Assembly (NCBI RefSeq): GCF_026240635.1
Contig: NZ_CP110848.1
Span: 2,517,501 to 2,581,500, forward strand
Reading direction: 5' to 3'
DNA length: 64,000 nt
Source: Trichothermofontia sichuanensis B231
GTDB taxonomy: Bacteria > Cyanobacteriota > Cyanobacteriia > B231
In this document: positions 1 to 64,000 of the stretch, one piece after another
Numbering within the stretch: position 1 is the stretch's first letter
How the letters are laid out: each line of letters begins with the position of its first letter
Made by a program: the position numbers and the translations under genes
The notes under the pieces: model-generated
Told to the model about the DNA's origin: nothing
Seen by the model: the letters and a program-made list of their open reading frames with translations, nothing else
The model's database searches: none

Positions 1-752
<752 letters not shown>

Positions 753-830
753 CAACACATCGTTAATTTGACTACCAATTCAACCTCTCTCTATGCAGTC
801 TTGATGGTCTCTGTGATTGCCATCAGTGCT

Positions 831-949
831 TTGCTGGTGAGTATGGCGGTGTGGAACCACGCCGAACCCATCCCGAACTCGGTGGTGAAACGCATCTGCG
901 GCGACGATAGTTGGAGGGTCGCCTCCCGCTAAAATAGCTCCTCGCCAGC
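831..949 (+). rRNA. rrf: 5S ribosomal RNA
   Basis: This lies about 80 bases after the 23S end, in the usual rrn order. It has the hallmark 5S segments CCCATCCCGAACTCGG and the cyanobacterial-style 3' part CTAAAATAGCTCCTCGCCAGC. The 5' TTGCTGGTGAG can pair with the 3' CTCGCCAGC to make the terminal helix. The boundaries are good to a few bases. Confidence 0.95.
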
Positions 950-962
950 TCTATTTTGATAC

Positions 963-1012
963 AGGGAGAGTGCTCAGTTGATGAGTTTCTCTCCCTCTAG
1001 GCTTTTAAATTT
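963..1012 (+). terminator. rrn operon terminator hairpin
   Basis: AGGGAGAG at 963-970 pairs perfectly with CTCTCCCT at 989-996 around an 18-base loop. A T-rich tail (CTTTTAAATTT) follows. It lies just after 5S and before the next gene, so it probably ends the rRNA transcript. Confidence 0.6.
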
Positions 1013-1077
1013 CTGCAAAGGACCAAGGACGCTGAAGATGTACGGGGTATTAAGGTACATTAAAAGGGAAAGTTGGC

Positions 1078-1347
1078 GTGGGTAATCTGATGGTAAGTCC
1101 TGAAGAAACAGGTATAAGTCTAAATCCCTGGAACTATAAGCCTTGGTGGTGTCAACCCTGGTCGATCCTGTTAACAGGTGTGGGGCTGATTGCGGGTAGC
1201 TGGCTATTACTCCATCGCTTGTGGGTAACGGGATTAGTGGCTGTGCCAGTGCTCAGTTGGATGGTTTTTTTTCTGCTGATCTGGCCACGGCTGGTGGTGC
1301 GATCGCTGTCGGCTTTGTCCCCAGACGCTTCCCTGCGCCGCAACTAG
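1078..1347 (+). CDS. small two-helix membrane protein (DUF6737-like)
   Basis: An 89-residue protein with a tryptophan-rich N-terminal motif NPWNYKPWWCQPWSILLTG, followed by two closely spaced hydrophobic segments (about residues 27-47 and 50-68). The motif resembles a small membrane protein family conserved in cyanobacteria (DUF6737, from memory). No function is known to me. The open frame starts with GTG at 1078; an in-frame ATG at 1090 is an equally good start and would give MVSPEETG. It is followed 58 bases later by the radical SAM gene on the same strand, so the two may be co-transcribed. Confidence 0.7.
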   Translation: MGNLMVSPEETGISLNPWNYKPWWCQPWSILLTGVGLIAGSWLLLHRLWVTGLVAVPVLSWMVFFLLIWPRLVVRSLSALSPDASLRRN

Positions 1348-1405
1348 TCTTTGTCATCTCGGCACAGTCCGGTAGGCTGTATAGATACCATAACGATTGT
1401 GATCG

Positions 1406-2737
1406 ATGCGTGAAGTCTCCATTCGTCCTGCCCTGATTACCCGTGTACTACCTGATTCAATTGCGGAGGAAATTGGCTTTGAAGTTGGCGATCGCTTGGT
1501 GGCGATTAATGGGCAACGTCCGCGTGACCTGATTGACTATCGTTTCCTCTGTGCTGATGAAATTTTGAACTTAGAAGTTCTGGATGCCCAGGGCGAAACC
1601 CATTGGGTGGAAATTGAAAAGGACTATGATGATGATTTAGGACTGGAATTTGAGACAGCGTTGTTTGATGGCCTGATCCAGTGTAATAACCGCTGTCCCT
1701 TTTGCTTTATTGATCAGCAACCCCCCGGTAAACGGGAAAGTCTCTATTACAAAGATGATGACTACCGGTTGAGCTTTCTCTATGGCAGTTATTTAACCCT
1801 CACGAATTTGACCGATCGCGAATGGCAACGCATTGAGCAATTGCGACTATCGCCGCTCTACGTGTCGGTTCATGCGACGGAGCCAGACGTGCGCATCCGG
1901 TTACTGAAAAATCCGCGGGCGGGTCAAATTTTGCAACAGTTGCAGTGGTTTGAGGAACGGCATCTCCAAATTCATGCTCAGGTTGTCGTTTGTCCGGGAA
2001 TTAACGATGGTTCCCATCTGGAGCAAACCCTACGGGATTTGGCCCAGTTCCACCAAGGTGATATTCCCACTGTTACTTCGGTGGCAATTGTTCCTGTTGG
2101 CCTGACCCGCTTTCGGCCTACTGAGGATGAGTTGATCGCCGTTAGCCCTACTAAGGCCCAGGAAGTGATCACCCAGGTACAGGCTTTGCAGGCCGAGTTT
2201 CTGCAACAATTGGGGACCCATTTTGCTTGGTTAGCGGATGAATGGTTCCTGATTGGGGGTGTCGATCTTCCCCTGGCATCGGATTACGAAGATTATCCCC
2301 AACTGGATAACGGTGTTGGCTCGATCCGCCAATTTCTCCAGGCATTTGAGCTGGCAGCTCGCCAGCTTCCCCAGCAGGTAACCCCGCCGCGTCGGCTGAC
2401 TTGGGTTGTGGGTAATGCGGTGGAGCAAGCGTTTCAGACGATTGTTCAGCGTTTAAACCAGGTGCAGGGACTGACGATCGACCTGATAGCGCTGAAAAGT
2501 GATTACTGGGGTCAGGGCATTTCTGTGACGGGCCTCCTCACAGGGCAAGATCTACTTCAGGGACTCCAGCAGCGGGACTTGGGCGATCGCGTTCTCATCC
2601 CAACCGTCATGCTGAAGCAGGGGGAGACTTGTTTCCTCGACGACATGACCCTATCAGAATTGTCCCAGTACCTCAAAGTTGACCTGGTAACGGTTGCAGG
2701 AGTTGAAGGCTTGATTCAAGCGTGCCTGCACGCCTGA
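1406..2737 (+). CDS. cyanobacterial radical SAM protein with PDZ and DUF512 domains (TIGR03279 type)
   Basis: A 443-residue protein. An N-terminal PDZ-like domain (residues 1-70, with GDRLVAINGQRPRD) precedes a region with the cysteine motif CNNRCPFCF near residue 92, which would bind a 4Fe-4S cluster in radical SAM fashion. The C-terminal half matches the DUF512 family, with GVDLPLASDYEDYPQLDNG as a recognisable segment. The combination is typical of the TIGR03279 family of putative FeS oxidoreductases found throughout cyanobacteria. The substrate is unknown. The ATG start at 1406 gives the PDZ domain directly, and the length is normal for the family. Confidence 0.88.
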   Translation: MREVSIRPALITRVLPDSIAEEIGFEVGDRLVAINGQRPRDLIDYRFLCADEILNLEVLDAQGETHWVEIEKDYDDDLGLEFETALFDGLIQCNNRCPFCFIDQQPPGKRESLYYKDDDYRLSFLYGSYLTLTNLTDREWQRIEQLRLSPLYVSVHATEPDVRIRLLKNPRAGQILQQLQWFEERHLQIHAQVVVCPGINDGSHLEQTLRDLAQFHQGDIPTVTSVAIVPVGLTRFRPTEDELIAVSPTKAQEVITQVQALQAEFLQQLGTHFAWLADEWFLIGGVDLPLASDYEDYPQLDNGVGSIRQFLQAFELAARQLPQQVTPPRRLTWVVGNAVEQAFQTIVQRLNQVQGLTIDLIALKSDYWGQGISVTGLLTGQDLLQGLQQRDLGDRVLIPTVMLKQGETCFLDDMTLSELSQYLKVDLVTVAGVEGLIQACLHA

Positions 2738-2786
2738 CCCCTGTCAAACAGCAGCAAGAAAAACGCAGCGAACAGCGAATCCATCA

Positions 2787-2840
2787 GCTTTTCTCTTTTC
2801 TCTTTCCTGTTCCCTGTTTTCTGTTCCCTGTTCCCTCTTG
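2787..2840. repeat. pyrimidine-rich short repeat tract (TTCCCTGT-like)
   Basis: A short tract built of repeated CTGTTCCCTGTT-type units between two convergent genes. Similar words recur at 9961-9985 and, reversed, at 47650-47685. No coding potential is evident. Confidence 0.5.
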
Positions 2841-2845
2841 CCCCT

Positions 2846-3670
2846 CTACGACTTACCCAATTCCCGCGATCGCCGATAGGCTGCTTGTACCGCTTCGATC
2901 AGGGCCGATCGCAATCCCTGTTGTTCCAATTGGGCAATCCCCGCGATTGTTGTCCCCCCCGGACTCGTTACCCGATCCTTCAGTTGAGCGGGATGCATTC
3001 CTGTAGTTTGTAATAATTCAGCCGTTCCTTGCACCGTTTTGAGCGTCAATTGCAGCGCTACGGGGCGTGCCAACCCGGCAGCAACCCCGCCATCTGCCAA
3101 CGCTTCGATGACGATCGCCACATAACCTGGCCCTGATCCCGATAGGGCTGTCACCGCATCCATTGCCGACTCTGGTAACTCCACGACTTCGCCGACTGCC
3201 CCAAAAATCTGCTGGGCCTGGGTTAACTGTTCCGGCGTGACCAAGGCATTGGCCGTGATCGCCGTTATGCCTGCCCCCACGATCGCGGGCGTATTAGGCA
3301 TGGCCCGAATCACTGGATATTGGGGAAAGGCCGTTTCTAAATGGCTCAGGGTCACTCCCGCCAAGATCGAAATGATTAACGAGAAGGGAGGTTGCTGTTG
3401 TGTCAAACAGTCAGTAATTTCGACCGCGACCTGATCCAGAATTTGTGGTTTGATCGCCAGCAATAATACGCTAGGATTGGCCGCCACCACTGCTCGATTA
3501 TCTAAAGTCGTTCGCACACCGTACTGCTGCTGCAAAAGCTGACAGCGATCCGCCGCCCGATCGCTGACCAGTACCTGCTCTGGGGCATACAGTTGGCAGC
3601 GCAACAGGCGGGATATGAGTGCTTCACCCATCACCCCGCCACCAATTACGCCAAATTGTACGGACGACAT
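2846..3670 (-). CDS. proC: pyrroline-5-carboxylate reductase
   Basis: Catalyses the last step of proline synthesis, reducing 1-pyrroline-5-carboxylate with NAD(P)H in the cytoplasm. The 274-residue length is normal. The Rossmann dinucleotide-binding motif GVIGGGVMGEAL is at residues 8-19. The characteristic segments RAMPNTPAIVGAG (near 120) and ALSGSGPGYV (near 172) are present, and the C-terminal SPGGTT motif is intact. It is last in a leftward block after sepF (93 bases away), an order conserved in cyanobacteria downstream of pipX and pipY. The start is ATG; no clear Shine-Dalgarno is visible. Confidence 0.96.
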   Translation of the reverse strand: MSSVQFGVIGGGVMGEALISRLLRCQLYAPEQVLVSDRAADRCQLLQQQYGVRTTLDNRAVVAANPSVLLLAIKPQILDQVAVEITDCLTQQQPPFSLIISILAGVTLSHLETAFPQYPVIRAMPNTPAIVGAGITAITANALVTPEQLTQAQQIFGAVGEVVELPESAMDAVTALSGSGPGYVAIVIEALADGGVAAGLARPVALQLTLKTVQGTAELLQTTGMHPAQLKDRVTSPGGTTIAGIAQLEQQGLRSALIEAVQAAYRRSRELGKS

Positions 3671-3763
3671 AGTTATGCAGCGTCAACTCACATCAAAAAT
3701 TAGCCTTAGCAAACCTTAGCTTTAGCAATTTAGGTACCCCTCGGCCAACACCTAGCCCCAGGG

Positions 3764-4339
3764 CTACTGAGCCATCCGTACTTGTTCAGCCGTCCAAGCG
3801 GGGGTGGGGGTCGCGGGACGAGGCCGGGCTGCGGGTTGAGGGGCTTCGTGAATCACGCCAGCATGGGTACTGACCTGCACACAGTTGGGCGTGAAGAGGA
3901 AAATACTCTCACCAATCCGTTCTTGGTGGCCATCAATGGCATAGGTCCCACCTGCCACAAAATCGACGGCCCGCTGGGCTTGATCTGGATCCATCATCGT
4001 CAGGTTCAGGACCACCGTCTTGCGTTCGCGCAGCGCCTGAATCGTCTGCGGCATTTCTTCAAACGATCGCGGTTCCAACACCAATACTTCCGTAAAACCA
4101 GCTGCTCCCGGCATCCCAATGACATTATTCATAGTTGAGTTGATTCCTGAGGTTGCGACTCCTGCCCGTTCCCGCATCCGACGAGGGTTCCGAGGTTCCT
4201 CCTCCATGATAGGTTGAGGCGTCTCTTCCTGGTACATCCCTTGGTAGTCCTCACCACCTAGATCGTCATCATAGTACTCGTACTCGGCGGCATCGCTCAG
4301 GCCGACAAAGTCGCGTAACTTTGTGAAAATCGTATTCAC
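3764..4339 (-). CDS. sepF: cell division protein SepF (YlmF/Cdv2)
   Basis: SepF binds FtsZ and ties it to the membrane at the division site. The N-terminal amphipathic segment ([13 protein letters not shown]) is the expected membrane anchor. An acidic, tyrosine-rich linker follows. The C-terminal globular domain carries the family motifs [20 protein letters not shown] and [12 protein letters not shown] chose the GTG at 4339 because GGAG (minus strand, 4351-4348) lies 8 bases upstream and the protein then begins like other SepF proteins. A GTG three codons earlier (4348) is too close to that site. It neighbours proC, and pipY and pipX lie upstream across a long gap. Confidence 0.94.
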
Positions 4340-4348
4340 AGTCCACAC

Positions 4349-5015
4349 TCCATTCCAACTAACGTTGACTCAAGGAAGACAATTACGATGATCGGGGGAA
4401 ACAACGAGGCTTTCTAGCAAGAAATCAACGCCGAACCGTTTGAGGTTATTGTCCCGGATAAGCCCCTGATAGCTGGGCGCATCTGCCCACTTCCCTGGCC
4501 TTATCCCTAATCCGTGACCACACTGTATTCCAAATCAGCCAAATTGTAACCCGACTTTCGCAAGAACGCTGCTACCCAAGGAAAAAATCTTTCCAAACTG
4601 CCGAGAGTTTCTAACTCCCAAGCCAGCCCTCCGCAGGTTACCTGACCTTCACTGGCTGATCCTCAAGCCGAGGAGCAACCCGCTACCCATCCCATTAACC
4701 GAAATGTCCTAGATAGGTAACTCTACTCGGTAGCAACTTGCAAACGCAATCGGCATCTAAAGGTGCGATTATCCTACTGGCACTATTCCAAATTAGCAAG
4801 GGGGGTAAACCCCTTAGCCCAAAATAATCAAATAAGTTCATGAACACTTGTTAACAAGCCTACTTTTGCAAGAATCTTAAGTAAATCTAAAGAAGAATCT
4901 ACAAAAAATGGCCACTGTACGGTTGCAAGTGCTCCTACCGTAAATGCCCCACTTTATGCCTGCAATTGTAGGGGATGAAATCGGGTTAAAAAATTAAGAT
5001 TTTATTTATAACAGG
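4349..5015. other. long non-coding gap between pipY and sepF
   Basis: About 670 bases with no convincing gene. It probably holds the sepF-proC promoter and leader. Two possible structures are visible. GGATAAG (4456-4462) pairs with CTTATCC (4500-4506) around an inner TGGGC/GCCCA hairpin (4474-4489). TACGGT (4918-4923) pairs with ACCGTA (4937-4942), just beyond pipY. No known riboswitch was recognised. Confidence 0.5.
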
Positions 5016-5699
5016 CTATGTTCGCTCTCCAAAGAGAACCCGTCCCAATCGGATCATTGTGGCGCCAGCGGGTACGGCTAGGTGATAGTCACCCGACATT
5101 CCCATGGAAAGTTCCTCAAATTTCAGGTGAGACCAGGGTTGTTGCTGAAGGTGGGTGGTCAAGGCTTTGGCTTGTGCAAAGGTGTTCCGACTCTCAGTAT
5201 CGGTTAATCCTTGGGGCAGAATGGTCATAATCCCGCGAATTCGCAAATGCTGACAGCGATCGAGATCGGGTAATTGGGCCTGTAGGTCTGGTACACTCCA
5301 GCCATATTTGCTGGGATCGGGTAAAAATTTTACCTGGAGGCACAGGTTAGGGCAGTAGCCTTGCTGCTGGGCAATGTGATCAAGTTGCTGGGCTAGTTTG
5401 AGGCTATCGATCGCATGAATCCACTGAAAGTGTTGCATGGCTTTCGTCGCCTTATTACTTTGCAGGTGACCGATGAAGTGCCAGGTGATATCTGATAGGT
5501 CATGAAGTTCAGCTTGTTTTGCCAGAGCCTCCTGTAAGCGGCTTTCACCAAAGTCGCGTATTCCCGTGGTGTAAGCAACCCGCATCAGATCGGTGGGGAC
5601 TGCTTTGGTCACGGCGATCAACCGGACTGTGGGGGGCAGTTGGGCCTGAATTTGGGTAATGCGATCGCGCACGGCGGCTGGTGGCAGGAAGTGACTCAT
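5016..5699 (-). CDS. pipY: PLP-binding protein PipY (YggS/PLPBP family)
   Basis: Member of the YggS/COG0325 family, which holds pyridoxal phosphate and affects vitamin B6 and amino/keto-acid balance without a known enzymatic reaction. The PLP lysine is in RLIAVTKAVP near the N terminus. The C-terminal half has ELSMGMSGDYHLAVPAGATMIRLGRVLFG, the family signature around the phosphate site. The frame is open up to 5762, but the ATG at 5699 (MSHFLPPAAVRDRI) matches the family start and length (227 residues). It lies directly downstream of pipX, the partnership that gives the protein its cyanobacterial name. Confidence 0.94.
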   Translation of the reverse strand: MSHFLPPAAVRDRITQIQAQLPPTVRLIAVTKAVPTDLMRVAYTTGIRDFGESRLQEALAKQAELHDLSDITWHFIGHLQSNKATKAMQHFQWIHAIDSLKLAQQLDHIAQQQGYCPNLCLQVKFLPDPSKYGWSVPDLQAQLPDLDRCQHLRIRGIMTILPQGLTDTESRNTFAQAKALTTHLQQQPWSHLKFEELSMGMSGDYHLAVPAGATMIRLGRVLFGERT

Positions 5700-5849
5700 A
5701 GAACCCGATCGGGGCGAGACTGTAAAAAACCTTAACCGAAAGTTGCACAAATGGCTACTCAAATTGGTTCGCGCATCTGAGCGGAGGCAGGTACGTCCTC
5801 GGCGCTAGGTTGGGTCGAAAACCCGTAGGATGTTGGGGTGATACCGGCG

Positions 5850-6119
5850 CTATTGGAAGGTTTGCTTGTGAATAATCTGGAGTTGCTCAAGCTCTTTGGG
5901 ATCTCCCATCCGGCGCAGCAGGCGTAAGCGACTTTCAACCAGGATACGGGCATCACTTCTACCAATTGGTTCAAACCGGATGCCATTCCCAGCATTAGTG
6001 ACCAGGAAGAACAAGCGTTGGGCGTAGAGCGTGGCAAACAGTTCCTGAGTTTCCTCAATCACACAAACTCGGTACAGCAAACCAAAGGTGGGATGGTTGA
6101 GATAGATCTCGCTACTCAT
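5850..6119 (-). CDS. pipX: NtcA co-activator PipX
   Basis: PipX switches between the signalling protein PII and the nitrogen regulator NtcA, so it links carbon/nitrogen status to transcription. The protein is 89 residues, the usual size. It has the Tudor-like N-terminal half (YLNHPTFGLLYRVCVIEE) and the helical C-terminal half (RLRLLRRMGDPKELEQLQ). The family is confined to cyanobacteria, so this is a strong organism marker. It is first in the pipX-pipY pair. No clear NtcA box (GTA-N8-TAC) was found in the 160 bases upstream. Confidence 0.96.
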   Translation of the reverse strand: MSSEIYLNHPTFGLLYRVCVIEETQELFATLYAQRLFFLVTNAGNGIRFEPIGRSDARILVESRLRLLRRMGDPKELEQLQIIHKQTFQ

Positions 6120-6279
6120 GCCAAGGGACTAACGTGAAGGGGGGCATAGAAACTGAACGGTTGACTAAAGGGTTAACCCAACGTCTGACTGAGCTTCTTG
6201 ATAATAGTGGTTGGAATAAGCACATGGCAAATTATCGGGCGATGCAGGTTAGCGAAATTCAGGGGATTGAGTGTAGGCA

Positions 6280-6711
6280 TTACGGCAAGCAGATGAGAAT
6301 AGCGCTGGCGATCGCATAGTGCCCGTCGTGACTCAAGCTGAGTTGCCATTGGCAGGTTGACCAGGTAGCCGCTAAGAATTGGGCGGTTGGTCCGTATAGG
6401 CAAACCGCGGGGGCACCACTGGCTTGACGTTGAATTTCAACGTCGCGATAGTTAATTCCCCGCCAGCCCGTTCCCAAAGCTTTAACCACCGCTTCCTTGG
6501 CAGCCCAACGGGCCGCTAGATGGTTAATCACCTGGGGTGGGGGGGCAGTCAGCGAGGCAGAGGGACGATCAGTTTCTGGAGCTAGGGTTAGGCCACAGGC
6601 TTGTTGTTCCGCGATCGTGTAAATACGCTGTAAGAAGCGATATCCGAACCGCTGCACCGCATCACGGATGCGAGGAACATAAACGAGATCAGTACCTAAT
6701 CGAATTTCCAA
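6280..6711 (-). CDS. acpS: holo-[acyl-carrier-protein] synthase
   Basis: Transfers 4'-phosphopantetheine from coenzyme A to acyl carrier protein, required for fatty acid synthesis. The magnesium-binding motif GTDLVYVPRI is at residues 6-15, and the second catalytic motif, AARWAAKEAVVKALGTG, is near 67-83. The length of 143 is slightly above the usual 120-130 because of a short proline-rich insert near residues 45-60. The start is TTG at 6711; an in-frame stop lies three codons upstream, so no longer form is possible. No good Shine-Dalgarno is visible. Confidence 0.94.
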   Translation of the reverse strand: MEIRLGTDLVYVPRIRDAVQRFGYRFLQRIYTIAEQQACGLTLAPETDRPSASLTAPPPQVINHLAARWAAKEAVVKALGTGWRGINYRDVEIQRQASGAPAVCLYGPTAQFLAATWSTCQWQLSLSHDGHYAIASAILICLP

Positions 6712-6799
6712 GCGTTTTTAACCTGATATGCCTGTTAATTGGATGTCTGTTTTATACCTGTCAATCTTTTATGCCTGTTAATCGCTGAAACTCACTAGG

Positions 6800-6935
6800 A
6801 AATGGAAATATCCCAGTATGGCAACAGGCAGCCCTCGTCCCTTAACCCCTGCCCCCCTGCCAATGGGGGGGTGGGCAAGGGGAGACCGGATCCTCTCGCC
6901 TGCTCTGGGAGAGGGATTTAAAGTGAGGGTCGCCA
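6800..6935. repeat. dispersed repeat, family B-like core fragment
   Basis: A diverged copy of the repeat core seen at 17767-17961 and 57266-57485. It contains AAGGGGAGACCGGATCC and the hairpin half CTGCTCTGGGAGAGGGATTT. Neither the CAG..TTTACC ends nor flanking TA could be recognised, so it is a fragment or an eroded copy. Confidence 0.5.
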
Positions 6936-7064
6936 AAGTAGAAGGCACCCTAAGGAATTTCTCCATCTCTCGTAATTAGGTCAGGCTGATAATGCAACAT
7001 TAGAAGTTCATCGTATCAGGTCTAGTTCCCCATAGATGAGCCAGTATAGAGTTCCTCAACAATT

Positions 7065-7098
7065 GTCAATTGAATTGGTCAGTTGAATTGTCAATGGG
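7065..7098. repeat. 13-bp tandem repeat
   Basis: GTCAATTGAATTG (7065-7077) is followed directly by GTCAGTTGAATTG (7078-7090) and the start of a third unit (GTCAAT). It lies 54-87 bases beyond the stop codon of the CbiQ-like gene. Confidence 0.6.
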
Positions 7099-7151
7099 AG
7101 CATTCCTTGGAACCTACCTGCTGGAAGTGGGTGAGGTTGGCTAGTCCATTG

Positions 7152-8135
7152 CTAGGATACTGTGCCACTGAGTAACCGTGCGCCCCAAAGCAGCACTAGG
7201 GCAACAATCGCCAACCAGTCGCCCCGACGCAGCCGTGCCTGATGCCATTGCACCCGATGGCGATCGGGGCTGGTAAATCCCCGGACTTTCATGGCACTGG
7301 CAATTTGCTCGGCCCGCAGGAGTAAATTTTTCAGCAACCGTTCCGCTAGGGTCATCCACAGGTTAATTGCCCGTGCCCATCCCAACTTTTTCCAGTTGAT
7401 GGCCCGTGTGCGGACAGCGCGGACCAAGTTCTGGACTTCTTCGAGCACGAGCGGGATAAACCGCAACGACAGGGTCAGGGTGAGGGCAATTTCGGTGACT
7501 GGCCAGTGGAGGCGTCGGAGGGGGGCCATCAGGTCTTCTAACCCGGCGGTGATTTCCTCGGGAGCGGTGGTTAGGAGGTAGAGATTGGTGCTGTAGATCA
7601 GCGTAAAAATCAGAGTACTGACCCGCAAGCCCAGATCAAAGCTGCGACGGGTGACGGTGAAAGGGCCTTGTTTCAATAACACATACCGATAGTGGGTTGG
7701 CTGAGGTAATGCCTCGGTTGAAGCAGTCGGACTGGCGGAGGAGGTCGATCGGCAAAGGGGGGCGTACCAGGGACACCGAGGGGTAGGGGGTGGGAGTGTC
7801 GTTTGCGCAGCTAGGTCCAGGGAATGGGCAGGTAACCGGGGTTGGGAATTGACCGCAAGGCCGTCGGGGGCGACTGCAGTTAAGACAAACACTAGGATTG
7901 ATAGGGTGAGCAACCAGCCCATCTGCTGCCGCCAGACGCGGGTAGGGATCATGGCTAAGAAGGTGATTCCTATTAATAACCCTACGAGGATCAAGCGCCA
8001 AGCCGCTGAGGCCAGAATCGGTGCCGCCAGAAAGGTCATTAACCAGGCCAGCTTCACCCTGGCGTCGAGGCGGTGGAGCCAGGTGATGGGTTGTTCCAGG
8101 TACAGTCCCAGGGGCAGCGATCGCAGCAGATCCAT
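7152..8135 (-). CDS. CbiQ/EcfT-type energy-coupling permease
   Basis: A transmembrane component of an energy-coupling-factor transporter. It would couple ATPase subunits to a substrate-binding S-component for a vitamin or metal. Four to five hydrophobic segments are visible (about residues 28-48, 50-66, 75-93, 172-192 and near the C terminus). The family's cytoplasmic coupling helices are recognisable in RAINWKKLGWARAI and AEQIASAMKVRGF, the latter holding the arginine-glycine motif of the EcfT family. No ATPase or S-component gene is nearby, so the substrate cannot be inferred. It lies 72 bases after der on the same strand. Confidence 0.85.
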   Translation of the reverse strand: MDLLRSLPLGLYLEQPITWLHRLDARVKLAWLMTFLAAPILASAAWRLILVGLLIGITFLAMIPTRVWRQQMGWLLTLSILVFVLTAVAPDGLAVNSQPRLPAHSLDLAAQTTLPPPTPRCPWYAPLCRSTSSASPTASTEALPQPTHYRYVLLKQGPFTVTRRSFDLGLRVSTLIFTLIYSTNLYLLTTAPEEITAGLEDLMAPLRRLHWPVTEIALTLTLSLRFIPLVLEEVQNLVRAVRTRAINWKKLGWARAINLWMTLAERLLKNLLLRAEQIASAMKVRGFTSPDRHRVQWHQARLRRGDWLAIVALVLLWGARLLSGTVS

Positions 8136-8207
8136 ATCTGTCTACATATCTATATGGAAGTTGAAATAGATATTGAAATTGAAATAGAAGTTCAATCGGG
8201 AGGGTAA

Positions 8208-9569
8208 TCACACGCGGGTGGCTCGGTTGACGCCTTCACGCGCTACATCGCGTTCCCGCTTACCGCGCCAGAGCAGCCGTAGGGGAGTCCCTGTAAACCC
8301 TAGGGACTTGCGGAATTGTTGGGCAATATAGCGACGATAGCCCTCATTAAATCGCTGGGGATCGTTAACAAATAAGGCGATCGTTGGGGGTTGAGTGCTC
8401 ACTTGGGTGCCGTAGTAAATTTTCCCCTGCCGACCCTGGCGATTGGTAGGTGGGGTATGCCAACGGATGGCTTCTTGCAGGACTTCATTAATGACAGCGG
8501 TGGACACCCGGCGCTGGTGCTGCTCGGCTACCCGATCAACCGCCTCCAGCACTTTTTCAACGCGCTTGCCGGTTTTGGCGCTGATAAAGACCATTTCGGC
8601 CCAGTCAAGGAAATAGAGACGGCTGCGCAGCGATCGCTCATACTCGTAAATGCTGTAGGAATCCTTCTCAACAGCATCCCACTTGTTAATAACCAGCACA
8701 CACCCCCGACCCTCATCAGCAATATGGCCTGCCAACCGCTGGTCCTGTTCTGTGACGCCTTCGAGAACATCAATCACTAGCAGTACGACATCTGAGCGCT
8801 GAATCGCCTTGAGGGCACGGTTGACCCCGAAGAATTCTGGGCCATACTCCACACTTTTGCGCTTACGAATCCCAGCAGTATCAATCAGGCGATAGGGTTT
8901 ATCTCGATAGCTCACCACCGTATCGATCGCGTCCCGGGTTGTACCGGAAATGGGGCTGACGATCGCTCGACTTTCGCCCACCAGCGCATTCAACAGACTG
9001 GACTTACCTGCATTCGGACGACCCACGATCGCTACCTTCAATTCCGGGGTAACCTCAACGTCACTCGGTTCCGGCAGGTAATTCACCAGGGCATCCAGCA
9101 GTTCGCCAGTACCGCTACCGTGGATCGCCGATAGGGGAAAGGGTTCGCCCAGCCCTAGGTTCCAGAATTCTGCCGCTTGGACTAGGCCCTGCTCTGGGGA
9201 TTCGCATTTATTCACCGCCAATAGGATCGGGACCGTTTGTTGTCGGAGCCAATCGGCAATTTCCTGATCCGCTGCGGTGACCCCAGCTTGTCCATCGACC
9301 ACAAAAATGACAGCGGCAGCCTCGGTGATTGCTAGCATCGCCTGTTCCCGAATCAGGGGTAAAAATTCCGTGTCTTCGTCAAACACGAGGCCCCCGGTAT
9401 CCACCACGATGAACTCATGGGCTTGCCAGAAGGCTGGTAGATAGATGCGATCGCGGGTTACGCCCGGTTGGTCATAGACAATAGCCTCGCGGCGACCGGC
9501 TAAGCGGTTGGCAAGGGCAGACTTGCCCACATTTGGGCGACCGACGATCGCGACAATGGGTTGTGGCAT
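8208..9569 (-). CDS. der: ribosome-assembly GTPase Der (EngA)
   Basis: Essential GTPase needed for 50S ribosome maturation. Two tandem G domains are visible: [10 protein letters not shown] near residue 8 with DTGGL and NKCE, and [10 protein letters not shown] near 183 with DTAGI and NKWD. A C-terminal KH-like domain follows (from about 355, with [18 protein letters not shown]). The length of 453 is typical. A strong Shine-Dalgarno, AGGAGG, sits a few bases before the ATG at 9569. The CbiQ-like gene follows downstream. Confidence 0.97.
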
Positions 9570-9737
9570 GACTACCCCTCCTGTTCGACTGAGTTTGTGA
9601 TTAAGTGTCTTTATGGCTGGGACCGGGAAGATCCCAAACCTTCATCTTAACCTTGCCCTGCCTTTGTCAGGTCAGCCCTCCCTGGCATCTTCACCGTCAG
9701 CCATTGTGTCAGCCTTCTCCGAGCAGTATCCGATTGG

Positions 9738-10064
9738 GAGAGGGGGTTGGGGGATGAGGGCTGCCGGTCGGAATCAAGAGAGCTAAACCCTAATTGACTG
9801 ACAAAACTCGGACTGCCTGCACCCCCACCCCTCTCCCGCTCTGGGAGAGGTGCTCACGAGCCAGGGGTTGGGGTTAAAGTCCCTTCGCCCCTTGTGGGAG
9901 AAGGGATTGAGGAGTGAGCATAGAGCAGTGAGCAGTGAGAGCAACTGAGTGACTATCTCTGTTTTCTGTTTGCTGTTCTCTCCCCTCGTGAAAGGGGAAA
10001 AGATTGGTCAATCAACCAGGAGCCAAACCTTAACGGTGTACTGAGTCAATTAGGTAAAGGCTAT
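9738..10064. repeat. composite of dispersed repeats (family C inside family B-like sequence)
   Basis: A family C unit runs from TTGACTGACAAAAC (9794) to GGTCAATCAA (ends 10015), an imperfect inverted pair. It is flanked by family B-type sequence: on the left GGGTTGGGGGATGAGGGCTG (from 9745), and on the right CCAAACCTTAACGGTGTACT through GGTAAAGGCTA (about 10023-10063), the family B end. Related words (GAGCTAAACCCTAA and GAGCCAAACCTTAA) border the C unit, as if C had inserted into B. It fills most of the gap between der and the next gene. Confidence 0.55.
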
Positions 10065-10177
10065 CTGTGTGCAAACATGAATCATTATTACCCGCCGATC
10101 GAGTCAGCAATACATCCCTGTAGAATAGGACCTCCATATAAACTGATTTTGATTTTCCGGCATAGGGTAATTACACG

Positions 10178-11011
10178 ATGATTCAAATTCCAGGCTTGGT
10201 ATCCCCCCATTGGCGACCGATCGTTGTCCGCGCGGTGGTAACGACCGTAGCCACAACCCTAGCTTTGACGGCAATGCAAGGATCAAGTTGGGGGCAAATG
10301 GCGGCAGAGCCTCTGGCGGCCACCCCCATGTCTCAGAAGACCTTAACAATGGGGACGGCGGCTGATTATCCCCCGTTTCAGTTCAAACTAGAAGGCTCTG
10401 ATGAGATTCAAGGGTTTGAAATTGAGTTGGCGAATTACATTGCTGCCCAACTGGGATTCGCGATCAAGCTAGAGGATATGAACTTTGAAGCGCTCATTCC
10501 AGCGCTGCGGGCAAAACGCCTGGACTTTGCGATGGCGGGGATAACCCCCACCCCTGAGCGGGAACGTCTGGTGGATTTCTCTCAAGTCTATTTCAATGCG
10601 CGGCCTGCGATCGTGCTCTCGCAGGGGACTCGCATCACAGAACCTGGTGATTTTGCTGGCAAGGCGATCGGGGTACAAACGGGTACCATCCATGCCGCCC
10701 AAATGAATGCTCTTGCCCAGACGATCGCGAATTTACAGGTGAAGGCTTGGCCCACGGTCACAGAAATGATGCAGGCACTTCAAGCGGGCGACGTGGATGC
10801 CATCATCCTGGAGGAAAGTGTGGCTAAACTCTATGCAGCGGGTAGTCCAACCCTGCAAGTGGTGCCAATGCTGGGGGAAGCCCAGGAACTGATCGCGATC
10901 GCGTTTCCCCCCGGCTCAGAATACGTGGCCGACTTTAATCGGGTCCTCCAGGAGATGGCCAACAATGGCGAACTGGATCGCCTCGTTAAAAAATGGTTCG
11001 AGCAACAGTGA
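10178..11011 (+). CDS. amino-acid ABC transporter substrate-binding protein (SBP family 3)
   Basis: A periplasmic binding protein that would deliver polar amino acids to an ABC permease. It is 277 residues with an N-terminal hydrophobic signal segment (about 18-38). The family 3 signature follows: TMGTAADYPPFQFK, then GFEIELANYIAAQLG and FDFAMAG-like text (LDFAMAGITPTPERERLVDFS). The second lobe has GKAIGVQTGTIHA and DVDAIILEE. The C terminus, ELDRLVKKWF, is typical. No permease or ATPase gene is adjacent, so it is an orphan binding protein in this window. Confidence 0.9.
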   Translation: MIQIPGLVSPHWRPIVVRAVVTTVATTLALTAMQGSSWGQMAAEPLAATPMSQKTLTMGTAADYPPFQFKLEGSDEIQGFEIELANYIAAQLGFAIKLEDMNFEALIPALRAKRLDFAMAGITPTPERERLVDFSQVYFNARPAIVLSQGTRITEPGDFAGKAIGVQTGTIHAAQMNALAQTIANLQVKAWPTVTEMMQALQAGDVDAIILEESVAKLYAAGSPTLQVVPMLGEAQELIAIAFPPGSEYVADFNRVLQEMANNGELDRLVKKWFEQQ

Positions 11012-11078
11012 AGCCCCTTTGTACGTCATACGATCGCAGCGCTTACTTATCAACAGATTTTGAAAGGGAAATAGAACC

Positions 11079-11708
11079 ATGACACTTCGTTTACACCCGC
11101 TCCTGTGGCTAGGGGGAACGGTTACGGTAGCGACGATCGTCGTTAGCCTCAGTGGTAGCCAACCGGCAGCGGCTCAAAACTCAACTATTTGTCAGAGCCT
11201 TGATTTTCAGCGCACGCGCTGTTCGATTAATACCCGCCACGGCATTGAACTGGTGGAAGAACTCTCCGAGCGCTCCTGCCGCAACCGCTGGAGCTATAGC
11301 CGTAACCGCAATTATGTGGAAGTGTGGGATGGTTGCCGCGCCTCATTCCGGGCCAAGCGAAGTTCGGGTAATCATTGGAGCAATAACGATCGCACCGACT
11401 ACTACGACGACCTCAACCGGATCTACCGGGATGTGCTGGGGCGAGATATCGATCGGCGGGGTTACCGAGCGTATTCGGAACAACTGGCGCGTGGCCGGAT
11501 GACCCTTTCCGAAGTCCGGCGTGAGGTGGCGAGTAGCGAAGAGGCCCGACAGGCCATTAACCAGATCTACCGGGAAGTCCTCGGTCGGGATGCTGATCCC
11601 CAAGGATTACGCACCTATCAACGTCGTCTGGTCGATGGCTGGACCCTACGCCAAGTGCGGCGAGAACTGGAAAACAGCGACGAAGCCAGAAATCGACGGC
11701 GACGGTAG
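11079..11708 (+). CDS. secreted protein with DUF3011-like and two DUF4214-like repeats
   Basis: A 209-residue protein with an N-terminal signal segment ending near SQPAAAQ (residue 33). The next 60 residues hold four cysteines and resemble DUF3011 (CQSLDFQRTRCSINT, SCRNRWSYS). The C-terminal half has two copies of a DUF4214-type unit: YRDVLGRDIDRRGYRAYSEQ and YREVLGRDADPQGLRTYQRR, each followed by an LxxVRRExxxSxEAR helix. The function is unknown; export to the cell surface or periplasm is inferred. It follows the binding-protein gene by 67 bases on the same strand. Confidence 0.75.
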   Translation: MTLRLHPLLWLGGTVTVATIVVSLSGSQPAAAQNSTICQSLDFQRTRCSINTRHGIELVEELSERSCRNRWSYSRNRNYVEVWDGCRASFRAKRSSGNHWSNNDRTDYYDDLNRIYRDVLGRDIDRRGYRAYSEQLARGRMTLSEVRREVASSEEARQAINQIYREVLGRDADPQGLRTYQRRLVDGWTLRQVRRELENSDEARNRRRR

Positions 11709-11777
11709 CCTCAACAACGCGCTGGCAACCTATCGGGAGGCATTGAAGTTACCCCCACGGATCTGAGTGAAAAGGGA

Positions 11778-12401
11778 CTATCGTCGGTAATAGTAATAGC
11801 TGTTGGGGTCGACGATCGGGCGCTGAAGGACCCCCGTAGTCCCTGGATTAACCATCATTGGGGTAACGACATAATTCGTGTTGGGATAGGTCCAATAGTT
11901 ACCATTGGGATTCACCCAATAGGTCGGTTGCACCAGCACGCCCCCGCTACCAGGGGTATTAGCAGGATAGGTACAGGGCGTGCAGGGACTATAGGGATAG
12001 CTGATGAACTGGTAGGGGGTACCCGGAACAACGAGCAAGGGTGGGCGGTTGGTGGCGTAGAGCATAGACAAGGTATTCGGGCCAGCCACTCCATCCACCG
12101 GGAGGCCATAGGCGCGTTGGAAATTGCGCACCGCTGCCTCCGTTTTACTGCCATAGTAACCCGTCGCTTGACCTTGGAAAAAGCCCGCATTGCGTAGGCC
12201 CACCTGAAGCGCCGTAACTTCTGGGCCGCGATTACCGCGCCGCAGTGCCCAGGCCATCTCCCCAATACCCAATGTTAGCAGGAGCACAACTGCCAGGATG
12301 AGTGACCGCAGGCCCCAGCCCGATCGCGAGGGCCTCTGCGTGGCTGTACCGAAAAGATGTCGACAATACACCCAAGCGGCAGCGGAACCAGACGTATTCA
12401 T
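11778..12401 (-). CDS. membrane-anchored peptidoglycan-binding domain protein
   Basis: The protein has a hydrophobic segment near residues 32-50 (LILAVVLLLTLGIGEMAWAL), which is a signal anchor or signal peptide. It is followed by one PG_binding_1 domain (LRRGNRGPEVTALQVGL, then YYGSKTEAAVRNFQRAYGLP and DGVAGPNTLSML). The C-terminal 80 residues are rich in P, Y, N and T. It probably binds cell-wall peptidoglycan; no catalytic domain is visible. The ATG at 12401 is preferred; a GTG two codons upstream (12407) is also open. Confidence 0.8.
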   Translation of the reverse strand: MNTSGSAAAWVYCRHLFGTATQRPSRSGWGLRSLILAVVLLLTLGIGEMAWALRRGNRGPEVTALQVGLRNAGFFQGQATGYYGSKTEAAVRNFQRAYGLPVDGVAGPNTLSMLYATNRPPLLVVPGTPYQFISYPYSPCTPCTYPANTPGSGGVLVQPTYWVNPNGNYWTYPNTNYVVTPMMVNPGTTGVLQRPIVDPNSYYYYRR

Positions 12402-12573
12402 GATCACAATATCCCCACTTAGTTCAGCAGGATGGGAGCACTCTTCTCACAGGAAAACCACTGTGACCAAACGAGGAGTTCACAGCCCCAGGATCACCCT
12501 CCCTGTTTGGAATGAGGCATGGGAGTTGATCGTACCCTTAGTATAGCGCTCCCCCTGACCCAGGACGGCAACC

Positions 12574-12936
12574 CTAACGGCGACGGGGAAGACCTTCGCG
12601 TAGCTCTACCTCTGGGGTAACTTCGGTTTTAACCCGCTGCATAAAACCTTCGGCATTCTGCCGTTGTGGGAAATCGCCAATCTGGAGGACGATGTGCTGC
12701 ACACGGGGGGCAAGGGCACAGATTTGGGCGGTAGCTCCCGGTGGTAACATCCGCTCGATCGCCGGAGCCGCTTTGGGCGTGAAGACCACGATCGCATACT
12801 GACCGGGACGAATAGTTGGACACGCCGGTACCCGTACCCCGGCGGCCAGGGCTGCCGGGGAAACCCCGGCCAGACTGCCTGTCAGAAGTAAGGGCCATAC
12901 CCGCTGCCCTGCTTGCCAGAATTTACGCTGCTGCAC
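12574..12936 (-). CDS. small secreted protein of unknown function
   Basis: A 120-residue protein. A GTG start at 12936 is preceded four bases away by a strong AAGGAGG, which decides the start. An N-terminal signal segment (WPLLLTGSLAGVSPAALAAG) is followed by a mature part of about 85 residues. The text QYAIVVFTPK .. HIVLQIGDFPQRQNAEGFMQRVK is weakly reminiscent of an SPOR-like fold, but that is only an impression. It is on the same strand as the peptidoglycan-binding gene, 173 bases upstream of that gene. Confidence 0.65.
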   Translation of the reverse strand: MQQRKFWQAGQRVWPLLLTGSLAGVSPAALAAGVRVPACPTIRPGQYAIVVFTPKAAPAIERMLPPGATAQICALAPRVQHIVLQIGDFPQRQNAEGFMQRVKTEVTPEVELREGLPRRR

Positions 12937-13313
12937 ATCGCCTCCTTACCGGAAAACGGACACTGGACGCTGGAATCAATCTCGTCCTGGTTTCACCGGA
13001 GCGTTCATCCTGCCGTTACCGGGTTTTCTGCCTGGTAATTCGGGGTACAGTTGGACTCATCCGGTTAAATTGGCGGCTGCCTCCCAAATTAGGTCAGGAA
13101 TAGGCCACCATGATATAGTACATACAAACTTATCATCTGAGTTGGAGCCTAGAGGGTGTCGGTGGGGGGATGGTTATTCCACCCGATCGTAGGAAGTGGC
13201 TACCTGAAACTTCCGATATTCATGTTCAGTCAGGTCATGTTCAGTCAGGGGTTCAGTCAGAATCAATGCAGATGATGACTCAGATAGTGCTCAGCAGGTA
13301 GGACGGGGACAGG
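12937..13313. other. intergenic region with tandem GTTCAGTCAG repeats
   Basis: A divergent gap between two genes. CATGTTCAGTCAGG occurs at 13221-13234 and again at 13236-13249, and a third GTTCAGTCAG is at 13251-13260. The array ends about 54 bases before the rightward gene and could be a regulator site or a slippage product. Nothing else was recognised. Confidence 0.55.
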
Positions 13314-13925
13314 ATGCAACAACAGTTTGACGTTCAAGTTCAATCGCGGGGGATACTGCCTTCTTTGACTAGCCGCAGTGGTCAGGCTGCCTTTGCGATC
13401 AGTGTTCTCTTAGAATCACAACCGGGGTTGCTGTATCTACGCTCAGTGTCCTCGGCTCAGATCCTGAGTTTGGTTCCCCTTTCCCAGTGCGGGAACTGGG
13501 GGATGCCAGCAAGCGCGATCGAGTACACCTTTCCCCGGATTCGCTGGTTACACTTGGCAGCTCCTCAAGGACCCCAGCCGGTGATGATTCCGGTGCGGGA
13601 ATTGTTGGAATGGTTACATTGGCTGGTGCATGAGTTATCTTTCCATCCGGAGGATTTATACCCAGCGATTCTGGACACGTTGCGTCTGAATCCGGTCTTT
13701 ATGCAGAGTGTGAATACGGTTAGTGATTTGAGTCTGGCCCAGATGGAGCAACTCTTTAATCGCATCCCAGCCCTGTCGTCGCTCTATGGAGTCGATCTAG
13801 AATTTTGGTACTTCGAGATTACGGCCTTGCTGGATGAGTCGGATTCGGTGGAACGCTTGCCCTTTCGGGCCATCCCTGGTTTGATCTTGGCCAGTTTGGG
13901 AGCCGCTGCCTGCTGGGTGATGTAG
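13314..13925 (+). CDS. hypothetical protein with C-terminal hydrophobic tail
   Basis: A 203-residue protein not matched to a family I know. It has no signal peptide. The middle part is mixed alpha/beta with many tryptophans, and the last 15 residues (PGLILASLGAAACWVM) are hydrophobic, which could be a tail anchor. ATG 13314 has GGGACAGG just upstream. The next gene, a membrane-anchored DUF3352 protein, begins 72 bases downstream on the same strand, so the pair may work together at the membrane; this is inference only. Confidence 0.65.
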   Translation: MQQQFDVQVQSRGILPSLTSRSGQAAFAISVLLESQPGLLYLRSVSSAQILSLVPLSQCGNWGMPASAIEYTFPRIRWLHLAAPQGPQPVMIPVRELLEWLHWLVHELSFHPEDLYPAILDTLRLNPVFMQSVNTVSDLSLAQMEQLFNRIPALSSLYGVDLEFWYFEITALLDESDSVERLPFRAIPGLILASLGAAACWVM

Positions 13926-13997
13926 GCCGCAGATCGCCCCGGTAATGGCGATTCTCTCTGTTCCTAGGCTTTATCCGGCGGCCACTACGCGTTTCCT

Positions 13998-15662
13998 ATG
14001 CACTTGAAACAGAAACTTTCTGCCCTTATTGGGGCTGCCCTAGTCGTGGCTGGTGGGGGGGCGGCCTACTATTACTTGAAGCTCCAACCCACGAGGATTG
14101 GGAACCCACTGGCTGCTGCCCAGGTTCTGCCCAACTCCGTGGTTATGGCTACCTATATCACCACGACGCCGGGGGCCTGGCGTGCGTTGCAGTCTTTTGG
14201 GACCCCTGCGGCCCAGGCAGCGATCAGTCGGAATTGGGTTGCGCTTCAGCCTGACTTTTTGCGAGAGGCCAATCTGTCCTATCCGGCGGATATTCAACCC
14301 TGGATCAATGGCTTAATGATTGCGGTTGTCCCCGAAACACCTACCGCCTCGCCCGCTCCTGACTCGGCTGCGATGTGGCAACCCTTACTGCTGTTGGGCA
14401 TTCGCGATCGCGCAAAAGCATTACAAACGGCGAATAAACTGCGGACAATGGCCGGGGTAACCCTGATGGAAACGCCTATCTCTGGGATAACCCTAACGGA
14501 AGTGACGACCCCCCAGGGTATCACCTTTGCTGCTGTTTTAGGGGATTTTCTGGCCTTGTCTCCCCAGCGCTCAGCCATCGAGGCGGCGATTGCGGCGTAT
14601 CAGGGTGAGCAACCTACCTGGGCTAGTCAAACGGCAGTTCAGGCGCTACTGTCCGAAGATTGGGGGATGGAGACCCCGCTCATTCGACTGTATCTTCCCG
14701 ACTACGCCGCTTGGCAACAGCAGATGTCGCAGTTGGGTTTGCAAGGAGGGGCACCCTTACCTGTTGTTACAGGTGCAGCAGTCCAGTCGATCGCGCTGGG
14801 GATAGGTGTGGATGCGGTGGGGCTACGGTTTCAGGCGGTGATCCACCTGCGGGAGGCTGCCCCCATAGTCGACTATCAACCCACTGCCGGTCAGGTCTTG
14901 GCCCAGTTTCCCGGTACGACGATGGCCTTGATCAGTGGTCAAAATTTGGCGGCGATCGGGTCTGCCCTGAACTCTGCATCAGGAGAAAACCGCCCCAATC
15001 TGGGACAAGCCTTACTCCAAGGGCAGTCTGAGCGCTGGGGGGTCGATCTCAGCGCCGTGAATTTTGACTGGCTGGGTGGTGAGTTTGGCCTGGGGGCGAT
15101 CGCACTTGCCACGGATGCGCCAACCCAGCGTTGGGGGGGAGCATTGGTCCTGGAAGTTAACGATCGGGCAGCGGCTGAGGCAACTCTTACCCAACTCAAT
15201 ACCCTGGCGGCGGCCAGAGGCTACCAAGTCCGTCCGGGTAGGATGGGCGATCGCCCCGTGACGACCTGGCAACATACCCAAAACGCCACTTGGTTGGGTT
15301 ATGGGTGGCAGGACCCCAACTTCCTGTTCATAGCCCTGAGTGGCGGACCAAGCACCTTGGCGCAACTGGCATTAGCCCCCACTGCTCCCCTGAGCCAACA
15401 GCCGCGCTTCCGAGCGCTCACCCAACGCCTGCCCAGCCCGAACGCAGGGTATCTTTACCTGGATGTGGAGCAAATTACCACGCTCCTACAGTTGAATGTT
15501 GCCCAGCGTCATCACACGGGCACACTGGTGCGATTGGCGCCCCTACTGCCCACGGATGCGATCGCGCTGCTGAATGCCGTGCAGGGGATTGGCCTGACGA
15601 TGACCTGGCCCCAGCCCCGACGCGGGGAGATGACGATGGTGATTGCCCTCAAACGCCCATAA
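13998..15662 (+). CDS. DUF3352 domain protein
   Basis: A 554-residue protein with an N-terminal membrane anchor or signal (LSALIGAALVVAGGGAAYYYL, residues 8-28). The remainder matches the cyanobacterial DUF3352 family. It opens with LPNSVVMATYITTTPGAWRAL and has repeated blocks about substrate-like cavities (LLLLGIRDRAKALQTANKL; GALVLEVNDRAAAEATLTQL; FLFIALSGGPSTLAQLA). The function is not established. It is probably anchored in the plasma or thylakoid membrane with the bulk outside the cytoplasm. The ATG at 13998 and the length are as expected. Confidence 0.82.
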   Translation: MHLKQKLSALIGAALVVAGGGAAYYYLKLQPTRIGNPLAAAQVLPNSVVMATYITTTPGAWRALQSFGTPAAQAAISRNWVALQPDFLREANLSYPADIQPWINGLMIAVVPETPTASPAPDSAAMWQPLLLLGIRDRAKALQTANKLRTMAGVTLMETPISGITLTEVTTPQGITFAAVLGDFLALSPQRSAIEAAIAAYQGEQPTWASQTAVQALLSEDWGMETPLIRLYLPDYAAWQQQMSQLGLQGGAPLPVVTGAAVQSIALGIGVDAVGLRFQAVIHLREAAPIVDYQPTAGQVLAQFPGTTMALISGQNLAAIGSALNSASGENRPNLGQALLQGQSERWGVDLSAVNFDWLGGEFGLGAIALATDAPTQRWGGALVLEVNDRAAAEATLTQLNTLAAARGYQVRPGRMGDRPVTTWQHTQNATWLGYGWQDPNFLFIALSGGPSTLAQLALAPTAPLSQQPRFRALTQRLPSPNAGYLYLDVEQITTLLQLNVAQRHHTGTLVRLAPLLPTDAIALLNAVQGIGLTMTWPQPRRGEMTMVIALKRP

Positions 15663-15824
15663 TCCAGATCATGGCCAAGATCACGATGTGACTGCTGTTA
15701 CTACTGCGATTTCTGCGCAGACTCAAGCCGATTGCTGATACCAAGATTCGCTTCACTGGGATAATGCTGAAGGGGTGGCATCTAGTCCCCTCGCTTCTGC
15801 TGTTGCTCTCCCAATTCCAAGCGC

Positions 15825-16907
15825 ATGACTCTAACGCCCAGTCCCGTTGCTGCGACGATGGTGGCGGCCTCTCCCGTTGCCTACGCCGATACCGATCGCC
15901 TGCACCTTATCAAGCTCATCCCCCCCAGCCAGGACGGCGATTTCCCTGGGGGAACGCTTCGCGAACCCACTCAGATTGAGGCCGAAGAGGTGATCGCAGG
16001 TCTCACCCAAACCCCGAAAACGATCCCCTGTCGCTACTTTTATGACGATCGTGGGTCCCAATTATTTGAACGCATTTGCCAATTACCGGAATACTATCTG
16101 ACCCGCACCGAAGATCAAATTTTGCGGCAATGCGCGTGTGCGATCGCCGATCTCACCGGTCCTTGCGAATTGGTGGAGTTGGGAAGCGGGAGTGCTAGTA
16201 AAACCCGCCATTTATTAAATGCCTATGATCGGCTAGGGGGACCTTTCTACTATGCGCCGATCGACATCAGTGCCAGTATTCTGGAGGCCGGTGCCCAGCA
16301 GTTGCTCGCGGACTATCCCCGGCTTCAGGTTCGGGCCTGGGTGGCCACCTATGAACAAGCCCTGGCAAACTTACCCCCCCCATCCCTGCCCAACCGCCTG
16401 ATTTGTTTCCTGGGTAGCACCCTGGGCAATTTTGCTCCAGCCGCCTGCGATCGCTTTTTCCAGCAAGTCAGCGCGGCCCTCCAGCCAGGGGGTTATTTCC
16501 TCCTAGGTGTCGACCTCCAGAAAGACGTAGCCATCCTCGAAGCGGCCTACAACGATCGACAGGGGGTGACAGCGGCCTTTAACCTCAACCTGTTAAGCCA
16601 TCTGAATCGACGCTTTGCTGGCAACTTTGTGGTTGAACACTTCCAGCATCGTGCTATTTACAACCCCCACGAGCACCAGATTGAAATGTACCTCGACTGT
16701 CAGCAAGCCCAAACGGTGCAGTTACAAACCCTGGATTTTGAGACCACGATCGCCGCTGGCGAAGCCATCCTGACCGAAATTTCCCGCAAATTTGAGCTAA
16801 CGTCCCTTATCAACCAGTTACAAAGCCACCACCTGCATCACCGTCACACCTGGACTGATCCCCAGCACTGGTTTGCCCTCATCCTGTGCCAACGCCTGGT
16901 TACCTGA
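15825..16907 (+). CDS. egtD: L-histidine N-alpha-methyltransferase EgtD
   Basis: Trimethylates histidine to hercynine using S-adenosylmethionine, the first step of ergothioneine synthesis. The family start of the domain, CRYFYDDRGSQLFERIC, is at about residues 66-82, followed by LPEYYLTRTE. The SAM-binding motif VELGSGSASKTRHLL is at about 118-132, and FLGSTLGNF is near 200. The C terminus ends in HTWTDPQHWFALILC, also typical. At 360 residues it carries an extra 35-40 residue N-terminal extension. No egtB or other ergothioneine gene is adjacent here. Confidence 0.93.
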   Translation: MTLTPSPVAATMVAASPVAYADTDRLHLIKLIPPSQDGDFPGGTLREPTQIEAEEVIAGLTQTPKTIPCRYFYDDRGSQLFERICQLPEYYLTRTEDQILRQCACAIADLTGPCELVELGSGSASKTRHLLNAYDRLGGPFYYAPIDISASILEAGAQQLLADYPRLQVRAWVATYEQALANLPPPSLPNRLICFLGSTLGNFAPAACDRFFQQVSAALQPGGYFLLGVDLQKDVAILEAAYNDRQGVTAAFNLNLLSHLNRRFAGNFVVEHFQHRAIYNPHEHQIEMYLDCQQAQTVQLQTLDFETTIAAGEAILTEISRKFELTSLINQLQSHHLHHRHTWTDPQHWFALILCQRLVT

Positions 16908-17213
16908 CCCATCTTTGCCCCTTACATGAGGAGGGAGAAGAGAGGAAACAGAATGGAAATAGTCGCTCAGTTTCCCTCACTTCTCACTCCTCTATCCTCG
17001 AGTGCCCTTTGCGTCTTCGGGGTTCCCCCCCACCTCCCTTCATGCAAGCATAAATTGTGAATTAATGTTAAGCCTTCCGAATTACTTAAGATTTAGCCAT
17101 GCTTGCTGGGCAAGCTGAGCATAGGGTTGGGGGGGGGCAGCTTGACCTACCCTGGCTCAAATGGCTCAAATCCAATCTGAGCTCGTGATCTTACCGTGTA
17201 GGAGATTTGCCGA
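16908..17213. other. intergenic region
   Basis: A 306-base gap. A 9-bp tandem duplication (TGGCTCAAA twice) is at 17153-17170, and a good Shine-Dalgarno (AGGAG) lies 8-9 bases before the next ATG. An AT-rich stretch at 17050-17100 may hold the promoter. No RNA gene was recognised. Confidence 0.5.
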
Positions 17214-17732
17214 ATGCCCAAATCTGTTAACCTTCGTACTTATCCGCCCACCAGTTACTTTCCCCCCCAGCCCTCCCAACTTGAGCGCCACGAGTTAGAG
17301 CAGGTGTATCTCGATCTCCGGCAGAATTACAAAGGGCTATCGATCAGCCGGGGGCAGTTTGCTGGCAAAGTCCAGGCCCTACGCCAGCAATTGGAAGTCC
17401 AGGAACAACAATTAGCCCATGTTATGCAAACCCTGGCCCGTGTCGCCCAGGAGAAACAGGAGCTTTACGCCGTCCTCGACGAGTTAGAGGCGGTTAACCG
17501 CAGCCAAAAGGCCTTGATTGATGAGGTCAAAGACGAGTTTGAGGCCATCAAAGAAGACAAAAGTCTCAGTCTATTGGAGCGGTTTAATCGCCTAGCGCGA
17601 GCGGTCTATCAACTGTTAACCAAAGGCATAACGATTCCTGAACGCCAACCCCCCGACCCGGACCCCAATGCTTGGACCCGCGAAGATCCTGCCAGTGTTA
17701 ACCGGGCTATCTTAAACGAATTCAATCGATAA
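17214..17732 (+). CDS. coiled-coil protein of unknown function
   Basis: A 172-residue protein. A proline- and tyrosine-rich N terminus is followed by a long coiled coil (about residues 24-125) rich in Q, E, L and R with heptad-like spacing. A short C-terminal region (RQPPDPDPNAWTREDPASVNRAILNEFNR) follows. I do not recognise the family beyond its cyanobacterial flavour. The start is supported by an AGGAG 8-9 bases upstream. There is no signal peptide or membrane segment, so it is probably cytoplasmic. Confidence 0.7.
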   Translation: MPKSVNLRTYPPTSYFPPQPSQLERHELEQVYLDLRQNYKGLSISRGQFAGKVQALRQQLEVQEQQLAHVMQTLARVAQEKQELYAVLDELEAVNRSQKALIDEVKDEFEAIKEDKSLSLLERFNRLARAVYQLLTKGITIPERQPPDPDPNAWTREDPASVNRAILNEFNR

Positions 17733-17766
17733 CTCACGATACAGCCTTTACCTTAATCATAAAGTA

Positions 17767-17961
17767 CAGTTTTACCGGGGTAGGCTGGGGGTAGTCCGCG
17801 GGTGCGGCCCTCACCCTAAATCCCTCTCCCAGAGCGGGAGAGGGACTTGAAAATCCGGCTCCCCTTCGCCCCTTGTGGGAGAAGGGGTTGGGGGATGAGG
17901 GCTGTTGATTGGCGCCAGAGCCAAACCTTAACGGTGTACTGAGTCAATTAGGTAAAGACTG
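17767..17961. mobile_element. MITE-like element, family B, copy 1
   Basis: A 195-bp non-coding element whose ends form an inverted pair: CAGTTTTACC at the left and GGTAAAGACTG at the right. It is flanked by TA on both sides (17765-17766 and 17962-17963). The core has the hairpin CCCTCTCCCAGAGCGGGAGAGGG and the shared words CCGGCTCCCCTTCGCCCC and GGGTTGGGGGATGAGGGC. Its right end reaches to within 75 bases of the next start codon, so it may affect that promoter. Confidence 0.65.
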
Positions 17962-18034
17962 TAACTTACAATAGCGATTGCTATGAGCCACTCGCTCCCC
18001 GCGATCGCCAGTCCTATTCTCAGAGGACCCCTCT

Positions 18035-18577
18035 ATGCCCAAGAAGGTAAGTGTGGAGGTTGTGCAGCCTGTCACCCTCCAGGAGAGTTTTGACCTGAGC
18101 CTTAACAAACTAAAGCGTATGAAACAGCGGATGCAGGCGAGCGATCGCGAACTGTATCGGGCGGTGGGCGAATTCGCCACCGTGGCAACAGCCACCGCCC
18201 AAGCCGCCGCCGATCTCCTGGACGAGACCCTCCCAGCCCTCCCAGAGCCACAGCCCGATTCACCAGAGCCATCCGCCCCTTCCCGCCTTCGCGATCGCTT
18301 GCAAGCCCACCGCGCGAGCTTACGCCAGGAAGCCGACGAACTGTTGTGTACGGCAACCACCGACGCCGATATTGATCGTGCCCTGCGCCTTGAACAACTG
18401 CTGGGCTATATCGAACATCGTCTGACCCAACTCGCTTCAGAGCAGCCCCAAACTGATTTAACCAGGCTAACCGTCATGCAACTGCGCAAACTGGCCAAAG
18501 AAAAGGGCCTGAAAGTGGCCGCCAAAGCCAACAAACAGGCCCTCATCCAGCAAATCCAGAATACTCAAACCCCTTAA
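18035..18577 (+). CDS. hypothetical protein with C-terminal SAP/Rho-N-like motif
   Basis: A 180-residue protein. The N-terminal two thirds are helical and acidic. The last 35 residues (LTRLTVMQLRKLAKEKGLKV then KANKQALIQQIQ) resemble the helix-extension-helix motif of SAP/HeH or Rho N-terminal domains, which often binds nucleic acid. No catalytic motif is visible. A GAGG lies 8-9 bases before the ATG. It stands alone between the family B element and a convergent oxidoreductase gene. Confidence 0.65.
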   Translation: MPKKVSVEVVQPVTLQESFDLSLNKLKRMKQRMQASDRELYRAVGEFATVATATAQAAADLLDETLPALPEPQPDSPEPSAPSRLRDRLQAHRASLRQEADELLCTATTDADIDRALRLEQLLGYIEHRLTQLASEQPQTDLTRLTVMQLRKLAKEKGLKVAAKANKQALIQQIQNTQTP

Positions 18578-18635
18578 AGAACCTTGGTGTACCTTGGTGC
18601 ACTTAGTGCCTTAGTGGTTCCTCTCACCAAGCTCC

Positions 18636-19685
18636 TCAAACCGCGATCGGTGCCACATTTGCCGTCCGCGTCAACTGCTTCGCCAACTCCGACTCCTGCC
18701 AAGTTTGACCATCCAGCGCCATCTGTTCAATCAAACTTGCCAGCCTTAGAGCCTTGAGCGCCTGCTCACCGCCCACCGACGGTTGATTCCCCCCCCGCAC
18801 ACAGCCGACAAAGTGTTCCAACTCTGCATGGAGCGGCTCAATGTTGCTGGTATAGACCTTCTCAATCAACCCATCCTGCCGGTAGAGCACCTGACCATAG
18901 TCGGTCATATAGTTAGCCGTCGTCTGGCGATGGATCAGGATCTCATTATTGAGAAAATCCGCTTCCGTCAGCGAATTCTTACAATGGGCCGCAATCCGGC
19001 GAATCTTGCGATGCGTCACCTTGCTCGACGTTAACGTCGCCACGATGCCATTGGCAAAGCCCAACGTGGCCGTCACATAATCCAGATAGCCCGAACTGGA
19101 AATCCCACTGCCACTGGCCGTCAGCTTCACCACTGGTGCCGCCGCCAACTCAATCATCAGGTCAATGTCATGGATCATTAAATCCAGCACCACCGACACA
19201 TCATTGGCGCGATCGGAGTAGGGACTCATGCGATGGGCCTCCAGCGCCAGCAGCTCCTCAGTCTTGAGCACCTTACTCAATTCCTGGAACGCCGGGTTAA
19301 ACCGTTCAATATGCCCAACTTGTAAGATACATTGGTACTCCGCCGCCGCATTTACCAGGGACTCCGCCTCCGTAATGCTCGCCGCGATCGGCTTCTCAAT
19401 CAGGACATGGACCCCCTGCTGTAAACAGGTCATCCCCACCGCATGGTGTAGTCGGGTGGGCACAGCAATGCACACCGCATCTACATGGGGTAACAGATCC
19501 CGATAGTCCTCAAAAAAGCGGACACGATACTTGCTAGCGGTGTTGATCCCGCGTTCGACATTGATATCGGCTACACCGACCAACTCCACATCTTTCAACA
19601 GACTCAGTACACGGGTATGGTGTTGGCCCATGTTGCCCACGCCAATCACCCCAATCCGAATCGGTTCAGGCTGGTTGCGCTGCAT
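18636..19685 (-). CDS. Gfo/Idh/MocA family oxidoreductase
   Basis: An NAD(P)-dependent sugar- or cyclitol-type dehydrogenase. The Rossmann motif IRIGVIGVGNMGQHHTRV is at the N terminus. The family catalytic segment HVLIEKPIAASITEAESL is near residue 90 (lysine of EKP), and LDLMIHDIDLMIEL in the C-terminal domain carries the conserved histidine. The substrate is unknown. The frame is open to an ATG at 19724, but the ATG at 19685 leaves a normal lead before the Rossmann fold. It is divergent from ilvN. Confidence 0.88.
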   Translation of the reverse strand: MQRNQPEPIRIGVIGVGNMGQHHTRVLSLLKDVELVGVADINVERGINTASKYRVRFFEDYRDLLPHVDAVCIAVPTRLHHAVGMTCLQQGVHVLIEKPIAASITEAESLVNAAAEYQCILQVGHIERFNPAFQELSKVLKTEELLALEAHRMSPYSDRANDVSVVLDLMIHDIDLMIELAAAPVVKLTASGSGISSSGYLDYVTATLGFANGIVATLTSSKVTHRKIRRIAAHCKNSLTEADFLNNEILIHRQTTANYMTDYGQVLYRQDGLIEKVYTSNIEPLHAELEHFVGCVRGGNQPSVGGEQALKALRLASLIEQMALDGQTWQESELAKQLTRTANVAPIAV

Positions 19686-19899
19686 CTGAGTCTCCAAATG
19701 CGCTAATCCTCTTCGATTTTGCACTCCTGTATCTCCTCCACCACGGCTATGCAGCCAATAAGCATAAGTGCGACCTCAAACCATCCAGATAGTAACATAG
19801 CGATCCTATCTGTAAAGAATTTCAAAGTACGCGATCGGTTCCCGGTTCTGTTGGGCAGATGCTGACTTTGTTGGGATTTCTTCAGATCTGAGCCGTTTA

Positions 19900-19923
19900 G
19901 GACCTAAGGTCCCCTTCTATACT
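19900..19923 (+). promoter_or_regulatory. possible ilvN promoter/operator
   Basis: GGACCT-A-AGGTCC (19900-19912) is a perfect 6-bp inverted repeat. It is followed by TATACT (19918-19923), which resembles a sigma-70 -10 box about 80 bases before ilvN. There is no convincing -35, so this is tentative. Confidence 0.3.
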
Positions 19924-20002
19924 GAGGGAGTATCACTGGTAGTATGGTTGCGCCAGTCATTGTTGCGCCCACGATCGTCTGCGTGGAGGCGAGTTAAGGA
20001 TT

Positions 20003-20536
20003 ATGAAACACACACTCTCTGTTCTGGTTGAAGATGAAGCGGGGGTGCTCTCCCGCATTTCTGGTCTGTTTGCCCGTCGGGGCTTTAATATCGAAAGCCT
20101 AGCGGTAGGGCCAGCCGAACAACCGGGAATCTCTCGCATCACGATGGTGGTGCCTGGGGATGATCAGGTTATTGAGCAATTGACGAAGCAACTCTACAAG
20201 TTGATCAATGTGCTCAAGGTTCAGGATGTGACGGAAGTCCCCTGCGTGGAGCGGGAGTTGATGCTGGTGAAGGTCAATGCCCCCAGCACCAGCCGGACTG
20301 AGGTCTTGGAGATTGCCCAAATTTTCCGAGCGCGGGCAGTGGATGTGTCGGATGATTCCCTCATCCTGGAAGTGGTGGGTGACCCCGGCAAGATGGTGGC
20401 GATCGTGCAAATGTTACAAAAGTTTGGCATTCGCGAAATTGCCCGTACCGGTAAGATCGTCCTGACCCGCGAGTCGGGGGTTAACACTGAGTTGCTCAAG
20501 TCCCTGGAAGCCCGTTTAGGGAGTGCCAAGGTTTAA
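20003..20536 (+). CDS. ilvN: acetolactate synthase small (regulatory) subunit
   Basis: The regulatory subunit of acetohydroxyacid synthase, which starts branched-chain amino acid synthesis and gives valine feedback control. The N-terminal ACT domain is readable: [20 protein letters not shown], then [13 protein letters not shown]. The C-terminal ALS_ss_C domain follows from about residue 85 ([12 protein letters not shown]). The length of 177 is within the usual 160-180. AAGGATT precedes the ATG. The catalytic subunit gene is not nearby, as is common in cyanobacteria. Confidence 0.96.
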
Positions 20537-20690
20537 TTTAGGTACGCTAGCCCTTCTCAAAACCGTTGGGGCCATCAACCCAGGGCGTTAACTAGCAGCT
20601 CGGTTTGGTCGATCGCTAACTCAGCCAATAGGGTGTGGGCCAAACCGAACCAACTCTCAGGTCACTCCTGTCGAGCGGGAAGCCAGGCTA

Positions 20691-20793
20691 TAGTCATTGC
20701 AATTTAGGCTGAAACAGCCCCCTCACCCCCAGCCCCTATCCCAGAGCGGGAGAGGGGAGTGAAAAGCTGTATCGTTTTTATGTGGATTGACCA
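20691..20793 (+). mobile_element. MITE-like element, family A, copy A1
   Basis: A 103-bp element flanked by TA on each side (20689-20690, 20794-20795). The left end TAGTCATTGCAATTTAGG and the right end (minus strand TGGTCAATCCACATAAAA) form imperfect inverted repeats. The core has a CCCCTATCCC/GGGAGAGGGG hairpin. It carries no gene. Confidence 0.75.
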
Positions 20794-20944
20794 TAACTTT
20801 GAAAAGGGCCAGTGTCCTAAGCATGGCATAGTGTCCTGAACATGGTGTGGTAAGAGTGGCACGGGTATTGTGAGCGTATTTTGCAGACTTGGCATAGCTA
20901 ACGCTCATACTTAATTAGCGCTCATACCTGATGCTCATGCTATA

Positions 20945-21016
20945 TGGGCGATACTGGATTTGAACCAGTGACCTCTCCCGTGTGAAGGGAGCGCGCTACC
21001 CCTGTGCCAATCGCCC
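20945..21016 (-). tRNA. tRNA-Val (anticodon CAC)
   Basis: A 72-base cloverleaf read on the minus strand. The acceptor stem is GGGCGAT/ATCGCCC with discriminator A. The D arm begins GCACAGGGGTAGCGC. The anticodon stem CTCCC/GGGAG encloses loop TTCACAC with anticodon CAC. The T arm is CTGGTTCAAATCCAG. No CCA is encoded. The D stem has one A-C mismatch. Confidence 0.95.
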
Positions 21017-21140
21017 GCAGAAGTTCAGTTTAACACGCGATCGTCCCCCGCGTCACACACACTTGTTCCGATCGCCTAGCCATCAACAAGTACACAATCA
21101 TCGACAGTTCCTACCCTGGGTACCCGCTGTGCCGTCAGCG

Positions 21141-24100
21141 CTATGAGTTGAACCGTCGGATTAACTGGAGGATTTGATCAAAATGAAAGTCGCTACTCCA
21201 AGTTGCTAAACAGGTGCGGAGCATTTCCTGGGATTCCGGCAATTCCTCTAGGAGTTCGGTAATGCGATCGTCCGACCCTCGCAGCGCTGCCTGGGACAGT
21301 TGCGCAATCCAGGTAGGAGGGATCTCCCGTAAGGCTGCGATGAGATCCTCAGTTGAGGGGATGGGGTGGGCTGAGACCGGTGCATTCCCTAAGGCCGATA
21401 GCGACCTGACGAATTGCAGCGATGCCCCAAGCGTTATCCCATTGGGACGATCGGCGATCGGTAGATAATGTGTGATTTTATTCAATAATTCATCTTGGGA
21501 AATGGGGTACTGTAAACAGTCATTAAATCCCGCTGCTAGAATTGCTGACTTTGTACCTGTAAAGATATGGGTGGATGTGGCAATCAGTACGGTTCGAGAA
21601 GAATCCTGGAGAGGTGAGAGTTCAGCAGACAGTTGATTATCCTTGATCTCTTTGTCTGACAGTGACCTATTAATAGCCCCCATGAGGGATTCCTGGGTTC
21701 GGATCTTATGGATCAGTTCATAGCCCTGAATAACAGAGGTCTGGATATCAATAAAAACCATGTGAGGCTGCCAATTCTGCCATAGCGAGAACCCCTCCTC
21801 ACGATTTTTAGTGGCTCGTACCGTGAAACCAAACTGACTTAGGGTTTGTTCCAACCAGTAGCGATTTTCCCAGTTATGATCGATCACTAAGATGCGATAG
21901 GTGGCATGTGTGGAGGTTAGCGACGGCTCGGCACACCTCTGCTGCGATGCTGGGCAGTTTGGGATGGCTGCACCGCTTATGGGAAGGGTGAAGCTAAAGG
22001 TGGTGCCTTGCCCAACGGTACTGGTTATTGAAATGTCTCCGCCCATGAGATTGACCAGGCGACGACTAATGGCTAAGCCCAAGCCGGTGCCCTCTTGCAT
22101 GGCCTCACCGGTTTTGGTTTGTGAAAATGGCTTAAAGAGTTTATGCAGTTCCGCTGCGGCAATACCAGGGCCAGTATCCTGGATCTCAAATGTCAATTCT
22201 TCAACGGGTGCTTCTTCAACAGGTGCTGACTCGCTTGTACTCTGTGCCCCGCTCACTGGATAAACACGACACGTAATACACCCCCGATCGGTAAATTTAA
22301 TCGCATTCCCTAGCAGGTTGAGGAGGACTTGGCGTAACTTATGCTCGTCAGCTTTAATATGGCGGGGTACTTGGGGATGATAATCACAGACAAAGGTTAA
22401 CTGTTTAGCCGTCACCTTAACCTGCAGCATTTGTTCTAAATTTTCCAAAAGTTCATACAAATCAAAGACATTTTCATTGAGACGCATTTCCCCCGCTTCC
22501 AGCTTGGACATTTCGAGGACTTCGTTAATCAAGTTCAATAAATCTTGACCACTGCGATTGATAATATTCAGATAGCGTTCATGCTCCGGTGTTATCGTCG
22601 TGTCGCGTCGCATCAGTTGCACAAATCCCAAAATAATGTTGAGGGGGGTGCGTAGCTCATGACTCATGTTGGCCAGAAACTCACCCTTAGCCCGACTGGC
22701 CGCTTCGGCGGCCTCTTTGGCCTGCTGCAGGTTCGCTTCGATCTGTTTGCGATGGTTGATGTCTTCGAGCAAGAGGAGTAACCCATCGGGGACGGCCAGC
22801 GGGGCTTGGGGTGGGACAGGATGATAAACCAACGGTTCCAGCGTCATCTCAAACCAATTACTGGCTTGCTTCAGTTCACGGGTAATGACAGAACCTGTCA
22901 GCCGCAGGTGTTGCAGGGCTGCTTGCCATTGCGGTTTACTTAGCCAGGTGGGGACAAGGGTTTCAACTAGATTTTGTCCTACCTCAACCTGCAACCAACG
23001 GCTAGCCTGCGGATTACAAAACCAGATGTAGCCGTCGAAATCGGCAGCTAGTAACCCGATCGACAGGTTACGGGCAATGGCGGCCTGGGTGGATTGCGAT
23101 CGCCCAAATTGCTCGGCCAATGCGGTTAGCTGGGCTACCAGCAGGCGCGATCGGGGGAGGGTCAGTTTTCCTGGGAGGCGGCAGCGGGCCTCTCCTGCTG
23201 GGGCCTGTAGGGCGGCCCCGTCCGTTGCTGTTAGTTGCAGGGGGGCAGGATCAGCCGGATGCAGAACAAGGTCTTGATGATAGGCTGACCATAGTGCTTC
23301 AATGTGTGCCTTCAACAGGCAAGTTTCCCGCAGGCGTTCGACAATTGCGACCGTTAGCCCGGTACTACTAAACAGAAGTATTGGCAAGGCGATCGGTAAG
23401 AGCACGGCGGTCTGGAACAGCCATAGATCCAGGAGACCCCAACTGAGCAAGAGACCGAGGACAATCAGGAGTTGCTGCCGGGTATGGCGGTAGCTCATCA
23501 CCCACCCCAGGACGGGACCCCCCAACCCCAATAGCAGCCACGGCACCCACGGCTCCGTCAGGGGATGCAAAAATCGTTGCCGCAATAGATTGTCAATCAC
23601 TGCTGCATGGATATACACACTACTGGCCGGGGGGGACTGATCAAATGGTGTTGGGAGGGAGTCAATCCCGGTTGCGGTTACCCCCAACAGCACGATCTTG
23701 TCGTGGAAAACGTGCAGCGGTACTCGTCCCTGGAGGACATCCACAAAGGAGAATTGCTGGAGATGCTGGGCCGAACCGGGCCAGTTGATCCATAGGATAC
23801 GGGCGGGGGGGGGCAGGTCGATCGTTTCCTGGGTTAGGGCATGCACCTGGGCACTGACGAGCCCAAGGGCGGGGTAGCCATCTACCTCAGCGGTCACCGT
23901 TCGCGCTAGACCGTCACTGTCAAGCGATTGCATAATGTGGCCCACGGCGATCGCGGCCTCTGCCAGCACGGGTACGGGGGGCAGCGGTTGTCCCATCGGA
24001 TCATGGGCCTGGGCTAGAATCACCCGACCCTGGGCCAGGATGGCTGCTGCTAGGTGTGAGTCTTGGGGACTGGGTTCTGACCAGAGCAAATTGATGGCAA

Positions 24101-24377
24101 TGGCACTTGGCTCAGCCGCTGTCAACCCTGAGATGAGGCGGGCATAGTACTGGCGGGGCCAAGGGAAACGGCCCAATTCCTTGAGACTGGCATCATCGAT
24201 CGCGATTAACACAATGCGATCGTCCCAACCCAATTCCCCCCGCAGGCGAAAGCGGGTACGATAGGCGATTTGTTCAAGGGGTTGTAGAGCAGAGAATTGC
24301 AGTAAAATTGCCATGACGAAAGCGGCTAAGCTGCCGGGTAATAATCGCCACCCAACGTCAGATAACCACCACTTCAT
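21141..24377 (-). CDS. CHASE2-PAS hybrid sensor histidine kinase
   Basis: A 1078-residue membrane sensor. An N-terminal membrane segment is followed by a CHASE2 extracellular domain (about 40-280, with IVLIAIDDASLKELGRFPWPR and DKIVLLGVTATG), then three transmembrane helices (about 280-350). A PAS-like domain lies at about 440-550. The HisKA box has the phosphorylatable histidine in EFLANMSHELRTPLN, and the HATPase shows DTGPGI and GTGLGLAIS. The C-terminal receiver domain keeps the phospho-acceptor Asp (FIDIQ), but the second acidic residue is His (VIDHN) and the usual lysine position reads QYPI, so it may be degenerate. The start overlaps the fecR-type stop by 20 bases, which suggests translational coupling. 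Confidence 0.93.
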   Translation of the reverse strand: MKWWLSDVGWRLLPGSLAAFVMAILLQFSALQPLEQIAYRTRFRLRGELGWDDRIVLIAIDDASLKELGRFPWPRQYYARLISGLTAAEPSAIAINLLWSEPSPQDSHLAAAILAQGRVILAQAHDPMGQPLPPVPVLAEAAIAVGHIMQSLDSDGLARTVTAEVDGYPALGLVSAQVHALTQETIDLPPPARILWINWPGSAQHLQQFSFVDVLQGRVPLHVFHDKIVLLGVTATGIDSLPTPFDQSPPASSVYIHAAVIDNLLRQRFLHPLTEPWVPWLLLGLGGPVLGWVMSYRHTRQQLLIVLGLLLSWGLLDLWLFQTAVLLPIALPILLFSSTGLTVAIVERLRETCLLKAHIEALWSAYHQDLVLHPADPAPLQLTATDGAALQAPAGEARCRLPGKLTLPRSRLLVAQLTALAEQFGRSQSTQAAIARNLSIGLLAADFDGYIWFCNPQASRWLQVEVGQNLVETLVPTWLSKPQWQAALQHLRLTGSVITRELKQASNWFEMTLEPLVYHPVPPQAPLAVPDGLLLLLEDINHRKQIEANLQQAKEAAEAASRAKGEFLANMSHELRTPLNIILGFVQLMRRDTTITPEHERYLNIINRSGQDLLNLINEVLEMSKLEAGEMRLNENVFDLYELLENLEQMLQVKVTAKQLTFVCDYHPQVPRHIKADEHKLRQVLLNLLGNAIKFTDRGCITCRVYPVSGAQSTSESAPVEEAPVEELTFEIQDTGPGIAAAELHKLFKPFSQTKTGEAMQEGTGLGLAISRRLVNLMGGDISITSTVGQGTTFSFTLPISGAAIPNCPASQQRCAEPSLTSTHATYRILVIDHNWENRYWLEQTLSQFGFTVRATKNREEGFSLWQNWQPHMVFIDIQTSVIQGYELIHKIRTQESLMGAINRSLSDKEIKDNQLSAELSPLQDSSRTVLIATSTHIFTGTKSAILAAGFNDCLQYPISQDELLNKITHYLPIADRPNGITLGASLQFVRSLSALGNAPVSAHPIPSTEDLIAALREIPPTWIAQLSQAALRGSDDRITELLEELPESQEMLRTCLATWSSDFHFDQILQLIRRFNS

Positions 24378-25218
24378 GGATTTGCTTCTTACCTAGGGGT
24401 GTAATGACTGTAACGCGAATTCGCAGGTGCGAGGCAAGGGGCAAATCGACGGCGAACCGGCCATTGCGATCAACATCGATCGGCAATTCTTCAACATATA
24501 CGGTATTAACCGGATCAACCTGACCCACTAACCGCTGGTAACGCACATCGTTCACAATGCGACGTTCAATCTGGTAACGCAACCGGGTATCGTCTCGCAA
24601 GGGGACCGGCGGCGAGGGCACTTCCCCCGGCACAATCAAGTTCTGGAAGCCAGCCGCTACTGCTACACTCTGCCCTTGGGCTGTTGTCTCCACCCGACCG
24701 CTCCGGGTTGCGATGCCCGTTTTGCCATTGGGTTGAACCGCCAGACCAAATTCCGTCCCCCGCACGCCACTAATCCCTGCTGGGGTCCGAATTTCCAATT
24801 CTGACCCCCGGTGGGTAAACCGTCGTAATTGCAACCGCACTTGCCCCCTGGGGACGATCAAACGGGTAATGCGACCATTGTCGGGCGCCACTGCCAATGA
24901 CTGGACGCGCACTTCTGTCTTCTCGGCAACGTTGACGAAGCCAATGCCGGTATCGACTTCGAGGGTGGCAGCGGCCCCTGCCTCGGTCGTAATCCCATCT
25001 CCCACCTGTTGTAAGCGATCGCCCTGGTAGGCAGGCCGACTGGTACCGCCCCGATTAAACAAAACCCGTCCGGACAGGTGCTTTAATTGCAGCCAACGAT
25101 CGACACGCACGGGCACCGACTGGGAGCTAGCCCCCTGGCTAGGGAAAAGCAGACTGGCGGGGGCGGTAATGAGCGAGAAGGTGGTTACAGCGGCAAAAAA
25201 ACAGATTCGAGAGCGCAC
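24358..25218 (-). CDS. secreted FecR domain protein
   Basis: The protein has an N-terminal signal sequence (VRSRICFFAAVTTFSLITAP) and a FecR domain in the middle (TTEAGAAATLEVDTGIGFVN, then GISGVRGTEFGLAV). The C-terminal region after residue 220 has no family I recognise. FecR proteins sit in the periplasm and transmit signals or bind wall polymers. The frame stays open to an ATG at 25314, but that ATG lies in a family A element. The GTG at 25218 has AGGA 8 bases upstream (minus strand, 25230-25227) and starts right at the signal peptide, so I prefer it. The pair with the CHASE2 sensor is a recurring cyanobacterial arrangement. Confidence 0.85.
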   Translation of the reverse strand: MRSRICFFAAVTTFSLITAPASLLFPSQGASSQSVPVRVDRWLQLKHLSGRVLFNRGGTSRPAYQGDRLQQVGDGITTEAGAAATLEVDTGIGFVNVAEKTEVRVQSLAVAPDNGRITRLIVPRGQVRLQLRRFTHRGSELEIRTPAGISGVRGTEFGLAVQPNGKTGIATRSGRVETTAQGQSVAVAAGFQNLIVPGEVPSPPVPLRDDTRLRYQIERRIVNDVRYQRLVGQVDPVNTVYVEELPIDVDRNGRFAVDLPLASHLRIRVTVITPLGKKQIHEVVVI

Positions 25219-25307
25219 AGAGAATATCCTGCTGAAAACTGTCCTGCTTGAATACAATATCTTGCTAATATCTTGCCAACATTCCGTCAATATCCTGCGA
25301 TGATTTA

Positions 25308-25484
25308 TAGTCATTGCAGTTTAGGCTGAAACAGTGCCCTCACCCCCGGCCCCTCTCCCAGAGCGGGCGAGGGGAGCGAAGAACTGTATCGCCGATAGGA
25401 TCTTTGTCAAAAATCCTATCTGCTAACTCTCCCAGAGCGGGCGAGGGGAGCGAAGAACTGTATCGTTCTTATTTGGATTGACCA
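25308..25484 (+). mobile_element. MITE-like element, family A, copy A2 (enlarged)
   Basis: Family A ends with TA flanks (25306-25307 and 25485-25486), but 177 bp instead of 103. About 38 bases of the core (from CTCTCCCAGAGCGGGCGAGG through GAACTGTATCG) occur twice, separated by a 35-base spacer. That spacer holds an 8-bp inverted repeat, GATAGGAT (25394-25401) and ATCCTATC (25413-25420). The left end overlaps the longest possible reading of the fecR-type gene. Confidence 0.75.
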
Positions 25485-25732
25485 TAACCCTACAGGGAAT
25501 GTCAATGCTAACTCAGGAATGTTACTAGTTTTATTGTCCCAGGGTTTAGTGATCGCAATCTGCTCCCGATCGCGATTCCACACGGTGTAATCACCATGAG
25601 TGCGATCGGGAGCATTTAACCGAAGAGGGGACACGCAGTATGCGACACTCAGGAAGGGCAGGCAACGGCTAGGGCTGTCCGGGTAGCCCCCGTTGCCCCC
25701 TGCTATTGATCTTGAGCAGACGGATAAGTCCT

Positions 25733-26782
25733 ATGGATTATCGTGATGCGGGTGTGGATGTTGTCGCTGGACGAGCGTTTGTCGATCGCATTCGATCGGC
25801 GGTCACGGCCACCTACCGTCCGGAAGTCCTGGGTAATCTGGGCGGCTTTAGTGGTCTGTTCCAACTGCCGGGGGGGTATCGGGAGCCGGTTCTGGTTGCG
25901 GGGACTGATGGAGTTGGCACCAAGTTAAAGCTGGCCCAGGCGTGCGATCGCCATGACACGGTGGGGATTGATCTCGTGGCCATGTGCGTTAACGATGTGC
26001 TAACCGCAGGGGCTGAACCCTTGTTTTTTCTGGATTACCTGGCTACGGGCCACCTGCTGCCGGAACAGTTGGCCCAGGTGGTTGCCGGCATTGCCCAGGG
26101 CTGTCGGCAAGCAGGCTGTGCCTTGATTGGCGGCGAAACGGCGGAAATGCCCGGTTTTTATCCAGCCGGGGAATACGATCTGGCCGGGTTTTGCGTCGGA
26201 ATTGTGGAAAAATCCCAGATCCTTGATGGCTCCCAGGTGCAGGTGGGGGATATTGTGATTGGCCTGGCTAGTCAGGGCGTACATAGTAATGGATTCAGTC
26301 TAGTGCGCAAAATTTTGGGCGAACCCCTGACGGAAGCCTTGCCAGTCTGTCCCCCAATTCTAGGGGGGCCATCCCTAGGGGAGGTGCTGCTCACGCCGAC
26401 GCGGATTTATGTGCAACCGGTCTTAGCGGCCCGGCGATCGGGTCTCGATATCCACGCAATGGCCCATATTACTGGGGGTGGTCTGCCGGAAAATTTGCCC
26501 CGTTGTTTGGGGGTTGGTCAGGCCCTCCGCTTTACCCACACTTGGCCGATCCCCCCGATCTTTGACTGGATTGCCCAGACTGGAGAGGTGCCCCTTGCCG
26601 CTATGTTTGAGACATTCAATATGGGGGTTGGGTTTGCCGTGATTGTGCCCCCGCAGCAGGTGGAGCCGGCGATCCAACAGTTTCAACAGCAGCAGATTGA
26701 CGCCTTCGCGATCGCTGAAGTCATTCCCGGCAACGGCGAATTGGTGGGCCTACCCGGTATCGACCAGTCACCCTCCCCGTAA
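25733..26782 (+). CDS. purM: phosphoribosylformylglycinamidine cyclo-ligase
   Basis: AIR synthetase, the fifth step of de novo purine synthesis, closing the imidazole ring with ATP. The start [20 protein letters not shown] is the family N terminus, so the ATG at 25733 is chosen over a TTG nine codons upstream. The motifs [35 protein letters not shown] and [15 protein letters not shown] are all present. The 349-residue length is normal. The Zur-like gene follows 52 bases downstream on the same strand. Confidence 0.97.
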
Positions 26783-26834
26783 ACGCTAAAAGCCTTCATA
26801 GGTTAAGATCGAGGCAATTGTCTTCCCTGTGTCG

Positions 26835-27239
26835 ATGAGCACCCGACGTACCCGCAGCCAGGAACGCATCCTCTCGTTGCTCAAGCATACCCAGCAAAGC
26901 CTTTCAGCGAAGGAAATCTATGTTGAACTGCGCCGCCGCCAACAGGAAGTGGGTCTGGCAACGATCTATCGCGCCCTAGATGCCCTTAAGCTGGAGGGGG
27001 CTGTTCAGGTTCGTGCCCTGGCCAATGGGGAAGCAGTCTATAGCCTGATTCACACCGATCGCCACCACCTCACCTGTCTGCAATGTGGTAACTCCATCCC
27101 GATCGAAGACTGTCCCGTTCACCAATTAGAAACGCAGCTTACCCAATTGCACCATTTCAAGATTTTCTATCACACCCTGGAATTCTTCGGCCTGTGCGAT
27201 CGCTGCCAAACCCCAACCACCCCAACCGTTTCCTCTTGA
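26835..27239 (+). CDS. zur: Fur-family regulator, Zur (FurB)-like
   Basis: A metal-responsive repressor. The winged-helix DNA-binding half contains GLATIYRALDALKLEGAVQV. The C-terminal half has the metal-site residues HTDRHHLTCLQCG and FGLCDRCQ, two CxxC pairs that form the structural zinc site. Among cyanobacterial Fur paralogues the sequence is closest in my memory to FurB/Zur (HHLTCLQCG, IEDCPVHQLE), which controls zinc homeostasis. PerR or Fur are less likely but not excluded. The ATG at 26835 is preferred over the GTG two codons upstream. Confidence 0.85.
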   Translation: MSTRRTRSQERILSLLKHTQQSLSAKEIYVELRRRQQEVGLATIYRALDALKLEGAVQVRALANGEAVYSLIHTDRHHLTCLQCGNSIPIEDCPVHQLETQLTQLHHFKIFYHTLEFFGLCDRCQTPTTPTVSS

Positions 27240-27359
27240 AGTAGACGAGGGCTGGCAGGGGACGAGTGTCGATCCCCTTCAACAGTGGGCAGTACCCAAT
27301 TCGGGAAGAGAACGAAGGTAGGTTGGGGTCGAGTGTGCACAACGCAACATTATAGTCAA

Positions 27360-27462
27360 TAGTCATTGCAATGTAGGCTGAAACACCACCCTCACCCCCA
27401 GCCCTTCTCCCAGGGCAGGAGAGGGGAGTGAAAAACTGTATCGTTCTTATTTGGATTGACCA
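27360..27462 (+). mobile_element. MITE-like element, family A, copy A3
   Basis: A 103-bp family A copy. The right flank is TA (27463-27464), but the left flank is AA. Immediately to the left lies a second partial left end, TATAGTCAAT (27351-27360), suggesting a small end duplication or a nested insertion. Confidence 0.7.
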
Positions 27463-27591
27463 TATCATTATTTCAGCCCCGATTTCAGCCCGGTACTCAG
27501 CTTGACCCCTCAGGCCGATATCAGCCCTGAGTGGTTGCATGGTCCTTGACCCAACCTACCGGTTGAAAATTGACCCCCAATAAAAATGGTT

Positions 27592-27700
27592 GGCTCTTCT
27601 GGGTTGATGGTGGAGGCGCTCGCCCCCACCATCAACCCAGCGTTTCGGCGCTTTGATGTGTAGTTACCTATACGGTTTACTCCATAAACTCAGAAGAGCC
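27592..27700. mobile_element. 109-bp element with GGCTCTTCTG ends
   Basis: The ends GGCTCTTCTG and CAGAAGAGCC are perfect inverted repeats, with similarity extending inward (GGGTTGATGG against GAGTTTATGG). AATGGTT flanks both sides (27585-27591 and 27701-27707). The left half contains a 13-bp hairpin, GGGTTGATGGTGG with CCACCATCAACCC. The ends resemble those of some ISL3-type insertion sequences in my memory, but no transposase is present. It lies 10 bases beyond the SPFH stop codon and might act as its terminator. Confidence 0.65.
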
Positions 27701-27710
27701 AATGGTTGGG

Positions 27711-28694
27711 TTATTTAGCAGACCGATCGAAGCTGGGAAGGTTCTCAGCATTATGACCGCTAATGACTGCCTTCATCCCTTCGATCGTGGCCGGGATACT
27801 ATGAGGGTCCATGAACATTACCTTGCTGCTCTCACTGGTACCAATCTTGAGGCCCATTTGTAGGTATTGTTGGGCTAGCAAAAACTGGAGGGCTTCTCGG
27901 CTATTGGGATTAGCTTCCAGGGTCCGGGTGATGAGTTGCACTGCCTCCGAGGTCCCCTGGGCACGGAGAACCTGCTCCTGCCGTTCGGCTTGGGCGTGGA
28001 GGATCATAGCCTTTTGCTGCGCTTCTGCCTCCAGGATGGTTGCCTTCTGGCGAGCTTCCGCATCCAGCACCCGCGCTTCCGCTTCCCCACGAGCCGTGTT
28101 GATAGCGGCATCCCGTTCCCCTTCCGAAGTCAGAATTGCTGCCCGTTTGCGCCGTTCTGCGGCCATTTGCAGTTCCATTGAATCCTGTACGGCCCTGGAG
28201 GGGGTGATATCGCGGAGTTCTACCCGTGTGACCTTCACGCCCCAGGGATCGGTCGCACTATCTAACTCCCGTAGGAGGGTTTCATTGACCTGTTGTCGGG
28301 CAGTGAAGGTATCGTCTAGTTCCAGCTTGCCCATTTCGGCCCGGATTTGGGTCAGCACCAGGTTTTGCATGGCCTGCACCAGGTTTTCCACCCGGTAGAA
28401 GGCTTTTTCCATGTCGATAATGCGCCAATAGACGACAGCATCCACACAAATGGCTACATTGTCGCGGGTAATACAATTTTGTTTAGGAACGTCCAGCACC
28501 TTTTCCCGAATAGTTTCCTTGTAGACCACCTTATCGATAAAAGGGGTCACAAAATTGAGACCCGGTTTCAGCTTCGCTTTGTAGCGACCCAGGCTTTCCA
28601 CGAGGGCTTCCTCACTTTGGCTGATGACCTTGACTGAGCCGATGATGGCTGAGCCACCAAAGATGAGAAATGCCAAAAAAATAAATCCTCCCAT
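27711..28694 (-). CDS. SPFH/stomatin-like membrane protein (slipin, QmcA-like)
   Basis: A membrane-organising protein of the SPFH superfamily. An N-terminal transmembrane segment ([20 protein letters not shown]) is followed by the SPFH domain (about 25-190, with [38 protein letters not shown] and [15 protein letters not shown]). A long helical region rich in A, E and Q follows (residues 190-260), which drives oligomerisation. The NfeD-like gene lies 116 bases upstream on the same strand, the usual partner. Confidence 0.93.
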
Positions 28695-28810
28695 TGGGGC
28701 TGTCTCCTCAAACGATTGGGTACAAGATTGCTGTTAGCAGGTTACCGTAAGCCAACCAACACAGTTAATGATCGGCAAAACATGACTGCCCAAGGCAGGC
28801 TAGAGACCGA

Positions 28811-29254
28811 TCACGGCTCTGAGCTTTGGAGCAGAGCTTGGGGCATCACAATGAGCGTGGTGCCTCTACGCCCGACTACGTAGACCTTTTGCTGGGCAGG
28901 AATGGTTAGTGTTTCGTCTTCACAGCAGGCGCGCCAGGAACTCCCTTCATAGAGCACCCGTCCAGCCTCCCCTGCAGGGATTTGTGTTAGGGTTTCGGCT
29001 TCCCGTTCGCCCTCCAGCTTTAGGGCCGCCTTGCGATCGGGAACCAGGCGACGGGACAACATAAAGAGCACCCCGGATAGGCCAATCCACAGGGCAAATT
29101 GGACCGTAAAGTACGGGATGAATAGGGCAACGATCGCCACTAGCAGGGCACTGACCCCTAAGGTAAATTCGATAAAGGCTGAGGGTAGGAACAATTCCGC
29201 TAAACACAGGACAGCTCCCACCAAGAGCCACACCAAACTTAAGTTCAGGGACAT
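28811..29254 (-). CDS. NfeD-like membrane protein
   Basis: A 147-residue partner of SPFH proteins. Hydrophobic segments fill residues 5-80 (LVWLLVGAVLCLAELFLPSA, LLVAIVALFIPYF, ALWIGLSGVLFMLS). A soluble C-terminal OB-fold domain follows (GEAGRVLYEGSSWRA then VYVVGRRGTTLIV). This short form lacks the ClpP-like protease domain of long NfeD proteins. It probably anchors and regulates the downstream SPFH protein in membrane microdomains. Confidence 0.9.
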   Translation of the reverse strand: MSLNLSLVWLLVGAVLCLAELFLPSAFIEFTLGVSALLVAIVALFIPYFTVQFALWIGLSGVLFMLSRRLVPDRKAALKLEGEREAETLTQIPAGEAGRVLYEGSSWRACCEDETLTIPAQQKVYVVGRRGTTLIVMPQALLQSSEP

Positions 29255-29420
29255 GGTATTTTATTCCGGTTCGATGTGATCTCAGGGCGAACAAGCGTCC
29301 AATCGAACCGCCACAGCCCCATCCTACTCTAGGGACATCGGTAGCCGCCAAATTTCGCCAAATTTTGTAGTGTTTTTGCCGATGTCCGATGACCCATTCT
29401 GCGGTTGCCTGCCTTAGGCC

Positions 29421-29617
29421 GATTGACTGACAAAACGCAAACTACCCTCACTCCAACCCCGCTCCCAAAGCAGGCGAGGCGCTCATCCAGCCAGATTTTG
29501 TGGTTAAGTCCCTTCGCCCCTCGTGGGAGAAGGCATTTAGGAGTGAGGGCCACACCAGTGGGCTGCACCCATTCTACCCCTATAAAACTGTACTGTATGG
29601 TGAAGGTAAAGGCTATA
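29421..29617. repeat. composite dispersed repeat (family C left end, family B right end)
   Basis: It starts with GATTGACTGACAAAAC like family C copies. The core contains AAGTCCCTTCGCCCCTCGTGG. It runs into CCTATAAAACTGTACTGTAT and ends with GGTAAAGGCTATA, the family B end. So one side belongs to each family, like the composite near 10 kb. The surrounding 600-base gap (29255-29879) holds no recognisable gene. Confidence 0.5.
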
Positions 29618-29879
29618 CTAGCTTTTTTGGAGAACTTAGCGGACGAGACACTTATCCAGAATCTATCCCTGCAAGATCCTTCGGTTTCCCCAGCTATCCC
29701 TCAAAATTGATGGCTAGGGTACATCATCGGGGAGTGTAGCAGCAGGGGTTGGCTACGATTCGTTTCTTCCCCCCTGACAAGTACGGGATTCCCACCCTCA
29801 GTCCCTCTAGACTGGATTGAATCCCTTTCTAGGCCTGCCTTAAGATAGGGGTACCGGGACAGTGTGTGATGGCAAAACA

Positions 29880-30200
29880 ATGGGATTTTTTGACTCAGAA
29901 ATTGTTCAACAAGAAGCGAAGCAGCTTTTTGAGGACTACCAGTCCCTCATACAATTGGGCAGTAATTACGGTAAGTTTGACCTGGAGGGTAAAAAGATCT
30001 TCATTGAGCAGATGGAGTCAATCATGGAGCGCTACCGCATCTTTATGAAGCGGTTTGAACTCTCGGAAGACTTTATGGCCCAAATGACCATCCAACAACT
30101 CAAAACCCAATTAGGCCAATTTGGCATGACCCCGCAACAGATGTTTGACCAGATGCACCAGACTCTGGAGCGGATGAAGTCGGAATTGCCCCAAGCCTAG
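29880..30200 (+). CDS. DUF1825 family protein
   Basis: A 106-residue helical protein with the family start MGFFDSEIVQQEAKQLFEDY, followed by MERYRIFMKRFELSEDF and a C-terminal segment with TPQQMFDQM. DUF1825 is widespread in cyanobacteria and has no assigned function known to me. The frame is open from a GTG at 29862, but the ATG at 29880 gives the conserved N terminus. It is probably cytoplasmic. A DUF2079 membrane protein gene begins 31 bases downstream and may share the transcript. Confidence 0.88.
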   Translation: MGFFDSEIVQQEAKQLFEDYQSLIQLGSNYGKFDLEGKKIFIEQMESIMERYRIFMKRFELSEDFMAQMTIQQLKTQLGQFGMTPQQMFDQMHQTLERMKSELPQA

Positions 30201-30231
30201 GTTGGCACGCCCGTGCTGGTGCTAACTCCCT

Positions 30232-31716
30232 ATGCAAAGTTGGCTGAAGTGTTTATCCATACCGCCCTTGCTGCTGGGACTCACTGCGGGCAGTGCGGTG
30301 CTGCTGTGGCTGGCGAGTAGTCTGCGGCATTGGCTCTTTCAGTCCGCTGGCTGGGATTTGGGCATCTTCGATCAGGGGTTGTATCTCCTGAGTCAAGGGC
30401 TTCCCCCCTACTCCACTCTGCGCGAGATCCATCTTTTGGGGGATCATGCGGCCTGGATTTTGTATCCGATCGCCCTCCTTTATAAGCTTTATCCCAGTGT
30501 TTACTGGCTTCTGGCTATCCAGGCGCTAGCCCTAGCCTTAGGGGCCATTCCCACTTTTGCCTTAGCCCGTCAGGCCGACTTGCCCGCCCCACAAGCCCTC
30601 ACGCTGGCCCTGGTTTATCTGCTCTATCCGCTGGTCTTTAACGTCAATCTGTTCGACTTTCACCCGGAGGTGCTGGCTGTTCCCCTGCTCTTAACGGCGG
30701 TTTGGGCGGCTCGTTCGCATCGGATTTCTGCTGGAGACCCCCGCTATTTAGCCCTATTTATCCTTTGCCTCCTGTTGACCTTGGGCTGTAAGGAAGTGTT
30801 GGGGTTAACGGTGGCGGCAATGGGGATCTGGTTGCTGGTTTGGGAACGGCAACGGGTCTGTGGCTTTTGGGCGATCGCGGCGGGGACGCTCTGGTTTGCG
30901 ATCGCGACCCAGGTGATTATTCCGGCATTTAGTGGGCTACAACCGGCTGGAGTCAGTCTCTATGGCTACTTGGGTGATTCTATCCCAGCGGTAATTGCCA
31001 ATATATTCCTCAAACCTCAGCGGGTCTTAGGACAATTGTTGTCGCTAGGGACACTGGAATATCTGGCATTATTGCTGGGACCTGTCCTTTGGGGCCTCTC
31101 AATACCTGCTCTGGTGCCGCTCTTGCCTGCCCTGCCAACACTGGCACTGAATCTGCTGTCGAGTGAACCGCAGCAGCGTAACCTTACCCAGCATTACTCG
31201 CTCCCCATCCTGCCGTTTTTAATCCTGGCGGTGATCACAACGTTGCAGGGCTACCATCACCGGACCGAGCGTTCCTGGCGACGGCGATCGCCCCTGATCC
31301 TCGGTTGGGCGATCGCGGCGTTTTTGCTGCTGGCCAAATATGGCTATTTCGGTTCTCTTTATCTGCGATCGCTCGATACTTGGCACGCTAGCCGCACAGC
31401 GATCGCCCAGGTGAAGACCACCGATCCTGTCCTCACCACATCGAACCTCGCCCCCCACCTTACCCATCGTCGCCTGATTCGCCAAACCCAAGCCACATCA
31501 CCCCCGGCGGATTTAGGTGAGTTTTACTATGGGTTATTGAACGTGAAACAGCCGGGTTGGCTCAGTACACCGGAGTTTGCGCAAGCGTTGGTGGAACAAT
31601 TTCAGGCCGACGATCGCTTTACTCAGGTCTATGCCGAAGACGGCGTCTATTTATTTCAAAAGATTTCAAAAGACAACCGTTCCCTAGGACATGACTGGAG
31701 CATCCCAGGGGGGTAA
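30232..31716 (+). CDS. DUF2079 multi-pass membrane protein
   Basis: A 494-residue integral membrane protein with roughly nine to ten hydrophobic segments. The family signature is clear near the N terminus: WDLGIFDQGLYLLSQGLPP, then LLGDHAAWILYPIALLY, and later NLFDFHPEVLAVPLLL. The layout resembles GT-C type glycosyltransferases that use lipid-linked sugars, with acidic residues in the first extracytoplasmic loop, but no activity is proven for the family. ATG start. It follows the DUF1825 gene closely. Confidence 0.85.
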   Translation: MQSWLKCLSIPPLLLGLTAGSAVLLWLASSLRHWLFQSAGWDLGIFDQGLYLLSQGLPPYSTLREIHLLGDHAAWILYPIALLYKLYPSVYWLLAIQALALALGAIPTFALARQADLPAPQALTLALVYLLYPLVFNVNLFDFHPEVLAVPLLLTAVWAARSHRISAGDPRYLALFILCLLLTLGCKEVLGLTVAAMGIWLLVWERQRVCGFWAIAAGTLWFAIATQVIIPAFSGLQPAGVSLYGYLGDSIPAVIANIFLKPQRVLGQLLSLGTLEYLALLLGPVLWGLSIPALVPLLPALPTLALNLLSSEPQQRNLTQHYSLPILPFLILAVITTLQGYHHRTERSWRRRSPLILGWAIAAFLLLAKYGYFGSLYLRSLDTWHASRTAIAQVKTTDPVLTTSNLAPHLTHRRLIRQTQATSPPADLGEFYYGLLNVKQPGWLSTPEFAQALVEQFQADDRFTQVYAEDGVYLFQKISKDNRSLGHDWSIPGG

Positions 31717-31951
31717 TTTCCCCCTCATCCCCCAACCCCTGTTCCCAGCCCCCCTAACCCCCCGTTTGTGGGGGGATGGGGCGAAGGGGAGCCGGATTTG
31801 CCAGTCCCTCGCCCGCTCTGGGAGAGGGATTTATAGTCAATCCAAATAAGAACGATACAGTTTTTCACTCCCCTCGCCCGCTCTGGGAGAGGGGCTGGGG
31901 GTGAGGGGGCTGTTTCAGCCTAAATTGCAATGACTATAGGATGAGGGCAGC
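31716..31951. repeat. family B/C-type repeat interrupted by a family A element
   Basis: The left part (to 31833) reads CCTCATCCCCCAACCCC through GAAGGGGAGCCGGATTTG and GGGAGAGGGATTTA. The right part, from 31937, reads TAGGATGAGGGCAGCCCGAG and ends in GTTTTGTCAGGCAATC, a family C end read in reverse. Removing copy A4 and one TA rejoins them as GGGAGAGGGATTTAGGATGA, the same as intact copies elsewhere. Confidence 0.65.
31834..31936 (-). mobile_element. MITE-like element, family A, copy A4
   Basis: A 103-bp copy in reverse orientation, flanked by TA (31832-31833 and 31937-31938). It is inserted in another dispersed repeat whose uninterrupted form is present at 17807-17830 and 57401-57420. The host sequence therefore shows exactly what was added: the element plus one TA. 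Confidence 0.8.
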
Positions 31952-31984
31952 CCGAGTTTTGTCAGGCAATCAGTGGGCATTGCC

Positions 31985-32689
31985 CTAGTTATCGAGGATA
32001 ACTTTGTCGGTTACCTGACCGTCGAGATCCAGGTCATAAACAATCGGCACACCCGTTTTCAGCTCTACCCCAGGGACCTCCTCCGGACTGAGTTGCTCCA
32101 GAAACATGATGATCGATCGCAGGGAATTACCGTGGGCTGCCACTAGGACATTATCCCCCTGCTTGAGGTGGGCGAGAATGCGATCGCGGAAAAAGGGAAG
32201 CGTGCGATGCAGGGTATCCTCTAGGCTTTCGCCCCCTGGCGGTCGTTCTGAGAAGGAGCGCCGCCAGCGTTGAATTTGCTCAGCACCGTACTTTGCCGCC
32301 ATTTCAGCCTTATTCAGCCCTTGTAATTCGCCGTAATAGCGTTCATCTAAACTGGCACTGGGGAAAATCGGCAATTCCAAGGCTGGATCCCCCTCATACT
32401 GATCCCAACCGTGCCATTCTGGGTCATCGGCTGCATGTTTGATAATGGGAATGCGCCCCCCACAAATTTCATCACACTCGGTTAAGCAGATTACCGCTGT
32501 TTCCAAAGCCCGCATGAGCATACTGGTGAAACAAACCTGTACTCGATAGCCCGCTTCCCGTAACTTGCAGGAAGCAATCGTTGCCTCTGCCCGTCCGCGT
32601 TCACTCAGGGGAACATCCACCCAGCCCGTAAATTTATTGGCGGCATTCCAAAGGCTTTGGCCATGTCGAATCAAAATTAGGGTTGCCAT
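31985..32689 (-). CDS. gpmA: 2,3-bisphosphoglycerate-dependent phosphoglycerate mutase
   Basis: Interconverts 3- and 2-phosphoglycerate in glycolysis. The phosphohistidine motif LILIRHGQSLWN is at residues 4-15, and the second catalytic histidine lies in VAAHGNSLRSII. ERYYGELQGLNKAEMAAKYG is the family-specific segment, which separates it from generic histidine phosphatases. There is an insert of about 25 residues before that segment compared with the E. coli enzyme. GGGAGGA precedes the ATG. It lies 14 bases after pyk, so two consecutive-area glycolytic enzymes are co-transcribed. Confidence 0.93.
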   Translation of the reverse strand: MATLILIRHGQSLWNAANKFTGWVDVPLSERGRAEATIASCKLREAGYRVQVCFTSMLMRALETAVICLTECDEICGGRIPIIKHAADDPEWHGWDQYEGDPALELPIFPSASLDERYYGELQGLNKAEMAAKYGAEQIQRWRRSFSERPPGGESLEDTLHRTLPFFRDRILAHLKQGDNVLVAAHGNSLRSIIMFLEQLSPEEVPGVELKTGVPIVYDLDLDGQVTDKVILDN

Positions 32690-32703
32690 CGGCTTCCTCC
32701 CGG

Positions 32704-34137
32704 TTAGAGGTCGTGGTTAATCACGTGTAATTTGATGAAGTTGGTTCCCTGGGGGATGCCGGTAGGAATGCCGCCCAGGATGAGAATACGATCGCCCGCT
32801 TGGGCAAGTTGACGTTGGCACAGTTGGGTTTCGGCTTGGGTGACTAGGGCTTCAAAGCTATCGACTTCCTCATCGATCAAAATGGGCTTGACCCCCCAAA
32901 CTAAATTCAGCCGGTGATAAACCTTGGGATCAGGCGTGAGGGCAACGACCGGCGCGCGGGGACGTTCGCCAGCGGCAACTTTAGCCGTATAGCCACTTTT
33001 GGTAAAAGCGACAATACAGTGCAGGTCCAAGATGTCATCGATCGTATTCAGGGCTTCGCTGAGGGCATGGGTGGCATCATCCTGGGCGGGGGGATGATTA
33101 ATAGGCCGCAGGTCCGGCTCTACGGCTGTGGCAATCCGGGCCAACATCTCCACCGACTGGACAGGAAACGCGCCCACCGCCGATTCCCCTGACAGCATCA
33201 CCGCATCCGTGCCATCCAGAATCGCATTGGCGACATCACTGGCCTCGGCGCGGGTGGGCCGGGGATGGTGGATCATGCTCTCCAACATTTGGGTGGCGGT
33301 AATCACCGGGATACTGCGCTCATTGCAGGCCCGAATAATCTGCTTTTGGATCATCGGGACTTTTTCCGGGCTAACTTCAACCCCTAAATCGCCTCGTGCT
33401 ACCATCACCGCATCACATTCCGCCAGAATATCATCCAGGTTGGCAACGGCCTGGGGCTTTTCGATTTTGGCCAAGACAGGCATATCTGCGGCCCCGCGAT
33501 CGCGCAGGAATTGCTTCAAGGTGCGCACATCGTCGGCCCGTCGCACAAAACTGAGGGACACAATATCGACCCCTTGCGCGAGGCCAAATTCGAGATCCTG
33601 TTCATCCTTCTCCGTCATGGCGGGCAACCGCACATCCAAACTGGGCAGATTCACCCCTTTACGGCTCTTGAGGGTGCCCCCCTGGAGAATCCGACACTGC
33701 ACCTGTTGCCCCTGGATACTTTCAACCCGCAATGCCAACAAGCCATCGTCGATGAGGACCTGCATTCCCGGTGCCGCTTCCTCTGCCAGGTAAGGATAGT
33801 CGATCGCGGCGGTGTGGGGCTGTCCCTGAAAGTCGGCTAGGGGAACCAGGGTGAGGGTTTCGCCGGTGACAAGATCAATCGCGCCATTGGGGAGTTGACC
33901 GACCCGAATCTTGGGACCCTGGAGATCCTGAAGCAGGGTAATGGGGGTATCGAGTTCCTGGGCGATCGCTCGCAGCAGATGCACTACCTGGGCGTGATCC
34001 TCATAACTCCCGTGGGAAAAATTCAAACGGGCCACACTCATCCCCGCTTTGATCAAACGCTGGATCGTCTCGCGGGAGGCACTCGCGGGACCGATCGTGG
34101 CCACGATCTTGGTGCGATGGCTGAAAACACTCGGCAT
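32704..34137 (-). CDS. pyk: pyruvate kinase
   Basis: Makes pyruvate and ATP from phosphoenolpyruvate. Motifs in order: [36 protein letters not shown] (substrate arginine and nucleotide binding), [13 protein letters not shown], the active-site region [13 protein letters not shown] with the catalytic lysine, [10 protein letters not shown], and [20 protein letters not shown]. The C-terminal allosteric domain is present, ending near residue 477. The frame is open 29 codons further up, but the ATG at 34137 ([12 protein letters not shown]) gives the family start. gpmA follows 14 bases downstream. Confidence 0.96.
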
Positions 34138-34310
34138 AGGGATTACAGCAGCTTGGCGCAACAACCATCCCTCAGCATAGGCTACCCGCCCCAAACCACC
34201 GTGACATGCAGAACACCTAGGCAAACACCCCGATCGGGGAGTATCTGAGTGCCCTGGGTACCTGGGTAGTGCTCAACTGCCAGCCTTGGGCTATGGTGTT
34301 TTGAACAGTT

Positions 34311-35615
34311 TTGAACAGAACCATTGTGGAAACAATCGCCGCCGCCCTCAAAGTTTTTGAAAGCCGCAAAATGTCGGCATTACTCTTCCTAGGGATCGCA
34401 TCGGGGTTACCCCTGTTTTTAACCAGCCGGACCCTACAAGCCTGGATGACGCTAGAGGGCCTGAATTTGGCCGCGATCGGTCTCTTTAGCCTGGTTAGCC
34501 TCCCCTACTCCCTAAAATTTCTCTGGTCGCCCTTGCTCGATCGCTTTGCACCCCCCTTCCTCGGTCGGCGTCGGGGCTGGTTGGCCATTACCCAGGTCTG
34601 TCTGGTGGGGGCGATCGCCCTCATGGCCCTGCAACGCCCCGAACAAACCCTTCAATTGTTGGCAATCAATGCGCTTGCGATCGCCTTTTTCAGCGCAACC
34701 CAGGATATTGCTGCCGATGCCTATCGAACGGATGTGCTAGAACCTCTGGAAATGGGGGCCGGGGCTGCTGTGTTTGTTCTAGGGTATCGGCTTGCCCTCT
34801 TGATCACCGGCTCCTTTGCCCTCATCCTAGCCGATCAACTCTCCTGGCCGATTGTCTACCTCCTTATGGCTGGGTTGATGCTTTTGGGCGTCGCGGCAAC
34901 CGGGTGGGCACCGGAACCCACGCATCCCGGTCAACCTCCGGCGTCCCTAACCCAGGCGATCGTCCTGCCCTTTCAGGAATTCTGCCAACGCCTCGGTGGC
35001 CTTCGGACCTTCTCAGTGCTGCTGTTTATTGTGTTGTTTAAGTTGGGAGATGCCTTGGTCAATAATATGGCCACGCCCTTTCTGCTCAAAATTGGGTTCA
35101 GCCAAACTGATATTGGGGCGATCCAGGGGGGGATGGGCCTAGTGGCGACGATCGTGGGCACCCTCGTCGGGGGAGGATTACTCAGTAAGTTAGGCATTAA
35201 TCGATCGCTGTGGCTCTTTGGGGGACTCCAGGCCCTGAGCAACTTTGCCTATTTGGGCCTATCCCTGCTGGGACCCAATTATGCCTTTATGGTCTTGACC
35301 ATTAATGTTGAAAACTTCTGTGCTGGCTTAGGAACCGCAGCCTTTGTGGCCTTTCTCATGAGCCTGTGCAATCATCGCTTTTCCGCCACCCAATATGCCC
35401 TACTCTCCAGTTTAATGGCCGTCAGCCGGGATGTTTTAGTGGCCCCCGCTGGCTGGCTGGCAGCCCAGGTGGGGTGGTCCCTATTTTTTGCTTTGAGCGT
35501 AGTGATGGCGCTGCCGGGATTACTGTTGCTCCCTGTGTTTGCTCCCTGGAACCAGCTGCACCCGATCGCGGCGATCACGGATATGCCGCCTGCCCCCCCC
35601 CGGAATGAGCCCTAG
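34311..35615 (+). CDS. AmpG-like major facilitator transporter
   Basis: A 434-residue membrane transporter with about 12 hydrophobic segments. The AmpG group signature is visible: FLGIASGLPLFLTSRTLQAW, SLPYSLKFLWSPLLDR, then FFSATQDIAADAYRTDVL. AmpG proteins import muropeptides or, in relatives, other amphipathic solutes; the substrate here is not certain. The start is TTG at 34311, inside a 10-bp tandem duplication (TTTTGAACAG twice, 34299-34318). A GTG at 34326 is an alternative. Divergent from pyk. Confidence 0.85.
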   Translation: MNRTIVETIAAALKVFESRKMSALLFLGIASGLPLFLTSRTLQAWMTLEGLNLAAIGLFSLVSLPYSLKFLWSPLLDRFAPPFLGRRRGWLAITQVCLVGAIALMALQRPEQTLQLLAINALAIAFFSATQDIAADAYRTDVLEPLEMGAGAAVFVLGYRLALLITGSFALILADQLSWPIVYLLMAGLMLLGVAATGWAPEPTHPGQPPASLTQAIVLPFQEFCQRLGGLRTFSVLLFIVLFKLGDALVNNMATPFLLKIGFSQTDIGAIQGGMGLVATIVGTLVGGGLLSKLGINRSLWLFGGLQALSNFAYLGLSLLGPNYAFMVLTINVENFCAGLGTAAFVAFLMSLCNHRFSATQYALLSSLMAVSRDVLVAPAGWLAAQVGWSLFFALSVVMALPGLLLLPVFAPWNQLHPIAAITDMPPAPPRNEP

Positions 35616-35699
35616 GAAGCGATTAATCTTCCGGACTTTTGTCGTCAGGGTGTGTTGCTAGGATAGTAACCATAGTGGATTGTCGTGAGGAGTTGAGTT

Positions 35700-36485
35700 G
35701 TGGCCAGCCTTCCTAGTACCCCCTGTGACACCAGTATTAATGATCCCCGCCCAGAAGTGGCGACCAGTGAAGCGTCCCTACCTGACGACCTACCAGGGGA
35801 CGGTAGCGGGGGACGGAACCCCAGCCGTAGCAGTAATCTCAATGGCACCCCCAACCCCGACAACCTGCGGGGAACCAATGGGCCAGATCTGATCTACGGA
35901 CGCCTGGGTAATGACACCCTCGCGGGACTAGGGAATAATGACACGCTCTACGGCGGGAAGAACGATGATCTGCTCACGGGCGGGGACGGAGACGATCAGC
36001 TATACGGTGATCTCAACAATGACACCCTCTTCGGCGAGGGGGGCAACGATCGCCTGCGGGGCGGTAAAAACGACGATAGCCTGATCGGCGGTGCGGGGAG
36101 CGATGCCCTTTACGGCGATCGTGGCAACGATACCTTAATTGGCGTGGACCCGAACGCAGATACACCGGGCCGGGGTGAAATCGATACCCTGCTGGGGGGT
36201 GAGGGTGCCGACTACTTCCCGATGGGCGCCAATGGCAAGGTGTTTTATGACGGCGATGGCAATGGCAATGTTAGCACCGGCTTCGCCTGGATTCAGGACT
36301 TTGACGTCAATGCAGACATTCTGCAACTCCCGGCCACGCAACGAACTAGCTTCCGTCTGGCACCGCCACCTGCCGGGTTTGCGGGGAATGCGCTTTACCT
36401 GGGCGACGAACTGATCGCAGTGATTGTCCGGGATTGTGGCTGCCCTGGCTTTAGCCTAGATGCTAACTATGTTGAATTTGTCTAA
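35700..36485 (+). CDS. RTX-type calcium-binding repeat protein
   Basis: A 261-residue protein with roughly nine glycine/aspartate nonapeptide-like repeats (about residues 55-150; typical units GRLGNDTLAG, GGKNDDLLTG, GDGDDQLYG). These fold into a calcium-binding beta roll. The C-terminal 90 residues form a domain common in such proteins (FAWIQDFDVNADILQLP). The N-terminal 50 residues are acidic and unstructured, with no signal peptide, which fits type I secretion by a C-terminal signal. The GTG start at 35700 is the only reasonable one. It probably acts outside the cell; its role is unknown. Confidence 0.85.
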   Translation: MASLPSTPCDTSINDPRPEVATSEASLPDDLPGDGSGGRNPSRSSNLNGTPNPDNLRGTNGPDLIYGRLGNDTLAGLGNNDTLYGGKNDDLLTGGDGDDQLYGDLNNDTLFGEGGNDRLRGGKNDDSLIGGAGSDALYGDRGNDTLIGVDPNADTPGRGEIDTLLGGEGADYFPMGANGKVFYDGDGNGNVSTGFAWIQDFDVNADILQLPATQRTSFRLAPPPAGFAGNALYLGDELIAVIVRDCGCPGFSLDANYVEFV

Positions 36486-36488
36486 CTA

Positions 36489-36581
36489 TAGTCATTGCCA
36501 TTTAGGCTGAAACAGTCCCCTTACCCCCAACCCCTCTCCCACAGGGGGAGAGAGACATCTCTTTCTCATCTGAAATAACTA
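36489..36581 (+). mobile_element. MITE-like element, family A variant, copy A5
   Basis: A left end typical of family A (TAGTCATTGCCATTTAGGCTG) follows TA (36487-36488). The right half differs from other copies and ends CTGAAATAACTA followed by TA (36582-36583). The outermost 10 bases of the two ends still pair 8 of 10. It begins 4 bases beyond the RTX stop codon. Confidence 0.6.
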
Positions 36582-36749
36582 TAACTCTATCTCATCAAAT
36601 CACAGATCCTTATCCCCCAACCCCCTTCTTCCAAGTCAAGAGTAGGGGGACTGACCTGGGAGAGGGGCTAGAGGTGAAGACAATCGAGCCTGGTCGGGTG
36701 CTCCCTGCTGCGCCTACAATCAAGCCAGGCTCGTCTTCCGATTACACCC

Positions 36750-37301
36750 ATGTCAGTTCCCGATCGCACAGCGTCTCCCTTAGAGTATCCCCCCTCTGCC
36801 GCGTCTACTCCACACCCGGATATCTCCCTAACCCACCTCGATCGCCAGGGGCAAGCCCAAATGGTTGACATATCCGGTAAACCCCCCAGCCAGCGACGGG
36901 CGATCGCCGGCGGTCGGGTGCGAATGCAACCGGAAACCTTCGCAGCGATCGCAGCCGGAAATGTCCCCAAGGGAGATGTCCTCGCCACCGCCCGTCTCGC
37001 GGGCATCATGGCTGCAAAACAAACGGCCCAATTGATCCCCCTCTGCCATCCCCTACCCTTGCAGCAGGTAGAAGTCACGATCCAGCCGGATGCCGACTTG
37101 CCGGGATATCAAATTCGGGCGGAAGTGGCTACTAAGGCCGAAACGGGGGTTGAGATGGAGGCCCTTACCGCTGTCAGTGTGGCTGCCTTGACCCTTTATG
37201 ATATGGCTAAAGCCCTTGAAAAATCGATTGTGATTGAAGCGATCGCGCTTATCCACAAAAGTGGGGGGAAATCCGGTGATTACTCTCTCCCTGATTCATA
37301 G
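36750..37301 (+). CDS. moaC: cyclic pyranopterin monophosphate synthase MoaC
   Basis: Makes cyclic pyranopterin monophosphate in molybdenum cofactor synthesis, acting after MoaA. Motifs are clear: [67 protein letters not shown] and the C-terminal KSGGKSGDY. The N terminus is about 25 residues longer than usual. The last residues and stop codon (TCA TAG) are created by the left end of a family A element, so the original C terminus probably differed slightly. A MOSC protein gene, often linked to molybdenum cofactor, is convergent downstream. Confidence 0.95.
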
Positions 37302-37401
37302 TCATTGCCATTTAGGCTGAGACAGCACCCTCACCCCCAGCCCTTCTCCCGCTCTGGGAGAAGGGAGTGAAAAACTGTATCGTTCTTATTTGGATTGACC
37401 A
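37299..37401 (+). mobile_element. MITE-like element, family A, copy A6
   Basis: A 103-bp copy wedged between moaC and the MOSC gene. TA follows on the right (37402-37403), while CA precedes on the left. A 12-bp direct repeat CTCTCCCTGATT flanks it at 37285-37296 and 37406-37417. The moaC stop codon TAG (37299-37301) is the first three bases of the element. Confidence 0.75.
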
Positions 37402-37415
37402 TACCCTCTCCCTGA

Positions 37416-38267
37416 TTAACGATTTGTCCCGAATTCAACTCCCAGGCGTGGGCATCTCAACACATCCCCAATCCGCAAAATTTTTCCAGCCTCGCTGGGG
37501 GGGATGCGGGTGTTCACAGCCAGTCGATAAAAATGATTGAAGCGGGAACGGGCCACGGTATCGGGTAAGGTGGCCGATCGCTGGGCAATGAACTGCTGCT
37601 TAAAGTCGGGCAACACCTCGCCGGTCAGGGGATGGCGGGTTGGGACAAGGCAGCGTTGGCAGGGGTTGATGCCCTGGAGATGAACTGGGCCAATCTGGAA
37701 ATCCACAGGGCAGTTCGGAGCATCGCTATAGAGGTGATCTTCCCAGAAGGCTGGCACATGGGTAATTTCCAGGTTAGTCCGAAATCGCTGGCGCACTTCG
37801 AGCAGGGAGAGGCCATAGGCCGCATACCAATCGGCCACGGTGAGTAAGGTGGCCGTACTCACGATCGTGGGACCATAGGCCACCGGATCATCAGGAAACC
37901 CCCGGTGCTGGTTTTGCTGGAGGGTGACCGGGAAGCCGAGAAAATCACTTAACCACTGGGCCAAGCGCGATCGCTCTTCATCAAGATGAAAGGTTGAGGC
38001 GGTGCGGGTTTCCTGTACCCGCAGCGTTGCCGTGCGGCAGATCAGATCAAAGGTGGCGCGGATGCGGTGCAGTTGGGGATAGCGTTTAGCGTTAACCCAG
38101 TTACCTTGCTGATCGACGATCGCGAATTCGCGATCGTACCGTAGGGTTCCTCCCGGCGACAGGACAACCTTGGTAACTTCTACCCCATCAAGCGATTTGA
38201 TCGGGTAGACAATAATGTGACTGAGGATAGGCGCTTCGCCCTGGGCTAATTCCACAAGTCCATCCAA
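37416..38267 (-). CDS. MOSC domain protein with MOSC N-terminal barrel
   Basis: A 283-residue protein. The N-terminal MOSC_N beta-barrel (ILSHIIVYPIKSLDGVEV, GTLRYDREFAIVDQQGNWVNAKRYP) is followed by a MOSC domain with the conserved cysteine in HLQGINPCQRCLVPTRHP. MOSC proteins bind molybdenum cofactor and reduce N-hydroxylated or related substrates; the substrate here is unknown. It begins right at the serA stop codon. Starts available are TTG 38267 and GTG 38255; the latter has a GGA a few bases upstream. It is convergent with moaC across copy A6, a functional link worth noting. Confidence 0.88.
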   Translation of the reverse strand: MDGLVELAQGEAPILSHIIVYPIKSLDGVEVTKVVLSPGGTLRYDREFAIVDQQGNWVNAKRYPQLHRIRATFDLICRTATLRVQETRTASTFHLDEERSRLAQWLSDFLGFPVTLQQNQHRGFPDDPVAYGPTIVSTATLLTVADWYAAYGLSLLEVRQRFRTNLEITHVPAFWEDHLYSDAPNCPVDFQIGPVHLQGINPCQRCLVPTRHPLTGEVLPDFKQQFIAQRSATLPDTVARSRFNHFYRLAVNTRIPPSEAGKILRIGDVLRCPRLGVEFGTNR

Positions 38268-39851
38268 CTAGAGCCGTACTGTATAGGCATCCCGAATCCC
38301 TGGTACTTTCAGTATTTCCGCTACGATCCCCTCTGGCAGTGGATCATCAATACTCAGGACCATCACCGCATCGCCCCGGACAATTTTGCGACCCACCTGC
38401 ATACTGGCAATGTTGACATTAAAGCTGCCTAGCAGGGAGCCAATTTTACCAATGATCCCCGGCATATCGCGGTGGCGGGTAAACACCATATAGCGGCTAG
38501 GGGCCACGCTGATCGGAAAATCATCGACGCTGGTAATTCGGACTTCACTCTCTCCCAGTAGCGCTCCGGTCACCGTATGTTCTCCTAGGGAGCCGGTAGC
38601 GGTCAGGCGCAATGAACCGGAATAGTCCCGTACTGATCCGTCCCGCGTTTCCACCACGCGAATTCCCCGCTCCCGTGCCTCCAGGGTGGCGTTGACGTAA
38701 TTCACCCGTTCTTGCAGGGCTGGCGACAGTAAGCCTTTGAGGGAGGCCACGACGATCGGCTGGGTTTGGGTATCGGCCAGTTCGCCTTGCAGGGTCACAT
38801 TCAACGACTCGACCCGACCCCCGGCCAGTTGCCCCACGAGGTTGCCCAGGGTTTCTGCCAGTTCCAGATAGGGCCGCATTTTTTCCAAAATGTCGGGATA
38901 CAGCCCTGGGATATTGACCGCCGAACGGGCCGGTAGCCCCAGCAGCACATCCCGAATCTGTTCGGCCACATCGACGGAAACGTTGATTTGGGCTTCAGCG
39001 GTGGAAGCGCCTAAGTGAGGGGTCAGGATAATTCGCTGACCAAGGTGGCGCAGGGGGGAGTCGGCTTCCAAGGGTTCATTTTCAAAGACATCCAGGGCCG
39101 CTCCGGCAATTTGGCCGTTGGCGATCGCCTGGGCCAGCGCCGCTTCATCAATGACTCCACCCCGGGCGCAGTTGATAATCCGCGCCGTTGGCTTCATCTT
39201 GGCCAGAACCTCGGCGTTGATTAAATGGGCAGTTTCCTTCGTTTTCGGGACATGCAGGGTAATAAAATCGGCTTCCTGGAACAGCAGGTCTAGATCCACT
39301 AGGCGACAGCCGATCTGTTCGGCCCGTTCACGGGAGATGAATGGATCATAGGCTAGGAGCTTCATTTCCATTGCTTTGGCGATCGTGGCGACGTGGGAGC
39401 CAATTTTCCCCAGCCCGATAATTCCCAGGGTCTTCTTATAAACTTCAGTCCCAATGAATTGATTGCGCTTCCACTCCCCGCTTTTAACCGAAGCGTTGGC
39501 ATCGGGGATATGGCGAGCCAGGGAGAGCATCATGGCTACGGCGTGTTCGGCAGCAGCGATCGTATTGCCTTCAGGCGAGTTGACCACCACAATCCCTTGA
39601 CGGGTGGCGGCTTCCACGTCCACATTGTCAACCCCGACGCCGGCGCGACCAATGATCTTGAGTTGGGTGCCCGCTTCGATCATTTCCTTGGTAACCCGTG
39701 TGCCCGAGCGAATCATCAGCGCGTCGTACTCCGGCATAATCCGCACCAGTTCTTCCGGTGGCAGACCAACTTTGACGTCAACTTGGGCAACTTGTTGCAG
39801 GATATCGATTCCCGCTTGATCAATCGTGTCGGAAACAAGGACCTTGGGCAT
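38268..39851 (-). CDS. serA: D-3-phosphoglycerate dehydrogenase
   Basis: Catalyses the first step of serine synthesis from 3-phosphoglycerate, with NAD. The 527 residues match the long three-domain form. The catalytic domain has IRSGTRVTKEMIEAG. The nucleotide-binding motif is TLGIIGLGKIGSHVATIAKA, and the catalytic Arg/Glu/His set lies in INCARGGVIDEAALAQA and LTPHLGASTAEAQ. The allosteric intervening domain and the C-terminal ACT domain follow (YMVFTRHRDMPGIIGKIGSL). The MOSC gene follows directly on the same strand. ATG start at 39851. Confidence 0.97.
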   Translation of the reverse strand: MPKVLVSDTIDQAGIDILQQVAQVDVKVGLPPEELVRIMPEYDALMIRSGTRVTKEMIEAGTQLKIIGRAGVGVDNVDVEAATRQGIVVVNSPEGNTIAAAEHAVAMMLSLARHIPDANASVKSGEWKRNQFIGTEVYKKTLGIIGLGKIGSHVATIAKAMEMKLLAYDPFISRERAEQIGCRLVDLDLLFQEADFITLHVPKTKETAHLINAEVLAKMKPTARIINCARGGVIDEAALAQAIANGQIAGAALDVFENEPLEADSPLRHLGQRIILTPHLGASTAEAQINVSVDVAEQIRDVLLGLPARSAVNIPGLYPDILEKMRPYLELAETLGNLVGQLAGGRVESLNVTLQGELADTQTQPIVVASLKGLLSPALQERVNYVNATLEARERGIRVVETRDGSVRDYSGSLRLTATGSLGEHTVTGALLGESEVRITSVDDFPISVAPSRYMVFTRHRDMPGIIGKIGSLLGSFNVNIASMQVGRKIVRGDAVMVLSIDDPLPEGIVAEILKVPGIRDAYTVRL

Positions 39852-40199
39852 GGGTTCAACAACGTTAAGGAGTAGGGGCTGACTCCACTAGCCAGTCTGG
39901 GACTTGGGCAGCAGGCTGCGGTTGCCCAACTGTGGGATTCAGTAACAGCCGCGATCAACCGGCAGGGTGATCACAACGCAGCCCAGGGGACTGCCAATAC
40001 CCTATTTTACTGTGTTGCGTCCGGTATCAACGCTCCCGCAGGGAGACGATCGGGGGGCTATCTCTATGACAGTTGCTGTTGCGCAGAGGTTGTCCCATTC
40101 TATCCCTGGTCAGGGGCAGGGGACCCCGGTTTACCTCAAAACCGCTGCGCTTAGGGCAAGATAGATCAGCCCCAATACCCGAGTATCAACTCAACCCTG
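39852..40199. other. intergenic region between divergent serA and dprA
   Basis: 348 bases holding the promoters of both genes. I see no repeat element, RNA gene or riboswitch in it. Confidence 0.4.
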
Positions 40200-41324
40200 A
40201 TGTCAACCCCGATGAGCGAACGTGCCTTTTGGTTAGCCTGGTCCCAAATTGAGGGTCTGGGGACAACGTTGATTCGCCGCTTGGCACAGCAGTTAGGTTC
40301 GCTGGCAACAGCGTGGGAGGCGGATTTGGCGGCTGTGGGTCAGGTTGAGGGGATTGGCCCGCAATTGCTGGAGCGTATTGCGATCGCCCGTCGGCATCGT
40401 GATCCCCTGACGGATTGGCAGCAACACCAGCAGAACAATCCCCACTTCTGGCTCCCGATCGACCCCGACTATCCTCGGCTATTGCTGGAAATTCCCAGCC
40501 CCCCCAGTGTGCTCTACTATCGGGGCCAGGTGGATACCCGAGAACTGCAAGGGCGGATCTGCGCGATCGCGATCGTCGGCACGCGTGACCCTTCTGAGTA
40601 TGGACGGCGTTGGACCCGGCGCATCGCCACGGCCCTAGCGCAACAGGGAGTGGTGGTGGTTTCTGGTATGGCGGAGGGGATTGACATGGAAGCCCATGCA
40701 GCCTGTTTGGAAGCTGGGGGGCGGACGATCGCCGTTCTGGGGACTGGGGTGGATCAGATCTATCCCCGCCGCAATCGGGAACTGTACTACCGGATTTGCC
40801 AACAGGGCTGGGTGACCAGTGAGTATCCCGCTGGCACTCAACCCGATCGCTTTCACTTCCCCCGCCGCAACCGCATTATTGCCGGACTGGCACGGGCGGT
40901 ACTGGTTATGGAAGCTCCTAGTAAATCCGGGGCACTGATCACGGCGCATCTGGCCAATGAGTTTGGTCGAGAGGTTTATGTGCTGCCCGGTTCCCTGGAT
41001 AATCCGCGATCGCTGGGCTGCCTCGGCCTACTGCAACGGGGTGCCCAAGTTATCCTGAGCGAAGGGGATCTCCTCCAGCAATTGGGGGCCATTCCGGCTT
41101 TGGATGCTGACCCAATGCCAACTCCCAGTTCCCAACCCCTGCCTAACCTGGAACCTCACCTGGCTAGGGTATTAGCGGCTGTCCCAGCAGAAGCCACGTC
41201 CCTCGATCAAATTGTGCTAACGACTCATTTGGAAACGGGGACCGTCAGCAGTGCTCTCATGCAGTTAGAAATGCTGGATCTGGTCACCCAGTTACCAGGA
41301 CTGCGTTACCAACGACTGCGGTAG
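40200..41324 (+). CDS. dprA: DNA-processing protein DprA (Smf)
   Basis: Binds incoming single-stranded DNA and loads RecA during natural transformation. The N-terminal region has an HhH-like segment (AVGQVEGIGPQLLERIA). The Rossmann-like DprA domain has AIVGTRDPSEYGRR, VVVSGMAEGIDMEAHAACLE, VLGTGVDQIYPRRNREL, FPRRNRIIAGLA and VYVLPGSLDNPRSLG. A winged-helix C terminus (LDQIVLTTHLETGTVSSAL) completes it. The length of 374 is typical. It suggests, but does not prove, competence for DNA uptake. Confidence 0.96.
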   Translation: MSTPMSERAFWLAWSQIEGLGTTLIRRLAQQLGSLATAWEADLAAVGQVEGIGPQLLERIAIARRHRDPLTDWQQHQQNNPHFWLPIDPDYPRLLLEIPSPPSVLYYRGQVDTRELQGRICAIAIVGTRDPSEYGRRWTRRIATALAQQGVVVVSGMAEGIDMEAHAACLEAGGRTIAVLGTGVDQIYPRRNRELYYRICQQGWVTSEYPAGTQPDRFHFPRRNRIIAGLARAVLVMEAPSKSGALITAHLANEFGREVYVLPGSLDNPRSLGCLGLLQRGAQVILSEGDLLQQLGAIPALDADPMPTPSSQPLPNLEPHLARVLAAVPAEATSLDQIVLTTHLETGTVSSALMQLEMLDLVTQLPGLRYQRLR

Positions 41325-41508
41325 CTAACAGACTGCACAGATTAAGAATGGCCCTTACCCCCAGCCCCTCTCCCCAGGGAGAGGGGTGCTAGATCGGTTC
41401 CTCTGTTAGGGGATGCGGGTCTTCATTCACTGACGTACACCGACCGCGTTTAAGTACGCAAAACTAGCTAGCTCAATGCGGCAGGCCAGAGACACCAGTG
41501 CTTGGGGG

Positions 41509-42033
41509 CTAAAGCTGACCACAATCAGCGATGACCACAGGCTGGCTGGTGCGACCACTGGCGCTGCCCGCCTGCTCCATCTGGCGAACTACCTCCATCC
41601 CCTCGATAACCCTGCCAAAGACCACGTGCTTGCCATCAAGCCAGGGGGTGGCCACCGTCGTCAGGAAAAACTGGGAGCCGTTGGTATTGGGACCCGCATT
41701 CGCCATACTCAGCAGACCGGGTCCCGTATGCTTGAGTTGGAAATTCTCATCCGGGAAGGTGCGTCCATAGATCGACTCACCCCCTGTACCATTGCCGCGG
41801 GTGAAGTCGCCCCCCTGGCACATAAAGTTGGGGATGATGCGATGGAAGGTCGATCCCTTAAAGTGCAGGGGTTTGCCAGACGCTCCCATTCCTTTCTCCC
41901 CTGTACAGAGGGCACGGAAGTTCTCGGCAGTCTGGGGTGCAATATCTGCGCGTAACTCCATCACAATCCGTCCGGCAGGCTGGTTGCCGATCGTGATATC
42001 AAAAAAAACCTGAGGGTTGGTGGCGTCAGTCAT
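41509..42033 (-). CDS. cyclophilin-type peptidyl-prolyl isomerase
   Basis: Speeds proline isomerisation in protein folding. The 174-residue single cyclophilin domain is complete: [52 protein letters not shown] with the catalytic arginine, [17 protein letters not shown] and [18 protein letters not shown]. There is no signal peptide, so it is cytoplasmic. The frame is open 57 codons further up, but the ATG at 42033 ([12 protein letters not shown]) is the natural start. Transcribed alone, divergent from sasA. Confidence 0.95.
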
Positions 42034-42390
42034 AGAATCTAGTGTCCGATGGATTTCCGCTAGGGTTTCGATAGGTGTTCGCGGGCAAGCTAGTTCGTTG
42101 CCTATTAGCTGCACATTAGGGGTTAGGGGCAGACCGCCGACTGGATCACCCGTGCTATCCCTGTAACTTCCGGCAGCCTGAGTCAGGGGAGTGTGCCCCA
42201 TCATCTGCCGCTATTGTGCCATTGGTACGACACCAATACCAAACGTCTGCCGTTGGCTGATGATTTACGCCCGGTTGGGGCAATCGACCGCCACCGCCCC
42301 GATGGATTTGCCGTCAAGATGAAAAAAAAGTAAAAAAGTAATAAGGTGAATCTTGCCAACAGCTTATTCCTGTCAAATCCTGGAATCTAC
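42034..42390. other. intergenic region upstream of sasA
   Basis: About 360 bases with an A-rich stretch (GATGAAAAAAAAGTAAAAAAG) shortly before sasA. It contains no repeat element or RNA gene that I recognise. Confidence 0.4.
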
Positions 42391-43569
42391 ATGCAGGTCC
42401 CTTCTGTACCCCCATCCCCCAATGCGGAGGCTCCCCTCCAACTCCTGCTGTTTGTAGATAAGCGCCCCAACTCCAGGGAGCAAATTCGGCAGATTCGCAG
42501 TTACCTGAAGGAGTTAGAGGCCCATTTTGACTATGACCTCCAAGTGATTGATGTCAGTGAACAGCCCTACCTGGTAGAGCACTTTAAGCTTGTGGTCACA
42601 CCGGCTCTGATCAAGATTCATCCCGAACCACGCCAAACTTTAACGGGCAATAATCTGGTACTCCAGATTGGGTACTGCTGGCCCCGCTGGCAACGATCGG
42701 TGGAAGAGTATCTGGCGGCGTGTCAGACCCAGCCGACCCCGCTGGAGGCGGCTTCCGATCGCCCCCGTATCTCATCGATCGTGAATACGGCTGAGTTGAT
42801 ACGCCTGTCGGATGAAATTTTTCACCTGAAGCAACAACAGGAGGAGCTTAAGGAGCAACTGGAGTTCAAAGATCGCATTATTGCCATGCTGGCCCATGAT
42901 CTGCGCAATCCGCTGACCGCGGCGGCGATCGCGGTTGAAACCCTGGAACTCAGCCAAGACCCCAACGATGTGCGGGCCTCTCGCCTAACCCCGGCGCTCA
43001 CAAGCCAACTGCTGAAACATGCTCGCACCCAGATCCGCGAGATCGATCGCATGATCACTGATATTTTGCAAGCAGCACGGGGGAATACAACGGAAATTCG
43101 CGTGCAGCCCCAGGTGCTAAACCTGGGGCAATTATGTACCTCTACCCTTGAACAATTTAAGGAAAAGCTACAACTCAAAGCCCAGCGTCTCGAAACCGAT
43201 ATTCCCGCTGATCTGCCTCTGGTGTATGCCGATCGCGAATGGGTACGACAAGTGTTATTAAATCTCCTCGACAATGCCAGTAAATATACGCCTGAATTTG
43301 GTGTTATCCAGGTCTCGATCCTGCATCGAACCACGCAAAAGGTCCAAGTGAGTGTATGCGACAATGGACCCGGCATTCCGGAGGCCGATCGGGAACGGAT
43401 TTTCAAGGAAAAAGTCCGGCTACCCCGCGATGAAGGTCAGGAGGGCTATGGTTTAGGACTCTCCCTCTGTCAACGGGTGATTCGTGCCCATTATGGTCAA
43501 ATTTGGGTCGATTCGGTTGTTAACCAGGGGAGTTGTTTTCACTTTACCCTACCCGTTTATCGTACCTAA
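42391..43569 (+). CDS. sasA: circadian clock histidine kinase SasA
   Basis: KaiC-interacting sensor kinase that passes circadian time to the regulator RpaA. The N-terminal KaiB-like thioredoxin-fold domain (residues 14-105: [20 protein letters not shown] and [20 protein letters not shown]) is the diagnostic feature. The HisKA domain has the phosphorylatable histidine in [20 protein letters not shown], and the ATPase domain has [32 protein letters not shown] and [13 protein letters not shown]. It is soluble, with no transmembrane segment. The ATG at 42391 is chosen over a GTG 15 codons upstream. A dipeptidase gene follows 23 bases downstream. Confidence 0.95.
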
Positions 43570-43592
43570 ATGCTTCGCTTGCGCCCCTCCGT

Positions 43593-44282
43593 ATGAGACC
43601 CTACTTGACGGTACCCATTCAAGAATGCGGGGAACCCTTGGTGGCAATTGCGCCTACGATCGCCCGTGTTTTGCCCCATCCCTATCAGCAATTGGGGGCA
43701 CCCTATGGGGATAAATCCCCCTTTTATCTGCGCCAATCCGTTCACGATCGCCTATTGCTGGCCCAAGCCTATCTCACTGCCCGGCAGCCGGGGTGGCGAC
43801 TTCAGGTCTTTGATGCCTATCGTCCTCTTGCTGTTCAGCAATTTATGGTGGACTACACCTGTGACCAGGTGGCTAGGGCACAGGGACTGGATCCGATGCA
43901 CCTCAGCCGGCAGCAGCAGGCGGCGATCGCGGCTCAAGTGCAGCAGTTTTGGGCAGCTCCTAATCCTGATCCAGCCTGCCCGCCGCCCCACAGTACGGGA
44001 TCAGCGATCGATCTGACGCTGTTGGATGCCGCCGGAAACCCCGTGGACATGGGGACAGCGATCGATGAACTGTCGCCGCGATCGGCTCCTGACTATTTTG
44101 CCCACAGTGATGACCCGCAAGCGCAGGCATGGCAGCGATCGCGCCAATTGCTCCAAGACGTGATGCTGGCCGCCGGGTTTTGCCAACATCAATACGAATG
44201 GTGGCACTTTTCCTACGGAGACCAGATGTGGGCCTGGTTTAAAACGCCGGAAAATCCCATTGCCTATTACGGTCGCTGGTAG
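43593..44282 (+). CDS. VanX/DdpX-type D-alanyl-D-alanine dipeptidase (M15)
   Basis: A zinc metallopeptidase of family M15D that would split D-Ala-D-Ala during wall recycling. The zinc site is visible: LQVFDAYRPLAVQ, HSTGSAIDLTLLD (the HxxGxAxD motif) and the C-terminal EWWHFSYGD with the general base and last histidine. The frame opens earlier, but the ATG at 43593 (MRPYLTVPIQECGEPLV) starts just after sasA and matches the family length (229 residues). No signal peptide is visible, so it is cytoplasmic. It is likely co-transcribed with sasA; a functional link is not obvious. Confidence 0.9.
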   Translation: MRPYLTVPIQECGEPLVAIAPTIARVLPHPYQQLGAPYGDKSPFYLRQSVHDRLLLAQAYLTARQPGWRLQVFDAYRPLAVQQFMVDYTCDQVARAQGLDPMHLSRQQQAAIAAQVQQFWAAPNPDPACPPPHSTGSAIDLTLLDAAGNPVDMGTAIDELSPRSAPDYFAHSDDPQAQAWQRSRQLLQDVMLAAGFCQHQYEWWHFSYGDQMWAWFKTPENPIAYYGRW

Positions 44283-44296
44283 CGAACAAGACGTGC

Positions 44297-44401
44297 GCGA
44301 GGTTCCCATTGTGCGAGGTTCCCATCAAGACCAGTTGGTGACTCAAGCCACCACGACACCGGCTTCACGACAGACGGTTCACAACCCACGGTTCACAACC
44401 C
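44297..44401. repeat. two short tandem duplications
   Basis: GCGAGGTTCCCAT occurs at 44297-44309 and 44313-44325. ACGGTTCACAACCC occurs twice without a gap at 44374-44401. Both lie in the gap between the dipeptidase and the exoD-like gene. Confidence 0.6.
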
Positions 44402-44560
44402 ACAGAAAAGCGGCTGCGGCAAAGCAGCGGCTGGTGCATCCTTCCGGTTTCCTGTCGTGTGCAATTAGATTCTGGGCTTTCTGGGCTAAACTCTGCCGGG
44501 AATATGCTTAATTGAGATCAGCTTTTGGGGCGCGCCTGTCCCCCATGCTGTCTGGACTGT

Positions 44561-45193
44561 ATGGCCAAACTCTCTAAAGAACTGCAACGGTATTTTTTTG
44601 AAGAAGAACGCCCCCCTGACGTGACCTTGGATGACATTCTGGAATTGGCGGGTGAACGGACGTTTGGTTTTCTCCTGGTGATTCTGTCGTTGCCGTCGGC
44701 GTTGCCCGTGCCGGCACCGGGCTATTCCACACCTTTTGGCTTTGTCATCTTTCTCCTGGCAGTGCAACTGATTGCAGGCTCAACACGCCCCTGGCTACCG
44801 GAACGAGTGAATCGGTTTGCGATTCCTTTGCCCAAGGCGCAAGCCTTTATCAAAGCAGGGATTCCGTGGCTACAGCGGATTGAAGTCTTGTCACGGCCCC
44901 GGTTAACCCCCCTCTGTACCAGCCGTCTGGGACGCATCACCCTCGGCAGTATGATTGCCCTCATGGCCTGTTCGATGATGTTGCCGATTCCGTTGACCAA
45001 TACCCTCCCGGCAATGGGGATTTTTATTACTGGCTTTGGCCTCCTGGATGATGATGGGGCCATCAGTTTGGCGGGCCTGGTGGTGTGCCTGCTGGGGTTA
45101 ACCCTGACGACCTCTGTCCTGGTTTTTGGGGTTACGGTGGTGAAGGAGTCGATCGTGCTGCTGAAGCAGGGCTTAGGTAGCCTGTTTCGCTAG
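44561..45193 (+). CDS. ExoD family membrane protein
   Basis: A 210-residue protein of the ExoD family, named for exopolysaccharide synthesis in rhizobia. The N terminus carries SLPSALPVPAPGYSTPFGFV, the family's first membrane hairpin. Two or three further hydrophobic segments follow (ITLGSMIALMACSMMLPIPL; LVVCLLGLTLTTSVLVFGV). The exact role is unclear. The ATG at 44561 (MAKLSKELQRYFFEEE) is chosen because the family begins there. The 3' end overlaps the convergent tpsA-like gene by 62 bases. Confidence 0.88.
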   Translation: MAKLSKELQRYFFEEERPPDVTLDDILELAGERTFGFLLVILSLPSALPVPAPGYSTPFGFVIFLLAVQLIAGSTRPWLPERVNRFAIPLPKAQAFIKAGIPWLQRIEVLSRPRLTPLCTSRLGRITLGSMIALMACSMMLPIPLTNTLPAMGIFITGFGLLDDDGAISLAGLVVCLLGLTLTTSVLVFGVTVVKESIVLLKQGLGSLFR

Positions 45194-47636
45194 CCGATTT
45201 GGGGCCGCATTCCCCGCTAGGGACAAGCCGCGATGTGCCGGTGGCGACGCTGCCTGAATGCCCCCCACCCGCTTCGAACGCTGCCCCCGGTAATGCCACC
45301 AACATCATCTGTCCCTGCCGATTCACCACCCACCCCTGCGCCTCCACTAAGGGGGACGCTAATCCACCCTGGCGGGACTTTGGGGCTGCGTCTCTTGGGG
45401 GGGCCTGCCTAGGAACCGAGTGGGAAACCTTTCCCTGTGCATCCGCCATTGAAACCCAGCCCGCGATCGTTGCCTCTGGACTTAAGGCTTGCGTGGGACT
45501 CGCCGGTAAGCCCCCCCGCCCGGTCACAATAAACTCACTGCGTTCTGTCTCTGGGCGTGGTTCACAGGCACGGGCCACCAGGGACTCAATATCGATCACA
45601 CGACTCGGTAGTGCCACCAAGCCTTGACTAGGGTCCACCTCTGGCGTTTGAATCTCAACCACGCCGCTAAATTGGGGTCCCAGGTCGGAACTGGCGGTAA
45701 TGTCACTGGCTGGGGTTAGCTGCGATCGCGCTGCTGTGCCGAAAATCCCCTGGGCCGTAATCTCGACCCGACCGGCGAAGTTGGCCACGGCGTTGGCGGT
45801 AATATCGCTATTCTCCAGGGCTGCCAAGGTGGCGGTCGTGATGCGGATATTACCCCCCGTGGCAGTGCCAGTGGCGTTCACCGTGAGATGGCTGCCTTGG
45901 CGCAGACGGAGATCCTGGCTGGTGATCGTTAAGTTGCCGCGATCACCTGCTGCGGTTTCTGCCCGTAGGGCCGAGCGGTTGCGTAACTCGATTTGGGGAG
46001 CACTGATCGTCAGGTTGCCCGCCCCCCGCGATCGCTCGGTGGCACTGACGGTAATTTCCGCGCCATCCTGAAGGGATAGCCGTCCGGCTTCAACCTGGAG
46101 ATCGCCGCCGCGCCCCTCGGCGGCGGTGGAAACCCCGGCCAGACCGGCCACCGCCAGCAGTGCGCTGGGGAATTGCCCATCGGGAGTCCGTCCGCTCAGG
46201 GTAATGCTCTCGCTGGCCCGCACCGTCAGGTTACCGGCATCCCCTTGCCCTAGGGTTGAGGCTTGGGCTTCGGCACCGTTGCGAATGGTCAAGTGGTTAG
46301 TTTCAATCAGCAGGTTACCGCCCTGGCCCGTTGAATGGAGATCGGTCCCCGCGAAGAGACCACTGGGGATAGGGACATCGTTATTGCGGACTTGAAAGCC
46401 ATCGAGGAGGACGTCGCGGGCCTGGACGGTCAGGTTACCTGCGGTTCCCATGTCGAAGGTGGTGACGGCGGCCTGGGCACCGTCGCGAATGATCAGGCGA
46501 TCGGCGCGAATATTCAAATTGCCCCCGTTACCAGTCCCCCGACTGGTGCGCGGTTGCACACTGGCAAATAAACCACTGGATTGCACCCGATCGTCGGCAA
46601 GGAGCAGGGCACCGGCTAGCTCGACGGTCTTTGCCGCGACGTTGAGGTTCCCCCCTGTCCCTGACCCAACGGTTAAGGCAAGTACCTGGGAGCCGCCATT
46701 GATCACGAGACGATCGCCTTCAAGGCTAATGGTGCCCCCCTGTCCTGTTTCAGTGACGGCGGCTAACTGGCTATCGCCCGTGAGGGTGAGGGTCTGTCCC
46801 CGCAGCCGGATTTCGCCGGGAGTTTGGTTGCTGCTGGCGTTAACGGTGGCCTGGTGAGTGAGGGTAATGTCCTCGAAGGTGCGAACGGCGTCGTAACCCA
46901 GGGTCCAACCCTGGGCGATCGGCGTTAATTGAACGGTGCTATTGGCCCCCACACTGCCCAACTCGGCCCGTCCCCCCAGAAGGGTCATATACCCCCCCGC
47001 CAACACCAGCGGCCCGCCGACTAGGGCCAGGGTGCGATCGGATTGTCCCTGAAGACCCTCGATATTGGTAGCTCCAAAGGTACGAGACTGATTGCGAATT
47101 TCCCCTGGATGGCGGCCAAACTGGAGACCGATCGGACTGCTGATTGTTAATAAAGGCGTTGTATGGGGTTGAACGGCGCTGAACTCGGTACGATCGCCAA
47201 ATTGGATCGCCTCAGCCGTACTGGCGATGAATGATCCCCCTAGGTTCAGGGCCGCATTGGGACCAAAGAGGATGCCCGCTGGGTTAAGCAAAAAGAGGTC
47301 GGCGCTGCCATTCGCCCGCAGCAGACCATCGATCGTCGATCGCTGGCCCCCCGTCACCCGCGCAACAATGGTTTGTACATCCAGAGCCTGATCAAAAAAG
47401 ACTTCCCCCCCCGTCGGAACCGAAAACTCCCGAAAACTATGGAACAGATTTCCCCCCGCTCGATCGCCCCCCGTGATCGTAAAGGCCCGACCATCAGATG
47501 TTTTCACCTGGGTGGCGAGACTACCATCCGGAATAACCTGGGCAGTGGTAGGGCCAGCGGTTAGGAGAGGAAGTAGTAGCCCCACGGCGATCGTTAGACT
47601 TGACCCTAAGCAGGTTATGAGCCGGGGATAAGACAT
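45132..47636 (-). CDS. TpsA-like secreted protein with filamentous haemagglutinin N-terminal domain
   Basis: An 834-residue exoprotein of the two-partner secretion type. A signal peptide (LTIAVGLLLPLLTAGPTTAQ) leads into the TPS/haemagglutination-activity domain: FHSFREFSVPTGGEVFFD, IVARVTGGQRSTIDGLLRAN and DLFLLNPAGILFGPNAALNL, the last being the diagnostic NPAG-type motif. The rest, to about residue 680, is repeated beta-helix text (GGNLNVAAKTVELAGALLLA, GNLTITSQDLRLRQGSHLTV). The C-terminal 130 residues are low-complexity. A TpsB outer-membrane transporter gene is not adjacent. The 3' end overlaps the convergent exoD-like gene. Confidence 0.9.
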   Translation of the reverse strand: MSYPRLITCLGSSLTIAVGLLLPLLTAGPTTAQVIPDGSLATQVKTSDGRAFTITGGDRAGGNLFHSFREFSVPTGGEVFFDQALDVQTIVARVTGGQRSTIDGLLRANGSADLFLLNPAGILFGPNAALNLGGSFIASTAEAIQFGDRTEFSAVQPHTTPLLTISSPIGLQFGRHPGEIRNQSRTFGATNIEGLQGQSDRTLALVGGPLVLAGGYMTLLGGRAELGSVGANSTVQLTPIAQGWTLGYDAVRTFEDITLTHQATVNASSNQTPGEIRLRGQTLTLTGDSQLAAVTETGQGGTISLEGDRLVINGGSQVLALTVGSGTGGNLNVAAKTVELAGALLLADDRVQSSGLFASVQPRTSRGTGNGGNLNIRADRLIIRDGAQAAVTTFDMGTAGNLTVQARDVLLDGFQVRNNDVPIPSGLFAGTDLHSTGQGGNLLIETNHLTIRNGAEAQASTLGQGDAGNLTVRASESITLSGRTPDGQFPSALLAVAGLAGVSTAAEGRGGDLQVEAGRLSLQDGAEITVSATERSRGAGNLTISAPQIELRNRSALRAETAAGDRGNLTITSQDLRLRQGSHLTVNATGTATGGNIRITTATLAALENSDITANAVANFAGRVEITAQGIFGTAARSQLTPASDITASSDLGPQFSGVVEIQTPEVDPSQGLVALPSRVIDIESLVARACEPRPETERSEFIVTGRGGLPASPTQALSPEATIAGWVSMADAQGKVSHSVPRQAPPRDAAPKSRQGGLASPLVEAQGWVVNRQGQMMLVALPGAAFEAGGGHSGSVATGTSRLVPSGECGPKSASETGYLSPASAARSTPSPP

Positions 47637-47747
47637 GGTCGTAGGGGGGAGAGAACAGGGAACTGATGACAGGGAACAGTAACAGGGTTGGGTGTCCCTG
47701 CATTGGCTGCCGAATTGCCTGACGTCAGGGTTGGGGCAGAGGTCTTA

Positions 47748-47863
47748 TGGTCAATCCAAATAAGAACGATACAGTTTTTCACTCCCCTCTCCCGCTCTGG
47801 GAGAGGGGCTGGGGGTGAGGGTGCTGTTTGAGGGTGCTGTTTCAGCCTAAATGGCAATGACTA
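47748..47863 (-). mobile_element. MITE-like element, family A, copy A7
   Basis: A reverse copy, flanked by TA (47746-47747 and 47864-47865). It is 116 bp rather than 103 because GAGGGTGCTGTTT is tandemly duplicated (47817-47829 and 47830-47842). It lies about 110 bases upstream of the tpsA-like gene and may carry or displace its promoter. Confidence 0.75.
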
Positions 47864-47935
47864 TAGGGCGTCGGCAATCTGTCCTTCCTATCCTAACCAG
47901 AAACACTAGGTTGACTGGGGTAAAGTTGATCCTTA

Positions 47936-47982
47936 GACAAAAAAACATCCTTAAGTGCAACTTAAGTGCGACTTAAGGATGT
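47936..47982 (-). terminator. intrinsic terminator after the DUF4278 gene
   Basis: ACATCCTTAAGT (47945-47956) and ACTTAAGGATGT (47971-47982) form a perfect 12-bp stem with a 14-base loop. On the minus strand it is followed at once by a run of seven T (GTTTTTTTG). It lies about 105 bases beyond the DUF4278 stop codon and ends that transcript. Confidence 0.78.
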
Positions 47983-48086
47983 CAATTGATTTACCCCGTT
48001 GTTTCCCTGATCAGGACTGTTCTACATTGGTTCTACATTGGTCGAACCTTCAGAGAGGAATCTCCGATCATGCTTCTCGTCTGCGG

Positions 48087-48551
48087 CTAACTGAGTGAAA
48101 CAGCACTGCGATCGTAGGTAGTGCGGAAAGTAGGATGAATCTTACCTTGGATGCGACCCCAGTAGTTGGCGACTTGGTCGGCCCCCATGCCTACTTCCAT
48201 CGCACTGCGGCTCAGCAGGGCTTGTTGACGGTTCTTGATCGCCCGACAGTGGCGCATCATTAGACCCCGTGCCCATTCGGCCACTGGCACACCCAGCCCC
48301 CTAACGGGTTCAGCCGCAACGGCTGGAGCCGCAACGGGAGCCGTTCCCGGGGTCGCTTCAACCATCGTTACGGTTGGTTGATAGGCCACGCCGCGATACT
48401 TCAGATCCAGGTTAGAATCGAGAACTAGGCGCTTTTTCGGTGAGCGGAAGCGGATGTCCACACCCCGATAAGTGCCCACGTTGTCGCTTTCAGTGTATTC
48501 AACAACCGGGGGGTTGTAATCGTAGGTAACGCCGCGATATGTGAGTTTCAT
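48087..48551 (-). CDS. DUF4278 domain protein
   Basis: A 154-residue protein with the DUF4278 motif twice: MKLTYRGVTYDYNPPVVE at the N terminus and LDLKYRGVAYQP near residue 45, with VGTYRGVDIRFRSPKKRLVL between them. The C-terminal half is helical (ARGLMMRHCRAIKNRQQALL). The family is common in cyanobacteria and its function is unknown. GGAGG lies 8 bases before the ATG at 48551, which decides the start over an in-frame ATG five codons upstream. It is a single-gene unit closed by a strong terminator. Confidence 0.88.
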   Translation of the reverse strand: MKLTYRGVTYDYNPPVVEYTESDNVGTYRGVDIRFRSPKKRLVLDSNLDLKYRGVAYQPTVTMVEATPGTAPVAAPAVAAEPVRGLGVPVAEWARGLMMRHCRAIKNRQQALLSRSAMEVGMGADQVANYWGRIQGKIHPTFRTTYDRSAVSLS

Positions 48552-49143
48552 GCTTGTCGCCTCCAACTTGTCTCAGAGAGATGTGTAGGGTGTTTTGAGG
48601 CGCGTTCCTTCGGGATCTCTCCCTACTTCCGTCTCCCTCGTCTGGTGAGAATGCTCTCGAACCACCGGAAGGAGATGAACGATTTCTTTTCATGTCTGTA
48701 TTGTATTTTACCGTTTTGAAAAAAAGCAATTACTTTAACATTTCTTTGTATTTGCCCTTAAGGGGGGCTGTAACCCTTGATAAGCAAGGGTTTCGACAAT
48801 TGGCGAGAAACGTCTGATCGCAATTGGATGACGGTAATGTCAGGAAAACTCGACAAAAGGGGTGGGAGTAGCCCAACCTTGTGCGGGATCACGGCAAGGG
48901 ACACGATCGCTCGGCAGGATGGGTCCATCGGCAAGTGACGAGAGGCAAGTGAGGAGAGAGGGCAGAGGACAGAGGACAGAGGGAAGAAGGCAACAAGGCC
49001 CGCTGCTCCGGGTTGACTGACCAATCTTTGCCACTCATCTTTGCCACTCATCTGAGCGCCTCGCCTGCTCTAGGGGAGGAGTTGGCGTGAGGGTGCTGCA
49101 CGTTTTGCCAGTTAAGCAAGTTGCCAGTTAAGCAAGCGTTTGC
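48552..49143. other. intergenic region bordering the accessory cassette
   Basis: About 590 bases. It holds the DUF4278 promoter region and an AT-rich patch at 48680-48750. A purine-rich stretch is at 48940-48990. Two tandem duplications occur: ATCTTTGCCACTC twice (49024-49049) and TTGCCAGTTAAGCAAG twice (49105-49136), the latter ending 8 bases before the parB-like stop codon. A fragment like the dispersed repeat core is at 49055-49100. Confidence 0.5.
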
Positions 49144-49914
49144 CTAGGGGTTCAACGTTGTCTGCGCTGCAATATCGATCAGTTTAAGCAGGGTCTTTTC
49201 ACTGAAATATCGGACTTTCCTTCCTTTTTCATCCTTTTTCAGCCGCTCAACCACGTCTGAAAAGGAGCTAAAAGTCTTCTTGCTTCGCTCCTTCAAGATC
49301 TGTTTACAGACTGCACCTGCATCCCGAACTCCTAAGCTTTGAAGCCGCAACGCCAGCTTGTCTATTTCCAGGGTATTCATCTCTTCCAGTAAAGAGCGTT
49401 GTTTAGGGATACGCTCTGAGATTGCCTGTAATTTTTGATTAAAATCTTTTTCAAGCTGTTGTTGCTTTTGTTCGAGAGTTTGTTGAATCTGATTCAGGCG
49501 ATTCTCCAGGTTGTCAAGCCGCTTAGAAAGGACTCCAGCTTCAGTAATAGTAGGCGTTTCAATAGTAGTCGCTGATGCAGCGATAGGAGTAACTGATGTG
49601 GCCTGCGATGCACTAATCTGCTGAAGCAGGGCTTCTTCTACTTCTGGACTATCTTTGCGATCGACTACAAAGGCATTCACCATCTCAGCTTTTCTGGGAT
49701 CTTTTTCCCTGGCCTTGACAGCAGCATAATACTCTTTGTGTCCGTGCAAGACGATAAACTCATGAGGCTTGGCTTCTTTAACAATCAGTGGCCCTGCTAA
49801 GATGCCGACCTTTAAGAAAAGATTAGCCACCTCGTCAATTTCTAATTCTGGGAAAGTCGATCGCGGCTGATCAGACTGGATAGCTTTAACGTCAACAAGT
49901 TTATAGCTAACCAT
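49144..49914 (-). CDS. ParB-like coiled-coil protein of the accessory cassette
   Basis: A 256-residue protein. The N-terminal 85 residues look like a ParB/sulfiredoxin-type domain (LVDVKAIQSDQPRSTFPELE, then LIVKEAKPHEFIVLHGHKEY in the place of the usual substrate loop). A coiled coil runs from about 125 to 175 (LDNLENRLNQIQQTLEQKQQ). The C-terminal 75 residues are lysine-rich and helical (VCKQILKERSKKTF). The start lies 3 bases after the parA stop, with GGAG just upstream, so the two are translated together. It probably acts as the DNA- or partner-binding half of a ParA system; no helix-turn-helix was confirmed. Confidence 0.7.
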   Translation of the reverse strand: MVSYKLVDVKAIQSDQPRSTFPELEIDEVANLFLKVGILAGPLIVKEAKPHEFIVLHGHKEYYAAVKAREKDPRKAEMVNAFVVDRKDSPEVEEALLQQISASQATSVTPIAASATTIETPTITEAGVLSKRLDNLENRLNQIQQTLEQKQQQLEKDFNQKLQAISERIPKQRSLLEEMNTLEIDKLALRLQSLGVRDAGAVCKQILKERSKKTFSSFSDVVERLKKDEKGRKVRYFSEKTLLKLIDIAAQTTLNP

Positions 49915-49917
49915 AAG

Positions 49918-50682
49918 TTAAGCTCCGATTTTTTCTAGCACTTCCCCAGCTAAAACTTCAAATTCTTGGGCTGAAGGGGAATTGGGATCATACTTGAAAA
50001 TAGACTGAGGATTCGGAATTTCGAGATCGCCAACTGTCACTGTTGCATCAGCACAATGAGATAGCGCAACCCTTTCAGAAATAATGGTATCAAAAACAGG
50101 CAGATCATACTTATCAATGACTGCTTGTTTCTGCTTAGGGAATGTATTAGCTAAATACTTAGGATTTGTGCTAATCTTGGAGGGCAAAACTCCTAAAATC
50201 TTCAGTTCACCCTTGCCGATCGAGATGCGATATTCATTGATATCTTTAACAAAATTCTTGACATTGGGAAGTCCCTGATTAGCAAATGGTTTCAAATCGG
50301 AAGGAATGATAAGATAGTCAGCCGCTATCATTGGCAACTGAGCGTAGAGGTCTCTGGAGGGAGGTGCGTCAATTAAAACAATATCATAATCATTCTCTAC
50401 TTGCTTGAGTTTCATGGGTAGCCGGGTTCGACTGACTGCGATTTGGTTTAATTTCTCTTGTACTTCAATCAGGTTAATGTGTGAAGGGATAACATCAATT
50501 TCAGGATCATTAAATAATTGAGACTTTCTTCTAAGATCTGGAATAAAATCTAGATCACCTGATAATAAAAGATGGGCAACATTTGCATCTTTAAGATCAT
50601 CATCTTCTTCCAATACAAACTTAACTAAACCAGTTGCGAACGTTGAGTTTGCTTGTGCGTCAATGTCAATCAATAAAACCAC
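49918..50682 (-). pseudogene. ParA-type ATPase, main part downstream of a frameshift
   Basis: This frame encodes the body of a ParA/MinD-like ATPase. It begins with LLIDIDAQANSTF, the region straight after Walker A, and has the Walker B text YDIVLIDAPPSRDLYAQLPM and the family segment YLIIPSDLKPFANQGLPNVK. The Walker A loop lies upstream in the other frame (50666..51280). Removing one C from 50679-50680 (an extra G in the gene) joins the two as GLRVLLIDIDAQANST, the normal ParA text. So this is a one-base insertion in parA, or a sequencing error, or less likely a programmed +1 shift. A GTG at 50682 could start a truncated protein with no Walker A. Confidence 0.75.
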
Positions 50683-51280
50683 GTAGACCTCTTAATCGCA
50701 AAGCAGCAGCTAGATTAACTGATACGGTTGTCTTGCCAACGCCACCTTTGTTATGATAAATCGTGATAACTTTCATCTGATGTTTCTCCTGAGTGGGATC
50801 TCTTTGGCTGGTTACATCTTGAGCTGGATTTTGTATTGATTTTAACCTTTTTTTAATGTGATCACGACCAATAATGTTTCTAATTTTAGGTAACTGAGTT
50901 GAGATATCTTGACCGGCACATTCAAAAACTTGCTTAACAGTGTTACCCTGCCGTTCATAGATGCGTAATTGTTTAGCGTTCGTTAATACCCCAAACAAAA
51001 TACGCAACTGAAGCATATAGCGGATCAATTTATGTTCATGCTTATCTAGCTTTTCCTGTGGCCCTTTGGCTTCTACAATTAACCCCAGAGGTGTATTGTC
51101 AGTCAGTGAGAATGGCAGCACTTGGGAGGCAAATGCCAGAAAATCTAAACGAATGTTGCCAAAGGTAATCTCTTGGTGCCAGCTATCCGGTGAGTAGCCC
51201 AACTCTGGTAGTAAATATTGAACAATGAGTTTGCTTTCGACCTCAGTCTCATTGCGACACAGATTCGGATCAAAGCTCAA
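50666..51280 (-). CDS. HsdR-N-like nuclease domain in frame with ParA Walker A
   Basis: A 204-residue frame. Residues 1-130 resemble the N-terminal domain of type I restriction HsdR subunits (HSDR_N_2): VESKLIVQYLLPELGYSPDS, then IRLDFLAF and LGLIVEAKGP, which supply the Asp and Glu-x-Lys of a PD-(D/E)xK nuclease fold. A 30-residue linker follows. From residue 169 it reads MKVITIYHNKGGVGKTTVSV, the ParA start with Walker A, and ends at a stop created by the frameshift. The ParA part could be made separately from the internal ATG at 50776. The start is TTG at 51280. I know of no named system with this fusion. Confidence 0.7.
   Translation of the reverse strand: MSFDPNLCRNETEVESKLIVQYLLPELGYSPDSWHQEITFGNIRLDFLAFASQVLPFSLTDNTPLGLIVEAKGPQEKLDKHEHKLIRYMLQLRILFGVLTNAKQLRIYERQGNTVKQVFECAGQDISTQLPKIRNIIGRDHIKKRLKSIQNPAQDVTSQRDPTQEKHQMKVITIYHNKGGVGKTTVSVNLAAALRLRGLRGFID
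50786..50790 (-). promoter_or_regulatory. internal Shine-Dalgarno for the ParA start
   Basis: AGGAG on the minus strand lies 9 bases before the in-frame ATG at 50776-50774 (MKVITIYHN). This allows ParA to be translated separately from the upstream nuclease-like domain. Confidence 0.6.
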
Positions 51281-51363
51281 CTCTACGAACCTCAGCGATC
51301 GTTGTTACCTCCCTAGAATACCTTACACGCCAGGGATAGGGCACCCCAAAAGTCACAGACTAT

Positions 51364-51423
51364 TTGTAAAAATTGTAAAAATAAGTTAAGAAGTTAAGAA
51401 GTTAACGATTCGCATCGATCGAT
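51364..51423. repeat. iteron-like tandem repeats upstream of the ParA cassette
   Basis: TTGTAAAAA occurs twice in tandem (51364-51381). After one base, AAGTTAAG occurs twice and AAGTTAAC once (51383-51406). The 10-bp palindrome ATCGATCGAT follows at 51414-51423. The array begins about 85 bases upstream of the cassette's first start codon. It is a candidate operator or partition site. Confidence 0.6.
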
Positions 51424-51618
51424 AGGCTAGCGATATGCTGGACACAGGTGATTAATGTCTAAACTGTTTGCCAAGATCAACAACTATCCATGAACTATTA
51501 ATAGTAACAGGGACGATTAATGGCTGCCGCTCAATCACTGGCAGGCAGAGGTAGCATTCGCATTCACCTTTGCCGTCAACCCCTGATTCATCCTATCTGC
51601 GATCGGCTCAGGGAACGG

Positions 51619-52224
51619 ATGCGATCGTTCAGGCACATCTCTGGATCGATCGCACGCCGTTGCTTGTGGCTTGCGATTGCGATGGTTAGCCTCAGCCTTT
51701 GCCTTGCCGCCTGTGCCACACCACCAACCCCTAACCCACCGTCCTCACCTAATTTGGAGGTGCCTATGCAACTCATCAGCCCCGTTTTTCACAGCCAAGG
51801 CTCTATTCCCCCCCAATACACCTGCGATGGTCAAGACCTCTCCCCGCCCCTGCGCTGGGATGACGTGCCCACCGCCACCCAAAGCCTTGCCTTGATTTGT
51901 GATGATCCCGATGCCCCTGGCAGGACTTTCGTCCATTGGGTCGTTTTTAACTTGCCTGCCGATTGCCGGAGCCTGCCGGAAGGCGTCCCCAACACGCCCA
52001 CCCTGAGTGAAGGGGGTAGCCAGGGTATCAACGATTTTGGCAAACTGGGCTACGGCGGGCCGTGTCCACCCAGGGGGAGCCATCGCTATTTCTTCAAACT
52101 CTACGCCCTCGATCGCGTCCTCGATCTGCAACCGGGTGCCACCAAAAGCCAGGTGAGCGCTGCCATGCAGGATCATATTTTGGCGGAGGCCCAACTCATG
52201 GGCTACTACGAGCGATCGCGCTAA
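51619..52224 (+). CDS. YbhB/YbcL-type PEBP-family lipoprotein
   Basis: A 201-residue protein of the phosphatidylethanolamine-binding (Raf kinase inhibitor-like) family. The start at ATG 51619 gives a signal peptide ending in the lipobox LCLAACATPP, so a lipid-anchored form is expected. The PEBP core follows: SPVFHSQGSIPPQYTCDGQD, SLALICDDPDAPGRTFVHWV and GYGGPCPPRGSHRYFFKLYA. The ligand is not known. It is convergent with the kinase gene downstream. Upstream starts at 51520 or between would spoil the signal peptide. Confidence 0.88.
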   Translation: MRSFRHISGSIARRCLWLAIAMVSLSLCLAACATPPTPNPPSSPNLEVPMQLISPVFHSQGSIPPQYTCDGQDLSPPLRWDDVPTATQSLALICDDPDAPGRTFVHWVVFNLPADCRSLPEGVPNTPTLSEGGSQGINDFGKLGYGGPCPPRGSHRYFFKLYALDRVLDLQPGATKSQVSAAMQDHILAEAQLMGYYERSR

Positions 52225-52253
52225 CGGCTCAACCTACTGCCTCAGAACAAGAA

Positions 52254-54257
52254 TCAGAACAAGAGATCGAGATTCAACTGGCGGAGGTCCACGGTATAGA
52301 GACACCCACTATGGGTCGTCTCGTCCCAAGTTGCCAGGAGCAAGCCATGCTTACCAAAGCAGGTGATTGCAGTTGGTTGGCCTGGTCCTGCTATCTGTCC
52401 TATTTCCTGTCCTGATCCATCTAGAAACAATAAGGTCCCCGCTGTATCCGCCAGGACATACCCCCAAGGGGCCGCCGCTACCAGCTTGGGGATGATCGCC
52501 ACCGGCAACCGCATCACGCGGAAGGGCTTAAGGTCTAAGACCAAAAGTGATGCTGGATATGGACCATACTCTAGTGGACACGCCATCTTGAGACAAGTGT
52601 CGACGGCTAACGATTCGTAGGTCATCAACCGGTAGGGCTTGATTCCCTGGAAGAATCTCCCGGTCATCACGGGCACATTCAGACTGCCCAACAAACGCCC
52701 GCGGCGATTAAAGACTTCAAACCGGGATGCCTGGGCGCGATGGCGGTACGAAATGGCTACCCCGTGAGCTGAGTCTAGCGGAATAATCTGGGCAATCTGG
52801 GACGCCCGACATTCTAGATTACGCTGCGGGGTTAAGCTTGGCCAAGGCCACAGCCATAAAGGACTTTTGGGCGTACTCGGTAGTAGGGGAGCCGCCGCCA
52901 GCCAGTAGCCGTGGGGATCAATGGCGATCGCCGAATCCGTTTCCTGCGACAGCACACACCGGGGGTAAACTAGGATGGTTTCCAAGCTAGTTGAGGGCAT
53001 CCGGCCAGCAGGGGCGGGAAAAGGAATGTGGTAAAGCCCTTGGGCCGTGATTGCAAAACAGTCTCCGGACGGCTGGGCGAGATATCTACCCTGGAAAATC
53101 GTCAAGGATTGGGCTGGCATTGGTAAGTGACAAACCGATCGCTGCACCTCTTGGCCCGTCAGCAAACCCGGCATAAATGTGCGGCAGTAGACCCACTGGC
53201 GCGACAGGCAGTAAAGGGTTTCCGTAGCCCCCTGCTGGGGTGTCGCGGGCAGGAACTGGACACGTAGGTCACAAATTGGTGCCTTCAGGGGTTCCTGGCG
53301 CAGGGCGGTAAAGGTCAAGTGCAGGGGTGAAGGGAGGTCTGTGGGGGATGCGGTTGCCAGGGCCGCCGCTGGGGCAGCAACCGGCTGGTGGGGAAGCCGG
53401 CAAAAGAGGGGAACCGTCGAGGCCGCCGTGCCTATGTCCAGGGACCAACCGGTAGCCTGGGCTGCCGATCGCAAATCCGCCAGCATTTCCGCCGCCGAGT
53501 GGAAGCGGCGTCCCATCAGCTTTTGTAACGCCTTACGAATCACGCCCTGGAGCGGTTCCGGGATAAAGGCAGGAATTTGGACCGGTCGATTCAAATGAGC
53601 TGACATTAAATCCGCCGGTGTTCCGGAGAAGGGGCGTTCGCCCACCAATAGCTCAAACAAAATAATGCCAACAGCATAGAGATCCGACGCCGGCGAATAC
53701 TGACCATAGAAGCGCTCCGGCGCCATATAGGCCGGCGACCCGGTCGTATTAAAATCCTGATGTAAATCCTGACTCAGTTGGGCAATGCCAAAGTCCGAAA
53801 TCCGTCCCAACCACCCCGTCGGTTGGATCTGGAGGAGGATATTTTCCGGTTTAATGTCACAGTGGACAATCCCCCGACTGTGGGCATGTTCCAACCCCAA
53901 CAAAATATCCATCACCAGCTTGAGACTATGGGCTGGGTGCAGGCGAGCCTCCTCCAGGATCAGATTGCGCAGGGTGCCACTTTCACAGTAGTCCATGACC
54001 AGGTAGCGCCCATTAGCCGTATGTTCCAGCGCCTGACAGGTCACGATATTCGGATGCTGAAGACTCAGGAGAAATCGCAACTCCCGCAGGAATTTGTGCG
54101 TGGGAAAGCGCTCGTGCTTCAGTTCCTTGAGGGCGACCATCTGCCCCGACTTGCGATGAATGGCACAAAAAACGCGACCAAACTGCCCCTGCCCAACTAA
54201 CCCTAAGAGCCGATAGTTGGAAATACGGATACTTCTGGCATAGAGGTTACCTGCCAT
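52254..54257 (-). CDS. spkG: serine/threonine protein kinase, SpkG-like
   Basis: A 667-residue Hanks-type kinase. The kinase domain occupies about residues 10-270: glycine loop GLVGQGQFGRVF, lysine in MVALKELKHE, catalytic loop IVHCDIKPENIL (HCD in place of the usual HRD), DFGIAQLSQD and SPAYMAPERF. The C-terminal 390 residues have no family I recognise and no transmembrane helix. The position, last in a set with two V4R proteins and two small PAP-type proteins, matches slr0152 (SpkG) of Synechocystis, so I infer orthology. It starts 89 bases after the V4R gene. Confidence 0.85.
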   Translation of the reverse strand: MAGNLYARSIRISNYRLLGLVGQGQFGRVFCAIHRKSGQMVALKELKHERFPTHKFLRELRFLLSLQHPNIVTCQALEHTANGRYLVMDYCESGTLRNLILEEARLHPAHSLKLVMDILLGLEHAHSRGIVHCDIKPENILLQIQPTGWLGRISDFGIAQLSQDLHQDFNTTGSPAYMAPERFYGQYSPASDLYAVGIILFELLVGERPFSGTPADLMSAHLNRPVQIPAFIPEPLQGVIRKALQKLMGRRFHSAAEMLADLRSAAQATGWSLDIGTAASTVPLFCRLPHQPVAAPAAALATASPTDLPSPLHLTFTALRQEPLKAPICDLRVQFLPATPQQGATETLYCLSRQWVYCRTFMPGLLTGQEVQRSVCHLPMPAQSLTIFQGRYLAQPSGDCFAITAQGLYHIPFPAPAGRMPSTSLETILVYPRCVLSQETDSAIAIDPHGYWLAAAPLLPSTPKSPLWLWPWPSLTPQRNLECRASQIAQIIPLDSAHGVAISYRHRAQASRFEVFNRRGRLLGSLNVPVMTGRFFQGIKPYRLMTYESLAVDTCLKMACPLEYGPYPASLLVLDLKPFRVMRLPVAIIPKLVAAAPWGYVLADTAGTLLFLDGSGQEIGQIAGPGQPTAITCFGKHGLLLATWDETTHSGCLYTVDLRQLNLDLLF

Positions 54258-54346
54258 TCAGGGTGAAGAATGATTGCTTGCCAAGTCTATTCTGCCTAAT
54301 CGATAGCTTGATTAGCGTTACTACCGTTATTGTGCCCCCTTAACCT

Positions 54347-55036
54347 CTAGCTTTCACCACATAGGGACTTCATAATGGCAGCGTGATCCATGTTCTGATT
54401 GACCATCTCCTCAGCTGCCAGTAGGCGATCGCGTAACCCCAGCACAAAGATATTACACTCTGCCCCCAGGGACTCGCAGGCGGTTTGGACGCAGTGGAGG
54501 TCCCGGCCCGTCAGTTGGCTAAAGAAGGCACTCAGTACCCCCGCCTCCAGAAAACACACTGGACGTTTCGTCGCCGCACTGGGATCAACGCTGCTGACAG
54601 CCATTGCATGTTTAGCAAAGGGGGAGTCCCAGATTTTCACCAGTAGGAAACCGCGCTGCTGATAGGTTTGATCCAGATCGATGCGACCCCAGCCGTGGGT
54701 CTGCCAACACTGCTGCAACGATTGCAAAAATTCAATCATCGGCAAGTCCGCTAGGGGCTGATGGTAGTAGTCGGAGAGATCTTCACAGAACCGGGCATAG
54801 AAGTTTTTGCCCCACCAACGACCACAGTTGAAGAGGACAAGGCGGGTTGCCTGTCCCGTTTCCTTATACAAGCCGGCATAAATCGCCTGCAGGAGGGGTT
54901 CGGGCATCGCCAAAAGTCTTGCCCCACGTCGATTTTCCAGCAGACCAAGTTCTAAATCACTGTGAACGTAGGCATCGGCCACGAAAAAATTACTGGGGAT
55001 GCGGTTATCAACCAACAAATCAGCAACGGAAACCAT
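54347..55036 (-). CDS. V4R domain protein, PAP-operon type (slr0147-like)
   Basis: A 229-residue protein with an N-terminal region (DLELGLLENRRGARLLAM) and a V4R small-ligand-binding domain (about 90-205: LVLFNCGRWWGKNFYARF, then VCFLEAGVLSAFFSQLTGRD and CESLGAECNIFVLG). V4R domains bind small molecules such as tetrapyrroles or hydrocarbons in relatives. Its place between the 159-residue gene and the kinase fits slr0147 of the Synechocystis PAP operon, involved in photosystem II assembly. Weakly similar to the other V4R protein at 56091..56774, so an ancient duplication is likely. Confidence 0.82.
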   Translation of the reverse strand: MVSVADLLVDNRIPSNFFVADAYVHSDLELGLLENRRGARLLAMPEPLLQAIYAGLYKETGQATRLVLFNCGRWWGKNFYARFCEDLSDYYHQPLADLPMIEFLQSLQQCWQTHGWGRIDLDQTYQQRGFLLVKIWDSPFAKHAMAVSSVDPSAATKRPVCFLEAGVLSAFFSQLTGRDLHCVQTACESLGAECNIFVLGLRDRLLAAEEMVNQNMDHAAIMKSLCGES

Positions 55037-55186
55037 AGGACCCTACCCTTATAGTCGCAATACTATCGCAATCACATCGTACGGATCGCCAACCTGTCGC
55101 TATCACACGCTTAGCCAATCCTTTCGTGAGTGTCATAACATCTGGCGCACAGCTAGCCTCTCCTGCTACCTCCCAATACCGACCCA

Positions 55187-55666
55187 CTAGGCAGTGACGG
55201 AGGAACCAGGATTTAAAACAGCATCCCGCGCCGTCACCAGGAACGGTTGCAAAAAACTCATGGATTTGGGACCCAGGGCTTGGGTCAGGGCCTTTTCCAA
55301 ATGGCGATAGAGGGCACGATCGATCGCCTGGGTGTTATAGACCTGCACGTTACGACTCAGCCAACCCAGCAGACGCTCCTGGATGAAGGTGACATCATCC
55401 AGCAACATGGACATGGCACAGTAGCGAACAACGAGGAGCGTATTCTTGATGCTGCGTTCCAGGTCTACGGTTGAGACTTGGGGCATTTCGATCTGAACCT
55501 GATCGACGGCTTGTTGCATAATCGTAACTTCTTGATCGCGCAGACGGCGGTAGGTTTCGAGTCGATCGGGTAGGGAATTGACATATTTATCCAAGAGGAC
55601 CAATTCCTCAGGTTTGAGATATCGGTTTTCTGCCTGATCTAATAGGGCTTCAATTTGTGGGTGCAT
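55187..55666 (-). CDS. PAP-operon protein (slr0146-like)
   Basis: A 159-residue, entirely helical protein (IEALLDQAENRYLKPEELVL, LRDQEVTIMQQAVDQVQIEM, VVRYCAMSMLLDDVTFIQER). The segment with cysteine near residue 80 and the pattern of helices recall the globin-like fold of phycobiliproteins, but no chromophore cysteine context is clear. By position it corresponds to slr0146. A role in photosystem II assembly is inferred from the operon. ATG start; 108 bases after the 106-residue gene. Confidence 0.75.
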   Translation of the reverse strand: MHPQIEALLDQAENRYLKPEELVLLDKYVNSLPDRLETYRRLRDQEVTIMQQAVDQVQIEMPQVSTVDLERSIKNTLLVVRYCAMSMLLDDVTFIQERLLGWLSRNVQVYNTQAIDRALYRHLEKALTQALGPKSMSFLQPFLVTARDAVLNPGSSVTA

Positions 55667-55773
55667 AGATTCGCTCCAGTGCAGACAGGTGCCAGAAATA
55701 GTTGGTCGTGAACGGCGTCAATTGACGATAGCCAACGCTGTCAGACAGGGCTGACTTAGCCAGGCTAAGTTCC

Positions 55774-56094
55774 CTAGAATAGACTCGAAAAGTCGTCAAC
55801 AGTAAGGTCAGATCCCTGACTCTCGGCAATCGGGATAGCCTCTTCTAGGGGGATAGGTGCCGCAATCGCCTTGCCATCCCAGGGGATGGCATTCATAAAC
55901 TGGCTAACGGTTAAGGTTAAGCTGAGCGGGCCGCCGGTCTCAAGCGAAGTTCGCTTCAATTCCTGGACAGCTAGGGGTTGATCATCCCAATTGACTGCTC
56001 CAAAAAACTGCTGCACTGTTAGCGTCAGCCATGCCCGATCAGGGGCCGTCAGCGCCGCACCGTTGCGGCTTGCAGGTGAGGTCAGCGTATTCAT
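55774..56094 (-). CDS. PAP-operon small protein with internal repeats (slr0145-like)
   Basis: A 106-residue protein. Two similar units are visible, LTLTVQQFFGAVNWDDQPL (residues 26-44) and LTLTVSQFMNAIPWDGKAI (59-77), and a shorter third, LTVDDFSSLF, ends the protein. It has no signal peptide or membrane helix. Its ATG overlaps the stop of the upstream V4R gene (ATGA), a clear sign of translational coupling. By position it corresponds to slr0145. The function is unknown. Confidence 0.78.
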   Translation of the reverse strand: MNTLTSPASRNGAALTAPDRAWLTLTVQQFFGAVNWDDQPLAVQELKRTSLETGGPLSLTLTVSQFMNAIPWDGKAIAAPIPLEEAIPIAESQGSDLTVDDFSSLF

Positions 56095-56774
56095 CCCAAG
56101 CGCTCCCCAGACCGTAGCCGTTTTTCAATATCCCTTGCCGTTGCGCCTTCATTCAACCAGAAGGCAGCAGCATCAATCCGATCCTGTCCCCCAATCAGAA
56201 ACTTGCAGTAGGTTTCCCCCATTGAATAGCACTGAATTTCAATGCAACTCAGTTGTTTTTTGACCAGTTCAGTAAAAAAACCGGCAAATAAACCCGCATA
56301 GATGTGGCAAACTGGTTTGCCGACATCACCTAAGGTACGGGCAACAGCGGAGTCGAACAGGTTAATGAAAAGAAAACCTTGTTTACGATCGCCCATATCG
56401 ACTTCCCAACGTCCCCAGCCTTGGGAGGTGAAGGGCCACCACCAAGTTTCTAGCAGAAAGAGAAGATTGGTTTGGCGGATATTGCGCTCGAATTCCCGCT
56501 CGAACCATTTCTCGAAAAAGAAGGCATCCCGCTGGCCCCACTCGCAACCAATGGTATACATAATGGCAGCAGACGCATCGCCAACTTCTTCTTCCAACCC
56601 TTCCACCAGGCCAATAATAAAATCCTCTGTGGCTAAAATATTTTGGGCACCATTCCAATCAACAATTGTGCCTTTCTCAGTGTCAAACTTAAAGAAGTCA
56701 CGGAATCCGTAATGGTTATGCTTTTTCGGATTCTTCCGTTGCGGTGTGGCTGTTTGTGCAGTTGCGTTGACCAT
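56091..56774 (-). CDS. V4R domain protein, PAP-operon type (slr0144-like)
   Basis: A 227-residue protein, first in the five-gene leftward set. The N terminus is basic and polar (KNPKKHNHYGFRDFFKFDTE). The V4R domain covers about 60-210: IMYTIGCEWGQRDAFFFEKW, WWPFTSQGWGRWEVDMGD, PVCHIYAGLFAGFFTELVKK and CYSMGETYCKFLIGGQDRI, with the paired cysteines typical of the domain. It matches slr0144 in position and design. The promoter must lie in the 490 bases upstream. It overlaps the next gene by four bases. Confidence 0.85.
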   Translation of the reverse strand: MVNATAQTATPQRKNPKKHNHYGFRDFFKFDTEKGTIVDWNGAQNILATEDFIIGLVEGLEEEVGDASAAIMYTIGCEWGQRDAFFFEKWFEREFERNIRQTNLLFLLETWWWPFTSQGWGRWEVDMGDRKQGFLFINLFDSAVARTLGDVGKPVCHIYAGLFAGFFTELVKKQLSCIEIQCYSMGETYCKFLIGGQDRIDAAAFWLNEGATARDIEKRLRSGERLG

Positions 56775-57265
56775 AATGTTGCCTAGCGGTTACCAATACA
56801 TTTGAAGATAGATTTAAAGACTGACAGCCCCTTCCAACACCTGCCGCCTGCGAGACGGCTGCTTGAAAGTGGCCTGTTTGCCGGATGCACAACCCCAAAA
56901 TCCTGAGAAAAGTAAGCCTGAACAAACTCGAATGCCCCCAGTGATTTCCCCATTACAATACGGGGTGACGTTTTCTTGCTCCGGGCGATCGCCAGCCTGA
57001 GTGGGTATATTACTCCCTCCACGATAACCTAAGCCTTAACGGCTGGGCGGGTATTCACCCATCAGTTCGTCGCTGGCCCCAGGCAACACCCCCTTGGGAG
57101 AACTGGGGGAGAACTGTCCAGTATTTTACTGACCCCGATCCGGGTCAACCGTTGAGCTGTAACAATGCTTAATCCCTGACCCTAGGGGATATACAGAAGT
57201 CTGATGCAGGACAGTAGTACTGGACACAAGGTCCCGATGCGGCTAGCGCCTTCGCCTGCCTGATA
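56775..57265. other. region upstream of the PAP-like operon
   Basis: About 490 bases without a gene up to the family B element. It should hold the operon promoter. No hairpin, RNA gene or clear box was recognised. Confidence 0.4.
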
Positions 57266-57485
57266 CAGCTTTTACCTAATTTACTCAGTACACCATTCAG
57301 GTTTAGAGCTTGATCCGAGCGGCCTCCCTCATCCTCCAACCCCTTCGCCCACAAGGGGCGAAGGGGAGCCGGATTTTCAAGTCCCTTTCCGGCTCTGGGA
57401 GAGGAATTTAGGGTGAGGGCCGCACCCGTGGGCGGCACCCAGCTTACCCAGGGAAAACTGGCCTTTATGATTGGGGTAAAGGCTG
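57266..57485. mobile_element. MITE-like element, family B, copy 2
   Basis: A 220-bp element. Left end CAGCTTTTACC and right end GGTAAAGGCTG are an 11-bp inverted pair with one mismatch. TA flanks both sides (57264-57265, 57486-57487). The core matches copy 1 in reverse (CACAAGGGGCGAAGGGGAGC, GAGGAATTTAGGGTGAGGGC). It supplies an uninterrupted version of the site where copy A4 inserted. Confidence 0.7.
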
Positions 57486-57490
57486 TACTA

Positions 57491-57593
57491 TAGTCATTAC
57501 AATTTAGGCTGAAACAGCCCCCTCACCCCCAGCCCCTCTCCCAGAGCGGGAGCGATGACTGAAAAACTGTATCGTTCTTATTTGGATTGACCA
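57491..57593 (+). mobile_element. MITE-like element, family A, copy A8
   Basis: A 103-bp copy flanked by TA (57489-57490, 57594-57595), starting just six bases after the family B element ends. The core hairpin is partly eroded (GGGAGCGATGACTG). Confidence 0.75.
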
Positions 57594-57648
57594 TATCCCT
57601 ACCGCTCTCTCCGTCTGAGGGTCGCGATCGTTCATGCAAGGCTACCAA

Positions 57649-57760
57649 TTTGCCAGGGATACTTTGAATAACCCTAGTCTGAACCACTCAAACCGGCTGT
57701 CTGCCTAAATTGAGCCGGACTCTTTTGCCAGGGATACTTTGAATAACCCTAGTCTGAACC
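57649..57760. repeat. perfect 37-bp direct repeat before the histidine phosphatase gene
   Basis: A 37-base sequence beginning TTTGCCAGGGATACTTTGAA and ending CCTAGTCTGAACC occurs at 57649-57685 and 57724-57760, 38 bases apart. The second copy ends 3 bases before the next ATG. It is a duplicated leader or promoter segment. Confidence 0.85.
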
Positions 57761-57763
57761 CCT

Positions 57764-58504
57764 ATGAAACTACTCTTTATTCGCCACGCCCAGTCGATCG
57801 GGAATCAGGAAAAACGGATGCAAGGCCAAGCAGATTTTGCCCTCTCGGCTGAGGGGCATACTCAGGCGGAACGGTTGGCCCAGCGCCTGCTGGCCGAATC
57901 CTGGATTCCCACCTATGTCTATAGCAGTCCCCTCAAACGGGCGGCACAAACGGCGGCCATTTTGATCAATCATTTCCAAACGGCTCCCTTGCCCGCAGCG
58001 GTAAGCGATCTGATCGATAGTGCTGATGCCCCACCCTTAGAAAGTGGTACCAAGCCCAGTGTTTGCCCCCCCATCCCCCTGGAGTATGCGGATGAATTGA
58101 TGGAGTTCCAGAATGGGATTTTTGCTGGGCTAACTTGGGCTGAGGCCCAACAACAGTATCCCGACTTGTGCCAGCAGTTGAGCGCTTCCCTGGACTGGAT
58201 TCAAATCCCAGGGGCCGAAGCCTTAACCACTGCCCGGGGCCGTGCCCGCCAATTTATCCAACGCTTACTCAGTCGGCATACTGATAGCGATCGCCTTTGG
58301 ATTGTGTCCCACAGTTGGATTATGCAGCACTTGATTGCCGAACTGATGAACTGCGAGCGCTCCTGGCGACTCCATGCCAAAAATACGGCTTTGTTTGAAT
58401 TTTGGCTTGATCGCAATCGCTGGTACGCTACGGACGAGAATCAGCGGTTTAATACCGAACTCTGGCAAATCCATCGTTTTAATGACTGCCGCCACCTGGG
58501 TTAA
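57764..58504 (+). CDS. histidine phosphatase family protein
   Basis: A 246-residue phosphoglycerate mutase-like phosphatase. The phosphohistidine motif LLFIRHAQSIGN is at residues 3-14. The arginine of YSSPLKRAAQTA and the second histidine in IVSHSWIMQHL are present; the residues after that histidine (HSW) depart from the usual HGG. A glutamate acid is likely in DELMEFQNGIFAGLTW. The substrate is unknown. The ATG at 57764 directly follows a duplicated 37-bp sequence. It overlaps the convergent gene by four bases. Confidence 0.88.
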   Translation: MKLLFIRHAQSIGNQEKRMQGQADFALSAEGHTQAERLAQRLLAESWIPTYVYSSPLKRAAQTAAILINHFQTAPLPAAVSDLIDSADAPPLESGTKPSVCPPIPLEYADELMEFQNGIFAGLTWAEAQQQYPDLCQQLSASLDWIQIPGAEALTTARGRARQFIQRLLSRHTDSDRLWIVSHSWIMQHLIAELMNCERSWRLHAKNTALFEFWLDRNRWYATDENQRFNTELWQIHRFNDCRHLG

Positions 58505-59427
58505 GGGGTGGCTTGACGGCGCCTCTGCGCTTCCTGGAGGGCCAGTTCACTGTTCTGGCGATAGCGTTGGGTGCGATCCTGGGCAACGGCATAGCGAGGG
58601 TCCTGGCTGGGAACAGTCGCCATCAGGTCAGACGCCTGCTGCCAGCGGGCGGCTAGCTCTAACCATTGGGCTGGCAGTTGGGCCGTTTTGCCAGCAGCGG
58701 TGGCCTGTTCAGCCAAACGCACGGCCTCAGCAAACGGATCGGCATTGGCGGCGATCGCGGATACCGTCGGGGCAGCCGCCGTGATCTTAGCGGTGGGGGT
58801 GGGAGCCACGGTGGGGGTGGGTGCGGGAGCCGACGAGCGTGGGAAAAACCGCGGCTGAAGCCCCCATTGCCAGATGGCCCAGCCCCCTAATCCCAGCAAA
58901 ATCGTGATCCCAATGCCTCCCAGGAGACCCCGGCGGCAGGGATGGTGGTTGCGGTGGTAATGGGGCAGAACGGGTTGGGTAGACGTCACCAAGGGAGGAT
59001 TCGGAGCCTTTTTGGCCTTGAGATCTTCGAGCCAGAGGGCGATCGGGTTCGGCTTGCGGAGGGTAATTTCTTCCGACCAGAGTAATTGGTTCTCTGGATC
59101 ACGGCTGATTTCTTCGAGCCAGAGCAGTTGTTGCTCCCGTGCCAGCCGACTGTTGATATTGACCCGGCGAATATTACGAGGGGCGATCGCCTCCAGAATC
59201 TCACGAATCTGATTGACTAAGGTGGTTTGGGCTAACTGGTCCGCACTGGCTGCTTCACATAACAGTTGCAGCACCCCATCGGCAAAAATCGCCCGCGTCC
59301 TCACCCCAAAAACCGCCAAACGTTCATTCAACACCTGAATGATGGCCGCAACACTGCCTCGCCGTGCCTGTTGGGCAATGCCCTCGGATGAATTCACCAT
59401 CTTGCCTTTAGCTGCGATATTGACCAT
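58501..59427 (-). CDS. single-pass membrane protein of unknown function
   Basis: A 308-residue protein. The N-terminal 90 residues are a soluble domain (VAAIIQVLNERLAVFGVRTR, IREILEAIAPRNIRRVNINS), followed by a charged linker. A transmembrane helix (LLGGIGITILLGLGGWAIW) is at about 160-180, a proline/threonine-rich stretch at 185-205, and a C-terminal helical region with an AEQATAAGKTA type pattern. The layout (cytoplasmic domain, helix, PT-rich spacer) is common in cyanobacteria, but I cannot name the family. The start is ATG 59427; ATG 59400 is an alternative. Confidence 0.68.
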   Translation of the reverse strand: MVNIAAKGKMVNSSEGIAQQARRGSVAAIIQVLNERLAVFGVRTRAIFADGVLQLLCEAASADQLAQTTLVNQIREILEAIAPRNIRRVNINSRLAREQQLLWLEEISRDPENQLLWSEEITLRKPNPIALWLEDLKAKKAPNPPLVTSTQPVLPHYHRNHHPCRRGLLGGIGITILLGLGGWAIWQWGLQPRFFPRSSAPAPTPTVAPTPTAKITAAAPTVSAIAANADPFAEAVRLAEQATAAGKTAQLPAQWLELAARWQQASDLMATVPSQDPRYAVAQDRTQRYRQNSELALQEAQRRRQATP

Positions 59428-59696
59428 TCATTAGCGAGTCCTAGAGAACCTCTGGGTTTAAGGGTATTCTGGCCAGGGAGTCGTCTACCTGGGTTTCAGA
59501 TTAGGCTGCGTTTCAGGTTAGGGGGGGTGGCCAATCCTTCGCCCCTGGGTAGCCCGGATACGATTAAGCCTGTACCGCAATCACCTGCATTTCGACCCAT
59601 TTCCGTAACCAAAATCTACCTCACTCCCGCTTTCTCCACAAGTCAATTCTGGCTGGATCGCTCTGCTCAGGGCGAACTTTAGCACACAATAGGGCT

Positions 59697-62192
59697 ATGT
59701 CCACTCTCCCGCCCCACTGGCAACTTGTACCCAGGGTTTCTCCTCCAGATGGGTTTGTAAAGGCCGTGCAAACCTATGTTAAAGAGGCTGCCGGTCTACG
59801 GTATCCGGCTGGCTACTTTGTTGCCCAGCTCCTGTGGCAACGGGGCATCCAGACTGAAACAGCGCTGGCCCAATTTGTGGATGTCAATTCCTACCCAGTG
59901 ACTGACCCGCGGGCGTTTGGGGTTGAAATGGAGTGGGCGATCGCCCGTCTGCAGCAGGCCATCACCCGGCAGGAAACCGTCGCGATCTGGGGGGATTTTG
60001 ATGCTGATGGGGTGACGGCGACGGCTGTCTTGTGGGAAGGGTTGCGTCCCTTTTTCCCTGAACCTGGGCAGTTGCATTACTTTATCCCGAATCGCCTGCG
60101 GGAATCCCATGGGTTGTCGCGATCGGGGCTGCGGGATCTAGCCAACCGCGGGTGTCGCCTGATCATTACCTGTGATACGGGTAGTACCAACCAGGAGGAG
60201 ATTGCCTATGCCCAGACCCTAGGTCTTGAGGTCATTGTGACCGATCACCACACCCTCCCCGCTCAACGCCCGCCGGTGGTGGCAATCGTCAATCCCCGCA
60301 GCCTCCCCCCGGAGCATCCCTTGGCCCACCTCTCCGGGGTGGCGGTGGCCTATAAGCTCCTGGAGGCCCTCTATCAGGCCATGCCAGATCGGAATACGCA
60401 ACCGTTAGCGGATTTACTTGATCTGGTGGCGATCGGCCTGATTGCGGATCTAGTCGCCCTTAAGGGGGATTGCCGCTACTTGGCCCAGCGGGGAATTGCC
60501 TGTCTGCAAACCCTCCAGCAGCATCCCGATCGGCGACCAGGGGTGCACCGGTTGTTGGCACTCTGCCGCCGTACGGGCGATCGGCCTATGGACATTGCCT
60601 TTGGTCTGGGGCCTCGCATTAACGCCGTTAGCCGGATTCAGGGGGATGCCCATGCTTGTGTGGAATTGCTCACCAGCCGCGATCGCGATCGCGCTCACCA
60701 CCTGGCTGAACAGGCGGAACTCCTCAACACCCGCCGCAAAGCCCTGCAAAGGGATATCTTGAACCAGGCGATCGCCCAACTTGCGGCGCTGGATCTTTCA
60801 ACCACCCATGTGATTGTCCTGGCTGAAGTGGGCTGGCCCGTAGGGATCCTGGGTCTAGTCGCCGGTCAACTAGCTCAACAAACGGGACGCCCCACAATTC
60901 TCCTCAGCCTTGATCCACCGGTCTTGGGTGCGGCAGAACCAAGTGCCCACAATCGGGATGGGCGGGCTGATCCAGCGGATCAATTACCTAATCGCCCCTG
61001 GGCGCAACCCGCCCCTACCCCATGCAATGGTCGTCTGGCGCGTGGGTCTGCCCGCTCTGTTAATCACATCGATCTCTATCAATTGGTTAAAGGCCAAGAA
61101 CATTTGTTGACCAGTTTTGGTGGGCATCCCTTTGCGGCGGGGCTTTCCTTACCGGTTGAGAATTTACCGCTCTTTACGGAAGCGATTAACCAACAACTGC
61201 GCCAGCAGACCCTTGCCCCGCTGGGTCCAATCATTACGGTGGATTTAACTGTGACTGTGGCTGATTTAGGGAAAGCCCTGTTTAAGGAGCTGAAATTATT
61301 GGAACCCTGCGGGATGGGCAATCCGGTTCCCCAGCTCTTGCTCCAAAATGTGTGGTTTGAGCAGGTGAGAAAGGTTTATATCACAGATGCCACGGGTCAA
61401 AAGCTGCCCTACCTCAAAACCGAATTTTTAGTCCGGGATGCGTCTACCGCCGAGGGATTTCCAGGCATCTGGTGGGGACATGCTGCCGAGGAACTGCCCA
61501 CTGGTCGCTGTGATGTGATCGTGGAACTGGACTTTAACGCGGCTCAGAAGGTCTACCACGTGCGGTTAATTGATGTCCGGGCTAGCTCTGTAGTCGATAC
61601 CCCAGCCGCGATCGGGGCAAGTTCAGCGTTGGCTCAGGAGTTGGATTGGCTGCTAGACTGGCGGGACGGGATCCCTGATCGCCCAAGTGAGATGACCAAC
61701 CCTCTGATCGTCAGAACCTACCCTACCTACTGGCATGATTTAGTACCCTGGTTGGAGCAAGCCCTGGTTACTCAACGACCCCTAGCGATCGCCTTCCCGC
61801 CACCGGTTGAAGTTGACCCGATCGCCCTGTGGCAACAGTTGCTTGGTATGGCTAAATACCTGAGTCGTACCCACCAGCCGATCGTCCGCGCGGATTGGGC
61901 TAAAGCCTTGGGGATCCAGCCGGTTGTTTTAGACGCTGGGGTAGCCGCCCTGGCAACCCTAGGCTTCCAGTTAGAGGCCCAGCCGCCGCGAGCGTTCGTG
62001 CTGCGGTGTTCGACATCGGATCGTCAGCCAGAACCGGTGATTCGCTCAGCGATCGATCGTTTTTTGACCATTTTTCAGGAAAACCAGTTTCGCCAGCGGT
62101 ATTTCTACGAAGCCCCCTGGCCAACCATTCAAGCAATGGTGATCCAAATGCTGCATAGCCGTCGGGACCCAGCGCTGTCACCACCGGGTTAA
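59697..62192 (+). CDS. recJ: single-stranded-DNA-specific exonuclease RecJ
   Basis: 5'-3' single-strand exonuclease in recombination and mismatch repair. The DHH phosphoesterase core is intact: AIWGDFDADGVTATAVLWEG, IITCDTGSTN and IVTDHHTLPA. The DHHA1 and OB parts follow with HLLTSFGGHPFAAGLSL and LEPCGMGNPVPQLLL. Between residues 405 and 455 there is a low-complexity insertion (EPSAHNRDGRADPADQLPN) before the usual GSARS segment. The protein is 831 residues, longer than E. coli RecJ, with a C-terminal extension of about 200 residues, as in other cyanobacteria. Confidence 0.95.
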   Translation: MSTLPPHWQLVPRVSPPDGFVKAVQTYVKEAAGLRYPAGYFVAQLLWQRGIQTETALAQFVDVNSYPVTDPRAFGVEMEWAIARLQQAITRQETVAIWGDFDADGVTATAVLWEGLRPFFPEPGQLHYFIPNRLRESHGLSRSGLRDLANRGCRLIITCDTGSTNQEEIAYAQTLGLEVIVTDHHTLPAQRPPVVAIVNPRSLPPEHPLAHLSGVAVAYKLLEALYQAMPDRNTQPLADLLDLVAIGLIADLVALKGDCRYLAQRGIACLQTLQQHPDRRPGVHRLLALCRRTGDRPMDIAFGLGPRINAVSRIQGDAHACVELLTSRDRDRAHHLAEQAELLNTRRKALQRDILNQAIAQLAALDLSTTHVIVLAEVGWPVGILGLVAGQLAQQTGRPTILLSLDPPVLGAAEPSAHNRDGRADPADQLPNRPWAQPAPTPCNGRLARGSARSVNHIDLYQLVKGQEHLLTSFGGHPFAAGLSLPVENLPLFTEAINQQLRQQTLAPLGPIITVDLTVTVADLGKALFKELKLLEPCGMGNPVPQLLLQNVWFEQVRKVYITDATGQKLPYLKTEFLVRDASTAEGFPGIWWGHAAEELPTGRCDVIVELDFNAAQKVYHVRLIDVRASSVVDTPAAIGASSALAQELDWLLDWRDGIPDRPSEMTNPLIVRTYPTYWHDLVPWLEQALVTQRPLAIAFPPPVEVDPIALWQQLLGMAKYLSRTHQPIVRADWAKALGIQPVVLDAGVAALATLGFQLEAQPPRAFVLRCSTSDRQPEPVIRSAIDRFLTIFQENQFRQRYFYEAPWPTIQAMVIQMLHSRRDPALSPPG

Positions 62193-62220
62193 GCTTCGGA
62201 AACCACCCCCCTGCCCCTGA

Positions 62221-62367
62221 TTGCCTGACAAAACTCGAACGGCCCTTACCCCAACCCCTCTCCCAGAGCAGCCGAGGTGCTCATCGAGCCAGGGCCTGGA
62301 GGTGAAGTCCCTACGCCCCTGGTGGGAGAAGGGATTGAGGGATGAGGGGCAAAGATCGGTCAGTCAA
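62221..62367. repeat. dispersed repeat, family C
   Basis: A 147-bp unit with ends TTGCCTGACAAAAC and, on the minus strand, TTGACTGACCGA, an imperfect inverted pair. The core has CCCAACCCCTCTCCCAGAGC and AAGTCCCTACGCCCCTGGTG. It lies in the 450-base gap between recJ and the ctp gene; the rest of that gap shows nothing else. Confidence 0.55.
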
Positions 62368-62645
62368 CCAGCAGGGGGCTTAAAACACCCGGTCCGCAAA
62401 TTGCATACTTTTTTGAAGCTAAAGGTTATGAATTGTTACATAATAGACGCAACACCTTTCTAGAAAATTCGCTAAAGTAGCACACAAGCTTGGCTATAGT
62501 CCTAGGTGCTCTAACGTTATCCCCAGCCTGCAACGATTGCTGTGCCATTTGTGAGCTTTAATCCCCCAGCCTGGATGCATGTGGGCTAGGTGTTGGGGCC
62601 AATTTTTAAACACAACCGTCCTCTCATCCAACTGCCAGGATATCC

Positions 62646-63938
62646 ATGAACCACGCTGTCACCTTCCCCCGTTTTTCTCGCCTTGTTCTCCTCAGTGGCG
62701 CGATCGCGACGACTGCGGTTTCCCTCTGGTTTGCCAGTCCCACGCAAGCTGCACCTACGGAATTGCAAGATAGTCCCAAGGCTATTCTGGATGAAGCATG
62801 GCAAATTGTGAACCGGGAGTATGTCGATCCCAACTTTAACCAGGTGGATTGGCAGCGGACACGTCAGGAACTCCTTAGCCGTGACTATACCTCCCGGCAG
62901 CAGGCCTATGAGGCTCTCAACAAAGCACTGGAGCAATTGGGTGATCCGTATACACGGTTTATGAATCCCAGCCAATACCAGGCGTTAACCAGCCAAACGG
63001 CGGGCGAAATGTCGGGGGTGGGGTTGCGCCTAGAGGTGGATGAAACACGGCAGGTGCTTCAGGTGGCGGAGCCGATCGAGAATTCTCCTGCCACGCGGGC
63101 TGGCTTACGGGCGGGCGATCGTATTTTGGCGATCGATGGTCAGTCTACGCGGGGGATGACAGCGGAGGCTGCGGCTAAGCTGATCCGCGGGGAAGTCGGG
63201 ACACAGGTAACGCTGTTGATTGAGCGGGAAACGGGTAAGTCTTTCTCCGTGGCCCTCACCCGTGCGCGGATCGAACTCCCGACGGTGCGCTATACCCTCC
63301 GGGAAGAGGGCGGGCAGCGGATTGGGTATATTCGCCTGAGTGAGTTTAATGCCCATGCGGCGGATCAAATGCGGCGGGCAATTCGGAATCTGGAATCCCA
63401 AAATGTGCAGGCTTTTGTGTTGGACTTGCGCGGGAATCCAGGCGGGTTGCTCCATGCCAGTATTGAGATCGCGCGCATGTGGATGAAGGAAGGTGCGATC
63501 GTGAAAACGGTCGATCGCGAAAATCATGATGAGCGGATTATGGCCAATCGCACGGCGCTTACTGATCTGCCCTTAGCCATCCTGGTGGACGGGAACTCGG
63601 CGAGTGCGAGTGAGATTTTGACAGGTGCCCTGAAGGATAACCAGCGGGCCACGGTGATCGGGACGCGAACTTTTGGCAAGGCTCTGGTACAGTCGGTACA
63701 TGGTCTTTCGGATGGCTCAGGCATTGCGGTGACGATCGCCCACTACTACACGCCGAACGGTACTGACATTAGCAAGAAGGGCATTACACCAGACATTGCC
63801 ATCACGCTTACGGAGGAGCAGCGGCGGCAGTTGTCCTCAGAACCTCAATTATTGGGGACACTCCGTGATCCCCAGTATGTTCAGGCAGTGCGGTTACTCT
63901 CGGCCCGTGGCGTGACGGTCCCGGTGGCTATTAAGTAG
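62646..63938 (+). CDS. carboxyl-terminal processing protease (S41)
   Basis: A periplasmic or lumenal serine protease of the Ctp family. A signal peptide (LSGAIATTAVSLWFASPTQA) is followed by a helical region (LGDPYTRFMNPSQYQAL), a PDZ domain (about 125-205: VAEPIENSPATRAGLRAGDR, ILAIDGQSTRG) and the catalytic core FVLDLRGNPGGLLHASIEIA. The Ser-Lys dyad lies in DGNSASASEILTGALKDN (serine) and TRTFGKALVQSVHGL (lysine). CtpA matures photosystem II D1, and CtpB/CtpC are paralogues; the exact member is not resolved. AGGA lies five bases before the ATG. Confidence 0.93.
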   Translation: MNHAVTFPRFSRLVLLSGAIATTAVSLWFASPTQAAPTELQDSPKAILDEAWQIVNREYVDPNFNQVDWQRTRQELLSRDYTSRQQAYEALNKALEQLGDPYTRFMNPSQYQALTSQTAGEMSGVGLRLEVDETRQVLQVAEPIENSPATRAGLRAGDRILAIDGQSTRGMTAEAAAKLIRGEVGTQVTLLIERETGKSFSVALTRARIELPTVRYTLREEGGQRIGYIRLSEFNAHAADQMRRAIRNLESQNVQAFVLDLRGNPGGLLHASIEIARMWMKEGAIVKTVDRENHDERIMANRTALTDLPLAILVDGNSASASEILTGALKDNQRATVIGTRTFGKALVQSVHGLSDGSGIAVTIAHYYTPNGTDISKKGITPDIAITLTEEQRRQLSSEPQLLGTLRDPQYVQAVRLLSARGVTVPVAIK

Positions 63939-64000
63939 CTCAATTAAGTAACTCAAAGTAACTCAGATCTGCGATTCAGTTCTCAATCGAGAAGGGTATA

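Follow-up and report, generated by a model that had tools for sequence, protein, structure and literature searches.

A conserved two-gene cyanobacterial cassette uniting an HsdR-type nuclease domain and a ParA ATPase with a ParB-fold adaptor

The nuclease-ParA locus of the window (the whole 64,000-nucleotide stretch of DNA analyzed here) is one copy of a two-gene cassette that is conserved in cyanobacteria and resides mainly on their chromosomes. The known work of ParA/ParB machines is the movement of DNA and protein cargo, and that of HsdR-type nucleases is the cutting of foreign DNA. In the cassette, domains of both kinds are joined in one protein, and the intact relatives of the window copy look like an undescribed DNA-targeting system. 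At the level of sequence, what marks the family is its domain layout, the conservation of its active sites, a nuclease domain under purifying selection, and co-diversification of the ParA ATPase with the adaptor encoded downstream.

Results

Layout of the window copy

The locus is on the minus strand, and its ORF reading places an HsdR-type PD-(D/E)xK domain in the same frame as the Walker A motif of ParA (Table 1). This junction, claimed in the initial annotation from the RLDF and VEAKGP motifs, was confirmed by the ORF and by profile searches. The 5' frame (204 amino acids, TTG start) bears RLDF, VEAKGP, and MKVITIYHNKGGVGKTT in this order. It matched AAA_31 with an E-value of 4.1e-9, as well as HSDR_N (5.6e-4) and HSDR_N_2 (6.5e-4), the latter two under their curated cut-offs. 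The rest of ParA (VVLLIDIDAQAN...) is encoded by a second frame of 254 amino acids, which is off the frame of the 5' part and matched AAA_31 with an E-value of 5e-32. The ParA motifs are thus divided between two frames, the change occurring near position 50,680, past Walker A but ahead of the ParA motif that follows it. With this break inside ParA, the window holds no single intact gene for the fusion, a point that the initial annotation did not make explicit. Judged from its reading frames, the copy is broken, and the break could be a sequencing error or a true mutation.

Table 1. Positions of the features of the cassette in the window.
Feature	Position	Strand	Content or basis
5' frame	50666..51280	-	Nuclease domain of HsdR type; short linker; start of ParA (~36 residues) with Walker A
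PD-(D/E)xK domain, HSDR_N_2-like	50849..51280	-	Profile and conserved residues
Nuclease D46	51143..51145	-	Invariant across 66 in-frame relatives
Nuclease E70	51071..51073	-	Invariant across 66 in-frame relatives
Nuclease K72	51065..51067	-	Invariant across 66 in-frame relatives
ParA deviant Walker A, KGGVGKTT	50726..50749	-	Sequence and AAA_31 match
Remaining ParA, Motif 2 to C-terminus	49918..50682	-	Other frame than the 5' part
ParB-fold adaptor gene, intact, 256 aa	49144..49914	-	ORF, ParB_N match, and model
Adaptor ParB_N (ParB/Srx CTPase-fold) domain, GERR motif absent	49621..49914	-	Profile and fold match
Adaptor long helix, taken as coiled coil, residues 126-181	49372..49539	-	Structure model
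Adaptor HhH-type C-terminal module, putative DNA-binding, residues about 184-251	49162..49365	-	HhH class, 56.9 bits

The adaptor gene begins three bases past the parA stop, and its product matched ParB_N with an E-value of 6e-5, likewise under the cut-off, in agreement with the ParB-like partner described initially. Its C-terminal module gave weak matches to HhH-type Pfam families (E-values of 0.0015 and 0.014, below cut-off), and its HhH-class score was obtained with a profile built in this analysis. In the entire genome, the fusion matched only the two pieces of this locus at E<=1e-30, and the adaptor was single-copy at E<=0.001.

Spread and integrity of the cassette

Matches to the cassette were detected in 67 of 386 cyanobacterial genomes, which spread over 16 family codes and 31 genus codes. 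The in-frame fusion was found in 57 of the 386, about one in seven of the genomes sampled. We read 66 in-frame fusions, chosen by profile score, of about 450-530 residues; intact fusions, whose recurrence at about 450 residues the initial annotation had put forward as a check, are common. An adaptor, whole or partial, is encoded on the same strand at most 400 nt downstream of the fusion in 65 of the 66 cases, with a median gap of 0 nt. Thus, the nuclease-ParA junction is not a matter of chance. Two outcomes had been named as speaking against the initial annotation, namely no nuclease match and nuclease and ParA parts as separate, never adjacent genes; instead, nuclease matches were found and the two parts are fused in 66 relatives.

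The cassette is not intact everywhere. Decayed or truncated copies were seen in the window, G014, G067, G166 (second copy), G330, and L006, and versions comprising a nuclease-less ParA and the adaptor occur among the relatives. A contig scan across phyla recovered 11 loci, of which nine are cyanobacterial, one is from a Thiomargarita MAG and has the fusion, and one is on a Cohnella contig and matches the P-loop region only. In the Bacillota outside group, the nuclease domain was found in 6 of 249 genomes at E<=1e-8, and at these six loci (about 3.3 kb each) no ORF of at least 100 amino acids contained the ParA P-loop motif.

Nuclease domain and ParA ATPase of the fusion

HSDR_N_2, proposed initially as the profile to be checked, matched all 20 of the family nuclease domains searched at E<=0.01 (best, 1e-9). 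The best solved-structure match of the nuclease was BpuSI with a weak E-value of 0.086, and we base the fold assignment on profiles and conserved residues and on no model. Among the in-frame relatives picked by profile score, D46, E70, and K72 were each present in 66/66, as was E11, and E15 in 65/66. The lysines of the ParA Walker A, the aspartates of Motif 2, and the aspartate of Walker B were each conserved in 66/66. The nuclease domain is under purifying selection, as estimated from 26 close sequence pairs with a nuclease identity of at least 93% (dN of 0.01-0.03 and dS of 0.07-0.30). The structure model of the fusion was poor (pLDDT of 60.6) and used for the ParA fold only, for which Soj and ParA ranked above McdA. 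No SF2 helicase motor is present in the fusion, which ends in ParA.

Adaptor

GERR is the nucleotide motif of ParB, and in ParABS the central helix-turn-helix of ParB binds parS. The adaptors of the cassette combine a ParB-fold N-domain and a coiled coil with an exchangeable C-terminal module, which is of the HhH, SAP/Rho_N, or an unnamed type and probably binds DNA. ParB_N was matched by 63 of 74 adaptors at E<=0.01. The model of the window adaptor proceeds from the N-domain through a long helix to a C-terminal helical module, no helix-turn-helix being found, and its best fold matches were the CTPase domains of ParB, Noc, and KorB (E-values from 3.8e-5), with PadC also among the matches. No ParB helix-turn-helix family was among the 25 listed of the 53 families matched by the 74 adaptors. 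G[ED]RR was missing from residues 1-130 of all 74, as was, from residues 1-60, the N-terminal LG-R/K-GL ParA-binding motif as given in PMC12704722.

Co-diversification of ParA and the adaptor

We compared 25 A-type loci from 7 genera (43 within-genus pairs). The identities of the ParA-middle segment and the adaptor N-domain (adaptor-N) were correlated with a rho of 0.92, and none of 2000 within-genus permutations came up to this value; the limits of ParA-middle were chosen after seeing genus g59, which contributes 21 of the 43 pairs. On the other hand, the nuclease was correlated neither with ParA-middle (rho of -0.03) nor with adaptor-N (-0.13), and the correlation between adaptor-N and the ParA 3' part was weak (0.21, reached by 19 of 2000 permutations). 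Within genera, ParA and the adaptor thus diversify jointly, and the nuclease does not follow them. The nuclease and adaptor-N were less decoupled across families than within genera: nuclease versus adaptor-N gave 0.61 over all 1081 pairs and 0.59 within families, and ParA-middle versus adaptor-N gave 0.68 and 0.88, respectively.

In g59 (5 of 7 loci compared), the upstream flank and the nuclease were 91-100% identical in DNA. Between alleles, the identity fell to 62-88% in ParA-middle and 58-77% in adaptor-N, and was back at 92-97% in the ParA 3' part. In the phylogenetic trees, family labels changed 15 times for the nuclease, which is the minimum, and 19 times for ParA-middle plus adaptor-N. 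The co-variation suggests that the two segments touch each other. In PMC12462528, a ParB-binding region is mapped in Myxococcus ParA, and the variable ParA segment overlaps it in part by a rough numbering. ParA-middle and adaptor-N are marked as a matched pair by the within-genus alleles, which renders ParA-ParB specificity directly testable.

Genomic context

Many of the relatives are on chromosome-sized contigs, and the cassette occupies lineage-specific chromosomal positions amid ordinary genes. In 72,556 plasmid records, no fusion match covered 80% of the query and the adaptor had no match, the search taking in no B-type proteins. Six records matched the ParA part only and two the nuclease part only, the latter two being Thermus N-6 DNA methylase genes with 34-37% identity to the window piece. 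A plasmid origin of the present-day cassette is therefore not supported, and neither is the plasmid remnant considered initially. Phage or viral carriage likewise found no support in the collections searched. None of the 75 matches of the fusion query in 50,697 phage records exceeded 80% of the query (the 20 matches listed involved the ParA part only), the adaptor had no match in the phage records, and a search of viral contigs for the nuclease profile by one peptide pattern recovered no relative.

Recurrence near defense genes, a check named initially, was not evident either. The 141 neighbors of the cassette, searched against PADLOC and Pfam, gave no evident signal of a defense island, the 12 family-member matches to 11 PADLOC families (E<=1e-10) being raw counts without a background rate. 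HsdM and HsdS were absent from the 25 most frequent of the 197 Pfam families matched by these neighbors, and none was recognized by eye among the window ORFs around the locus. No cognate methylase that would account for self/non-self discrimination was recognized beside the cassette. A second, distantly related ParA often adjoins the cassette (AAA_31 in 13 of the 141 neighbors). McdA was considered as the identity of this divergent neighbor and rejected: among solved structures, those of Soj and ParA matched the neighbor best.

Discussion

We tentatively favor the view that the cassette is a partition-coupled chromosomal nuclease engaged in genetic conflict, in which the ParA-adaptor pair is the part for specificity or self-control, because it is the ParA-adaptor contact that varies inside a genus, the nuclease being kept intact and tracking the lineage. 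Gene 1 encodes the PD-(D/E)xK nuclease domain of HsdR type, joined by a flexible linker to the ParA ATPase, and gene 2 the adaptor with its ParB-fold N-domain, coiled coil, and small exchangeable C-terminal module. ATP-bound ParA dimers on DNA would place two nuclease domains side by side. The adaptor, contacting DNA through the C-terminal module and ParA through the N-domain, may set the place and lifetime of the ParA dimer and hence of the paired nuclease, most likely by speeding up ATP hydrolysis in the manner of ParB. The targets would be phages, plasmids, or other DNA entering the cell. Against this view stand the neighborhood without an evident defense-island signal, the methylase not recognized beside the cassette, the weaker decoupling of the parts across families, and the nuclease-less ParA versions, which show that the ParA-adaptor pair has a use of its own.

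The alternative that survives best, albeit unlikely, is a housekeeping DNA device for ParA/ParB-like chromosome organization, repair, or segregation, the nuclease processing host DNA. The lineage-specific chromosomal sites amid ordinary genes, the nuclease tree tracking family codes, and the failure to find the fusion or the adaptor in plasmid, phage, and viral collections are consistent with this alternative. The co-diversification could alternatively stem from avoided cross-talk, the rapid divergence of ParA and the adaptor insulating the cassette from the other ParA systems of the cell; a second ParA frequently adjoins the cassette, and PMC12462528 discusses how ParA systems that share a cell avoid cross-talk. 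Nevertheless, the patchy presence (67/386 genomes), the repeated decay or truncation described above, and the strong allelic differences at a single site among members of one genus are not what a housekeeping gene usually shows.

It is improbable that the nuclease-like domain has ceased to cut and is the DNA-binding or regulatory part of a ParA-driven machine that positions some cargo. ParA and the adaptor do occur without the nuclease, and the adaptor resembles ParB-fold proteins in non-segregation roles, as the match to PadC exemplifies. However, a non-cutting domain is expected to lose metal-binding residues in some lineages, whereas D46, E70, K72, E11, and, but for one relative, E15 are retained in a domain under purifying selection.

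Still less probable is an addiction-like pair, in which the fusion is toxic and the adaptor is the antidote, so that the pair maintains itself and its contact diversifies like one between toxin and antidote. The tight co-diversification of ParA-middle and adaptor-N would fit such a pair, as would the adaptor frames kept beside broken fusion frames in the window, L082 (second copy), L088, and L089. Yet a strict antidote role is disfavored, because the fusion is intact without an intact adaptor at L052 (no adaptor) and L115 (adaptor split), and no carriage was found in the plasmid records, although addiction would be of most use on plasmids. Finally, programmed frameshifting at the window locus, giving the nuclease with a truncated ParA as well as the full-length fusion, is scarcely credible: the window frame changes shortly past Walker A and the ParA N-terminal part is also interrupted at L082 (second copy), L083, L088, and L089, but the interruption sites differ between loci, L083 retains just a short ParA piece, and 66 relatives have a single-frame fusion.

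Returning to the partition-coupled nuclease in genetic conflict, we regard it as possible, if speculative, that this polymorphic system is an entirely new category of bacterial immunity or exclusion. The HsdR-type nuclease, passed on vertically, would be loaded onto DNA by ParA as its motor, and the rapidly swapped ParA-adaptor contact, together with the exchangeable DNA-binding tail, would set target choice or self-control. If so, close strains would carry different specificities at a single fixed site in the chromosome. Altogether, the initial interpretation is supported in part: the fusion of nuclease and ParA, its ParB-like partner, its recurrence, and the absence of a named system from the collections searched are borne out, a plasmid remnant and a defense-island neighborhood found no support, and a defense or exclusion role or a positioned nuclease may each apply.

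Comparison with known systems

No named system of this build was found in PADLOC 2023, in NCBIfam (searched with the window pieces), or in the literature searched, in line with the initial annotation. PADLOC 2023 gave no whole-protein match to a system component; all matches were partial, and in the best one, to PDC-M28B, the P-loop region was aligned (1.5e-11, 78 of 438 positions).

The cassette shares with Type I HsdR and Type IIG enzymes a nuclease of the same PD-(D/E)xK family with D...ExK present, but differs from Type I HsdR in having no helicase motor, HsdM, or HsdS, the motor partner being ParA. McdA/McdB, which positions carboxysomes in cyanobacteria, likewise uses a ParA-family ATPase, and McdA was among the fold matches of the cassette ParA; the latter is, however, nearer to Soj and ParA in the fold ranking and is fused to a nuclease.

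Reuse of the ParB fold with other domains links the adaptor to PadC, Noc, KorB, and other ParB-CTPase-fold proteins, as described in the parts consulted of a survey (PMC12704722). There, PadC is stated to recruit ParA, and PadC and KorB to have the ParA-binding motif. The ParB-fold fusions named in those parts involve HNH, UPF0020, DUF3850, DUF4417, CBS, ASCH, and methyltransferase domains, with consistent parA adjacency for the DUF3850 fusion only; none of those named is HhH or SAP beside a nuclease-ParA.

With ParABS (Soj/Spo0J, ParA/ParB), the cassette has in common the ParA ATPase fold and motifs (deviant Walker A, Motif 2, and Walker B in 66/66 relatives) and a ParB-fold adaptor directly downstream, with an N-domain of the CTPase fold. 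It differs in that ParA carries a nuclease domain and that the adaptor, in which no G[ED]RR, LG-R/K-GL, or helix-turn-helix was found, bears an exchangeable C-terminal module. The union of a nuclease and ParA with an atypical ParB-fold adaptor suggests a partition motor repurposed for nuclease delivery or control.

The cassette in the window

The window belongs to a single 4,436,989-base contig, and its cassette had been read in the initial annotation as an HsdR-type nuclease domain joined to ParA, with a ParB-like partner. This reading was right, because the frames and the Pfam matches agree: AAA_31 was matched by both ParA pieces, and weak matches were found to HSDR_N and HSDR_N_2 in the first piece and to ParB_N in the last gene. 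It needs one correction, namely that the copy in the window is not intact, since its frame changes within ParA; this change may be a true mutation or a sequencing error.

Features of the window locus and the genes on its two sides
Feature	Coordinates	Strand	Basis
HsdR-type nuclease domain and ParA Walker A motif, in frame, stop soon after	51280..50666	-	reading frames
Remaining ParA, different frame	50682..49918	-	reading frames
ParB-like gene, start 3 bases past the parA stop	49914..49144	-	reading frames
Large secreted repeat protein, haemagglutinin/adhesin-type exoprotein-like (one side)	45132..47636	-	named by eye
Serine/threonine kinase with long C-terminal domain (other side)	52254..54257	-	named by eye

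Distribution and intact relatives

A profile built from 20 full-length nuclease-ParA fusions matched, at E<=1e-60, 67 of the 386 cyanobacterial genomes examined. In-frame fusions were found in 57 of these genomes, which span 16 family codes and 31 genus codes; the other 10 comprised the window genome, cases with a truncation, a broken frame or ParA alone, and a single case linked to a helicase. Scanning genome contigs yielded 11 loci (nine cyanobacterial, one in a Thiomargarita MAG and one in Cohnella). The nuclease part was matched in the 10 cyanobacterial and Thiomargarita loci, and the match of the Cohnella locus was confined to the P-loop region. The Thiomargarita locus (L004, contig DZAL01000053.1) is an intact cassette of subfamily A (see below) in a gammaproteobacterial MAG, and may reflect either horizontal transfer from cyanobacteria or a binning error.

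We read 66 in-frame fusions, chosen by profile score. In 65 of them the fusion was followed, on its own strand and at a distance of at most 400 nt, by the gene for the ParB-fold product, hereafter the adaptor, or by a part of it, with a median gap of 0 nt (<=30 nt in 62; maximum 353 nt), the sole exception being L052. The adaptor of L115 is split across two frames, and the loci L035 and L040 end inside the adaptor.

Several loci depart from this arrangement. L042 (genome G013) bears two ParA-plus-adaptor pairs in tandem without a nuclease, the second adaptor being short, and L101 (G073) has an additional ParA upstream of the fusion. In genus g46, L105, L106, L107 and L108 possess an orphan B-type adaptor of 364-372 aa, without a nuclease-ParA of its own, about 4 kb or less from an A-type cassette. 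In one genome (G166; L082:4079-7974), a family-A type ParA shares its frame with a stretch that looks, by eye, like the C-terminal portion of an SF1-type helicase. The remaining helicase frame lies directly upstream, separated by one stop, and downstream there is an A-type adaptor. This case suggests that other DNA-acting effectors can join the same ParA-adaptor pair.

Protein anatomy

The nuclease active-site residues D46, E70 and K72 were conserved in all 66 in-frame fusions, as was E11, and E15 was conserved in 65. In ParA, the Walker A lysines, Motif 2 aspartates and Walker B aspartate were likewise found in every one of the 66. A scan of 20 nuclease domains matched all of them to HSDR_N_2 at E<=0.01 (best 1e-9). 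Two subfamilies were distinguished, A (including the window copy) and B, which share approximately 30-35% identity over most of their length; B is paired with its own type of ParB-fold adaptor.

The structure predicted for the window adaptor (pLDDT 75.9, pTM 0.39) had its best fold matches in ParB, Noc and KorB domains, with PadC lower. Neither the ParB-type G[ED]RR motif nor the LG-R/K-GL ParA-binding motif was found in any of 74 adaptors. The adaptor N-domain is followed by a long helix, and this in turn by a small module at the C-terminus. Modules were classified in the 81 of 85 adaptors that reach at least 185 aa, with profiles made from some of the same proteins: the 60 A-type adaptors carried HhH (46), an unnamed third type (8), SAP/Rho_N (5) or none (1, at a contig end), and the 21 B-type adaptors SAP (13), the third type (4) or none (4). 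The module may differ between close relatives, as in L129 and L131 of the same genus code, one with SAP and one with the third type, of which the N-domains are 96% and the C-terminal 65 residues 25% identical.

A conserved small module with the pattern ALKAIEYW...LTWENL...KIxxFAxxTYxKLK occupies the C-terminal ~70 residues of adaptors of both types (A: L131, L133, L134, L124, L101, L110, L113 and L116; B: L046, L083, L118 and L120). It had no apparent fit among the 25 Pfam families shown for adaptors, and is possibly an undescribed DNA-binding domain.

Evolution within genera

Of the parts of the cassette, it is the nuclease that stays stable among members of a genus. In 26 close pairs (nuclease identity >=93%), nuclease dN was 0.01-0.03 at dS of 0.07-0.30, and between L123 and L127 the identity was 98% in the nuclease, 83% in ParA and 57% in the adaptor N-domain. 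DNA windows were compared in 5 of the 7 loci of genus g59, representing three alleles (L122/L123, L126/L128 and L125). Identity was 92-100% in the upstream flank and 91-98% in the nuclease. Between alleles, it fell to 62-88% in central ParA, stood at 92-97% in the last third of that gene and was 58-77% over the initial 300 bases of the adaptor. Some loci stop aligning downstream of the cassette, so that this flank does not serve as a uniform control. Such allele replacement does not occur in every genus: in g46, the nuclease, ParA and adaptor N-domain share 75-91% identity and the adaptor C-terminus alone is lower (46-71%).

Across 43 within-genus pairs (25 A-type loci of seven genera; 21 pairs from g59), identity in the middle segment of ParA, the bounds of which were set after the g59 comparison had been seen, tracked that in the adaptor N-domain with a rho of 0.92, a value reached by none of 2000 within-genus permutations. 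The nuclease tracked neither the ParA segment (rho -0.03) nor the adaptor N-domain (-0.13), and the N-domain tracked the 3' part of ParA weakly (0.21; 19 of 2000 permutations). The decoupling is a within-genus pattern, because, when all 1081 pairs formed by 47 loci are taken together, the adaptor N-domain correlated with the nuclease at 0.61 vs. 0.68 with the ParA segment. In quick trees of the 47 loci, which have many weak forks, different column numbers and four labels that are single loci without a known code, family labels changed 15 times for the nuclease, the minimum for 16 labels, and 19 times for the ParA segment plus adaptor N-domain; family f31 accounted for one and four changes, respectively. 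On these sequence comparisons, we consider that the nuclease has probably been inherited vertically and the ParA-adaptor contact exchanged.

Genomic context

The neighbours of the cassette follow lineage. Recurrent Pfam families include isoleucyl-tRNA synthetase, threonine synthase, desaturase and glycosyltransferase; where a name goes further than the Pfam family, it is our own reading. For the 141 neighbours examined around 40 loci, PADLOC gave a raw count of 12 family-member matches, to 11 families, at E<=1e-10; it matched the fusion and adaptor themselves only partially. Neither 72,556 plasmid records nor 50,697 phage records contained a match to the fusion over 80% of its length or any match to the adaptor; the nuclease part was matched twice among plasmids, both times in Thermus methylase genes. 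No relative was found in viral contigs by a one-pattern scan. Many cassette copies reside on chromosome-sized contigs (e.g., 4.3-7.1 Mb) and others on draft contigs. A second, distantly related ParA-family gene (~300 aa; e.g., L044:4827-5768), often divergently transcribed and with Soj and ParA as its best solved relatives, lies near the cassette in about 20 loci.

Proposed role and comparison with known systems

In the mechanism we propose, ATP-bound ParA dimers on DNA would juxtapose two nuclease domains, and the adaptor would use its C-terminal module and N-domain to set the place and duration of this assembly. A role in genetic conflict, against phages, plasmids or incoming DNA, agrees best with the allele pattern, and we give this reading slightly less than an even chance; its main rival is a housekeeping DNA role.

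In Myxococcus ParA, the ParB peptide is reported to bind at the dimer edge, involving Y81, E82, D110, E117 and a Walker-B-proximal loop (PMC12462528). Numbering by an offset instead of an alignment, in which the first Motif 2 aspartate takes its Myxococcus number of 58, places 58 of the 67 ParA positions variable among the three g59 alleles between 92 and 214, in partial overlap with that peptide site.

No description of a nuclease-ParA fusion was found in the open-access journal papers searched. There is a fair chance that the function of the cassette is of a new kind. A survey of ParB-fold proteins lists other fusions, among which it reports that the DUF3850 one alone consistently adjoins parA (PMC12704722). 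We rate the anatomy of the cassette as a novel form of ParA/ParB-type systems.

What the first reader, a model, noticed from the sequence alone, without database searches (positions are those of the whole stretch)
52254..56774. Compact PAP-like operon with kinase but without the ferredoxin genes
The order V4R, small repeat protein, helical protein, V4R, Ser/Thr kinase parallels slr0144-slr0145-slr0146-slr0147 and slr0152 of Synechocystis. The genes that sit between in that strain (slr0148-slr0151, including ferredoxins) are absent, and the kinase directly follows the second V4R gene. It shows which parts form the stable core and ties the kinase to photosystem II assembly.
Basis: partly seen in the sequence, partly recalled or inferred. 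Interest (0 to 1): 0.6.

Follow-up and report, generated by a model that had tools for sequence, protein, structure and literature searches.

The report
Split photosystem-II helper operon with kinase
Five neighbouring cyanobacterial genes, including a protein kinase, match part of a known photosystem II helper operon; this compact order is common in related cyanobacteria, and two partner genes that looked missing, including the iron-sulfur gene, simply sit elsewhere in the same genome.

Summary
In detail: on the minus strand, V4R (56774..56091), a small repeat protein, a phycobiliprotein-like globin, a second V4R and a Ser/Thr kinase (54257..52254) lie in the order slr0144-0145-0146-0147-0152, each the best two-way match to a Synechocystis-layout genome. 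Two parts of the interpretation fail. First, the layout is not special: 72 of 80 related named loci have the kinase directly behind the second V4R gene. Second, the slr0148-type Fe-S gene and slr0149-type globin are not lost. They lie together 445 kb away with the flank that sits directly upstream of the first V4R gene in about 30 relatives, so the cluster is split here. The slr0151-type TPR gene does seem missing. The tie to the kinase is supported, by co-occurrence more than adjacency: in 386 genomes the SpkG clade occurs in 50 of 56 genomes with the V4R module and in none of 330 without; a second, partly overlapping draw gave 210 of 230 versus 17 of 160. The kinase is dispensable in some lineages, whereas the Fe-S gene occurs in 56 of 56. 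New details: SpkG has a clade-specific cysteine quartet in its kinase domain, HCD for HRD, and a C-terminal all-beta domain (perhaps a propeller).

The parts
56091..56774 (-). V4R-A, slr0144-type V4R-domain protein (227 aa)
   Evidence: PF02830 E 1.6e-21; two-way best match to the slr0144-like protein, 64% identity; C156, C182 and C190 invariant in 146 relatives, E179 >90%
55774..56094 (-). slr0145-type small repeat protein (106 aa), two copies of an [LM]TVxxFfxxixWdg motif plus a C-terminal TLDDFSDLF-like motif
   Evidence: Alignment of 37 relatives; weak two-way best match; overlaps V4R-A by 4 bp; low-confidence short-helix model
55187..55666 (-). slr0146-type phycobiliprotein-like globin (BBAG family; called globin-1 or BBAG1 here)
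   Evidence: PF00502 E 1.4e-9; two-way best match to the slr0146-like protein; Ser where phycobiliproteins carry the bilin-linking Cys
54347..55036 (-). V4R-B, slr0147-type V4R-domain protein (229 aa), metal-site residues partly lost in the family
   Evidence: PF02830 E 1.1e-13; two-way best match 46%; Cys conservation
52254..54257 (-). SpkG-type (slr0152-type) Ser/Thr kinase: kinase domain residues ~13-270, all-beta C-terminal domain ~316-667
   Evidence: PF00069 E 7e-51; clade support 100/100; K44, E59, D134, N139, D155 present in all 98; AlphaFold2 model pLDDT 85.6 with 29 strands in residues 320-657
54258..54346 (-). 89-bp V4R-B/kinase spacer, no promoter-like match found
   Evidence: in relatives the median gap is 27 bp and the ORFs overlap in 12 loci
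56775..57763 (.). Divergent intergenic region upstream of V4R-A (about 990 bp) that probably holds the operon promoter
   Evidence: only a chance-level promoter match at 57148; no Rfam match

Best explanation
This is one half of a split Pap (slr0144-slr0152-type) cluster. The module is two V4R proteins, two phycobiliprotein-like globins, a small repeat protein and a 2Fe-2S protein. Here the V4R-A, repeat, globin-1, V4R-B and SpkG genes form one five-gene unit, while the Fe-S and globin-2 genes sit 445 kb away. [quoted passage not shown] Shown here: gene content, orthology, the split and the co-occurrence. Inferred: a shared transcript, the complex, the substrate and the photosystem II role in this organism.
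For: Two-way best matches for all five proteins (kinase also, 310 bits against 68 for the next kinase in G014). SpkG clade 100/100 against other kinases. Fe-S and globin-2 genes at C1:2128717-2130030 with the c7, LysR and kinase flank, the flank found directly upstream of V4R-A in about 30 relatives. Co-occurrence: SpkG 50/56 with the module, 0/330 without; second draw 210/230 against 17/160; Fe-S gene in the same 56/56. SpkG is kept where it is unlinked, and G300 has two clusters and two SpkG genes. Literature: Slr0144-Slr0149 interactions by co-fractionation and affinity purification (PMC9880817); Fd5 phosphorylation lost in the spkG mutant (PMC11863333); slower growth and lower PSII activity on loss of the operon (PMC9145668).
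Against: Several lineages keep the module without SpkG (family f18, and G010, G052, G191, G223), and one genus (g157) has an SpkG-like kinase without V4R-A. Co-occurrence was not corrected for phylogeny. SpkG kinase activity has not been verified in vitro (PMC11863333). Some papers end the Synechocystis operon at slr0151, and photosystem I has also been proposed as the target (PMC4853703). No transcript data exist for this organism.
Confidence: 0.7

Rival explanations
1. The kinase is a passenger: adjacency and co-occurrence reflect shared ancestry of a few large lineages, and SpkG acts on unrelated targets such as salt or oxidative stress responses.
For: Synechocystis spkG mutants show salt, H2O2 and fatty-acid phenotypes. 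The kinase is missing with the module intact in f18 and others, and present without V4R-A in genus g157. Families with neither gene are mostly whole lineages.
Against: SpkG is retained in at least ten genomes where it lies tens to thousands of kb from the module. No family in the listed output has the kinase alone (27 with both, 5 module only, at least 11 neither). Fd5 phosphorylation depends on SpkG.
Confidence: 0.2
2. A real functional reduction: in this organism the five-gene unit works without its Fe-S and globin-2 partners.
For: Those genes are absent at the locus, and 36 of 80 named loci also lack an Fe-S gene within about 2.7 kb upstream.
Against: Orthologs are intact elsewhere in this genome (66% and 38% identity to the Synechocystis-like proteins, best matches). 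An Fe-S ortholog was found in all 12 genomes checked, including the split ones G011, G027, G164 and G209, and in 56/56 module-bearing genomes.
Confidence: 0.04
3. The V4R/globin module acts mainly in bilin or tetrapyrrole metabolism or sensing, and its photosystem II effects in Synechocystis come from the neighbouring slr0150-slr0152 genes, slr0151 above all.
For: Descent from bilin-biosynthesis clusters (PMC10151467), whose authors note that some studies place the photosystem functions in slr0150-slr0152. The TPR gene is absent here. V4R-A keeps the Cys spacing of V4R zinc sites.
Against: Slr0144-Slr0149 are reported at the thylakoid and interact, and the pap operon responds to loss of lumenal PSII proteins.
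Confidence: 0.25

Closest known systems
Pap operon slr0144-slr0152 of Synechocystis sp. PCC 6803
   Same: Order V4R-A, repeat protein, globin, V4R-B and SpkG; orthologous proteins, tested against Synechocystis-layout genomes
   Different: slr0148- and slr0149-type genes are 445 kb away; no slr0151-type TPR gene found; the slr0150-type ferredoxin has only a generic ferredoxin as best match (55%)
Contiguous Leptolyngbya-type cluster (e.g. loci L005, L008, L087): c7, Fe-S, globin-2, V4R-A, repeat, globin-1, V4R-B, kinase
   Same: Same V4R-A-to-kinase unit in the same order
   Different: Fe-S and globin-2 genes lie directly upstream of V4R-A there, on the flank that this genome carries elsewhere
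Pre-PcyA/BBAG gene clusters of PMC10151467 (2023)
   Same: Two V4R proteins, a phycobiliprotein-like globin and an Fe-S protein
   Different: No bilin reductase or heme oxygenase in the operon; a kinase and repeat protein are added; Fe-S gene displaced

Membership tests
Pap (slr0144-slr0152) operon | Orthologs of Slr0144, Slr0145, Slr0146 and Slr0147 in order on one strand | tested here: met
   PCC 6803 itself was not in hand, Synechocystis-layout genomes were used; the match of the repeat protein is weak
Pap (slr0144-slr0152) operon | Fe-S (slr0148) and globin (slr0149) genes in the cluster | tested here: not met
   Absent at the locus but present at C1:2128717-2130030 in the same genome
Pap (slr0144-slr0152) operon | slr0151-type TPR protein | tested here: not met
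   Only generic TPR matches in the own genome
Pap (slr0144-slr0152) operon | Genes share one transcript | not testable with these tools
   Same strand, gaps -4 to 150 bp; no expression data
SpkG (Slr0152) kinase | Falls in the SpkG clade, not with other cyanobacterial kinases | tested here: met
   100/100 support, 40 SpkG against 21 other kinases
SpkG (Slr0152) kinase | Intact catalytic residues | tested here: met
   K44, E59, D134, N139, D155 invariant in 98 sequences
SpkG (Slr0152) kinase | Acts on the Fe-S protein Fd5/Slr0148 | not testable with these tools
   Reported from a Synechocystis mutant only (PMC11863333)
V4R domain family | V4R domain with the Cys/Glu metal site | tested here: met
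   V4R-A C156, C182, C190 have the 26- and 8-residue spacing of DmpR C151, C177, C185, and E179 is conserved; the exact Glu ligand is not settled; V4R-B is partly degenerate
Light-harvesting phycobiliproteins | Conserved bilin-linking cysteine | tested here: not met
   Ser in globin-1, no Cys in globin-2 at the aligned position

The most novel reading that the evidence does not exclude
SpkG is a thiol- or redox-gated kinase dedicated to the V4R-globin-Fe-S module: a clade-specific cysteine quartet (C31, C74, C91, C133, with HCD replacing HRD) would set its activity and an all-beta C-terminal domain would dock it on the complex, so that it phosphorylates the Fe-S protein according to thylakoid redox state even where its gene lies elsewhere.
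Probability: 0.3. Interest if true: 0.65.

Novelty: new member of a known kind. Interest (0 to 1): 0.4.

Why it matters
The function of the slr0144-slr0152 genes in photosystem II is unresolved, and it has been suggested that the neighbours, not the V4R/globin core, cause the phenotypes. The comparison ranks the parts: V4R-A and the Fe-S gene always occur together, the kinase nearly always joins them, and the TPR protein is an extra. A genome like this one, with the module and kinase but without slr0151, is a natural test of that question. The cysteine signature and uncharacterised C-terminal domain give specific targets for work on a kinase whose activity has not been verified in vitro.

Tried and rejected
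The PCC 6803 record was not available; spkG primer sequences from PMC3102658 matched no locus exactly, and near matches in L140 suggest a close Synechocystis. Promoter and terminator scans were at or below chance, and Rfam found nothing. Structure searches with the full kinase model listed only kinases; sequence searches with the C-terminal domain gave no significant match, so the propeller is inferred from strand count alone. The repeat-protein model is low confidence. A first kinase tree failed the one-clade test because one cluster kinase (L055) had been labelled 'other' by a score cut-off; relabelled by its position behind V4R-B, the clade is clean. Rejected: loss of the ferredoxin genes; the compact order as an unusual reduction.

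Full report
What is there. On the minus strand between 56774 and 52254 lie five genes: V4R-A, a 106-aa repeat protein, a phycobiliprotein-like globin (globin-1), V4R-B and a 667-aa Ser/Thr kinase. V4R-A and the repeat gene overlap by 4 bp; the other gaps are 107, 150 and 89 bp. The kinase ends 30 bp from a convergent PEBP-type gene, and about 990 bp separate V4R-A from a divergent phosphatase gene. The 'helical protein' of the finding is a phycobiliprotein-like globin (PF00502).

Orthology. Against a Synechocystis-layout genome (G014, locus L138, which carries slr0144- to slr0152-like genes in order), all five proteins are best matches in both directions: strong for V4R-A (64%), V4R-B (46%) and the kinase (34% over 665 residues), weaker for the globin (35%), weak for the repeat protein. 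The comparison back to this genome used its candidate loci, not the whole genome; for the kinase the forward search covered whole genomes. In 12 whole genomes there is one kinase at 305 bits or more, and other kinases stay at or below about 94 bits. A tree of 61 kinase domains puts all SpkG-type kinases, linked or not, in one clade with 100/100 support; one fragmentary cluster kinase (L055) was assigned to SpkG by its position.

The 'missing' genes. The own genome has a slr0148-type 2Fe-2S gene at C1:2128717-2129226 followed by a slr0149-type globin gene at C1:2129458-2130030. They keep the neighbours c7 (no Pfam match), a LysR-type regulator and another kinase. In about 30 of 80 named relatives the Fe-S gene sits directly upstream of V4R-A, with the same flank. 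The simplest reading is that one cluster was split between globin-2 and V4R-A, now 445 kb apart; the direction of the change was not tested on a tree. The slr0151-type TPR protein has no ortholog detected in this genome; the slr0150-type ferredoxin matches a generic ferredoxin best, so its status is open.

How unusual is it? Not very. In 72 of 80 named loci the kinase directly follows V4R-B; five of the remaining eight are cut by contig ends. The median V4R-B/kinase gap is 27 bp and the ORFs overlap in 12 loci, though ORF starts were taken as the longest possible. Other lineages use the Synechocystis order, place the kinase divergently next to the Fe-S gene (L096-L105), or detach it. The named loci were chosen as the closest V4R-A relatives, so this fraction describes Leptolyngbya-like cyanobacteria and not the whole phylum.

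Is the kinase tied to the module? In a phylum-wide draw of 386 genomes, the V4R protein (in G005 seen only as V4R-B) and the Fe-S gene occur in the same 56 genomes, and SpkG (E <= 1e-45) in 50 of those and no other. In a second, partly overlapping draw of 390, 210 have both, 20 V4R-A only, 17 SpkG only and 143 neither; among genomes not in the first draw the first three counts are 166, 16 and 16. Some SpkG-only cases are fragmented assemblies; genus g157 looks like a real exception. By family, in the listed output, 27 have both, 5 the module only, none the kinase only and at least 11 neither (hand count, incomplete because negatives are only partly listed). Of 50 SpkG genomes in the first draw, 31 have it within 10 kb of V4R-A or the Fe-S gene; in at least ten others it is clearly far away. 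G300 has two clusters and two SpkG genes. This is better evidence for a functional link than adjacency, but it is not corrected for phylogeny, so the raw Fisher p-values mean little. [quoted passage not shown] for SpkG the present counts say otherwise.

Anatomy of SpkG. Catalytic residues are intact in all 98 sequences. Four kinase-domain positions are Cys in most SpkG sequences (C31 88%, C74 94%, C91 98%, C133 93%; all four in 77 of 98) but mostly L, L, I/V and R in other kinases. C133 replaces the Arg of HRD, making this a non-RD kinase. By alignment to PKA from memory, C74 falls at a regulatory-spine position and C91 in the hinge; spatial contacts were not measured. The C-terminal 350 residues model confidently as 29 strands, which suggests a seven-bladed propeller, but no fold or sequence match confirms this.

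Other parts. V4R-A has C156, C182 and C190 at the 26- and 8-residue spacing of the zinc cysteines of DmpR (C151, C177, C185; PMC7264223), with E179 in the pattern; V4R-B has lost part of this in many relatives. Globin-1 has Ser, and globin-2 no Cys, where phycobiliproteins attach bilin, so any bilin would be held non-covalently.

Mechanism. From the literature, Slr0144-Slr0149 are placed at the thylakoid and interact (PMC9880817), loss of the operon lowers PSII activity (PMC9145668), and loss of SpkG abolishes Fd5 (Slr0148) phosphorylation (PMC11863333). The most likely picture is a tetrapyrrole- or bilin-handling complex with an Fe-S subunit whose state is set by SpkG during PSII assembly or repair. 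Only gene content, orthology, the split and co-occurrence are shown here; the rest is inferred. Photosystem I has also been proposed as the target, and sources disagree whether the Synechocystis operon ends at slr0151 or slr0152 (PMC4853703).

Verdict. Observation confirmed; interpretation partly supported. A new member of a known kind with useful comparative detail.

Noticed in passing
49144-51280 (-): Low-GC (0.36-0.47) block next to the operon: ParB-like ORF and a ParA split by a frameshift near 50670, with the Walker A half fused to a restriction-enzyme-like N-terminal domain (domain names by eye); looks like a plasmid-type insertion.
   Followed up: partly
57649-57685 and 57724-57760 (-): Perfect 37-bp direct repeat in the intergenic region upstream of the phosphatase gene.
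   Followed up: no
L170:6712-7587 and matches in about 60 loci: c7, a conserved protein of about 290 aa with no Pfam match, is a regular neighbour of the Fe-S gene.
   Followed up: partly
L170:3805-5397: A second, non-SpkG kinase recurs next to the LysR gene upstream of the Fe-S gene in many relatives.
   Followed up: no
genus g157 of family f24 (G408, G423, G445, G473, G531, G606): SpkG-like kinase with weaker scores (1e-55 to 1e-69) but no V4R-A match: a possible repurposed kinase.
   Followed up: no
L142, L144-L147: Second-type clusters with two Fe-S genes flanking c7, diverged V4R genes and no kinase nearby.
   Followed up: no
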